This document shows, piece after piece, positions 1 through 39,395 of a stretch of 39,395 nucleotides of DNA. Position 1 is the stretch's first letter; every line of letters starts with the position of its first letter. The notes beneath the pieces were generated by a model. The model was not told where the DNA came from, ran no database searches, and was given only the letters and a program-made list of their open reading frames with translations. Both the position numbers and the translations under genes were made by a program. The DNA is from Planctomycetota bacterium (lineage in GTDB: Bacteria; Planctomycetota; Planctomycetia; Pirellulales; Lacipirellulaceae): contig JAJRWS010000431.1 in NCBI GenBank assembly GCA_024276705.1, positions 1 through 39,395 of the forward strand, in the 5' to 3' direction.

Positions 1-1
1 G

Positions 2-829
2 GTCATGCCCACTTCGACCGAGAAAAACAATAACACCTCGCCCACCGCAGCTTCGGCCAGTGCCGATTTGAATGGTGCGGCCGCCTTGGCGGCCTGCCAG
101 CAAATCGTGCAGCGACTTCGCGTGTTTGCCGCCCAGCAGTTGGTGGCAGGCGACTCGTCGCTGCAGCCATCCGCTCTGCAGATTGTGTTTGCCGATGGCC
201 ACGTGTACGACCGCCGCCGTAGCCAGAAGCAGATTTCTTTCGCCCAGCTTTGTCACGCTGCCCGGCGGCAGCGAATCGATCTGGGAGCCCGTGGTTTTTT
301 CGCCACGCCGGGGATTGAATACGACCGGGAGACGGCCCGGGGCAATCCCTTTTTCTATTACACCCAGGGCGCGGCGGTGGCCGAAGTGCGCATCGATCGC
401 TTTACGGGCGAGTTGTGGGTGACGCGCGTGGACCTGTTGATTGACATTGGCCGTTCGATCAATCCGGGGGTCGACCGGGGCCAAATCGTTGGCGGTTTTA
501 TCCAGGGGATGGGTTGGGTGACGACCGAAGCGCTAGTGTATGACCAACAGGGCAGTCTGTTGTCATGCAGTCCCACCACTTACAAAATCCCCGCGATAAC
601 CGATCTGCCAGAAGTTTTTAACGTCGAAATGTTCGAAAACGAAGACAACATTCAAAACGTCTACCGCAGCAAGGCCGTGGGTGAGCCACCCTTGATGCTG
701 GCCATCTCCGTTTGGGCCGCGGTGAAAAACGCTCTCGGCTATCTGTCGCCAGAAGGGACCGCTGCCGATCTCCGTTTGCCCGCCACCGGCGAGGAAATAT
801 TGCGCTGTCTTACCGCCGTCCGGGACTAG
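2..829 (+). CDS. xdhB: Xanthine dehydrogenase molybdopterin-binding subunit, C-terminal part (cut by window edge)
   Basis: This is the last 275 codons of the large molybdenum-cofactor subunit of xanthine dehydrogenase, which oxidises hypoxanthine and xanthine to urate. The reading frame is open to the left edge, so the ATG at 5 is internal. Seen: an NNNTSPTAAS-type segment followed by DLNG at the start, a YDRRR...FAQLCHAA segment, the cofactor-pocket stretch GGFIQGMGW (about residues 160-168) and VGEPPLMLAIS near the end. In this family the Glu of GEPP is the catalytic base. The order of these motifs matches the C-terminal domain of XdhB/XDH proteins, with no gap or frameshift. xdhC follows 744 bases downstream on the same strand, which supports the assignment. 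An aldehyde oxidase of the same superfamily is a less likely alternative. Confidence 0.93.
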   Translation, partial: VMPTSTEKNNNTSPTAASASADLNGAAALAACQQIVQRLRVFAAQQLVAGDSSLQPSALQIVFADGHVYDRRRSQKQISFAQLCHAARRQRIDLGARGFFATPGIEYDRETARGNPFFYYTQGAAVAEVRIDRFTGELWVTRVDLLIDIGRSINPGVDRGQIVGGFIQGMGWVTTEALVYDQQGSLLSCSPTTYKIPAITDLPEVFNVEMFENEDNIQNVYRSKAVGEPPLMLAISVWAAVKNALGYLSPEGTAADLRLPATGEEILRCLTAVRD

Positions 830-1040
830 CCGCTGACGCCGCTACGCGGCTATGGGGGATTTATGATGTCTGATTGATGATTGCAGATCGTAAAGCAACA
901 CAAAATATGTAGGGAAACCTAAATGGTTGGCGCCCCATGCCAGTGCTGGCTCATCAATATCGCCCCGTGGGGGAACGCTGTGAAGGACTTTGAAACCGCA
1001 TTCTCTAAGCTCGTAGCCGTTTACGACAAGAAGAAAGGGG

Positions 1041-1201
1041 AACCGCTAATGAACGCTAATAAACGCTAATTCTTTCCATTGAGAAGAAATCTCTCGGACT
1101 CTGCAAGGTGCCAAAAAAGAAGCTGTCCAATGGGCTCTTATATTTACCAGGGGGGATCTGTCATATCGATTATTAGCGTCGATTAGCGTTCATTAGCGGT
1201 T
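1041..1201. repeat. Long inverted repeat built from 10-bp CGCTAAT units
   Basis: The arms are 1041-1070 and 1172-1201, and 28 of 30 positions are complementary. Each arm is itself three 10-bp units around CGCTAAT (RC ATTAGCG). The 101 bases between the arms show no recognisable gene. The element fills the centre of the 744-base gap between xdhB and xdhC (830-1573). The rest of that gap holds a weak hairpin at the xdhB stop (827-852), a C/T-rich stretch (about 1350-1560) and a heptamer repeat. The repeat could be a small mobile element or a structured RNA; the sequence does not decide. Confidence 0.8.
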
Positions 1202-1542
1202 TACTTACTGTTTTTTGAACTGTAGACGGTTACGAAAATGCTTCACAGCGTTGCCCCCGTGGAGCGTAAGATTCGCCAGCTAAAGGTATCGTGGTATACT
1301 TAGAACCTATCTCAGAACCTATCAAATCGTCACAATAGCCATACCCTTGCTCGCTCTCCTGCGGTTTACTCTTGTACTTACTGCCCTCTTCTTTCCTGTC
1401 CCCTGACCCCCAATCCCCCCCCAACATTTGAAAAACAGCCCCCCAGCAATGCGACCACGCCCTTCGTACCTCAGGGACGTGCCACACAAAAGAACTTTCA
1501 CCAGCCCCCTTTTCCCTTTTTTCCTGAACCCTCCTTCTTCCC

Positions 1543-1563
1543 CGACACCCGACACCCGACACC
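1543..1563 (+). repeat. 7-bp tandem repeat (CGACACC)3 just upstream of xdhC
   Basis: Three perfect CGACACC units end 10 bases before the xdhC ATG at 1574. The spacer is pyrimidine-rich and contains no Shine-Dalgarno. Similar pyrimidine-rich heptamers precede the start codons of the CPBP protease and ABC permease genes in this window. Confidence 0.8.
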
Positions 1564-1573
1564 TATTTTCCCC

Positions 1574-2383
1574 ATGCCTGCTCCGCACGGTTTTATCGAA
1601 AAGTTAGCGGAACTGTCGCGTGGCGGAGCGCCGTTTGTCTGTGTTACGCTCGTCGAGGCACGAGGCAGTACGCCGCAAGATGTTGGCAGTAAGATCCTGG
1701 TGGATGCTTCGGGTCTGGTGTTGGGAACGGTGGGGGGCGGCCGAATCGAACAGCAGGCGATCACTCACGCCCAGGCCCTGCTCCAGCAGGAGCCGAGCCA
1801 GGCTTGTCCCGCCCAGTTGGTCGATTGGAATCTACAGGGCGACGTTGGCATGACCTGTGGCGGCGTGGTGAAGGTTTACTTCGAGACTTACAACCTGGCC
1901 TACTGGCGTATTGCCCTGTTCGGCGCCGGGCACGTGGCTCAAGCCGTAGTCCATTGCCTGCAACCGTTGGCATGTCTCGTCACCTGGATCGATCCTCGGG
2001 CGGATTGGCTGGAGCGCATTCCGGCCCGCGATCAACTCGTGAAGATCGAAACGGACCAGCCGCAAGAATGCGTCGCCCAACTGCCGGACGACACGTTCGT
2101 GCTCTGCATGACGATGGGGCACCGTACCGACCAGCCGATCCTGGCAGCCATCTTCCGCCAATGCCGGCCATTTCCCTACGTGGGAGTGATCGGCAGCAAG
2201 GCGAAGCGAGCTGTTCTCACCCGCGAACTGCTGGCCGCCGGTATCTCGCAGGATCGGATCGACACCCTCCATTGTCCGCTGGGGCTGCCGCTGGGAACCA
2301 ATCAGCCAGGGGAGATCGCCATCAGTATCGTGGCGCAGCTTATCGAGGTCCGCGACGCCTGGCGACAACCACCAGATCGGTAA
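1574..2383 (+). CDS. xdhC: XdhC-family molybdenum cofactor insertion/sulfuration protein
   Basis: 269 residues. XdhC proteins bind the molybdenum cofactor, promote its sulfuration and hand it to xanthine dehydrogenase. Seen: the N-terminal XdhC/CoxI domain with RGSTPQDVGSKILV (about residues 30-43), GTVGGGRIEQQ (51-61) and GDVGMTCGG (about 89-97), then a Rossmann-like C-terminal domain opening with LFGAGHVAQAV (about 116-126) and ending with a LGLPLGTNQPGEIAISIVAQ segment. The MTCGG cysteine is conserved in the family. The ATG at 1574 is the first start that keeps the full N-terminal domain. It lacks a Shine-Dalgarno and is preceded by a heptamer repeat. The gene lies downstream of the dehydrogenase subunit on the same strand, as expected, though 744 bases away, so it probably has its own promoter. 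Confidence 0.93.
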   Translation: MPAPHGFIEKLAELSRGGAPFVCVTLVEARGSTPQDVGSKILVDASGLVLGTVGGGRIEQQAITHAQALLQQEPSQACPAQLVDWNLQGDVGMTCGGVVKVYFETYNLAYWRIALFGAGHVAQAVVHCLQPLACLVTWIDPRADWLERIPARDQLVKIETDQPQECVAQLPDDTFVLCMTMGHRTDQPILAAIFRQCRPFPYVGVIGSKAKRAVLTRELLAAGISQDRIDTLHCPLGLPLGTNQPGEIAISIVAQLIEVRDAWRQPPDR

Positions 2384-2388
2384 CTAGA

Positions 2389-5340
2389 CTATTTCTTTTT
2401 AGCCGCGCTCTTTTTCTTTGCGGCTTTCTTCTTCACGGCTTTTTTCTTAGCCGCCTTCTTCTTGCCCGGGGCCTTTTTCTTGACCGATTTTTTCTTAGCC
2501 GCCTTTTTCTTCACCGGGCCTTTGGCCGCTTTCTCCGCAAGCAGGGTCAGTGCTTCGTCGAAGCTGATTTCCTCGGGGACCATCCCTTTACGCAGAGAAA
2601 AATTGGTGCTGCCATCGGTCAGGTAAGGGCCGTAGCGGCCGTCGAGAACTTGCACCGGTTCTTCCGTTACGGGCGAGGGGGTGTCGAAAATTTTCAGCGG
2701 CGGTTTTTTCGCCGCGCCACGCCCACGAGTTTTAGGTTGAGACAGCAAATGGACGGCTTGCGGGAGCGTAATCTCCAGGGGTGACAGATCGGCTGGGAGC
2801 GAACGCGTCTCATTGCCACATTTCACGTAGGGACCGTAACGGCCGTTGTGGACAAGCACGGGGCCAGTCAGTTTGGAAGCCTCTGTTTCCGCCGCAGGCG
2901 AAGAAGGGCCTTCGTCTTTTGTTGTGGCTGGTTTGGGAATGTCGCCCGGTGTTGGACTCTGGTCCCCAATAGCCGATTTCCCAGTGGCCGATTTCCCAGT
3001 GGCTTGTTCGCCTGAAGGCGTTGCCTGGGGGAAGTCTCCCAGGCTGCGTGGCAGCGACAGCAGTTTTAAGGCCGTCTCCAGATCGATTTTCTCGGGATCC
3101 ATCCCCTTGAGCAGGCTGGCATTTTGCGGTTTTTCTTCATCGTCGGTATTACCCCGTTGCACATAGGGGCCAAACCGGCCCACTTTCAGGTAGACCCGTT
3201 TGTGGGTCTCGGGGCAGGTGCCCAGTGGCTCGGTGGCCAGTTGGGCCTGTTCCAGCAACTTGCTTGCAACTTCGAGGGTGACTTCGTCGGGTGGCATCTC
3301 ATCGGGCAACGACGCGGTTCGTTCTCCTTGCTCGACGAACGGAGAGTAACGGCCCACGCGCACGTGGATCGGTTCGCTCGATCCATCGGGCGTGCCGATG
3401 AGGATCCGGCTGATGCCACGGGCATCGATCTGGTCAACCTTGTTTTCCAGTTGGGGTTTGAGGCCTGGAGCCTTTTGGCCCGTTTCGTCCTGGCCCTGTT
3501 GGTTGTTGCCGAAATAAAATGATTTCAGGTAGTCGAGCCAGGCCATTTCGCCCCGGCTGATGGAGTCCAGGTCGTCTTCCATTTGAGCCGTAAACTGATA
3601 ATCGACCAGGTTGCCCAGATGCTCTTCCAGCAGCCGGATGACCGAGAAGGCGACCCAGGTGGGGACCAATGCGCCAGCCTTTTTGAAGACATAGTTGCGG
3701 GCCAGGATGGTGTCGATGATCGACGCATAGGTGCTCGGACGGCCAATTCCTCTTTCTTCCAGGGCTTTGGTCAAGGCGGCTTCGCTGTAACGACCGGGAG
3801 GCTGAGTGATATGTTGCTTTGCTTCCAGCTCCTGGCAGGTAAGTTGCTCGCCCACTTCGACGCTCGGTAAAGTTTTTTCCTGATCCGCCAGTACCGCATC
3901 GGGGTCATCGGATCCTTCGACATAAGCGCGCAGATAGCCGGCAAAGTCGATGGTTTTGCCGCTCACTTGAAATACACAGCCCTCGCCTTCAATGGTAATG
4001 GCAATCCGGCGTCCCCGCGCATCGGCCATTTGGCTGGCGATGGTCCGCTTCCAAATCATCTCAAACAAGCGGAATTCGTCCCGGTTGAGTGTGGCTCGCA
4101 TCGCATCGGGAAGTTCGAAGGGATGTCCCGCGGGCCGAATCGCCTCATGGGCTTCCTGGGCATTTTTCACTTTCGACTTGTAAGTACGAGCCTCGACAGG
4201 CAGATAATCGGGGCCGTAATTGCTTGTTACCAGTTGCCGCGTATCTTCGATCGCCACGGTGGCCAGATTGGTCGAGTCGGTACGCATGTAGGTGATATGC
4301 CCGTTTTCGTACAGGCTTTGCGCCACTTGCATGGTACGACGGGCGGTAAATCCGAGTTTTCGATTCGCCTCCTGTTGCAGGGTGCTGGTGGTAAATGGCG
4401 GGTAGGGCCTGGTGCTGTAGGGCTTTTCCTCCACTTTCTGGACTTGGAAATCGCCCGAGCGGATGCGTTGGGCCAGCTCGCGGGCGGCATCTCCATCCAG
4501 GAGCGTGAAGTTGCCCGGTTTGAGCCGGCCCGTGGTGGTATCGAAATCACGGCCGCTGGGGATCTTTTTTCCGCTGACCGATACCAGAGTGGTCTCCAGG
4601 GTTTGGCCAGTCGTCTTGGCAAAAGTCGCCAGCAAATCCCACCATTGGCCCGAAACAAAAGCCATCCGCTCCCGTTCCCGTTGGACGATCAGACGGACGG
4701 CCACACTTTGTACACGTCCCGCCGACAGTCGGGGGCGGACTTTGCGCCATAGCAGGGGCGATACTTCGTAGCCATACAGACGGTCGAGAATCCGCCGGGT
4801 TTCCTGAGCGCGTACCAGTCCTTCGTCGACCTCCCGGGGGCCTGCGAGTGCTTTTTGGATGGCATCTTTGGTGATTTCATGGAATACCAGGCGATAAACG
4901 GGTACTTTGGGTTTGAGCACCTCCAGCAGGTGCCAACTGATGGCTTCCCCTTCTCGGTCTTCGTCCGTCGCCAGATAAAGGGCGTCCGCATTTTTCAGAC
5001 AATCTTTAAGCAGCTTGATTTGCTTGCTTTTGCCTGGTGGAACGATGTAAATGGGCTGAAACTGGTCGTCAACATTGACGCCCAGATTGGCCCAAGGCTG
5101 GCCTTTGTACTTGGCGGGAATCTGCTTGGCACCCTGGGGTAGATCGCGAACATGGCCAATGCTCGCCTCCACGCGAAAATTTCCGCCCAGGTATTTGCCG
5201 ATCGTGCGGGCTTTGGCCGGCGATTCGACGATGACGAGCGACTTCCCCGAGCCTTTCGCCCTGGCGGATCCCACTGCGGATCCCTTGGCGCGTGCTTGGG
5301 TAGACGTCGAGGTGGAGGTTTTCTTCTTTCCCATGGGCAT
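2389..5340 (-). CDS. topA: DNA topoisomerase I with four C-terminal repeats and a Lys/Ala tail
   Basis: 983 residues; relaxes negatively supercoiled DNA through a 5'-phosphotyrosine intermediate. Seen: TOPRIM domain starting SLVIVESPAKARTIGKYLG (about 34-52) and the acidic motif DEDREGEA (126-133); catalytic Tyr in ITYMRTDS (Tyr about 351). The C-terminal part has four topoisomerase-C repeats around GRYSPF, GRFGPY, GRYGPYVKCG and GRYGPYLTDG, with no Cys4 zinc fingers. Between the second and third repeats is a Ser/Pro/Thr linker holding an ATGKS-type 5-residue duplication (DNA 2972-3001). The last ~40 residues are KKKAA-type lysine repeats resembling histone H1 tails. A second ATG (codon 3, at 5334) is equally possible; neither has a clear Shine-Dalgarno. 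The gene ends 5 bases from xdhC, in convergent orientation. Confidence 0.97.
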   Translation of the reverse strand: MPMGKKKTSTSTSTQARAKGSAVGSARAKGSGKSLVIVESPAKARTIGKYLGGNFRVEASIGHVRDLPQGAKQIPAKYKGQPWANLGVNVDDQFQPIYIVPPGKSKQIKLLKDCLKNADALYLATDEDREGEAISWHLLEVLKPKVPVYRLVFHEITKDAIQKALAGPREVDEGLVRAQETRRILDRLYGYEVSPLLWRKVRPRLSAGRVQSVAVRLIVQRERERMAFVSGQWWDLLATFAKTTGQTLETTLVSVSGKKIPSGRDFDTTTGRLKPGNFTLLDGDAARELAQRIRSGDFQVQKVEEKPYSTRPYPPFTTSTLQQEANRKLGFTARRTMQVAQSLYENGHITYMRTDSTNLATVAIEDTRQLVTSNYGPDYLPVEARTYKSKVKNAQEAHEAIRPAGHPFELPDAMRATLNRDEFRLFEMIWKRTIASQMADARGRRIAITIEGEGCVFQVSGKTIDFAGYLRAYVEGSDDPDAVLADQEKTLPSVEVGEQLTCQELEAKQHITQPPGRYSEAALTKALEERGIGRPSTYASIIDTILARNYVFKKAGALVPTWVAFSVIRLLEEHLGNLVDYQFTAQMEDDLDSISRGEMAWLDYLKSFYFGNNQQGQDETGQKAPGLKPQLENKVDQIDARGISRILIGTPDGSSEPIHVRVGRYSPFVEQGERTASLPDEMPPDEVTLEVASKLLEQAQLATEPLGTCPETHKRVYLKVGRFGPYVQRGNTDDEEKPQNASLLKGMDPEKIDLETALKLLSLPRSLGDFPQATPSGEQATGKSATGKSAIGDQSPTPGDIPKPATTKDEGPSSPAAETEASKLTGPVLVHNGRYGPYVKCGNETRSLPADLSPLEITLPQAVHLLSQPKTRGRGAAKKPPLKIFDTPSPVTEEPVQVLDGRYGPYLTDGSTNFSLRKGMVPEEISFDEALTLLAEKAAKGPVKKKAAKKKSVKKKAPGKKKAAKKKAVKKKAAKKKSAAKKK

Positions 5341-5698
5341 TTTGTCTTTTTGGCAGGGTCAATTTCATGAACTCCACTGGCTTGTTTTCTGGCCAAGGAG
5401 ACATGGCTAACGGTCGGTTACTACTGGCAGTTGACGTTCGCTCACCCCTGGCCAGCCCCTGCCATCGTAGGGTACTGTTGAGGCAATGTCGTCCACACTG
5501 CTGATTGGGATTGCATTTACGTCGATTCGTAATAGAATCACGGGCCGCTGCACCGACCGCTCGCGGAGTCAATCATTACTGCCCCAGTGGGCTGGTTGTC
5601 AAGTGCCGATGTACGGCGGTCAATCTACGATAAGACCTTAAACCATTCCCACCCTTGCCGTGGGCTCCCTCGGGAGCTCGCACATTCAGGAAGCTTTC
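5341..5698. other. Divergent intergenic region between topA and the PpiD-like gene
   Basis: 358 bases with no convincing gene. It must hold the promoters of both divergent genes. A small GATTC...GAATC hairpin lies near 5523-5538. I could not pick a promoter with confidence. Confidence 0.4.
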
Positions 5699-8368
5699 AT
5701 GGCCAACAGCCCGTTTCATTATTTCCGCAAGCACCAAAAACCTTTGATCGCTGCTGCTGCGGTATTGTGCATGGTTATCTTTGTCTTCAGCGATGCCCTG
5801 GTCGGCTTGATTAAGAGTGCGGCCAGTGGAGGCGGAGGAGGGCGTACGGCCAAAAGCGTCGTGGCAAGCTGGGAGGGGGGATCGCTCACCGAGCGAGATC
5901 TGGCAAGTCTCCGCTCGCGTCGTTATTTTCTCAGCGAGTTCCTTCGCCGTTTGGAGATCACTGGGGCCCAAAGAGTGATTGCCGATGGGGGAACTCCCAC
6001 GAAACCGACAATTCCCGAGTTTATATTGCCTGAAAACACGTCCGCCAGGGCAGTTGAAATGAGCGTGGTGACCTCGCGAGTATTTGCCGATCTGGCTTTT
6101 CGAATGGGTATGCGTGTAAGTGATGAAGTGATTAACCATTACCTCCGCGAAGCGGGTTTCCGACGCGTGGGAGGGGGGGAAATCGTGGCGATGCTAAAGG
6201 TTTTTCGGGTGGCCGACCGGCAGGCGACCCCTGATCTCCTGTTTGCCGCTTTACGCGATAATTTGCTGTCCCACTCCTACCAAAATGGCAATATCTTCGC
6301 GAGTCAAACGATATTGCCCGAAGAGCGTTGGGAAGATTGGCGCCGAGTGAATGACCGGATTGCCTTGGAAGTGGCCATTCTGCCTTCTCAGGCCGTAGCT
6401 GCCGATGTGCCGGAGCCAAGCGATGCGGAAATACCCGCGTTCTACGAGCAGCACAAGGATCGCGAAGCGGGGCAACTTATGAATGTCATGGGAGCTCAGC
6501 TACCCTCGCCCGCCCCAGGTTTTGCCCAACCTCGTAAAGTCCGCTTGCACTACTTGCTGGGCGATGTTTTTAATTGGTCGGAAAAGTTGCAAGATACGAT
6601 CACCGATGCGGAAATCGAGGATTATTACCAACGCAACAAACGTACTCAATTCGTGCAAACTGACACGGGTACAATGGAATCTGCGGCGACTTCCGAGCTG
6701 GCGCCTGCCGATGAGGGCAACGACCAGGCTGCTGAAAACCCAGATGCCGGCCGGTCGGACGACCAAGAATCGGCCGCGGAGGCGACTCAGGAGCCCAACG
6801 CGAAATCCGGGGAAGAACCGGCGGCGGAAGATGCAGGCAAACCTGCGGAGCCCAAGGAGCCTGAAAAAGAAGCTGCGGATCAGCAGGAGACCCCTGCCGG
6901 GAATTCTCCGGAAGAGACTGCGGATAAGGACAATACGCCGACTACGTCACCTGACACGAGCACACCGGCCGAGACCGATACACCGGCCGAGACTGATACA
7001 CCGGCCGAGACTGATACACCGGCAGCAACGGACAAGCCTGCCGATCAGGACGAAGCTGCCGATCAGGACGAAGCAGTCGATCAAGAGGAAGCAGCGGACA
7101 AAACAGGGAACCATGGACGGCCTAATCCGTTCCGCCTGGTTGCCATGCAGGCTGACGCCGCCAGCGAAGTTAAAGGCGAGGCGAAGGAGCCAGCCGAGGA
7201 GACTCCCCAAAGTGAGCAAGCCGAAGCCGACGTATCAGGTTCTACCTCGGCGGACTCATCGGTTGAGGAGAAGGCGGGCAGCGACGGTGAAAAGAGTGTT
7301 GAAAAGAATCCGGCAGGCCAGTCGGCTGCCAACGAATCCAACCCGCAAGCCGACGCTTCGGTTGAGGATGGGGAGGCCGCGGTCCAGTATCAGCCTTTGG
7401 CGGAAGTGCGTGACCAGATTCGCCGCCAGTTGGCCAACGATAAGGCTGTGGAGCAATTGAAGACAACCGTGGACCGGCTCTTCATTCGATTGCGAGCCGC
7501 TTACAACCCGTACGGCGAGAAGCGAGCCATTGCCATGGCTCAAGGCAGCAAGTTACCAGACCCGCCCAAGCAGTTGGCGTCGTTGGCGGCCCTGGCCAAG
7601 GAATTTGGTCTGGTTTACGAAGAAACCCCGCTTCTTTCAGGCATGCAATTGGCCCGAGAGAGCCTGGTGGGAAAAGCGATGGATGCGAAAACGGGTCGGG
7701 CCTCGGTAACTCAGAGGATGCTGGGGAACCAGGACCTCTACGATCCTCTGCTCGCGCAGGATATCGATGGCAATTGGTATGTCGTGATCAAAACAGAAGA
7801 TGTTCCGCGTCACATTCCGCCGCTGGATGAAATCCGAGCGGAAGTCATCGATGCCTGGAAGGCTCAGGAAGCGTCCAAGCTGGCCTTGAAAAAAGCCGAA
7901 AGCTGGGCGACCGAGATCCAGGAGTCCAGCGAACCGTTCAGCGATTTCTTTGCGGATAAGAAGCTCGCGGACAAATCGGAAGTTGATATCGTGACCACCG
8001 ATCTGTTTAGTTGGCTTACTTATGGGGCTACGCCGGCCGAGATGCAACGAGGGCCCCGTTTGGGTGAGGCGCCACCGCTGGTGGCCGTAGGGCCCGATTT
8101 CATGACCCAAGCGTTTGAACTCAAAGAAGGCGAAGTGAAATCGCTGCAAAATTATGATCGCAGCCAGGCCTACGTCGCCCGGCTTCACCAGCGTCAGCGA
8201 AGCGAAGAGGAACTTCGTAAATTATTTCTGGCGGAAGCCAACAGTTGGTTCGGTGCCCGGTATGCGGCTGCCGGTCGCTTCCAGCAGTTCCAACGCCAGG
8301 TCTTTCAGCAGCTCACCCAACGGGTGGGACTTGAATTTGAAGAAGGCTGGGACCAGGGAAGACGGTAA
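5699..8368 (+). CDS. Membrane-anchored PpiD/SurA-like folding protein with acidic repeat insert
   Basis: 889 residues from the ATG at 5699, which has AGGAAG about 5 bases upstream; an earlier in-frame start at 5660 lacks this. Seen: a short basic N-terminus (MANSPFHYFRKHQK) followed by one membrane segment (about 15-35), as in PpiD, then a SurA-N-like helical region and a parvulin-like start (VRLHYLLGDVF ... EIEDYYQRNK). From about residue 320 to 570 comes a Glu/Ala/Pro/Thr/Asp-rich insert with exact tandem repeats. The chain then resumes with YQPLAEVRDQIRRQL and a long C-terminal domain. Known: such proteins act at the periplasmic face of the cytoplasmic membrane as chaperones or peptidyl-prolyl isomerases. 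Inference: isomerase activity is unproven because the parvulin core is split by the insert. Confidence 0.72.
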   Translation: MANSPFHYFRKHQKPLIAAAAVLCMVIFVFSDALVGLIKSAASGGGGGRTAKSVVASWEGGSLTERDLASLRSRRYFLSEFLRRLEITGAQRVIADGGTPTKPTIPEFILPENTSARAVEMSVVTSRVFADLAFRMGMRVSDEVINHYLREAGFRRVGGGEIVAMLKVFRVADRQATPDLLFAALRDNLLSHSYQNGNIFASQTILPEERWEDWRRVNDRIALEVAILPSQAVAADVPEPSDAEIPAFYEQHKDREAGQLMNVMGAQLPSPAPGFAQPRKVRLHYLLGDVFNWSEKLQDTITDAEIEDYYQRNKRTQFVQTDTGTMESAATSELAPADEGNDQAAENPDAGRSDDQESAAEATQEPNAKSGEEPAAEDAGKPAEPKEPEKEAADQQETPAGNSPEETADKDNTPTTSPDTSTPAETDTPAETDTPAETDTPAATDKPADQDEAADQDEAVDQEEAADKTGNHGRPNPFRLVAMQADAASEVKGEAKEPAEETPQSEQAEADVSGSTSADSSVEEKAGSDGEKSVEKNPAGQSAANESNPQADASVEDGEAAVQYQPLAEVRDQIRRQLANDKAVEQLKTTVDRLFIRLRAAYNPYGEKRAIAMAQGSKLPDPPKQLASLAALAKEFGLVYEETPLLSGMQLARESLVGKAMDAKTGRASVTQRMLGNQDLYDPLLAQDIDGNWYVVIKTEDVPRHIPPLDEIRAEVIDAWKAQEASKLALKKAESWATEIQESSEPFSDFFADKKLADKSEVDIVTTDLFSWLTYGATPAEMQRGPRLGEAPPLVAVGPDFMTQAFELKEGEVKSLQNYDRSQAYVARLHQRQRSEEELRKLFLAEANSWFGARYAAAGRFQQFQRQVFQQLTQRVGLEFEEGWDQGRR
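6962..7093 (+). repeat. Two in-frame 18-bp minisatellites in the PpiD-like gene
   Basis: Three 18-bp units at 6962-7015 encode TPAETD repeats, and three more at 7040-7093 encode ADQDEA-type repeats. The first set is nearly perfect at DNA level, including third positions, so it is a recent expansion. Frame is kept. Confidence 0.9.
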
Positions 8369-8457
8369 GCATTCAAACCTTTGTGACACCTTCTTGGAGA
8401 GGGCTTTCTCGAACCATCGGCCCTTGGCCGGGGGTTACTGACTCCGGGTGAACGCTT

Positions 8458-9402
8458 ATGCATACTTTGCTAAAGATGGCGAGAAAAGCCTATGTGGGAC
8501 GCGGTCAGCCTTCGGCTCGGCTGCCACTGACCTGCCAGGGGCAGCAGGCGAGCGACTTGATTCGCACGCGGATCCTGGCCGAGGACCCATGCCTGGTCTG
8601 CCGCTTCGGCACATCAGAATTGAATGCCACCTTGCGCTATTTCGAAAAGAGCCAGCCGGGCGGGCGATGGGTCAAAATGGCTCAGTATGTACGAGGAGAT
8701 ATTGGACCCTATTGGTGGGATGCAAAGACCTACCGGTCGATGAGTCGTAACGCCGGGTTCTTTCCGGCCAATGATCGTACGTTGGCACGATACAGTCAGC
8801 AGTTGCTTGCCGACGTGCAGCAGGTGGATGTCCTGGGGTCCTGGTTGCCTCAGGAAGTACGGTTGAAGCACTTGCTTGCGCATGCCGACCTGGTGCCACT
8901 GGGCGACCTGAATCCCTTTGCCCACGAGCAACCGTGGTCGGAGGCACTGACGGGTAAAAAAGTGTTGGTGGTCCACCCGTTCTCAGAGAGTATCGAGAAG
9001 CAGTACGCGAGACACGAATTATTATTCGCGGACCCTCGAGTATTGCCACCCTTTACCCTGAAAACATTGAAAGCCGTGCAGTCGATTGCTCACACTGAGG
9101 TTGGATTCAAGGATTGGTTTGAAGCGCTGGACTGGATGTGTGGTGAAATCGAGGCGATCGATTTCGACGTGGCCCTGATTGGCGCTGGTGCGTATGGCTT
9201 GCCATTGGCGGCTTTCGTGAAACGGATGGGGAAAAAGTCCGTGCATCTTGGGGGCGCAACTCAAATATTATTCGGTATTCGGGGTAAACGCTGGGATGAC
9301 ATTCCGTCCATCTCCCGACTCTACAACGAGCATTGGACTCGCCCCCTGCCCAGCGAAATCCCGAACAATGCCAGCCAGGTCGAAGCCGGCTGCTATTGGT
9401 GA
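8458..9402 (+). CDS. Unassigned protein, possibly GT-D-fold glycosyltransferase-like
   Basis: 314 residues. I do not recognise it firmly. Seen: CRFGTSELNATLRYF (about 47-61), a segment reminiscent of the RFGDGE-type motif of GT-D (DUF1792) glycosyltransferases; KVLVVHPFSESIEKQY (about 168-183); ALIGAGAYGLPLAAFVKRMG (about 239-258); and HLGGATQILFGIRGKRWD (about 262-279). The last two look like a nucleotide-binding alpha/beta half with a conserved loop. There is no signal peptide or membrane segment, so it is probably cytoplasmic. The start at 8458 has a weak Shine-Dalgarno; M7 (8476) is the alternative. It lies 89 bases after the PpiD-like gene, with a small hairpin near 8418-8431 between them, and converges on glgB with a 4-base gap. 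Confidence 0.7.
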   Translation: MHTLLKMARKAYVGRGQPSARLPLTCQGQQASDLIRTRILAEDPCLVCRFGTSELNATLRYFEKSQPGGRWVKMAQYVRGDIGPYWWDAKTYRSMSRNAGFFPANDRTLARYSQQLLADVQQVDVLGSWLPQEVRLKHLLAHADLVPLGDLNPFAHEQPWSEALTGKKVLVVHPFSESIEKQYARHELLFADPRVLPPFTLKTLKAVQSIAHTEVGFKDWFEALDWMCGEIEAIDFDVALIGAGAYGLPLAAFVKRMGKKSVHLGGATQILFGIRGKRWDDIPSISRLYNEHWTRPLPSEIPNNASQVEAGCYW

Positions 9403-9406
9403 CTCG

Positions 9407-11677
9407 CTAGTCGTTGCGTCGTGGCTTAAAGACCACCGTCGACAGGGGTGGCAAGGTCATCTGCAGCGAGTAAGGCCGGCCGTGGCTTTCGTGATGGTCC
9501 GCCTGGAGACCCGACGCGTTGCCGATGTTGGATCCTCCATAATAGGACGAGTCGGTGTTGAGTAATTCATCATACCAGCCACCTGCCGGTACGCCGAGAC
9601 GGTATCCTGTCCGTGGGACGGGGGTGAAATTACTGACGACCACCAGGAAATCGTTCGGGTCAAGGCCCCGGCGAAGGAAAGCCAGGATCGAGTCGCTGTA
9701 GTTATGGCAATCGATCCATTCGAATCCAGCTGCGTCAAAATCGACCTGATGCATGGCCGGTTCACTTCGATAGAAGTGGTTCAAGTCGGCAACTAGTTTT
9801 TTGACTCCCTGATGCGTATCCCATTGGAGTAAATCCCATTGCAACTGATCGTCGCAGTTCCATTCATCCCATTGGGCGATGTCGTTGCCCATGAAGAGGA
9901 CTTTCTTGCCCGGATGTGTCCACATGTACCCGTACAGAAGGCGTAAATTGGCAAATTTCTGCCACAGGTCGCCTGGCATCTGGTCCAAGAGCGAGCCTTT
10001 TCCATGCACCACTTCGTCGTGCGAGAATGGCAGAACGAAATTCTCAGTGAAGGCATAGATCAAGGAAAAGGTCAGCTCGTCGTGATGGTACTGGCGGTGG
10101 ATTGGCTCGTGCTTCATGTAGCGGAGCGTATCGTTCATCCACCCCATGTTCCATTTCAGGCTGAATCCCAATCCGCCCACGTAGGTCGGCTGAGACACTC
10201 CGCCCCAAGCGGTCGATTCCTCGGCAATCGTCAAGATGCCTTGATGCTGCAAGTGGACTTGCTCATTGAACTCCTTGATGAAGGATATGGCTTCTAGATT
10301 TTCCCGGCCACCATACTGATTGGGAACCCAGTCTCCCTCTTCGCGGCTGTAGTCGAGATAGAGCATGGAGGCAACCGCATCGACCCGCAGGCCGTCGATA
10401 TGGTACTTGTCCAGCCAGAAAAGGGCATTGGACACGAGGAAATTGCGGACTTCGTTGCGGCCATAATTGAATATTTTGGTGCCCCAGTCAGGATGTTCCC
10501 CCTGCCGTGGGTCGGCATGCTCGTACAGTGCCGTGCCGTCGAAACAGCCAAGCCCATGCGCATCTTTCGGGAAATGGGCGGGCACCCAGTCGATGATGAC
10601 GCCAATGCCATTCTGGTGGCAATAGTCCACGAAGTACATGAAATCTTCAGGCGATCCGTAGCGACTGGTGGCCGCGAAGTAACCAACCGTTTGATAGCCC
10701 CAGCTGCCGGTGAACGGGTGTTCGCTCACGGGCATCAGTTCCAAATGGGTGTAGCCCATCTCCTGGCAGTAGGCAACCAATCGGTGCGCCAACTCTCGGT
10801 AATTCAGCCACTGGCCGCTTTCAGATTGGCCCTTTTCAGGTTGGCCCTTTTCAGATTGGCCTTTTTCGGGATCGGGGGCTTGCCAGCTTCCCAGATGGAC
10901 TTCGTAAGCGGAGATCGGTTGGTCCAAACCATTGTGACGTTGACGAGATTCGATCCAAGCGGAATCTTCCCACTGGTATTGGTCCAAATCGGTGACGATA
11001 TTGGCCGTCCGTGGCGGCACCTCCGCGGCAAATCCATACGGATCGCATTTTTCGATGGTTTGGCCGCCTGGTAATTTGATCGAATATTTATAAAGCGTAC
11101 CCAGCGGCAATCCAGGGCAGAAAAGTTCCCACACACCTCCAGGATTGTGCTTCCGCATGGCGTGCGTGCGGCGGTCCCAGCCATTGAAATCACCGACAAT
11201 GGCGACACTTTCCGCGTTGGGAGCCCAGACGGCAAAATTCACGCCCTGCACGCTGTTCGCCTCGCGTGGATGCGCACCAAGCTTCTGATAGCTGTTCCAA
11301 TGACGTCCTTCTCCCAACAAGTGAAGGTCGTAGTCGGTTAGCATGGGCTGAAAAGCATACGGATCGTGCATGGTTCGTAATTCGCCGGATTCATTCTCTG
11401 CCCGAAACTGGTAGGCGTGTGGTTGCTGGTTGCACTCGGGTTCCGTGGGGCAGATTGCTTCAAACAAGCCTGCCGGATGAATGCGTCGCATCGACCGGGA
11501 GATACCATGCTGGGAATCGACAAGCCATACCTGCTTCGACTCCGGCAGGTAGGCTCGCACCGCTAATGCCTGGCGGCCATCCTCTTCGATGGGGTGAGGC
11601 CCTAGCAGATCAAAAGGGTTATTGTGGTATCCATGGATGATGGGACCAATCGCGTTGACGTCAACTTGGGAACGCAA
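9407..11677 (-). CDS. glgB: 1,4-alpha-glucan (glycogen) branching enzyme
   Basis: 756 residues from a TTG start at 11677, chosen because AAGGAAG lies 6 bases upstream (11684-11690). The longer frame opens at another TTG (11704) without a ribosome site. The enzyme makes alpha-1,6 branches in glycogen. Seen: tandem N-terminal beta-sandwich (N1 and CBM48) regions, with [21 protein letters not shown] about 145-165; GH13 barrel with [17 protein letters not shown]; nucleophile Asp in DGLRVDAV (about 433); acid/base Glu in IAEEST (about 486); and [12 protein letters not shown] with the stabiliser Asp. Just before the barrel is a low-complexity [10 protein letters not shown] tandem insert. No other glycogen gene is adjacent in the window. 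Length is usual for the family. Confidence 0.96.
10822..10866 (-). repeat. In-frame 15-bp tandem repeat in glgB
   Basis: Three near-identical 15-bp units (10822-10836, 10837-10851, 10852-10866) plus a decayed fourth encode [10 protein letters not shown] and EKGQS. They lie in the linker between the CBM48 region and the catalytic barrel. The first and third units differ at a single position, so the expansion is young. Confidence 0.92.
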
Positions 11678-11797
11678 TGTTTTCTTCCTTCTCAGTTGTA
11701 CCAAGAGAATGGTTGGTAGTAAAACGACTTCGCCGTCGAGTGCTGGTTAATGCCTGGTGCGTAGTGGTTTTCCAATTCCTGGCGGACGATGGGTGGT

Positions 11798-12601
11798 TTA
11801 AGCCAAAGGTTGTAAGCGACGTTCCGACAGCCATGCGGCGAGGGACCATTTCAGGCGGGCCATGACACGCTGGACTTGCCGGCTGAGATGACCGGGACGG
11901 ACCGGTGGATTTCGATTGGGAGTTTTCTGAGTGGAACCAGAGCGTTTGGACCGTGTTGGAGTGTCGACACGGGCAGGTTTGCCTTGACGAGACCGGTGGC
12001 TGGGATCCGAGCGTCTTCGCGGTTCCTGGCGATTCGATTTTCGAAGATCTTTTCCGGAGCGACTCTCAGCCGGAGACCGTCGAGTCTGCTCGGTAAAGCG
12101 CCCCGTTTCGAGAGACGGTTTAGCTGGAGCCGATCTTGCCGAGGGTGGATTGTCGGGCCGACCGCCGGAGTGCTTGGGTAAAGGCCGAGTGTTCTGATCC
12201 GATTCCGAAGCAAACTGCCAGGCCCGGCACTCGACCTGATGGAACTGCAATGCCCGGTCGACACGTCGCCACAGATCGTGGTCTCGTACGGGCACGATTT
12301 TGCCAAACCGTTCCCATTGCCAGCTATTCATGCGCCATTCGTTCATGCCGTACTTCAGGCCACGGCTGACATAGCGGCTTTTGGTGATGAGGGTGACTCG
12401 CGTGGGCCCATCGAGTGCTTCAAGGCCCCGAACCACGGCTAACAACTCCAGGCGTTCTGCTCCCGCATGGGGCTCCACATCGGTTGCCGCCAGACGCTGC
12501 TGAGAGTCGACGCTTTCCAGGACAAAGCGCCAGGCATTGCTCGGTTGGGCTGCATGGCAGGCTTCGGAAAATAACAGGTAGTGGGGACTTGAGATTGACA
12601 T
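11798..12601 (-). CDS. RNase H-fold protein with degenerate catalytic residues
   Basis: 267 residues. The first ~125 residues follow RNase HI in order: LLFSEAC (9-15) where the enzyme has FTDGSC, ERLELLAVVRGLEAL (about 49-63) where it has RMELMAA, TLITKSRYVSRGL (about 70-82) where it has STDSQYV, then a WQWERF...VPVRDHDLWRRVD segment and FHQVECRAW. Only the Glu of the ELL motif (about 52) is kept. The first Asp is Glu 13, the Asp of TDS is Lys 74, and the C-terminal VKGH...D part is absent. So RNase H cleavage is unlikely and a binding or regulatory role is more probable (inference). Residues 125-240 are low-complexity, basic and Pro/Ser-rich. ATG at 12601 has no clear Shine-Dalgarno. glgB starts 120 bases downstream. 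Confidence 0.72.
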   Translation of the reverse strand: MSISSPHYLLFSEACHAAQPSNAWRFVLESVDSQQRLAATDVEPHAGAERLELLAVVRGLEALDGPTRVTLITKSRYVSRGLKYGMNEWRMNSWQWERFGKIVPVRDHDLWRRVDRALQFHQVECRAWQFASESDQNTRPLPKHSGGRPDNPPSARSAPAKPSLETGRFTEQTRRSPAESRSGKDLRKSNRQEPRRRSDPSHRSRQGKPARVDTPTRSKRSGSTQKTPNRNPPVRPGHLSRQVQRVMARLKWSLAAWLSERRLQPLA

Positions 12602-12909
12602 CGCTGGTGAGGGAACTGTTTTGGCTCGGGCATGCGCGTGCCCGCCAAAATTGCGAATGCCAAGCGAACGACTCCTTCGCGCTCGGTGCTGGTGTCAAGT
12701 CTGCGACACATATCCTCATGTGCCTGGGAGGAGCACAATCTCTCCCCAATACAGACTTCGGCATACCTTGTGTATCTTCTCCACTTTATCCAGGTGAAAA
12801 AGTCTGTCTGCAAAGTCTGCGACCTTCTGTCGTGCAGGAGCCTCACTCACTCTCTGGAGATTCGCACCTCGTATTTCGTATGCTTTCACATAAAAGTGGC
12901 GCTGCCCAG
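12602..12909. other. Intergenic region between the RNase H-like and HD-domain genes
   Basis: 308 bases. Both flanking genes are leftward, so it holds the promoter of the RNase H-like gene. A hairpin with a 6-bp stem lies at 12627-12644. No gene or RNA gene was recognised. Confidence 0.4.
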
Positions 12910-14238
12910 TTACTCGGTTCGTTCGATCGCTTCGCTGATCAGTTCCGGCAGGCGGGGCAAGTCACGCATTGCGGTTGCGAGTCGTGGATGTACAAAGAGT
13001 CGCACCCGTTTGACGTAGTCGTCAAACTGTTCCCTGGCAAGTGTCTTGACAACAGGAGAAATATCGCCCAGAGGACGATAATATTGTTCCTTGGAGAAGT
13101 AGATCTCAATTTGGAACTCGACCTCCAACGACGCAGGTGGAGCATCCAGCAATATTTCGTGAGGGGCAACGACCCGCGATAAGGCCGTGCTGGCCAGGGC
13201 GGCAAATTGTTCCGCGCAACGAACCAACCACGAGTAAGGACGCCGGGCCAGTCCGTGGTATAGATTCGGTTCCTGGAACAGGCTGTACTGTACGACTCGT
13301 TTGTAGAGCCTTCGGGTGGGGCCAAACAATCCGCTCAGCAACTCTTCGGCCGGGCTGTCCCGAGCAGCGGCAGTGAGCGAGTCGATCCATGGCGATTCCG
13401 TCATGCGAAACAGTGGATCCAAGTCCAGCATTCCGTGCAGCAGATAAAATGCCCGCTGCAGCATGGCCGTGGCCGATCGGACCGCATGGTGCCAGTAGAC
13501 TTCGCTGAACATGACATAGCGGGCAAACACCATCATCTCCGCAGCCGTCTTGCCTTTGTCAGAAATTGCCAATCCATCGCCCATTTTGTTCAAACAGAGG
13601 CTTTGGATCAATCGATGTCGATCGAAATTCCGGCCATACGGTACGCCCGCATGCAGGCTGTCGCGCATCAAATAATCCATTTTATCCACGTCGATGGGAC
13701 CGGATAGCATGCTGCGAAAGATGCGATCCCGCCGAGCTTGCGGTTTTCCAGAGAGCATTTCCAATACATCACGAGGTGGAATGCCCCAGTCATCGCGTAA
13801 GGTGTCCGCGATTTCTCCTTCCAGTAAGAAGCTATTCGCGAATAGTTCGTGTCCAGGGACTTGCGGCAAGGAGATATCTTCAATGGGATGACAGAAGGGC
13901 CAGTGCCCGAGGTCATGCAGGAGGGCGGAAACGAGAAATCGTTCGATGTCGTCTGGTTCCACGGCCGCGGCAAAACGGGGCTCATCCGCCAGGCGATCTA
14001 CGTACAGCAAGGCGTTGCGGTAGACTCCCAGAGAATGTTCCAGGCGGGTGTGATTGGCGGCCGGATAGACCAGACTTACAAGTCCCAGTTGGCGAATGTG
14101 GGCCAGACGGTGAAATTCGGAGGTGTCGATCAGCTGTCGAACACGCCCCGTGATGGGGACATCGATTTCCGGAGGGATGCGGATCACACCACGGCTGGAC
14201 CGTAAAGCGGCAATTTCGGGAATATCACGCAAGGTCAT
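12910..14238 (-). CDS. HD-domain phosphohydrolase (dNTPase/SAMHD1-like, COG1078 type)
   Basis: 442 residues from the ATG at 14238 (MTLRDIPEI), 5 bases after the stop of the upstream gene. A 25-codon longer frame would overlap that gene and has no family-like sequence. Seen: HD signature spread as TRLEHSLGVYRNA (His about 68), ALLHDLGHWPFCHPIED (His-Asp about 108-109) and GPIDVDKMDYLMRDS (about 180-194), which is the metal-binding H...HD...D set of metal-dependent phosphohydrolases. The DYLxRD pattern is typical of the dNTP triphosphohydrolase-like branch that includes SAMHD1. The natural substrate cannot be read from sequence. It is the last gene of a three-gene leftward operon with the zinc-ribbon membrane protein and the ACT protein. 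Confidence 0.88.
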   Translation of the reverse strand: MTLRDIPEIAALRSSRGVIRIPPEIDVPITGRVRQLIDTSEFHRLAHIRQLGLVSLVYPAANHTRLEHSLGVYRNALLYVDRLADEPRFAAAVEPDDIERFLVSALLHDLGHWPFCHPIEDISLPQVPGHELFANSFLLEGEIADTLRDDWGIPPRDVLEMLSGKPQARRDRIFRSMLSGPIDVDKMDYLMRDSLHAGVPYGRNFDRHRLIQSLCLNKMGDGLAISDKGKTAAEMMVFARYVMFSEVYWHHAVRSATAMLQRAFYLLHGMLDLDPLFRMTESPWIDSLTAAARDSPAEELLSGLFGPTRRLYKRVVQYSLFQEPNLYHGLARRPYSWLVRCAEQFAALASTALSRVVAPHEILLDAPPASLEVEFQIEIYFSKEQYYRPLGDISPVVKTLAREQFDDYVKRVRLFVHPRLATAMRDLPRLPELISEAIERTE

Positions 14239-14243
14239 TTGGG

Positions 14244-14945
14244 CTACATTCCCGGCATCAACGGCAAACCCATGATCAGACGCAGCCCGATCGTGACCAC
14301 CAGGTAGAGGCAATAGTGGAAAAAACCGGTCATGTATTCAAGATCAAAGCAGACCAGGGCGGCGCCGCCGCCAACGAGTGCGATACAAGCCCCCAGACCG
14401 CCGACTTGGATCATTTCCAATTGCCTTTCGGCCAGGGCCTCGCTGCCGAATAGCTGGCCGGCCACGAAAACATAGACGCCCCACAGGAGTGCATAAACAA
14501 GCCCGCAGGCTATCGAACGCAGGACCAGATTCATTCCTTGGAAGGCGGCATACTCGTCATCTCGTAAAAAAGTGTAGCCCGCATAGGCGAGTGGCGGACC
14601 CAGTAGAATGGCGCCCCCGGCCAGTACCCAATCGAGACTCTGGCCCAGGTCGCTCCGCCCGACCAGCCAGGCAATCGCCACGCAGAGGACCACCAGGCCG
14701 GATATGACCAGCATGACATTCAATTGGAATTTTGTTTCCTTGCGCGCAATCGGCTTCAACACCGATCGGCCTTGTGAATCGACAGCCCCTGCTTCCAGCT
14801 CGGGGGCATGGATGACCACTTCGTCCTTGGCATCGGGGACCACGATGGCTCCTTTGCACTTCGGGCATGCTCCGGTCTTGCCGGCATGCTGATCGCCCAC
14901 CTGAAAACGCGTGTGGCAACTGGGGCAGGTAACACGGATTGGCAT
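14244..14945 (-). CDS. Zinc-ribbon membrane protein
   Basis: 233 residues; not assigned to a named function. Seen: an N-terminal zinc ribbon with two knuckles, CPSC (about 7-10) and CPKC (about 27-30), in an MJ0042-like setting (TRFQVGDQHAGKTGACPKC). Then a ~40-residue linker and about five hydrophobic segments, roughly residues 77-95, 105-122, 140-162, 178-200 and 205-227. The N-terminus should be cytoplasmic. The architecture of zinc ribbon plus membrane domain is common in planctomycetes. It starts 4 bases after the stop of the ACT-domain gene, with no Shine-Dalgarno of its own, so translational coupling is likely. Confidence 0.85.
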   Translation of the reverse strand: MPIRVTCPSCHTRFQVGDQHAGKTGACPKCKGAIVVPDAKDEVVIHAPELEAGAVDSQGRSVLKPIARKETKFQLNVMLVISGLVVLCVAIAWLVGRSDLGQSLDWVLAGGAILLGPPLAYAGYTFLRDDEYAAFQGMNLVLRSIACGLVYALLWGVYVFVAGQLFGSEALAERQLEMIQVGGLGACIALVGGGAALVCFDLEYMTGFFHYCLYLVVTIGLRLIMGLPLMPGM

Positions 14946-14949
14946 TGAA

Positions 14950-15441
14950 TTACTCGTAGTTCTTCAGGTCGTCTTCATTGATGGCAGTGAAACCTTTTGC
15001 CGCCAAGGTCTCGATGGCCATTTCGATGTTGTCGACCATCAGAGCCACGGCGGGCTGGCCTCGAGGTCGGGCCAGAAGTGGGTAGACTTGGGTGATGTTG
15101 ACTTCCGCCTGTAGCAAGGCAGTGCATACTTGCAACATCGGTTGAGGGGTGGGAGGCAACTCGACGCCAATCAGGTCCGATTCCACGATGGCCAGTCCCG
15201 CTCGCTCCAGCACCTCTCGGCCCTGTTCGGGGTCACTCAACAAGAAACGGACCAACGCGCATTCGGTCGAATCGGAAATGGTCAGAGCGACAATACGCAC
15301 ATGGCTTCCTTCGAATCGGCGCACTACTTCCAGCAACTGGCCTACACGATTTTCCAGGAACACGGTGAATTGGCGGATTGACGGATACTCACGACCACGA
15401 AGCGTGGCGAAATCGATGGAACCGCCTGCATCGCTACTCAT
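14950..15441 (-). CDS. Tandem ACT-domain protein
   Basis: 163 residues. Seen: two ACT-like modules, the first around IRQFTVFLENRVGQLLEVVR (about 22-41) and VRIVALTISDSTECALVRFL, the second around QVCTALLQAEVNITQVYPLL (about 104-123) and VALMVDNIEMAIETLAAKGF. ACT modules bind small ligands, often amino acids. Free-standing tandem ACT proteins are known as regulators, but the ligand here is unknown. A GAGGAAA Shine-Dalgarno lies 4 bases before the ATG, and a good candidate promoter lies at 15524-15552. It is the first gene of the operon that continues with the zinc-ribbon membrane protein and the HD phosphohydrolase. Confidence 0.87.
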   Translation of the reverse strand: MSSDAGGSIDFATLRGREYPSIRQFTVFLENRVGQLLEVVRRFEGSHVRIVALTISDSTECALVRFLLSDPEQGREVLERAGLAIVESDLIGVELPPTPQPMLQVCTALLQAEVNITQVYPLLARPRGQPAVALMVDNIEMAIETLAAKGFTAINEDDLKNYE

Positions 15442-15523
15442 AAGATTTCCTCGGGATTACTTCTATGCGAGAATTCGGCTTCCACGTTGTCCAGCCTGAC
15501 GGGGGCAGTTTCACCACGTGGCT

Positions 15524-15552
15524 ACTATAGGCCTCAAGCCGGCTTTTTGCAA
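15524..15552 (-). promoter_or_regulatory. Candidate sigma-70-type promoter for the ACT-domain operon
   Basis: Read on the minus strand: -35 TTGCAA (15547-15552), a 17-base spacer, -10 TATAGT (15524-15529). The predicted leader to the ATG at 15441 is about 75 bases. The 123-bp repeat copy at 15572-15694 lies upstream of this promoter, not in the leader. Seen by eye only. Confidence 0.45.
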
Positions 15553-15571
15553 CGTTGGCCAGATACACCTT

Positions 15572-15694
15572 CAGTCGTTCCAAGAATGGCCGATGAAGCC
15601 GACCCGAGCAATGTGCTATCTGCGAAAAACGCCGGTTTCCGGGCGGCTTATCGCCCTGCTTCACGTGGGGTTAAGCGGCAATTTGGAAGTACTG
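15572..15694. repeat. 123-bp interspersed element, copy A
   Basis: About 85% identical over its full 123 bp to copy B (32340-32462), and related to copy C near 32600. It has imperfect 12-bp terminal inverted repeats (CAGTCGTTCCAA against CAGTACTTCCAA). Internally 15591-15605 can pair with 15641-15653 (13 bp, two bulges). No reading frame is conserved. It is in the gap 15442-15891, which also holds the ACT operon promoter on one side and about 200 bases of unassigned sequence before the thioesterase gene on the other. A MITE-like element or structured RNA are the main options. Confidence 0.85.
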
Positions 15695-15891
15695 ACCTTG
15701 TAATATGGTTCGCATGGGATACCCTATCGGACCCCGCGTCCGAGCCGCATGGAATGATCGAGGCCTAGAGGGGGAGGGGCGACCTTTCACGGCAAATGGT
15801 CGCTATTACCCGTGTTTCACGGTTAGGATTCTGTTTCATTAAAACCCGGGAAGTCATTTTTGAGCTGTCCCTAAGTCTTCCGAGCACAACG

Positions 15892-16281
15892 ATGCAGCAC
15901 GAAATCGACATCGAGGTTCGCTATTATGAAACCGATGGGCAAGGCATGGTTCATCACGCAAACTACTTTCAGTATTTTGAGCTGGCCCGAGTCAAAATGC
16001 TCAAGGAGAAGGGCCACGACTATGCGGAGTTGGAGCGGCAGGGGATTTTCCTGGTAGTCCATAACATCGGTTGCCGCTATCTGAAGCCAGCCAAGTTTGG
16101 CGACACGCTGCGTATCCTCACGACCGTGACTCGAGCCACCGCGGCACGTATCGATCATGCTTACCAGGTATTGCGCAAAAACGATGGCCTGGAACTGGCG
16201 GCAGGGCAGAGTACGATTGCCTGTGTCGACCGGGAAGGCACCATTCGCAGGATGCCTGATTTTTTGGTGGATGTGCATTAG
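15892..16281 (+). CDS. YbgC/FadM-type acyl-CoA thioesterase (hotdog fold)
   Basis: 129 residues from the ATG at 15892. The in-frame extension upstream to 15796 has no family-like sequence. Seen: YYETDGQGMVHHANYFQYFE (about 11-30), the conserved hotdog motif in which the Asp of the ETDGQG stretch is the catalytic residue of 4-hydroxybenzoyl-CoA-type thioesterases, then RYLKPAKFGDTLRI (about 63-76). Length fits the YbgC group (about 130-135). These enzymes hydrolyse acyl-CoA thioesters in the cytoplasm. E. coli YbgC sits in the Tol-Pal operon, but no tol-pal gene is present here, so the physiological substrate is open. It converges on the propeller-phosphatase gene. Confidence 0.88.
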   Translation: MQHEIDIEVRYYETDGQGMVHHANYFQYFELARVKMLKEKGHDYAELERQGIFLVVHNIGCRYLKPAKFGDTLRILTTVTRATAARIDHAYQVLRKNDGLELAAGQSTIACVDREGTIRRMPDFLVDVH

Positions 16282-16318
16282 CCTTTTGGGGCTGCCGTGA
16301 TCCCTGGGGCTGTCGAGA

Positions 16319-18265
16319 TTATGGTTGCGACTTGGCGAGTGCTTGCCGAAGCCATTCCGTTAGAATGGGCGCACGCATGCCAGCCTTTTTTCCGTCCTGG
16401 ATGGCTGCTTCCAGGGAAAAGCCGTGCCGCCGGGCCCGGTAGAGAGCCCAGACATAGCCAACTCGGTTGGAACTGGCACAGTGCAGCAGCACATGGTTGC
16501 GGGGGGCGTCATCGAGCAGTGCCAAGATGGTTCGCAGTCCGTCCTGCGTGAGGGGCTCATGGTCAATGGGCACATGCACGTACTTCATGCCAGCTTTGTT
16601 CACCACGGCCAGTTCGTCGAACGCCAGTTTTTCCATCTCCGTGGAAGTGCATAGATTGATAACGGTTTGGATGCCCTGCCTGGCAAACATTTTGAAATCG
16701 GCTTCTTGGGGCTGGCCGCCAAAGTAGATCTTGCCACCGTATGTAGTCGCATTGGGCATGGCGCCAGAAACGATCGGCACGATTTTTCCTTCGGCTGACA
16801 AGGCCTGTGCCGTTTCGACAGGCTCGGTGGCGGGGAAATCGTCGATGAAAATATGAGTCACCTGGCGTTCTCCTTCGGGCAGGCGGCGATTGTAGGCGAG
16901 TTGTTTGCCATCGTGGCTCACGACCAAGGCAAAAGGGGCAGGCGTGCGGTCGGAAAGAATTCGGCTTTTACCAAATTGGGGTCCTGGCTGAACGTTGGTG
17001 ATGACTATGCGCGTTCCAGCCACGGTCACAATGGAGTCTCCGCTCGGATGCCACCGCACCTCGGGATCGACACCTCCTTTCAGGAAGGTGGCTTGGCGCG
17101 GTTTGCCGCCATGGGGAGAAATCAGAAAAACTTGCCAATCCCCCTGGTCGTCGTGCATGAAGAAAGCGATGTTCTTGCCATCGTGCGACGTCCGGACAAT
17201 GCCTTGGCAGCCTGGATGGCGACGTTGGTCCGAGTGAGTCAGGCGTCGCTGCACGGTGCCTTCCGGGGGCATCGGGAAAGTTAGGTCGGTCCCTGTCAGC
17301 GTGCCCAGTGGCCCTGGTTGGGTAAGGTCGTTGGGGATGTCGACCACGTAGAGTTCATCCAGGTCGTGGCCGGCATCGTCTCGGGTGGTGCCGATAAAGG
17401 CTCGGGCGAGTTGACGCTGGCCGCCGGTGCGTGGGTAGCCATGACGCCCCACCCAGCTATCTCCCGCTGCGTGAGAAATTTCATCGCTGCCAGGTTTCGG
17501 GTTGGGGACGACGACCACGCCCAATGCGGAAAATCCCGCAGCCTGGTTCGGAAACTGCTTCTTTTCGGCCACCGATAGAGGGTGCCCCAGTCGGGTCACC
17601 CCGATTGTCCGCAGAGTGAGATTTTGGCCAAGTGAACGCCCGTGGGCGGCCATGACCGCATCGTTGTAGGTGAAGCCCACCCATTTGCCATCGCCTGAAA
17701 ACTCATGCCGGTGGGTGCCCCCGCGCAGCGCTCCAGGCAGGTAGGGTGCCTGCGTATCACGCGCATCCGCTTGCTGCATGGTACCGCTACCATCTCCGGC
17801 GGCGATCACCCCAACACGGCGATATTGTTCGTATTGGTTTTCAGGCCCGGTTGGATGAAATGGGCCATGAATGAAGATGACTTCGTTACGGCAGTGCGAA
17901 TAGGAGGCAGCGCCTACTCCTGGGCCGAAGGAGTTGGGCTCGGGAGGCTGGTAGAGCGGGGTGATCTGACCCGTGGCGATTTCCACTTTGGCGATGAGGC
18001 GAGAGGCTCCAATTCCACCCTCCTCGGTCCGCGTGTCGAAGACGAGAAATCGATCGTCAGGTGAAAAATTGTCGTTATGATCCAGCTCATGATTGATCGG
18101 TTCGCTTGGTACCGGTGAGGCTTGAACTGAGCGATCCGGCCGCGGCGCGACGTGGGTAATCTGACGTTCCGTACCCGGGGCCGGCTCCATGAGATTTAGC
18201 AGTACGGCCATGATCGGTATCGCTTTCAGCCAGGATTCGAGCCCCCAGTTTTTGTAGTGCTTCAT
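16319..18265 (-). CDS. Secreted DUF3748 (YidR-like) propeller fused to a Cys-dependent phosphatase domain
   Basis: 648 residues. Seen: N-terminal hydrophobic signal (IPIMAVLLNLM, about 17-27). Residues about 55-490 form a TolB/YidR-like beta-propeller, with INHELDHNDNFSPDDRFLVF (about 57-76), GALRGGTHRHEFSGDGKWVG and VRTSHDGKNIAFF repeats. Residues about 510-645 resemble a dual-specificity or DUF442-type phosphatase: GGKIYFGGQPQEADF, INLCTS, and the P-loop HCASSNRVG (His 595, Cys 596, Arg 601), which matches HCxxxxxR. The signal sequence implies action outside the cytoplasm. Inference: the propeller binds a substrate or partner and the phosphatase acts on it. The fusion is in one frame with no sign of a sequencing join. 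Confidence 0.8.
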   Translation of the reverse strand: MKHYKNWGLESWLKAIPIMAVLLNLMEPAPGTERQITHVAPRPDRSVQASPVPSEPINHELDHNDNFSPDDRFLVFDTRTEEGGIGASRLIAKVEIATGQITPLYQPPEPNSFGPGVGAASYSHCRNEVIFIHGPFHPTGPENQYEQYRRVGVIAAGDGSGTMQQADARDTQAPYLPGALRGGTHRHEFSGDGKWVGFTYNDAVMAAHGRSLGQNLTLRTIGVTRLGHPLSVAEKKQFPNQAAGFSALGVVVVPNPKPGSDEISHAAGDSWVGRHGYPRTGGQRQLARAFIGTTRDDAGHDLDELYVVDIPNDLTQPGPLGTLTGTDLTFPMPPEGTVQRRLTHSDQRRHPGCQGIVRTSHDGKNIAFFMHDDQGDWQVFLISPHGGKPRQATFLKGGVDPEVRWHPSGDSIVTVAGTRIVITNVQPGPQFGKSRILSDRTPAPFALVVSHDGKQLAYNRRLPEGERQVTHIFIDDFPATEPVETAQALSAEGKIVPIVSGAMPNATTYGGKIYFGGQPQEADFKMFARQGIQTVINLCTSTEMEKLAFDELAVVNKAGMKYVHVPIDHEPLTQDGLRTILALLDDAPRNHVLLHCASSNRVGYVWALYRARRHGFSLEAAIQDGKKAGMRAPILTEWLRQALAKSQP

Positions 18266-18335
18266 AACGGCCCTCAGATTTCAAGGACTGAAAAATAACT
18301 CGAGGAGTTCGCCGGTCCGTGCTCAAACTCCTTTA

Positions 18336-18434
18336 GGATCGTTCGAGAAATAACTGGCATATTTCCAGGCCCCTCACCCTGCCCTCTCCCCAAAGGGGCG
18401 AGGGGACATCGGACAGTTATTTATTGAACGATCC
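18336..18434. repeat. 99-bp palindromic element with 21-bp terminal inverted repeats
   Basis: Arms 18336-18356 and 18414-18434 match at 19 of 21 positions and begin GGATCGTTC. The interior carries a C-rich stretch and an inner CCCC-AAA-GGGG hairpin. The right arm ends at the base before the stop codon of the ceramidase-like gene (18435). It lies between two leftward genes, so it may also act as a transcription-ending structure, but it looks like a MITE-type insertion. Confidence 0.85.
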
Positions 18435-19829
18435 CTACCGCAAAGCTGCTGCTATGGCTGGCATCAGGACATCTTCTACTTCCGGGGCCACCTTGGAAGC
18501 TCTGGGGCTGTCTTCATAGCCACCTTGCTGATAATGCTCCTTGAGGCAGATATAGCCAGGCGCATAATCACCATACGCGGCCACGGCGACAAAATGGTCG
18601 GGCAGCATCTTTTGGGCTGCTAGTTGGTATTCCACCACTGTCTCTGCCGGCAAATGGAGTATTCGGGCAGAGCCCAGTTTCAGGCAGGTGATGTCGATGG
18701 TGTCACCCGCCTGGCATCGCTGTAGCCAGGCCAGGTCGCGAGCCGCGGATTTTCGCTCTTTTTTATCAATTTTCGAATCGGTTAGCGTGGCAAGCAGTTT
18801 TTTTTCATCCAGATACTTTGAAACAGGCAGTTTGACGGGTACGACTTTCCAGCCGACGTCCGTGGCTGTAATCGGTTGTTTCTCCGTAGCCTGCCATGCT
18901 TTGGACATGCCTTCCGCCAGGCGGACCGCCAGACGCTGGCGGTTTTCCGGAGAGCCATCATTGTATTTGCCCGCGCCGATGTTACCGCCAGCACCGTTGA
19001 AATGAACGTGGCGCACGCCGTTGAGGGTCATTTCCCGCAGGAATCGCGCCATGCCGGGGAAATCGGGATTGGCGACACCGGTCAAATAATAGCTTTGCGG
19101 ATGTGTTGCGTAATAGGTCAGGACCACCAGGGGTGTCTGGTCGTTCCAGAAACTGATCGATTTGACCCACGGATCGATAATTCCTTCGGCCGCGGCCACC
19201 AGGTCGGGAGTCCGGCATGACGTGTAGCGGACTCCTCGTACTTTGCCATCGGGGCCCAGAATCCGCCGATTGGAGGCCACTTTTTCCACCTTGGCCTGGC
19301 CCAGCCCGAGGTGAGTGACTTGCTGAGGATGTTCCGCCGCGGCACGGGCAGCCGTGGCGACTTGCTGAATGGTCTTCCGGACAAAGGGGACGTCGCAAAG
19401 AATGCCACTGAGCCCTTGGTAGGCCAGGAGGGTTTCAGCACTCAGGTCACATACCGGCGCATCGTGTTGGTGCAGGGCGTGGACCGAGACACGCTGTACC
19501 GAAGTGCCCACGGCGTTCGCAATGGCTTGGCGCCATTGTTGATAGCCATCGTTGGCAATACCGATCCAATCGACCGCGCACAAAACGATTGGTTTGTCAC
19601 CGGTCAGCAACACAATCCCACGCGCGGTCAGTGGCATGGCAACCCGATCACACGTTTGGTAAGCCAGCGGACTGCCGATGGGTGGCGTGGCATCGACGAC
19701 AAAAGTGCCAATACGCAGCGTTGGCCCAATTTGCGATGGTGGCTGGGCCGCGGAAGTGATACGGGCCAGTGAGAAATTGGCCAAGGCTATAAACAGGAAG
19801 AGCAGAAAAGTTGGATGTCTTTTCGCCAT
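18435..19829 (-). CDS. Secreted neutral/alkaline ceramidase-like protein
   Basis: 464 residues from the ATG at 19829, which has AAGGAG about 10 bases upstream. The longer frame to 19943 adds 38 non-signal residues and was not used. Seen: signal peptide with a hydrophobic core (FLLFLFIALANFSLA) and a likely cut after SAA-Q (about 27). Then a ceramidase N-domain pattern: GTFVVDATPPIGSPL (about 42-56), ALHQHDAP with candidate zinc-binding His (about 118-125), THPQSYY, and HVHFNGAGGNIGAGKYNDGS (about 274-293). Neutral ceramidases hydrolyse the amide of ceramide. Planctomycetes carry many such paralogues whose substrates are unknown, so the family is well supported but the substrate is not. Confidence 0.8.
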   Translation of the reverse strand: MAKRHPTFLLFLFIALANFSLARITSAAQPPSQIGPTLRIGTFVVDATPPIGSPLAYQTCDRVAMPLTARGIVLLTGDKPIVLCAVDWIGIANDGYQQWRQAIANAVGTSVQRVSVHALHQHDAPVCDLSAETLLAYQGLSGILCDVPFVRKTIQQVATAARAAAEHPQQVTHLGLGQAKVEKVASNRRILGPDGKVRGVRYTSCRTPDLVAAAEGIIDPWVKSISFWNDQTPLVVLTYYATHPQSYYLTGVANPDFPGMARFLREMTLNGVRHVHFNGAGGNIGAGKYNDGSPENRQRLAVRLAEGMSKAWQATEKQPITATDVGWKVVPVKLPVSKYLDEKKLLATLTDSKIDKKERKSAARDLAWLQRCQAGDTIDITCLKLGSARILHLPAETVVEYQLAAQKMLPDHFVAVAAYGDYAPGYICLKEHYQQGGYEDSPRASKVAPEVEDVLMPAIAAALR

Positions 19830-20380
19830 GGTGTTGATTCTCCTTGCGAGTTGTTCCAAAGGCCGCCGGCAGCAACGAAAAATGAAGGGTGAGGACGAGG
19901 CCTGCCAGGTCTTTGATCGTAAAACACAGGGAGCCCCCTGCATGGCCTGGTGGCCATTTCATGCGTTTTGACGAACGATCCCCAATGAGAGAGTGTCACC
20001 CGGCAGGAGGGATTTGTCAAACGAATCCTGGTTGGCAGCCCCGGCTGTTTTCGCTAATCTCTCGACGCCCTGAGGATAAGGAATGCTTTAAAAATAACTT
20101 ACTACTTTGGAATAGCCATGGAGAAATATGCATACAGATGTTTGAAGTGTGATCGATGATTGCTGAACTGCTTTAGGATTCATCCTTCAGATCATCGATT
20201 CCCACATCTCACATCACCCATTCTCTTCCTCACCAGGAGGAAGGTTAACGCAACTTTGTATGGAAATGCTGAAGTTATTGATGAGCCGTCCCTAAGGGGG
20301 GGGAATCCGGGTACCACAGCCCTGCCCTGAAAGGAGCCGCCCCCCCCGAATCACAACTGTTTTTTTGGGTTACTTGTGCG

Positions 20381-20455
20381 AAAATCCAAAGCTACAGCTG
20401 CGCGGTCGCACTCCATAATATGGAGTGCTGCGGCGCAGCCGTAGCTTTGGATTTT
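20381..20455. repeat. 75-bp near-perfect palindrome
   Basis: Arms of 37 bases (20381-20417 and 20419-20455) around a single central base; 33 of 37 positions are complementary. The ends read AAAATCCAAAGCTAC and GTAGCTTTGGATTTT. It could form a very long hairpin or cruciform. It does not encode a recognisable protein. Confidence 0.9.
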
Positions 20456-20562
20456 TTACGCATTCGCAACGTTGAACTCCAGCCCTTCGATGGAACCCAA
20501 AGGAGCTCCTGGCTGACTTGGGCAACCAGTTGATCGTCTTAGGCCATCGTTCGCTCCGCCGT

Positions 20563-20634
20563 GCGCTTGCGTCCACCCGCCAAACGAATCTTTAGCTCTG
20601 CAGCGCGCTTGCGTCCTTCCGCCAAACGAATCTT
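20563..20634. repeat. Two-copy direct repeat, 42-bp period
   Basis: Units at 20563-20592 and 20605-20634 match at 28 of 30 bases (GCGCTTGCGTCC ... CCGCCAAACGAATCTT). No gene is supported over it. Confidence 0.8.
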
Positions 20635-20714
20635 GGTTGGCTGCCGCGCACTGAGCGAACCATACCACCAAGGGCAACTCGCGGCATCCAACCAAGTTCG
20701 GCTTGGCGCAATAT

Positions 20715-21458
20715 TTATGCTACCAGATGCAAAGCGCCGCGTGTTTCTACAACGCCAGTCAGGAATTCCTCAAAAATTCTCATGTCCAATGCGGAGGCCG
20801 TATCGGACTCTGGATGGAATTGAGTGCCAAATGCAAACCAATCGGGCATGGTGCTCTCAATCGCTTCGATCACGCCATCTGGGCAACGGGCGGTAATAGC
20901 AAACCCGGGTGCTACTTCATCCACGGCCATGTGGTGCATGCTGTTGACTCTCAATTCGCCATCGCCATAGACGCGATCCATGATCGATCCTGGTGCCAGT
21001 TCCAGGGTATGTCGATGGGCCGGGTCGAGGGGATCGCGGTGCGGTAGTGCGCTGGGTAAATCTTCCGGAATGTGCAGTAACAGATTGCCACCTTGCGAAA
21101 CGTTGAGAAGTTGCATTCCTGCCCCCACGCCAAAGGTGGGCAATCGCCGGTCCGCGGCCACCCGAACCAGACAGCGATCGAATGCTTCACGGCGTTGATC
21201 CTGCAGTCGTACCGTGGGGTGAAGCATCCAGCCATCCCGTCGAGGGTCCAGGTCGGCGCCGCCCACGAGCAGCACGCCATCGAGTCGGTCGAGGATGTCG
21301 TGGACATCTTGCTCACTCTCATAGGGAGGAATGAGTATTGGCAATCCGCCTGCTTTAAGAATAGCGTCATAGTAGCCAGCAGCCACGTACGAATAAGCCG
21401 GCACATCCTGTTTGGCTGTTCGATAATCCGCGTTCATGCCGATCAATGGCTTGGTCAT
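20715..21458 (-). CDS. Class I glutamine amidotransferase-fold (peptidase C26/PuuD-like) protein lacking the catalytic Cys
   Basis: 247 residues from the ATG at 21458 (MTKPLIGMNADYR), with GGGAG about 11 bases upstream. The family includes gamma-glutamyl-GABA hydrolase PuuD. Seen: AGGLPILIPP, DGVLLVGGADLDPRRDG (about 60-76), an HRHTLEL segment, VNSMHHMAVDEVAPGF and TQFHPESD, which keeps the His and Glu of the triad. The nucleophile elbow, normally GICRG, reads GVGAG in TFGVGAGMQLLNV, so the Cys is Gly and the neighbouring Arg is Ala. The frame is otherwise intact, so the gene is likely expressed but not a classical hydrolase. A non-enzymatic or altered role is inferred. Confidence 0.85.
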   Translation of the reverse strand: MTKPLIGMNADYRTAKQDVPAYSYVAAGYYDAILKAGGLPILIPPYESEQDVHDILDRLDGVLLVGGADLDPRRDGWMLHPTVRLQDQRREAFDRCLVRVAADRRLPTFGVGAGMQLLNVSQGGNLLLHIPEDLPSALPHRDPLDPAHRHTLELAPGSIMDRVYGDGELRVNSMHHMAVDEVAPGFAITARCPDGVIEAIESTMPDWFAFGTQFHPESDTASALDMRIFEEFLTGVVETRGALHLVA

Positions 21459-22110
21459 CTTTTTGCACTCCCTTTTCTGGCACCTCATTGGGTACCGGCA
21501 CAGTTTTCACGCAAAGTTGGCGAGGTTGCGTTACGGGCATCGATCCTGATAGTCATGGGCGGTTTTGGCGGAATGGCAACTTGGCGGTAAGGCCCTGGCC
21601 GTTACGCGATACGCTGCCCTTTACCAAACCACCCAAAATTGGAATCATCCAGCAAAAGTAAAAGGAATGGTTCCAAGCAGAGAACCATGCAGGAAAACGA
21701 ATAAGGCGGACGAAACCACTAACATGGTAGCGTTAGTGTTGCCGTGCCTTCCCTGGCACCTGCTTCCCACCGGATGTTCTCAGGTGGAAATCTTTGAATG
21801 GAGGCTGAATAATCCGGTTTGCTTCGTCGTGGAAGTATCCACGTGAAGGCATTCACGGATGAAGTCTTTCACCGAGAATGGGTCGGATCGATTTCCTTAT
21901 CGTATGGCCTCGTACTCCTTGTGATGGGTGGCCGTGTCACGCAGCCGGTGGGAAATGCAAATCGCAGAATGAGAATGTAGGTAATTTCACGCTCAAAGCA
22001 AGTCGGTGGCATATTTTGCGTGCCTGGCGTTGTGCTAGCACAAGATGGCGGATTTTTCGAATGGCTAACAAGCTGGACACCGATGCACCCACAGCTCATT
22101 GGCTCTCCCA
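21459..22110. other. Intergenic region between the C26-like and CPBP genes
   Basis: 652 bases between two leftward genes. A hairpin (ACTAAC...GTTAGT) lies near 21717-21737. Open frames of 70-90 codons exist on both strands, but none shows a motif or ribosome site. I see no RNA gene. Confidence 0.4.
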
Positions 22111-22830
22111 CTAGAAAACAAGATCGTAGCCAATGACAAAGATGGCCGCATCGATCAACGCATGGCTCAACCAAGGGCCCCACAGAGTTCGGTGCCGGTG
22201 ATACAGCCACGCCCAATAGGCGCCACCGATTGCTACTCCCAGAGAAAGCAACCAGGTGAGTGGCGAGGTCCAGCCAAAAAATGCGGAAAGTACGACCACA
22301 TGATGCGTCATGAATCCCAAAGAGGAGATGAGAATTGCCAGGAAGGTTGCCAGGAGATTGTCGAGCTGGCGAAACACGAACCAGCGCCAATAATACTCCT
22401 CCAGCCAGGAGTGGATGATCGAATAAAAAACGGCCATCGCGATGTACCGTCCCTGGCTTCCCATTCCCACGGCGGCAATCTTCGCACCGATCCGGGCTGC
22501 CGGCTCCTGGAAAAGAGGCAACGAACGGAGTACGCCATGGTACAACATGACCATGGCCGCCAGTACGGCCAGCCCAAAAGCTCCACCGAGCAAAAGGCTT
22601 TGGCGAGTCGCTCCAGGTTGCATGTTCCATTTCGGCCGACTTTTCAATATCACGGCTACCCAGAACAGAGGGAATAGAAATTGAACTCCCTTGGCCACCG
22701 CGTAGGCGATCTGTTGTACACCGCTTTCGTATTGGGCCGCCCAGACAAAATAGACCAACGTCACCACGGTTGGCAGCAGCAAGGCAAAGACGGTGGCCAG
22801 CCAGTCATTCCGTTGAGTGTTGTTTGGCAT
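22111..22830 (-). CDS. CPBP-family intramembrane metalloprotease
   Basis: 239 residues with about six hydrophobic segments. Seen: the three CPBP (Abi/Rce1-like) motifs in order: SWLEEYYWRWFVFRQL with the paired Glu (about 142-157), FMTHHVVVL with the conserved His (about 174-182), and GPWLSHALIDAAIF (about 218-231). These residues form the metal site of Rce1-type proteases in the membrane. Bacterial members cleave membrane or prenylated substrates, or act in bacteriocin immunity; the substrate here is unknown. The start codon lacks a Shine-Dalgarno and is preceded at 7 bases by five heptamer repeats. The ABC permease gene lies just upstream in the same direction. Confidence 0.9.
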   Translation of the reverse strand: MPNNTQRNDWLATVFALLLPTVVTLVYFVWAAQYESGVQQIAYAVAKGVQFLFPLFWVAVILKSRPKWNMQPGATRQSLLLGGAFGLAVLAAMVMLYHGVLRSLPLFQEPAARIGAKIAAVGMGSQGRYIAMAVFYSIIHSWLEEYYWRWFVFRQLDNLLATFLAILISSLGFMTHHVVVLSAFFGWTSPLTWLLSLGVAIGGAYWAWLYHRHRTLWGPWLSHALIDAAIFVIGYDLVF

Positions 22831-22837
22831 GGGAAGA

Positions 22838-22872
22838 AGTGGGCAGTGGGCAGTGGGCAGTGGGCAGTGGGC
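22838..22872 (-). repeat. 7-bp tandem repeat (GCCCACT)5 before the CPBP start codon
   Basis: Five perfect 7-bp units. Read in the gene direction they are GCCCACT and end 7 bases before the ATG of the CPBP gene, in the place where a ribosome site would be expected. Confidence 0.9.
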
Positions 22873-22908
22873 AGACCTCGCCCACCGGTTCGCGTTACTC
22901 GCGCCTCT

Positions 22909-24399
22909 TTACGCCAGATCGCGGTCTTCGAACAGGATCAGCGCTACCAGCATCGCTGCGGTGCAGTAAAGGATGCTGTAGAGCAGAGCGGTCAGCAGGT
23001 ATGCGCTGGGTACCACCGAGGAGCCGGCGATGGCCCCCTCGATTTCAAAGTGGTCCAGTACGGGCAACACAATGGCAATCAAACGCCCCACGAAACGGAC
23101 GAAGACAATTTCGCCCACCGACGATTTGACGATCAACGCGGCCAGATGCCCCAGTACGTAAATCGAGCCGCACAGAATCAGGTTGGGCAACATCGACAAG
23201 CGTGTTGATACGGCTACGCTGATCGCGGCCAGAATGGCGGCCTCGAAAAAAGCCAGTACCAGTCCAGGCACGATCCGGACGACTTCTTCATAACAGGCTT
23301 GCCATTGCGGCACGGATTTGGCCGATTCTCGCGCATCGTACACGACTTTGTACGACACCGTAAATAGAAACACCAATCCCAGCACGATGAACAGCAAGAC
23401 GATGGGCCACAGTATCCCCAAAAATTTACCCAGGATAAACTGCCGTCTTCCCACCGGTTTGGAGAGAACCGTCAATGCCGTGCGGCCATCGATTTCTTCC
23501 GCGACCGAAACGCTGGCCGTCCACAGGGCGACCAGGATGGCCAGTACCTTGATAGTGGTCATGCCTGAGATTTTCAGCATCTTCACGTCTTCCCCGAACG
23601 TATTGTAGGGGATGTAAACGTAGGCTATCAGAGCGACGACGCCGACCACCAGCAGGAGCAGATAAATGGGTTGGGACATCGCCTCCTTGGCCGTGGCGGT
23701 GGCGATGACCGAAAGCTTGGGGGCGAACAGACGGATTAAAAAATAGAGCCCATAGAGGCCGATCACTCCCAAGGCTGCGGTCCGCAGTTGATGGACTTCG
23801 GGCATTTCGACATCGGTTTTAATCCTGATCTGGACCACCGTGGGCAAATCGCTTTCGTTGGTCACGTAAAGCTGATCGACCAGCCCCTCGAATCCTCGCG
23901 GCAGATTGCTACCGGGTCTCCAGTGATAGGGTTGTCCTCCCTCGATCTGGAGCAACGGTTCGCTAAACCCTTTCTTAGGCTCGGTGTTGACCGCGACATC
24001 CTGCTCGCTTTCGAGGAAGTAGTCCTGAAGCTCATCGGCCCGAAAGGAGGCAGAGACCGGTATGTCGCTGCTGCGTTCAGGAACCGTTATTTCAAAATTT
24101 TGTGTACCTACTCCAACGTCCCCAAAAAGTTTCGCTACGTTAGGAAGCCGCGCAAGTGAATTCAGCATGCGCCCGACCGGCATGACCGGGCTGGCCAGCA
24201 GTGCCAGGGCCACCAAAGCGATCAATACGTACGAAATGGGTTGCAAAACACCTTCGCGAACGATTCCCAGGACCGCTTTTCCGGCGCGTCGGTTGGCGAG
24301 CCAGAGGATGGCCCACAGCATCACCAGAATGCTCGCGCCCAGAGTGGCCCCAACGGCGAACAGCCAAATGGGGGTTAACCAAATTGAGAGATTGGACAT
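22909..24399 (-). CDS. ABC-2-type transporter permease
   Basis: 496 residues from the ATG at 24399 (MSNLSIWLTP); the upstream extension (LNPQLSTN) is translated tandem repeat. Seen: two N-terminal membrane segments (about 10-30 and 50-70), a ~150-residue hydrophilic domain, then about six further membrane segments. Between them is the ABC-2 permease signature EEIDGRTALTVLSKPVGRRQF (about 322-342), here a 21-residue span with key residues E, R, L and P. ABC-2 permeases of this type often act with an ATPase in gliding or nitrous-oxide-reductase-like export systems. No ATPase partner is in the window, which is odd for this class. It is followed after 78 bases by the CPBP protease gene. Confidence 0.85.
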   Translation of the reverse strand: MSNLSIWLTPIWLFAVGATLGASILVMLWAILWLANRRAGKAVLGIVREGVLQPISYVLIALVALALLASPVMPVGRMLNSLARLPNVAKLFGDVGVGTQNFEITVPERSSDIPVSASFRADELQDYFLESEQDVAVNTEPKKGFSEPLLQIEGGQPYHWRPGSNLPRGFEGLVDQLYVTNESDLPTVVQIRIKTDVEMPEVHQLRTAALGVIGLYGLYFLIRLFAPKLSVIATATAKEAMSQPIYLLLLVVGVVALIAYVYIPYNTFGEDVKMLKISGMTTIKVLAILVALWTASVSVAEEIDGRTALTVLSKPVGRRQFILGKFLGILWPIVLLFIVLGLVFLFTVSYKVVYDARESAKSVPQWQACYEEVVRIVPGLVLAFFEAAILAAISVAVSTRLSMLPNLILCGSIYVLGHLAALIVKSSVGEIVFVRFVGRLIAIVLPVLDHFEIEGAIAGSSVVPSAYLLTALLYSILYCTAAMLVALILFEDRDLA

Positions 24400-24403
24400 G
24401 TTC

Positions 24404-24431
24404 GTTGAAAGTTGAGGGTTGAGAGTTGAAG
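24404..24431 (-). repeat. 7-bp imperfect tandem repeat (TCAAC-based) before the ABC permease start
   Basis: Four 7-bp units of the form GTTGARR on the plus strand, i.e. YYTCAAC in the gene direction. They end 4 bases before the start codon at 24399. No Shine-Dalgarno is present. Confidence 0.8.
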
Positions 24432-24464
24432 GGCTTAGCCCCTTTTCCATATACTATGCCAGAT

Positions 24465-24734
24465 TTAGATGCGGATTTCAAAGGTGGAGAATTCGCCGGT
24501 GGCCGGTTGCTTGCTGCAATGAAACGATCGGATATGCCTGGAGAGGCGCTCCGCCAGGTCTTCTTGGAAACGGTCGAGTTCGGTCGGGTCTCCCTCTATT
24601 TGCATCTGGACTCGCCCATCGGGCAGATTTCGAACGTATCCGACGACCTGGTGGTTTGCCGCAATCGAACGGGTTGACCAGCGGAAACCAACTCCCTGCA
24701 CGTTCCCAGAGTAAATGATATTACGACGTTCCAC
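24465..24734 (-). CDS. acyP: Acylphosphatase
   Basis: 89 residues, the normal length for the family, which hydrolyses acyl phosphates in the cytoplasm. Seen: YSGNVQGVGFRWST (about 8-21) with the phosphate-binding loop and catalytic Arg (in GVGFRW), and GYVRNLPDGRVQMQIEG (about 32-48) with the catalytic Asn. The start is GTG at 24734. It lies 34 bases upstream of the ABC permease heptamer repeat, in the same direction, so co-transcription is possible. No frameshift. Confidence 0.95.
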   Translation of the reverse strand: MERRNIIYSGNVQGVGFRWSTRSIAANHQVVGYVRNLPDGRVQMQIEGDPTELDRFQEDLAERLSRHIRSFHCSKQPATGEFSTFEIRI

Positions 24735-24862
24735 GGATCATCCAGCCTGTATATTTGTGCCTGTAAACTACCTGCCATGCTGAGTACGTGATTTTCTTTC
24801 GGCTGCCCCATAGGAGCGACACAAAAATAACTTCGGTAAATGGTGGTGTTCTGGTAATGCTG

Positions 24863-24972
24863 CCTTCGTACTCGTACTCAGCCGCTTGCAGTGGTACTCG
24901 TACTCGAATCGCATGCCGGGTATCATACATCGTCGAGTACGAGTACCGCTTCGCTGAGTACGAGTACGAAGG
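24863..24972. repeat. 110-bp nested palindrome with GTACTCGTACTC arms
   Basis: Outer arms 24863-24882 and 24953-24972 are perfect 20-bp inverted repeats. Inner arms 24893-24907 and 24933-24947 are perfect 15-bp inverted repeats of almost the same core. The arms all carry the GTACTCGTACTC motif. It lies in the 361-base gap 24735-25095 between divergent genes. The rest of this gap shows no gene. Confidence 0.93.
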
Positions 24973-25095
24973 GATGCTAGAATACCCAACTTGAAATGCC
25001 AAAGTTGTTTTTGAGCTATGGCTACAGTATACATCCCCCTCTCCAGGGCAGCTACCCTTGACTCCGGGTTCCCCACTTTCTAGTCTTCCGCCACT

Positions 25096-26232
25096 ATGGT
25101 GAGAGCTACCATCTATGGGTCCATTCTGTTCTGGGCAGGGATTTTCTGTCCAGATTCCGGCTACCAGCAATCCCTGGCAGCGGCAGCAGGCCAGCCGCAG
25201 CTGCTGGTACTACGCAATGGGAGCATACTGCAAGGAGAAATTACCCGGCGGGGAAGCTATTATCATGTCGCCATGCTGCGGGGAGAGCTGCAAGTGCCCG
25301 TAGGGCAGGTGGAAATTTGCTGCCGAAATCTTGCCGAAGCCTATCAGTGTCGGCGGGCAGCTCGTGTCGGCTCGACTGGCGATTCGCACCGACAATTGGC
25401 CGCCTGGTGCCTAAGGCACGACATGCTTGAATACGCTGCGATTGAGCTGCGGGCGGCGGGTGCCATCGACCCCGCGCATCCGGGTTTGAAAATCCTCGAA
25501 AATCAATTGGCCCAGGCTACCCGGCGCAGGTCGAGTCAGCCGAGACCTCCTCGGCCGACTGCTGACTCAGTCTCCAGTAGGCCGGCGACTGCAGCCAAAG
25601 AAAGGGATTTACCGCCGGCAGCCCGTCGTCAATTCGTGCGGCAAATCGAACCCATTCTGATATCCAGCTGCGCCACTTCCGGTTGCCACGGGAGCGATTC
25701 GGCCCGTTCTTTGCGACTGGATCGATTGGCCATTGTCGGGGCAGGGCATCCAGGCCTGACGCGGAAAAATCTGGCGAATCTTTTGGCTCAAGTCGACAGC
25801 ACGTCGCCAGATGGAAATTCGCTACTGGCCCACGCGACGACCGAACATGGCGCCGAGCGGAAGCGTTCCAAGCCGCTCAGCGTACGGCAATCGCAATTGT
25901 TGCAAAGCTGGATTCGCTTGATCTCGGCTGCCAGGCAGGGCGCTGAGGGCGGGACCAAGAGGAGCCGGGCGGATGCCCCCATGCAAGATCCGAAGTTGAC
26001 GTCCGTTTCTCATGCCGCCGGTGAGCGGGTCGGTCTTGTTCCGCAAAGCAGAGCAGCGAAGCCCCTGCGAGCCACCCCGAAAATCGAAAATCCACGCCCA
26101 ACTAAAAAGCTTCAGCGGGGAGCCAGACTCACGACTTTTTCGCCGCGTGATCCATTCGACGCGGAGATTTTTAATCGTCGCGTTGGCCAGGAAGGCTCTG
26201 TCGTGAATCCACCCTCCGCAGGTGGTCATTGA
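25096..26232 (+). CDS. Secreted planctomycete protein with a CX4CH haem-type motif
   Basis: 378 residues. Function not assigned. Seen: N-terminal signal (IYGSILFWAGIFC, about 6-18), a beta-rich segment LLVLRNGSILQGEI...LQVPVGQVEICCRNLAEAYQC (about 36-84), a helical stretch resembling a short repeat (about 98-140), then a Pro/Ser/Arg-rich linker. At about 183-199 comes IEPILISSCATSGCHGSD, with C-A-T-S-G-C-H, followed by an LRLDRL segment, as in planctomycete cytochrome-type (PSCyt1-like) domains. The C-terminal ~100 residues are basic and low-complexity. CX4CH is a variant of the usual CX2CH haem site, so haem binding is plausible but not shown. The 3' end overlaps the convergent lipoprotein gene by 7 bases. 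Confidence 0.75.
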   Translation: MVRATIYGSILFWAGIFCPDSGYQQSLAAAAGQPQLLVLRNGSILQGEITRRGSYYHVAMLRGELQVPVGQVEICCRNLAEAYQCRRAARVGSTGDSHRQLAAWCLRHDMLEYAAIELRAAGAIDPAHPGLKILENQLAQATRRRSSQPRPPRPTADSVSSRPATAAKERDLPPAARRQFVRQIEPILISSCATSGCHGSDSARSLRLDRLAIVGAGHPGLTRKNLANLLAQVDSTSPDGNSLLAHATTEHGAERKRSKPLSVRQSQLLQSWIRLISAARQGAEGGTKRSRADAPMQDPKLTSVSHAAGERVGLVPQSRAAKPLRATPKIENPRPTKKLQRGARLTTFSPRDPFDAEIFNRRVGQEGSVVNPPSAGGH

Positions 26233-26468
26233 TTATCGTCTCCCAGAACATCCGCGGGCCGGGTTTCTTCGGGTGATTCTACCAGGGGCGGGAAATCGCC
26301 ATCCGTGGACTCTTCGACCTGGACAAATCTCGAGCCGGCCCTTGGACCACACCAGTTTTGCGAAGATCCGGCGACAGGAGGAGAATAATCATAGCAGTTG
26401 CTACAGGCACGGCAGCCACCGCCAGCCAGCAAAAACAGTCCGGTAAGAGTCAGCCATTTGCCTGCCAT
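26226..26468 (-). CDS. Small Cys-rich lipoprotein
   Basis: 80 residues. Seen: N-terminal basic MAGK, hydrophobic core and lipobox LAGGGC (lipidated Cys about 19), then CRACSNCYDYSPPVAG. The C-x2-C-x2-C-x-DY pattern with a lipobox is typical of very small planctomycete envelope lipoproteins. A GGAG Shine-Dalgarno lies about 10 bases before the ATG at 26468. The protein should be anchored in a membrane facing the periplasm. Its role is unknown. Confidence 0.75.
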   Translation of the reverse strand: MAGKWLTLTGLFLLAGGGCRACSNCYDYSPPVAGSSQNWCGPRAGSRFVQVEESTDGDFPPLVESPEETRPADVLGDDNQ

Positions 26469-26762
26469 CGCGTTTCTCCACCCCTGGGATCCGTTGCACC
26501 CTGGCTCGGATAATTCATTCCTCTCGCTAGCGACGAGAAGTGCCAGTAAATCATTGGCTCAACCCGATAAGATATCCAGGTATCCATGCTGTCCATCGAC
26601 AGAGACCAGTTGCAACGGTTAGTCAAATCAGGAGATGGCGAAAAATATTCCCGGCCATGCCCTTCCGGTAGGGGGGCGGAAGATGGGGTCCGGAAGATGG
26701 GGTCAGAGCGTCATTAGTCATTAGTTCTTGCAAGGCAGGCCAGGTTCCGGTATCTTGTTGGC
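26469..26762. other. Intergenic region before the RAYT relic
   Basis: 294 bases. The left part should hold the promoter of the lipoprotein gene. The right part carries a perfect 14-bp tandem repeat (26677-26690 and 26691-26704, CGGAAGATGGGGTC) followed by GGTCAGAGCG and TCATTAGTCATTAG. This looks like the REP-type end that flanks RAYT transposases. Confidence 0.5.
26677..26728 (+). repeat. REP-like left end of a RAYT element
   Basis: Two copies of CGGAAGATGGGGTC, then CAGAGCG and a TCATTAG doublet. The GGGGTCAGAGCG motif is a familiar arm of REP sequences next to RAYT genes. The complementary arm was not found in the window, consistent with loss of the right end. Confidence 0.5.
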
Positions 26763-27002
26763 ATGTCGAGACCCCTGCGTATCGAATTTGCCGGCGCGTT
26801 GTATCACGTGATGTCCCGCGGGAATGAGCGGGCGGACATTGTTCGTGACGACCACGATCGTCAAAAACGCCTTGACTGGCTGTGCCGCGCGGTCTGCACA
26901 TATGGATGGCGTCTCCATTCGTTCGTGCTGATGACGAACCGCGACCATTTATTCTTGGAGACTCCCGAGCCAAACTTGTCTGCGGGGATGCAGTACAGTC
27001 TA
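26763..27002 (+). pseudogene. Truncated, inactive RAYT (REP-associated Y1 transposase) fragment
   Basis: About 80 codons match the N-terminal part of IS200-like/RAYT proteins: MSRPLRIEFAGALYHVMSRG, then a helical region and MTNRDHLFLETP (about 58-69), NLSAGMQY. The expected HUH triad (NHxHL) reads NRDHL, so the first His is lost. The catalytic Tyr region and the rest of the protein are missing. Similarity stops near 26997, a few bases from the stop codon of htrA (27006). The frame continues as antisense of htrA, which is an artefact. Confidence 0.85.
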
Positions 27003-27005
27003 AAA

Positions 27006-28406
27006 TCAGTGTCGTGCCCTCTCCGCGCGGCTGGCGATGGCCATGTGTCCGTAGAAGGTCTCACTGCCGCGGACGATATAGAATTTCACCATCCCGAGCT
27101 GGGCGATGGCGTCGGTGCGGCGTACCAGATTACGCAGATCCTTATCCGTGACCGTGGCCCAGCGGTGTACTTTCACCAGCAGGTCATCCTTGCGAATCCC
27201 TTCGATCGCGGCGGAACTGCCGCGGCGAACGGCGATCACCCGCATACCGCCCGCATAGGCCAGGCCCCGTTGGCGGAACCGGGCGCGTGATTCGGGTTTG
27301 AGCATCAGGCCGAAAGTATCCCAGATGGCCTGTTCAAGATCATTGCCAGGTTGCGGTGAGGTGGCCACCCGGTTCGTGGTTTTGGGCCGTCGTAGCTTGG
27401 CTGCGACGACCATCTCCAATTCCACCGGATCGTCTTCGCGCAGGACGATCAGGGGGACCTGGTCGCCCGTTGGCCTGCCAAGCAAGGCTCGTTCCACATC
27501 GATGGGGCGATGGATGGCTAGCGTGCCGATGCGCTCGATCCGATCGCCCTGCCTCAAACCACACGCGGCAGCCGGGCTGCCGCGATCCACGTGGGCGACC
27601 GTTACGGGTCCCCGTGGGCCATCGAGTAAAACTGCGGTCATACCGTGCCAATGGTTGTCGATTTGCTCAATGCTGAGGATTTTTGTGGCGATTTCCAGCG
27701 ACTTATCAACGGGTATGGCAAAGCCAATACCTTGAGCGCCTGCCCGAACCGCCACATTCAGGCCAATCATTTCACCGTTGACATTGAGCAGCGGCCCCCC
27801 GGAGTTGCCTGGGTTGATGCTGGCATCCGTTTGGATCAAATCGAGATACCGCTGGGTATCGTTCACCTGCACATTGCGATGGAGCGCACTGATGATGCCC
27901 TGGGTCACCGTGTTTTCGTAACCGTATGCATTCCCCACGGCAATGACCGTTTCACCAGTCAGCAAATCGCTGGAAGTGCCAATCTTAATGACCGGCAGCG
28001 AACGAGGCGCCCGGATGCGAATCACGGCCAGATCGGTTTCGCGGTCGCGGCCGACAATTTGGGCGATGTACGTTTGCCCCGTGTTCAGTGTTACGTTGAT
28101 CCGACGAACGCCATCGACCACATGGTGATTGGTGAGGATGTAGCCGCGCGGGTCGATCACCACTCCCGTGCCCATGCCATTGACTTGTCGAGAAGGCCCA
28201 CTGGGGCCCCCTTCATGGATTGATTTTTGGCCCTGGATGTTCACCACCGAGGGGCCCGCGTCGCGTACCGCTCGAACAATGGGGGTCAGCCGTCTATCGG
28301 AAGTAGCCTGGGCATGGGATAAGTCTGCCACGCCTGCTAGCAATAACCCTAGGATCAGCCAGTACGCAGACTGTCTGATAAATATACTATGAGGCGGGTC
28401 AGGCAT
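27006..28406 (-). CDS. HtrA/DegP-like periplasmic serine protease with PDZ domains
   Basis: 466 residues from the ATG at 28406; the longer frame to 28541 lacks signal-like sequence. Seen: signal peptide (LILGLLLAGVADLSHA, about 17-32). Trypsin-fold domain with His 95 in LTNHHVV, Asp 125 in RETDLAV and Ser 202 in NPGNSGGP. A first PDZ follows around GPVTVAHVDRGSPAAACGL, and a second around GMRVIAVRRGSSAAIEGIRK (about 403-422). HtrA proteases degrade or refold misfolded envelope proteins. There is no Shine-Dalgarno in front of this ATG, so the exact start is a judgement. The 3' end lies against a dead RAYT fragment. Confidence 0.93.
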   Translation of the reverse strand: MPDPPHSIFIRQSAYWLILGLLLAGVADLSHAQATSDRRLTPIVRAVRDAGPSVVNIQGQKSIHEGGPSGPSRQVNGMGTGVVIDPRGYILTNHHVVDGVRRINVTLNTGQTYIAQIVGRDRETDLAVIRIRAPRSLPVIKIGTSSDLLTGETVIAVGNAYGYENTVTQGIISALHRNVQVNDTQRYLDLIQTDASINPGNSGGPLLNVNGEMIGLNVAVRAGAQGIGFAIPVDKSLEIATKILSIEQIDNHWHGMTAVLLDGPRGPVTVAHVDRGSPAAACGLRQGDRIERIGTLAIHRPIDVERALLGRPTGDQVPLIVLREDDPVELEMVVAAKLRRPKTTNRVATSPQPGNDLEQAIWDTFGLMLKPESRARFRQRGLAYAGGMRVIAVRRGSSAAIEGIRKDDLLVKVHRWATVTDKDLRNLVRRTDAIAQLGMVKFYIVRGSETFYGHMAIASRAERARH

Positions 28407-28572
28407 AGGAAGTGCGTCCGAGGTGAGAGTGAGCGAACGTGCGGGTAGGAGGGTGCGTGCGAGGCACATGGCCCAAGTCGACAGGCAACCCATATGGTTC
28501 CATGATCGGCGGCGTCGCCCAAATTGCTTCACCGTCGCCACGTTCCAGCGTTACAATTCACCCAGATTGACT

Positions 28573-29109
28573 TTAGTCATGACCGGGGATGTCGATTTGT
28601 GGGCCAAAACCAACTTCCACGTCACCTCGGCGTGGCATGGGGGCCAGCATGTTTACCCGGGAGAAGACCTCTTGCGTGGGGACCAAGAGAAACTTGGGTG
28701 GTCGAGGTGGCTCGTAAGCGATTACCGGCTCCCGGCGCTGCTTAGAGGGTTTTGTCTTGGCCTGGGCCCTGGTCTTGAAGAGTGGCCAAATGGAGCATTT
28801 TCGCCCGCGGGGCGAATGCGAGGCAGTCGTTTCGCACGGCTTCTTCTCGCCTGCGTCAGGTTCCGAGGGTACCGCCTGACAGCAATCGTCAGGGTAGGTC
28901 TGAAGGCAACTCTCCAGGCTGCAGGCAGCCAAGGCACTGGCAAAATCACTGGTCACTTCGCCGCACTGTTTGCAGCCTCCATTGCAGGCAGCCAGAGTTG
29001 CCAGCAGCAGGTTCCAGCAGAGTGCGGTTCCAGGCTTTTTCTTGCCTGGGATACTCAAATCCAACCTGATGCCAGGAATAATCCAGCCAAACTTTCCTAA
29101 TCCACCCAC
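28573..29109 (-). CDS. Cys-rich putative lipoprotein
   Basis: 178 residues from a GTG at 29109 with GAGGGGG about 6 bases upstream. No known family recognised. Seen: a hydrophobic N-terminal segment with a lipobox-like TLAAC (Cys about 42), then CNGGCKQCGE and further Cys (CSLESC, DDCC). A basic Pro-rich centre and a C-terminal PKFLLVPTQEVFSRVNM segment follow, which resembles tails of planctomycete envelope proteins. A shorter start within codons 15-20 is possible. It is upstream of htrA in the same direction, with 166 bases between them. Coding status is likely but not certain. Confidence 0.55.
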   Translation of the reverse strand: MGGLGKFGWIIPGIRLDLSIPGKKKPGTALCWNLLLATLAACNGGCKQCGEVTSDFASALAACSLESCLQTYPDDCCQAVPSEPDAGEKKPCETTASHSPRGRKCSIWPLFKTRAQAKTKPSKQRREPVIAYEPPRPPKFLLVPTQEVFSRVNMLAPMPRRGDVEVGFGPQIDIPGHD

Positions 29110-29270
29110 CGTGCGCCCCCTCTCGCCACGGCTGTTGGTAAGTCCTCCGTAGACTTTCCCGCCGAATCGTGCTTCTCCACGGAGGTCATCGACTGCCCAG
29201 AATCCCTAACTTCGGCCTAACCGGGAAACTTTCTCTAATTGGCACAAAGCGGCAGAGTTGCAGGCGAGGG

Positions 29271-30614
29271 CTAGAGGGCTCTCCCGGATGGTTTCCGTCT
29301 CCCATAAAGCAACCACGGTAGTGCTTGCAATACCAGGAAGATTCCTAGAATGAGCAGCAGTCCATGGGGCCAATAGGCAGCAATCGGAAGTCCCAGTTTT
29401 CCGGCAATCCAGCCAAGCACTAACAGCAGCATGGGCAACACGGCGAGAATTCCGCAGCCAACTGCGGACATCATGCCCTTGAAGGCCAACTGTTCGGTCA
29501 AAGGTTGATGGTGGACATCGATCATTCGGCCACGACGCAGGCTAATTTCGATGGTATCGGTGAGCTCCATGGCCAGCAGGGCTTCCTGCCAGGTGGAATG
29601 GTTCGCGCCCGAAGTGTGGCCATGTCCGTGAAGATCCGTGGCAGGTTGCGCGTTTGCCGTTTGCGATGACCGCGCGGCGACGCGGTTGCTGTTCGGCAGG
29701 ACGTTGTCGATAGCTGTCACCGCCTCGATGGTTGGATCGAAATGGACAGGCTCAATGGGCAGTTCTTCCCGCACGCCATCGAGGTTCCGTACCATTTTGG
29801 CTGGCATGCCCGCCTCGTCTATTACTAGCAGGAGTCGACCGTGCTGGCCTAGGAGTGTCAGTTCCAGGCCCGCGGTGCCATCCTCGGGGCCTACCGACCA
29901 ATGGACAGCTCGTTCGAGTTTTCCCAGCATCTGAACGCTGAGTGTTGCATAGGTTGCGTCGCCGGATGGCGACCCGAGCGCACCGAGTCGGTTGAGATAT
30001 CCTGCCACGCGAGCCAGTAATAATACATCTCGGGCAAAATGCCACAGTACCTGCTGACTGGTGCGTTCGGCCAGTTTACGCTGGCAGACAATTTGCTCGA
30101 CGATGCCAAGTTGCGGGTGCCCCTGCCGTACCCACGCAGCCAATTTTTCCACGATCGGGTGGTCTGACGTGGGGTGGTAATGGCGAAACAGGGCTCCACT
30201 TTCGCCGCGAGCCATATCGATTTCATAAAAGCTCAAGACCGAAGGCACCACCGGATGGGTCGACAGTACCGTGATGCCACGTCGGGCCAGGCTGCACAAT
30301 TGTTCGGCTCGATCTTCGGGTCGAGTCTGGCCCCGGCCCACAATCACCATATCGGTCGTTTGTCGATCGAGGAGGATTTGCCAGTCGTTCCGGGAAACCT
30401 TGCCTGGGCCGGTCCAGAGAAGGCCATCGATAAGACTGTCCATGTCTTGTTCCGCCCAGTCCGTCAACCACGATGGATACTGGCCAGATTTCAGCCCGCC
30501 CACAATCGCGGATTCCTGGACATCTCCCACCCAGACCAATTCGTGGCCTTGCACGACTGCCGCCGTGGAGAGAGCCAGGCTTTCGGCATCAGAGCCTAGA
30601 AGAGCGAATTTCAT
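29271..30614 (-). CDS. Gfo/Idh/MocA-like protein with a C-terminal membrane anchor
   Basis: 447 residues. Seen: N-terminal Rossmann-like start MKFALLGSDAESLAL (1-15), then a pattern with VIVGRG (about 90-95), ITVLSTHPVVPSVLSFYEID (about 114-133) and a beta-rich second domain. The usual EKP motif of Gfo/Idh/MocA oxidoreductases is not present. From about 380 two hydrophobic segments appear (GCGILAVLPMLLLVLGWIAG and HGLLLILGIFLVLQALPWLL), before a basic tail. So this is a diverged dehydrogenase-fold domain tied to the membrane. A low-complexity His/Gly/Thr linker (about 325-340) joins the parts. Catalysis is doubtful; the substrate is unknown. Confidence 0.7.
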   Translation of the reverse strand: MKFALLGSDAESLALSTAAVVQGHELVWVGDVQESAIVGGLKSGQYPSWLTDWAEQDMDSLIDGLLWTGPGKVSRNDWQILLDRQTTDMVIVGRGQTRPEDRAEQLCSLARRGITVLSTHPVVPSVLSFYEIDMARGESGALFRHYHPTSDHPIVEKLAAWVRQGHPQLGIVEQIVCQRKLAERTSQQVLWHFARDVLLLARVAGYLNRLGALGSPSGDATYATLSVQMLGKLERAVHWSVGPEDGTAGLELTLLGQHGRLLLVIDEAGMPAKMVRNLDGVREELPIEPVHFDPTIEAVTAIDNVLPNSNRVAARSSQTANAQPATDLHGHGHTSGANHSTWQEALLAMELTDTIEISLRRGRMIDVHHQPLTEQLAFKGMMSAVGCGILAVLPMLLLVLGWIAGKLGLPIAAYWPHGLLLILGIFLVLQALPWLLYGRRKPSGRAL

Positions 30615-30765
30615 GATTCTCTAGCCAAATGCAAAAAGTGGAGAGCTGTGCACGATCACGCCAAAAGGGGACCCGACTGCAACAAGCTCCAATCTAGCCT
30701 GGGCATCGAGCGACAACAACGGATGCGGTTGGAAAAGGCTTGGGAACCCTGTAGAATAATGGCTC

Positions 30766-31602
30766 ATGAATATTTGGACTCTACGCATCCTGGATCTCCA
30801 ATTCAAATCTGGACTCTTCACGACCGGAAGCGGTTGGGCCATCTTGTGCAGGCTCTGTCTTTTATGCAGGCGCTGTCTTTTGTGCAGGCGCTGTCCTTAT
30901 TGGGCCATCTTGGGTTGGGTTTTCTTTGGTTGGAATTTGTCGCTTTTTGTGCGTGGCGAAGAAAACAGGGGCTTAGAGTCGGAGAGTGTCGCCAAAGAAG
31001 CTGCTCGATCGTCCGAACAGATTGGTCAGTGGGTTCGTGAACTGGACGACGATCATTACGCGATACGCGAGGCTGCCCAGCATCGGCTAGTCGTTGCCGG
31101 TAGCCAGGCATTGGCAGCGGTTGGGACTTTGGCCGTGGACCGGAGTGCTTCCCTCGAAAGTATTACGCGAGCAGTACGAATTCTTACCGCCTGGTCGGAA
31201 TCGAAAAATGCCACTCTGCGTCTGGCTGCTTTGGAGCGGTTGGCCAGCCTCACTCAGCGCCCACTCGAAGCAGCCTTGGCGAGCGAGATGCTGGCGGTCC
31301 TCTATGAGCAAAATGCCATGGAGACGATCAGGCTTCTGGGAGGCATGTGTGAGCCGGTCAATCAGTTCCCCAAGAATGCTCGCATTCCCGAACAATACAA
31401 AAAACGTTTGCCCTTGCGAGTGACCCTGGGGGCTAATTGGAAAGGGACCGACGATGACCTCAAGGTCATCGCTCAAATAAGGCGTACTACGGTCGTCAGC
31501 CTCTACTCAGCCCCGGTCGGTGAGCAGGCGCTAATGCACCTGACGAAGATCCCGGCCTTGGCACGTGTGGAGATCTACGGCACGAAGATTTCCGCGAAGT
31601 AG
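30766..31602 (+). CDS. HEAT/LRR-type protein, first part of a gene cut by TAG
   Basis: 278 residues ending at an in-frame TAG (31600-31602). Seen: an odd N-terminus with a Leu/Cys/Arg-rich tandem repeat and one hydrophobic segment (about 45-62), then a HEAT-like stretch with ELDDDHYAIREAAQHRL (about 90-106) and RLAALERLASL, and LRR-like units around VSLYSAPVGEQALMHL and ARVEIYGTKISAK at the end. In planctomycete relatives such an LRR part runs on into a PDZ domain. Here the same frame continues after the TAG with IGALRKQLPETITI and a complete PDZ domain (31603-31962). So this is likely one gene broken by a point mutation, or two products if readthrough or restart occurs. Confidence 0.7.
   Translation: MNIWTLRILDLQFKSGLFTTGSGWAILCRLCLLCRRCLLCRRCPYWAILGWVFFGWNLSLFVRGEENRGLESESVAKEAARSSEQIGQWVRELDDDHYAIREAAQHRLVVAGSQALAAVGTLAVDRSASLESITRAVRILTAWSESKNATLRLAALERLASLTQRPLEAALASEMLAVLYEQNAMETIRLLGGMCEPVNQFPKNARIPEQYKKRLPLRVTLGANWKGTDDDLKVIAQIRRTTVVSLYSAPVGEQALMHLTKIPALARVEIYGTKISAK
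30848..30901 (+). repeat. In-frame 18-bp tandem repeat (3 units)
   Basis: Three 18-bp units starting GCAGGC encode CRLCLL/CRRCLL/CRRCPY-type repeats near the N-terminus of the HEAT/LRR gene. A TTGGGCCATCTTG sequence flanks the array on both sides (30836-30848 and 30899-30911). Confidence 0.85.
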
Positions 31603-31962
31603 ATCGGCGCGTTGCGCAAGCAATTGCCCGAAACGATAACCATCGATGTTCGTTCCAGTGGCGCCAAATTGGGCATCAGTGGTAAGCCGGTTCAGGGAGT
31701 GGCCCAGGTGGATGCCGTATTGCCAGGTAGCGCCGCGGATCGAGGTGGCTTGCAGCCGCAAGATGTTATCACGCACGTCGCGGGGGAGCCGGTCGACAGT
31801 TTTGAGTCGCTTACCAAGCGGATCGCAACCTACCAGCCGGGCGATACCGTGGAACTTACCATTAAGCGCAAGGACCTGGCCCTAACTAAAAAGGTCACTT
31901 TCGACCGTTGGGGAGCCAGCGCGCAAACGCCCCCAACGCTGGGGGGCAAGGGACGCAAGTAG
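31603..31962 (+). CDS. PDZ-domain half of the interrupted HEAT/LRR-PDZ gene
   Basis: 119 codons in the same frame as the gene ending at 31602, directly after its TAG. Possible restart codon: TTG at 31612. Seen: KLGISG...VQGVAQVDAVLPGSAADRGG then LQPQDVITHVAGEPVDSFESL and PGDTVELTIKRKD, the ordered pattern of a PDZ domain. There is no signal peptide and no ribosome site, so it is probably the severed end of one protein. A CCCCCA-ACGC-TGGGGG hairpin (31930-31945) lies near its 3' end. Confidence 0.65.
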   Translation: MGALRKQLPETITIDVRSSGAKLGISGKPVQGVAQVDAVLPGSAADRGGLQPQDVITHVAGEPVDSFESLTKRIATYQPGDTVELTIKRKDLALTKKVTFDRWGASAQTPPTLGGKGRK

Positions 31963-31978
31963 AGAGTCCTGAGACGCG

Positions 31979-32019
31979 AGGCGCTCGTTGCAAATGCCAG
32001 GCACTAGCAACTCGCGCCT
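31979..32019. terminator. Hairpin between convergent genes
   Basis: Arms 31979-31991 and 32007-32019 (AGGCGCTCGTTGC with GCAACTCGCGCCT), 11 of 13 paired, loop 15 bases. It lies between the PDZ gene and the small leftward gene. There is no clear T-run, so termination is inferred from position only. Confidence 0.4.
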
Positions 32020-32041
32020 AACGCCTCCTAACTCCCATCGA

Positions 32042-32296
32042 CTACACTGCCAGGCTCGACTCAATCTGCTCGGTCAGTTGGATGTTGCAAACTTTGTCGG
32101 CTAGCAGTTCGCGCCCTTTGTCGGTCCATACGCCGATCGAACGCAGTGGGCTTTTGGTCTGGGGGCAGAGAAAGGTTACCTGCTTGGGAGTGACGGCATG
32201 AATCTCGATGGATTCACCACTACGGGTGTAGCCTACCGAGACGGCAACCTGGCGATTGTTCTCTTCGTCCTCCCAATTTGCTTCGATGATCTGCAT
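32042..32296 (-). CDS. Small conserved-looking hypothetical protein
   Basis: 84 residues; family not recognised. Seen: a compact, mixed-charge sequence with no signal or membrane segment, an even codon use, and a GGGAG Shine-Dalgarno 10 bases before the ATG. The VSVGYTRSGESIEIHAV and VTFLCPQTKSPLRSIGVWTD segments suggest a small beta-rich fold with one C-P-x-T motif. The 123-bp repeat copy B lies 44 bases upstream of its start codon. Confidence 0.7.
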   Translation of the reverse strand: MQIIEANWEDEENNRQVAVSVGYTRSGESIEIHAVTPKQVTFLCPQTKSPLRSIGVWTDKGRELLADKVCNIQLTEQIESSLAV

Positions 32297-32339
32297 GTTT
32301 TCGTCACTCCCAATTTAAAAAAGTACCCAAAGTAAAACA

Positions 32340-32462
32340 CAGTAGTTCCAAGAATGTCCGATGAAGCCGACCCGGGCAACGTGCTAGCTGCAAATAACGT
32401 CGGTTTCCGGGCGGCTTATCGCCCTGCTCCACGTAAGGCAACGTGACAATTGGAAAGTACTG
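32340..32462. repeat. 123-bp interspersed element, copy B
   Basis: Same length as copy A (15572-15694) and about 85% identical by eye. Terminal inverted repeats are CAGTAGTTCCAA and CAGTACTTTCCAA. The pairable core is 32359-32373 with 32409-32421. It lies in the 418-base gap 32297-32714 together with copy C. Confidence 0.88.
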
Positions 32463-32599
32463 AAACAGTAAAAGTTGGCTACAGCCTGCTCCAAGAGGGC
32501 TACTGCTGGAGGGCAATAGAAAAGCCCAGCAAAGCTGGGCCTAGCACCGCAGTATAGCAGGTGTATCGGTAAATGGAACCGCCAAAATATTTGAAAAAT

Positions 32600-32718
32600 T
32601 GGTAATTTCAAGAATGGGCGATGAAACCGACCCGGGCAATGTGCTAGTAGCTAAAAGCGTCAGTTTCCGGGCGGCTTATCGTCCTGTCACACGTAGGGCT
32701 GAGTGGCAATCCTGTTAC
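32600..32718. repeat. Interspersed element, copy C (diverged)
   Basis: Shares the core TTTCCGGGCGGCTTATCG and CCGACCCGGGCAA with copies A and B and has the same orientation; the ends have drifted (GGTAA...TTACC). The pairable core is 32619-32633 with 32669-32681. The right end overlaps the stop codon (32715-32717) of the outer-membrane-like gene. Confidence 0.8.
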
Positions 32719-34304
32719 CGCACCCGGTCGACGAACATCCAGCCGTTGTCTGCGATCGGGAAGAGCGGTCGATGAGGATTTCGCTCACAGGTGCGTGCCA
32801 TACGTCCCCAATGCCAGATGATGTTCATGCCCAGGTTCCATGATTCCTGGGTCACATCTTTCTGGTCTGGGCTCAGGTAATTGAATCCGGACTGAAAAGA
32901 CCAACGGTCATTGAGAGGGACTTGGAAGTCAGCACCCAGGACCGCATCACTGTCGTCGGTTCCACCAATCCAGCAGCGGCCGACGCCACCGTGGAAGAAA
33001 TGCCAGCGATAGAAAAGCAAGTACTGGTCGACGGACTGGTAGGTCGCTGTCGCTCCGTTGTCAAAACTCAGCTCTCGGCTGTTGAGGTGAGAAGCTGCCA
33101 GCAGGCCAAATTCACGTCCGCGAGGTGTTTTCAGGCTGATTTCAAAGCGGATTTGCTGCAAGTCCGCCCGGTCTTTTGAGGCGTCTTCGTTAAGTTGGTC
33201 TTGCATGAAATCCCACACCACACCGAACTGCAGCCCGACTGGCACGCGTCGGTACATGCCGATGGTAACAAAACTTTGGGAGCGACTGCTGTCACTCGCG
33301 GTCGTTCCAGACAACCGACTTTGGGTTGCCAGGTAGCCCAACTGATAGCTGATCTGTGGAAACAGCCGGCCAATCAGAGGTAATCGGCTGCCCACGTTAA
33401 TGCCTTCCTGGAAGCCATAATTGGCCGTCCCGCGATTGTTGGTGGTAAAGTCACGTGTATCACGGAACGAATGCACGCCAGCCTGGAATTCGATGACCCT
33501 GAGGCGGGGCAGGCAGATGGGAAAGCACCAGTAATCCGGCTTGGGTGGGCCCACACTGCTACCGCACTCGTCCACGACACCACAGCCAGGTTCCACTATC
33601 CCGCAGCCAGGATCCGCGATCCCACAACCAATCTCTCCAATTCCGCAACCTGGTTCTCCGATCCCACACCCGGCCTCCACCATGCCACAGCCGGGCTCGC
33701 ATGCCCCTGTGCTACCGCAATAGGCACAGGCGTCAGCAAGATCGGAATCGTAGACAACCTGGCCATGGGAGACAGGAGCGACTTGTGCATCACGGTGCAA
33801 TTGCCGACGCTGCTTGAGTTTTCGGGCGACGCGCTCTATGGGAAAAGGATCTTGCCTGCTTGACAGGCTGGGCGCGGGTGTTGCTGGTGAATCGATGTCG
33901 GCCCGCGTGGCTGGCCGGGTTCGCCTGCGGTTGACAGATTTCCTCTCCTTTTGAACCCGACGGTCCTGTTCGGACGCAAGGGGCACCTGCTTCCGAGACG
34001 GCCGATTCCGCAACGAATTCTCTCTGGCGGATCGTTTTGCTGCAGCCGGCCGTGCGGGTTGATTTCGACTCCGCTGGTCTGTTGCTTTGTCCTCGCGGCT
34101 GTCGGCAGCTGCTTGCCGGGTGCCAACCTGACTTGCGGCTCGAAAAGTGAGCTGTTGGTTCGGCACTGCCTGTCGGGGCTTTTGAAAATGGACATGCTGG
34201 GCGCCCGTTTCGTGTGCTAGCACGGCCCGTGGGCCGATGAAGGCACCAGCCATCGTCAGGACAGAAAAAATCGCAATGGATAGTGTTGCCGGGGAGCGTT
34301 TCAT
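32715..34304 (-). CDS. Putative outer-membrane beta-barrel protein with Cys-Gly repeats
   Basis: 529 residues from the ATG at 34304 with AAGGGA about 8 bases upstream. Seen: signal peptide (LSIAIFSVLTMAGAFIGP core, about 8-25). Residues ~30-185 are basic, Arg/Lys/Pro/Gln-rich low complexity. Then a Cys-Gly repeat zone (DNA 33580-33705). From about 260 comes a beta-strand-rich domain with alternating hydrophobic patterns: VGSRLPLIGRLFPQISYQLG, FVTIGMYRRVPVGLQFGVVW, QYLLFYRWHFFHGG and a final NLGMNIIWHW. This resembles planctomycete outer-membrane-like (DUF6666-type) proteins. Function unknown; surface location is inferred. Confidence 0.72.
   Translation of the reverse strand: MKRSPATLSIAIFSVLTMAGAFIGPRAVLAHETGAQHVHFQKPRQAVPNQQLTFRAASQVGTRQAAADSREDKATDQRSRNQPARPAAAKRSARENSLRNRPSRKQVPLASEQDRRVQKERKSVNRRRTRPATRADIDSPATPAPSLSSRQDPFPIERVARKLKQRRQLHRDAQVAPVSHGQVVYDSDLADACAYCGSTGACEPGCGMVEAGCGIGEPGCGIGEIGCGIADPGCGIVEPGCGVVDECGSSVGPPKPDYWCFPICLPRLRVIEFQAGVHSFRDTRDFTTNNRGTANYGFQEGINVGSRLPLIGRLFPQISYQLGYLATQSRLSGTTASDSSRSQSFVTIGMYRRVPVGLQFGVVWDFMQDQLNEDASKDRADLQQIRFEISLKTPRGREFGLLAASHLNSRELSFDNGATATYQSVDQYLLFYRWHFFHGGVGRCWIGGTDDSDAVLGADFQVPLNDRWSFQSGFNYLSPDQKDVTQESWNLGMNIIWHWGRMARTCERNPHRPLFPIADNGWMFVDRVR
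33580..33705 (-). repeat. In-frame 21-bp repeat encoding CGIxEPG heptads
   Basis: Six 21-bp units from 33580 to 33705 encode repeats such as CGIGEPG, CGIADPG and CGIVEPG. The Cys and Gly positions are constant and the two middle positions vary. The units are diverged at DNA level but kept at protein level, so the motif is under selection. Confidence 0.9.
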
Positions 34305-34551
34305 CGATCGATCCCTTGAGGGGCTCCATGCCAGCAGGCACAGCGCGGCCTTCAATGCTTTGGACGCCGATGATTACCGCACCGAGATAGCTATGCAAGC
34401 CATGCTACTCGATTGATCAGGGACGTCTAGGTAACCCCCCCGGGAACCAGCACGTACAGCTTGTATCGTCCCCCTTACAGTCGCAGCTTTCGTAATAATC
34501 GACACAATCGACAAATTTTTTCAACTTCGCCTAAATTGAACGGTATTGCGC

Positions 34552-35514
34552 CTATCCACTTCGAGGTGTGGCGGCCGTGTGCATCGGCACGTGCTCGGTG
34601 CCAGCAATGTTGTTCCTTGATGTGCTCGGAGGGCTTAACGCGGTGGTGGACGGTGTCGTGTCGGGGAGGCCGGTGGCGACTTCCGTGCTCTGGACCTGAG
34701 CATGGTCCTTGCTGACCGCGCGGGCCGTAGCCGGAACTAGTTCCATTTCGTCCTGGCTTGCCCTTGGGAAAGGCCGGTAGCACCGGTAGATCGACAGTAA
34801 ATCGTACCCAGCTCTCAGGAAGTCGATCGATCGGATCTTTGATCCTTTCACATCATGCCACTGCTGGAGCGGCCATTCGTAGACCGACGTGCGCAGAGAA
34901 GGTTGGGAACGCGCATGCGCCTCAACCGCCAGGCGGGCCAGAATCTCGACATCAAAGACCCACGGACTGAGGAATGGCTGCTCAAAAACGCGTTTCAAGG
35001 CATCGGTAACGCGAAAGAGCTTGGCTCCGCATTGCGTATCGTAGATGGGCATGCGGAGCGTGCAGGAAGCGGCTGCCGCGAACAGACGTCCCAGGTAATG
35101 GCGGACCGGCTGCCGCTGGACCGATCTTCCCAGCAGGCAGACCCGTGCTCCCATGATCAATCGAAGCTCGGGCCGGCGGCGGAGCTGCTGGTGAAAATCA
35201 CCAATCACAGCCAAGGGAGTCGCCAGGTCGGCATCCCAGTAGCCGACAAACTGGGGCTGCCTGCGAAGCGCATGCAAGGTCCCCTGCCTTACCGCTTCTG
35301 CTTTGCCGCCATTGTTTTCCAAGTGCAACACCTGGCAAAGATCGGGAGCGCAAGCGCTTATATCGCCCAAGAGTTCCAAAGTGTCATCCGTGCTGCCATC
35401 GTTTACCAGGAGCAATCGGCAGGGAGGCTCTTGTAGCAGGTAGCGGACATACGCTTCCACGTCTAAGCGATTCGCTTCGTTATAGCACGGTATGACAATG
35501 GTGACGGGCGGCAT
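34552..35514 (-). CDS. GT2-family glycosyltransferase (DPM1/ALG5-like)
   Basis: 320 residues from the ATG at 35514 (MPPVTIVIPCYNEA); the frame to 35577 begins at a TTG without family-like sequence. Seen: VTIVIPCYNEANRL (about 4-17), LLLVNDGSTDDTLELL (about 34-49), NGGKAEAVRQG, then the DxD-type YWDADLATP (about 92-100) and a DTQCGAKLF segment (about 158-166) typical of dolichyl/polyprenyl-phosphate sugar transferases. The last ~80 residues are Ser/Thr/Pro-rich and have no membrane segment. It is divergent from the GT-C-like gene; the two may share a control region (35515-35704). Inferred: transfers a sugar to a lipid carrier. Confidence 0.85.
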   Translation of the reverse strand: MPPVTIVIPCYNEANRLDVEAYVRYLLQEPPCRLLLVNDGSTDDTLELLGDISACAPDLCQVLHLENNGGKAEAVRQGTLHALRRQPQFVGYWDADLATPLAVIGDFHQQLRRRPELRLIMGARVCLLGRSVQRQPVRHYLGRLFAAAASCTLRMPIYDTQCGAKLFRVTDALKRVFEQPFLSPWVFDVEILARLAVEAHARSQPSLRTSVYEWPLQQWHDVKGSKIRSIDFLRAGYDLLSIYRCYRPFPRASQDEMELVPATARAVSKDHAQVQSTEVATGLPDTTPSTTALSPPSTSRNNIAGTEHVPMHTAATPRSG

Positions 35515-35704
35515 GGCGGGACTCGTTGCGGGTGGGAGGTGCCTTGACAACCCTACGGTACCGGGAAGTGCTGTCAAACAGACCGCCCGGAATAAACAGA
35601 TCGACTGGGAATAACCGGCATGATCGTGACAGGCGGTATCGGGTTGTGTGGTCGCTGCATAGTCTTTTCGTTTGGTGGCTCAAACCGTCGAGCTATAGTT
35701 GCAC

Positions 35705-37360
35705 ATGAATTCTCAGTCGTCCTCGCTGGAGGCCCAGGCAGACCCAACGGAGCTCAAATCCGCCCGTGGCTGGCTAACGCTGCGTCCGGGACTTGCCGAT
35801 TGGTTGCTGCTGTTGTTGTTGGTTGCCATTATCCATCGGGCCCAGGGCAGCATGTTGGATGATCCGGGTGTCGGCTGGCACTTGCGCAACGTGGATGCCA
35901 TGTTGGCTGAAGGAACCTGGTTGACTCACGATCCGTTCACCCAGCAACACGAGAGTGCTACCTGGCGGACGAATCAATGGCTTGGCGATTTGGTGCTCTG
36001 GTTGGGTTGGCGCTGGGGTGGTCTGGAAGGAATCGCGGCCGTGACGACGATCCTGCTTGCCCTGATCCTGAGGCACCTCTTTCGCATCCTTTCGAGCGAG
36101 AATATTCCGTGGCCATGGGCACTGCTTTGGACCTATCTGGCGGCGCTGGGTATTTCCTTTTCCTTTGTGGCGCGGCCGAATGTATTTACCATCTTGGGGG
36201 TGATGATCACTGCGTCGACGCTTGACCGTTACCATCGAGGAGTCTGCACACGCCGGGCGACCTTGTGGCTGCTGCCCTTATTTCTTATCTGGGTGAATAC
36301 GCATGGCGGCTTCGCGGCTGGCCTGATGATGCTGATTGCCGCGGTAGGGATCGAAGGGGTTCTGGCATGGGGAGTTCCGTATGGCAACGAGCGGAGCGGC
36401 GCGCGAGTGCGCATGATTCACTTGCTGAAATTGACCGTCGCAGTATTTGTCTGCACGTTGATAAACCCTTACGGTCTGGCCATCTACTCCTGGATTTTTC
36501 AGCTTCTGGGGAATCCGTTTTTCATGCAATTCAATGGGGAATGGCATTCGCCTGATTTTCACGTACTGGGCGCGTTCCGGTTAGAGTTGCTCTTGCTGTT
36601 GCTGCCGATTCTCCTCGCCACTTGCCGCCACCGGCCCAGCTTGATGGCGCTTGCGCTCTGCCTGCTCTGGCTCCATTTGGGCCTGGCCAGCAAACGCTAC
36701 ATGCCCCTTTGGGTGGTGGTTACGGTGCCCCTGTTGGCACGCCTTTCCGTCGATCTTCCGTGGCTGAAAAAAATATCGAATACCCTGGGCCAAAGGTGGC
36801 AGCTCACTGGCGAGTTCAGGCGGGTACTAAGCCTGCCGTCGCGGCAGTCCGCTCCGCTATTCACGGCATTCGCTTGTGCTCTGTTGCTGGTCTGGGCCAG
36901 ATGGTGCGACGACTACGCGTACCACGCTCCCGAACATATCCCCACCAGGGCTCTGCGTCATGTGATCGACCAGCATGGCGATCGGTGCGTGTTTCATCAT
37001 CATGACTGGGGAGGCTGGTTAACCTGGCACGGTTGGCCCCGGGTCAAGAATTGGCTGGACGACCGGGCGGAAGTGCAAGGCCAGCAGCACCTCATGGAAT
37101 ACCAGGATTTGCTCGCCGCCCGTGGTGCCTGGGAGCAGATATTGGCGGAGCAGGGCGTGGAGGTCGTTTGCATTCCTCCCGAGTCATCACTTGCCTGGCA
37201 GTTGGCTTCGCGCCGGTCGTGGCGGGAAACTTATCGGGATGATTATGCGGTTGTTTTCCTGCACATGAACGATCCACGGTCCATCCAACCCACCTTGGGT
37301 GCCCTTGCAAACCCTCATGGTGACACATCGAGGACGACGCATCGGTCGAGCCGCCGGTAA
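35705..37360 (+). CDS. Polytopic membrane protein, GT-C/PMT-like
   Basis: 551 residues from the ATG at 35705 (a TTG two codons earlier is possible). Seen: about ten hydrophobic segments between residues 30 and 400, a lumenal-type loop after the first with DDPGVGWHLRNVDAMLAEG (about 52-70), which is the first-loop acidic pattern of GT-C sugar transferases, and DPFTQQ. The C-terminal ~150 residues form a soluble domain (HHHDWGGWLTW, DDRAEVQG). Planctomycetes have many such proteins of unknown substrate. With the GT2 and methyltransferase neighbours, a role in envelope glycan or lipid-linked sugar transfer is plausible (inference). Confidence 0.75.
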   Translation: MNSQSSSLEAQADPTELKSARGWLTLRPGLADWLLLLLLVAIIHRAQGSMLDDPGVGWHLRNVDAMLAEGTWLTHDPFTQQHESATWRTNQWLGDLVLWLGWRWGGLEGIAAVTTILLALILRHLFRILSSENIPWPWALLWTYLAALGISFSFVARPNVFTILGVMITASTLDRYHRGVCTRRATLWLLPLFLIWVNTHGGFAAGLMMLIAAVGIEGVLAWGVPYGNERSGARVRMIHLLKLTVAVFVCTLINPYGLAIYSWIFQLLGNPFFMQFNGEWHSPDFHVLGAFRLELLLLLLPILLATCRHRPSLMALALCLLWLHLGLASKRYMPLWVVVTVPLLARLSVDLPWLKKISNTLGQRWQLTGEFRRVLSLPSRQSAPLFTAFACALLLVWARWCDDYAYHAPEHIPTRALRHVIDQHGDRCVFHHHDWGGWLTWHGWPRVKNWLDDRAEVQGQQHLMEYQDLLAARGAWEQILAEQGVEVVCIPPESSLAWQLASRRSWRETYRDDYAVVFLHMNDPRSIQPTLGALANPHGDTSRTTHRSSRR

Positions 37361-37453
37361 GGATGCGAAAAAAATGGATGCATTCAAGTAATTCGCAGCA
37401 CTCAATCCGAAATCCTGAACCAATACGAACGTCGATATGCCGGAGAACTTTTG

Positions 37454-38302
37454 ATGCAACGCGAACAATACCAACTTCACGCCGACGTGGAACGGCGGCA
37501 CTGGTGGTTCGTCGCCAGGCGACGCATCATGCGCGGGCTGGTCCGCGAGATACTCCCGCCGAAGCATGGGACCATGGTTCTCGATGTTGGCTGTGGTACG
37601 GGGGGCAACCTGGCGGCATTAGCCGAGGATTACCGTTGTGTTGGCATCGATACGTCGGGCGATGCAATCGCTTTGGCCCGCGCCGGCTATCCGGATATCC
37701 AGTTCGTCTGCGACATGCCCTCTGGAAATCGGCTCCAGGAATTGCTGCCCAAGGTGGGTCTGGTGATGTTGATGGATGTGCTGGAGCATGTGGCGGACGA
37801 TTTCGAGCTGCTTTCCAAGTTGTTTGCCCACGCTTCTCCTGGAACCTGCTTCTTGCTTACCGTGCCAGCCGACATGGAGCTCTGGAGCGAACACGATGAG
37901 AGTTTCGGCCACTATCGCCGCTATGACTTACAACGTTTTCGTCGAATCTGGCAAGATCTTCCCGCGGAAGAGCTGTTGCTCTCGCATTTCAATGCCAGGC
38001 TCTATCCGCTCATTCGTCACTTACGCCGCCGGAATCGCCGCCGGGGCCGCGCCAGCGGGGCACATGGCACCGACCTGAGCGTCCCCATGGGCCCGTTGAA
38101 TAAGGTCTTGGAGACGATTTTTTCGGCTGAGCAAAAAAGACTGGTTGGGGTGCTCAAGGGCACCTCCCGTCGCTATCCGGCGGGAGTCAGCCTGATTGGC
38201 CTGCTCCGTCGTACGGAATCGTCAGCTGGCGTTTCGGTGCTGACCAGGCCAGAGGATGTCGCCGCCGATTTCCGTCAGCCGGGTGTCGTTTGCAAGTCCT
38301 GA
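37454..38302 (+). CDS. Class I SAM-dependent methyltransferase
   Basis: 282 residues from the ATG at 37454 with GGAG about 8 bases upstream. Seen: motif I VLDVGCGTGGNLAAL (about 42-56) binding S-adenosylmethionine, acidic GIDTSG (about 64-69), and VMLMDVLEHVADDFELL (about 102-118) with the DVLEHV motif of methyltransferase-11/23 enzymes. FGHYRRYD (about 153-160) is common in polyketide- or glycan-linked members. No membrane segment at the N-terminus. It follows the GT-C-like gene in the same direction with a 93-base gap, so it may act in the same pathway. Confidence 0.9.
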   Translation: MQREQYQLHADVERRHWWFVARRRIMRGLVREILPPKHGTMVLDVGCGTGGNLAALAEDYRCVGIDTSGDAIALARAGYPDIQFVCDMPSGNRLQELLPKVGLVMLMDVLEHVADDFELLSKLFAHASPGTCFLLTVPADMELWSEHDESFGHYRRYDLQRFRRIWQDLPAEELLLSHFNARLYPLIRHLRRRNRRRGRASGAHGTDLSVPMGPLNKVLETIFSAEQKRLVGVLKGTSRRYPAGVSLIGLLRRTESSAGVSVLTRPEDVAADFRQPGVVCKS

Positions 38303-38502
38303 TAAAGCATGCGGATTGGTCCGATCGCGCTGCTCACCCACTCCATCCGGCTCGAAGAACTCTCGAACGGATGGGCCAGCTGCTTCTCAATGTCTCTTGG
38401 GCCCATTAGAATGGAGCGACGGCAAACGGTGGAATTCAGATCACGGTCACTCGTATTTTGATCCCGTACTGCCTCCAAGCGAAATCCGACGAGGTTCTAT
38501 CC

Positions 38503-39222
38503 ATGGCAACCGCAGCAGCGAATGGTCGAGAGGCTCCCTCCGATCTGTCTACCCCGCATCACGACAGTCAGCACGGCGCCAGTCCCGGGGGCGTATTTCA
38601 TGTGGCACATCCCCTGATCCAGTATCATCTTGCCCGCATGCGCGACGAAACTACTCCCGCCAATGTGTTTCGCATGTCGGTCCGGCGGCTGACCATGCTG
38701 TTGGCTTACGAGGCGACCAAAGATTTGCCCGTGAGCGCGACCAAGGTACAAACGCCGCTGGCGGAAGCCGATGGCGTGAAGATTGACGGTCGCGTCGGCC
38801 TCGTGCCCATCTTGCGAGCTGGGCTGGGCATGGTCGACCAGGTACTCGATCTGCTGCCCATGGCCGAAGTCTGGCACCTGGGTCTTTACCGGGATGAAGC
38901 GACCGCGCAACCTGTCCGCTATTACGACAAGCTGCCCGCGCAGCGACCGGTGGATGTGGGCATGATTGTCGACCCCATGCTGGCGACCGGCGGTTCGGTG
39001 ATGGCCGCGCTGATGACCTTGCGAGAATGGGGAGTTGCCCGGGTGAAAGTGCTCTCCTTGATCGCTTCCAGGGAAGGAATCAACGAGGTCACCGCGCGAT
39101 TTCCCGAAGCCCAAATTTATATCTGCCAGATCGACCCAGTCCTGAACGACCGCAAATTCATCGTGCCAGGTCTGGGCGATGCGGGAGACCGAATCTTCAA
39201 CACGGTTCAACCAGGGAGCTAG
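38503..39222 (+). CDS. upp: Uracil phosphoribosyltransferase
   Basis: 239 residues from the ATG at 38503 with GAGG about 8 bases upstream. It makes UMP from uracil and PRPP in pyrimidine salvage. Seen: HPLIQYHLARMRDETT (about 36-51), VPILRAGLGMVD (about 105-116), PRPP-binding loop VDPMLATGGS (about 161-170) and the uracil-contacting GLGDAGDRIFNT (about 224-235). The ~30-residue Ser/His-rich N-terminal extension before the family start is not usual and may be cut by a downstream start, but no better ATG is present. The stop is followed by the CTGAACCC repeat. Confidence 0.95.
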   Translation: MATAAANGREAPSDLSTPHHDSQHGASPGGVFHVAHPLIQYHLARMRDETTPANVFRMSVRRLTMLLAYEATKDLPVSATKVQTPLAEADGVKIDGRVGLVPILRAGLGMVDQVLDLLPMAEVWHLGLYRDEATAQPVRYYDKLPAQRPVDVGMIVDPMLATGGSVMAALMTLREWGVARVKVLSLIASREGINEVTARFPEAQIYICQIDPVLNDRKFIVPGLGDAGDRIFNTVQPGS

Positions 39223-39241
39223 AGTCTGGTCAATCCTTTTC

Positions 39242-39265
39242 CTGAACCCTGAACCCTGAACCCTG
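39242..39265. repeat. 8-bp tandem repeat (CTGAACCC)3
   Basis: Three perfect CTGAACCC units begin 19 bases after the upp stop codon, followed by CTGAC. A similar CCTGAACCCT piece occurs near 1523. Confidence 0.85.
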
Positions 39266-39276
39266 ACAAGGAATTT

Positions 39277-39395
39277 ATCATTAGTCATTTAACAATAGTC
39301 ATTTGTCATTGCGAAAAGAAGAAACCGGATCCGCGACGAATCATAAGCCCTTGCAACCAATTGCCAAATGATAATTGACAAATAACTATTGACAA
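39277..39395. repeat. TCATTTGTCATT-type inverted repeat at the window edge
   Basis: Left arm 39293-39310 (CAATAGTCATTTGTCATT) and right arm 39373-39391 are complementary apart from about two differences. Further TCATTAG motifs precede the left arm. The element may continue past the window. Confidence 0.65.

Follow-up and report, generated by a model that had tools for sequence, protein, structure and literature searches.

A 123-bp unit that recurs in a 39,395-nt stretch of planctomycete DNA (the window, meaning the whole stretch analysed) is very probably a non-autonomous transposon of the MITE type. The family is new and is known from two Pirellulales draft genomes. Its mobility is well shown: terminal inverted repeats (TIRs), 5-bp target duplications, a count of at least 150 copies and a nested insertion from which the empty site can be restored all bear out the MITE-like reading made earlier from the letters of the window alone. 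The part worth following is its conserved, co-varying bulged hairpin. With this element, a well-documented MITE family is added to the planctomycetes.

Copies in the window and in two genomes

The window contains two full copies and one degenerate copy, all on the plus strand, and a scan of the window for further copies found none beyond these three. Copy A (15572–15694) occupies the intergenic region of a divergent gene pair (minus-strand ACT_8 and plus-strand 4HBT thioesterase), a location that fits the earlier statement that this copy is not part of a transcript leader. It runs from the left TIR CAGTCGTTCCAA (15572–15583; consensus CAGTAGTTCCAA) to the right TIR TTGGAAGTACTG (15683–15694), and encloses hairpin arm 1 (GGCCGATGAAGCCGACCCGA, 15588–15607, with bulges G at 15595 and A at 15602), a variable 31-nt loop (15608–15638; 22% minor alleles among copies), hairpin arm 2 (CCGGGCGGCTTATCGCCC, 15639–15656) and a variable right sub-terminal segment (15658–15679) that has a different sequence in a related MAG. 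The target duplication ACCTT on its left (15567–15571) is identical to that on its right (15695–15699). Copy B (32340–32462) is flanked by AAACA on both sides (32335–32339 and 32463–32467) and lies upstream of a small 84-aa ORF (32042–32296, minus strand), 43 bp from its start. Both copies are exactly 123 bp long, and the approximately 105 matching positions counted by eye correspond to 85% identity over 123; as the duplications stand directly outside, the edges first assigned to the two copies were right to the base. Copy C, as had been noted, shares the core; its extent is 32600–32720, its right terminal repeat is gone and it overlaps the final 6 bases of a minus-strand DUF6666 gene (32715–34355).

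The source genome (a draft assembly of 6.36 Mb in 698 contigs, 85% complete) yielded 43 BLAST matches to copy A. A covariance model trained on 29 copies matched all 150 of the candidates scored in this genome (E values of 1e-36 to 1e-15), nearly all of them 120–126 bp long, so that the three copies of the window, which the sequence-only reading had allowed might be the only ones, belong to a family of at least 150 genomic copies. This number is a lower bound; because at least ten further places outside the 150 are matched by a core-only model, the true copy number is above 150. The copies are dispersed and do not form arrays. The sole second genome found to carry the element is an uncultured Pirellulales MAG (CAMYJY), which has at least 33 copies with the same ends and core and another right sub-terminal segment. 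From the two genomes, 146 and 26 full copies, respectively, were extracted for analysis. The full model had no matches in 59 relatives drawn from the family and the order, the core model had none in 38 of these 59, and a search of plasmids, phages and viral contigs found no homologues. Several subfamilies coexist, including one in which GCAG or GCAGT replaces GAAT at positions 13–16 and which has many copies, often 124–125 bp long (for example, on contigs C126, C160, C222 and C669).

The element ends are 12-bp inverted repeats (CAGTAGTTCCAA...TTGGAAGTACTG) with one fixed mismatch at base 6 (G on the left, C on the right), in agreement with the imperfect inverted ends described earlier. Perfect 5-bp target duplications flank 52 of the 146 copies in the source genome, compared with 1.6% of control pairs (approximately 2 expected), and 13 of the 26 copies in the MAG, compared with 3.4% of control pairs; duplications of other lengths were not in excess. 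All perfect duplications begin with A (consensus AAWNT), with symmetrical A/T enrichment at 6–8 bases to the left and right of the target centre. In contig C696, a newer copy lies within an older copy, and excision of the inner element together with one 5-bp repeat restores a match to model positions 2–123 (E value of 2.4e-26). When we searched with the ends only (a TIR pair 99 bases apart, with the interior ignored), we obtained 65 genomic sites, compared with 0 for a reversed control pattern, and the core was present in 50 out of 50 such sites among the matches listed.

The element is mostly intergenic and occurs in both orientations. Gene calls were obtained with a simple codon-usage predictor, and the following counts for the 146 copies are thus approximate. 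Between same-strand genes, 42 copies lie on the strand of these genes and 24 on the opposite strand; divergent gene pairs flank 35 copies and convergent pairs 4, a further 28 overlap predicted ORFs, and 13 are at contig edges. Almost all of the classifiable intergenic copies (101 out of 105) are located upstream of one or more genes. Where a copy shares the strand of the gene before it, it typically follows the stop codon of that gene closely (median, 7.5 bp), and siting just after stop codons fits the A-rich oriented target.

Structure, covariation and decay of the core hairpin

The two-bulged core stem that had been drawn from the window is real. Its arms, at element positions 17–36 and 68–85, form 17 pairs around the 31-nt loop, with single-base bulges at 24 (G) and 31 (A) and a C·C mismatch at 19/83. 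For copy C, the earlier reading had described one changed stem base giving an A·C mismatch on the plus strand; this change is present at 27/76, but it is not the sole one, as 19/83 has become G·T. The segment GAAGCCGAC has two potential pairing partners, the conserved arm 2 and the loop sequence GTCGGTTTC (element positions 24–32 and 60–68; 15595–15603 and 15631–15639 in copy A), so two alternative folds are possible.

Covariation is weak among ordinary copies because the arms are almost invariant. An alignment was made that combines ordinary copies with older relatives of the element in the source DNA (for example, loci L210, L211:262–336, L214:1003–1079, L224 and L005:250–326). Two-sided changes were found in 9 of the 18 pairs of this alignment, compared with 4.6 in shuffles (0 of 500 shuffles reached as high a value), and 90.7% of cells were paired, compared with 33–50% when the arms were slid. 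Pair 20/82 changes from C–G to G–C in seven rows and pair 34/70 from C–G to T–A in seven rows; both pairs lie outside the search pattern, which serves as a check on selection bias, and both have clean two-sided changes. The picture was unchanged in a larger set. The stem thus co-varies between subfamilies, contrary to the lack of covariation that the earlier reading had named among its refuting findings, and the compensatory changes indicate that pairing has been important during the evolution of the element. Some factor would recognize the hairpin as a structure.

Across all copies, minor alleles account for 4–6% in the arms, 10–12% in the ends, 22% in the loop and 27% in the right segment. 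As the core had contributed to the detection of these copies, the count was redone on 115 copies identified by their ends alone; the DNA scanned for this count includes 62 of the 65 end-only 123-bp sites genome-wide, which means that the core played no part in choosing the set. Divergence per site was 1.8% in the inner 18-nt hairpin and 7.2% in the ends (Fisher P = 3e-19), the latter value being an underestimate given that the search limited end mismatches to three, and the difference holds within each base type. The two bulged bases were changed in merely 1 and 3 of the 115 copies. Target duplications in the same set had 19.8% mismatches, or approximately 10% per copy; as duplications are identical at birth, these mismatches arose later. 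A perfect inner 18-nt hairpin is retained by 94 of the 115 copies, compared with approximately 17 expected at 10% decay. Decay of the ends did not rise together with decay of the duplications in this end-selected set, which a single transposition burst or, equally, end variation present at birth would explain. Because so many copies have readable ends, target duplications and hairpins, the family provides an internal clock for the retention of transposon structure after insertion.

Possible roles of the hairpin

On the basis of these rates, we think it probable, as the simplest reading, that the hairpin has been constrained after insertion. The claim would be weakened if the end variants were partly inherited, as some of them look to be, and the absence of a joint rise in end and duplication decay is a second caveat. 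Some end variants are shared, for example CAGTACTTCCCA and CCGTACTTCCAA, each by eight copies. If the constraint is true, a mobile element would have been seeding structured regulatory sites across a genome. Part of the constraint would act after insertion, and a cis-acting site near promoters or leaders is the most likely form for it because 101 of the 105 classifiable intergenic copies are upstream of genes. We consider it rather unlikely, and put it forward tentatively, that the hairpin is a functional site that has spread upstream of approximately 100 genes and is kept by selection while the ends decay; if true, structured control sites, in the form of DNA or RNA, would be scattered across the genome of a planctomycete. 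The same MITE could instead conserve its hairpin solely for transposition, through internal transposase binding or folding, in which case inheritance, inexact duplication or gene conversion would account in part for the extra variation of ends and duplications. The shared end variants favour such an account, singleton alleles are near equal in arms (0.5%) and ends (0.4%), and usefulness of more than 100 copies to the host is hard to imagine; but duplications that decay by approximately 10% per copy beside an inner hairpin at 1.8% in the same copies, and the large excess of perfect inner hairpins over the number expected, count against it, as does, for gene conversion, the 22–27% variation in the loop and right segment. 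We consider an explanation by transposition only to be less likely than not.

It is improbable that the copies are primarily small structured RNA genes or leaders (riboswitch-like or sRNA), with mobility secondary, even though the core is structured and co-varying and the copies, which are located upstream of genes, tend to share the strand of their neighbours (42 same, 24 opposite). The inverted ends and 5-bp duplications indicate that the whole 123 bp moves, copies are found in either orientation and also in promoter regions between divergent genes, and Rfam returned no matches above the gathering threshold (best sub-threshold score, 13.5 bits). The earlier reading had proposed a MITE or a small RNA and had taken a stem change in copy C, which would be a G–U pair in a minus-strand transcript, as a hint of RNA from that strand. 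Among the 146 copies, however, plus-strand stem changes to G·T (53) and to A·C (65) are near equal, so neither strand is marked as RNA and no strand is favoured; the MITE half of the proposal stands, and the small-RNA half has lost the one clue cited for it. A protein-coding core (ATGGCCGATGAAGCC...) was rejected, as variability did not differ among codon phases. REPs and attC sites also use hairpins with bulged bases, and the two conserved single-base bulges on one arm, together with a GTAG near the left end, recall either an attC-like folded site of recombination or an element of the REP/REPIN kind that a Y1 (RAYT) transposase mobilizes. To our knowledge, neither REP/RAYT mobility nor attC recombination makes target duplications, whereas the element here has a 5-bp duplication; inspection of the consensus found no RYYYAAC/GTTRRRY core boxes at the foot of the hairpin, and the dispersed copies form no cassette arrays. 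We regard both of these origins as highly improbable.

Comparable known elements and probable mobilization in trans

As a MITE, the element resembles the bacterial families Correia/NEMIS, RUP, ERIC and QMITE2 in being short, intergenic and present in many copies, with inverted ends and a target duplication, without a transposase gene, and with transcripts or strands capable of forming hairpins (PMC2229807, PMC10969869). Unlike these families, which have TA-type ends, it has CAGTA..TACTG ends and a 5-bp AAWNT target, carries, as a separate internal feature, a bulged hairpin whose conservation exceeds that of the ends, and has so far been found in two Pirellulales genomes only. The CIR elements of Caulobacter and relatives are similar in size (approximately 110 bp), copy number (many) and possession of a conserved structured internal motif (PMC2229807), but their structure is a GANTC-centred one with two arms, in contrast to a single bulged hairpin with a variable loop. 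REPINs and REPs with RAYT transposases are likewise genome-wide, imperfect bulged hairpins that are mostly extragenic (PMC3116915). Unlike them, the present element has a target duplication and terminal inverted repeats. A literature search on Pirellula and miniature inverted repeats found no such family. Tn3-family elements make 5-bp target duplications and have ends of approximately 38 bp that begin with GGGG. The miniature elements derived from Tn3 (TIMEs) are also non-autonomous (PMC4133298), but the ends described here are 12 bp long and begin with CAGTA, which does not fit a Tn3-derived miniature element.

The 5-bp duplication and inverted ends point to a DDE-type transposase acting in trans. 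Such an enzyme would recognize the element ends, cut A/T-rich DNA with a 5-bp stagger and then paste the element. The mark of a transposase-bearing partner would be the end sequence in inverted orientation, CAGTASTTCCAA. A search for three transposase families in the 85%-complete draft found none with element ends: the matches in the source genome (five DDE_Tnp_1, two rve and one full-length IS1380-type) are not flanked by them. The mobilizing enzyme may have been lost, may be encoded in the missing 15% or may come from a family outside those searched. The source genome appears to be poor in IS transposases of the searched families despite its complement of over 150 copies of the MITE. As candidates for an autonomous partner, loci at which the ends are unpaired were inspected and rejected, as they are actually element fragments, elements split by insertions or chance matches.

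Other insertions were observed within copies of the element. A second, unrelated palindromic mini-element, which has the ends GGATCGTTCGAGAAATAACTG / CAGTTATTTCTCGAACGATCC and seems to duplicate TTA, is inserted in 123-bp copies at two sites (contig C195, approximately 13835–14060, locus L107; and contig C542, approximately 13250–13471, locus L122). A further copy (contig C124, 14436–14821, locus L031) is split by an insert of approximately 260 bp whose ends resemble TCGATAAATAACTATCC / GCTATTTATCG and whose interior contains GTACGA repeated in tandem.
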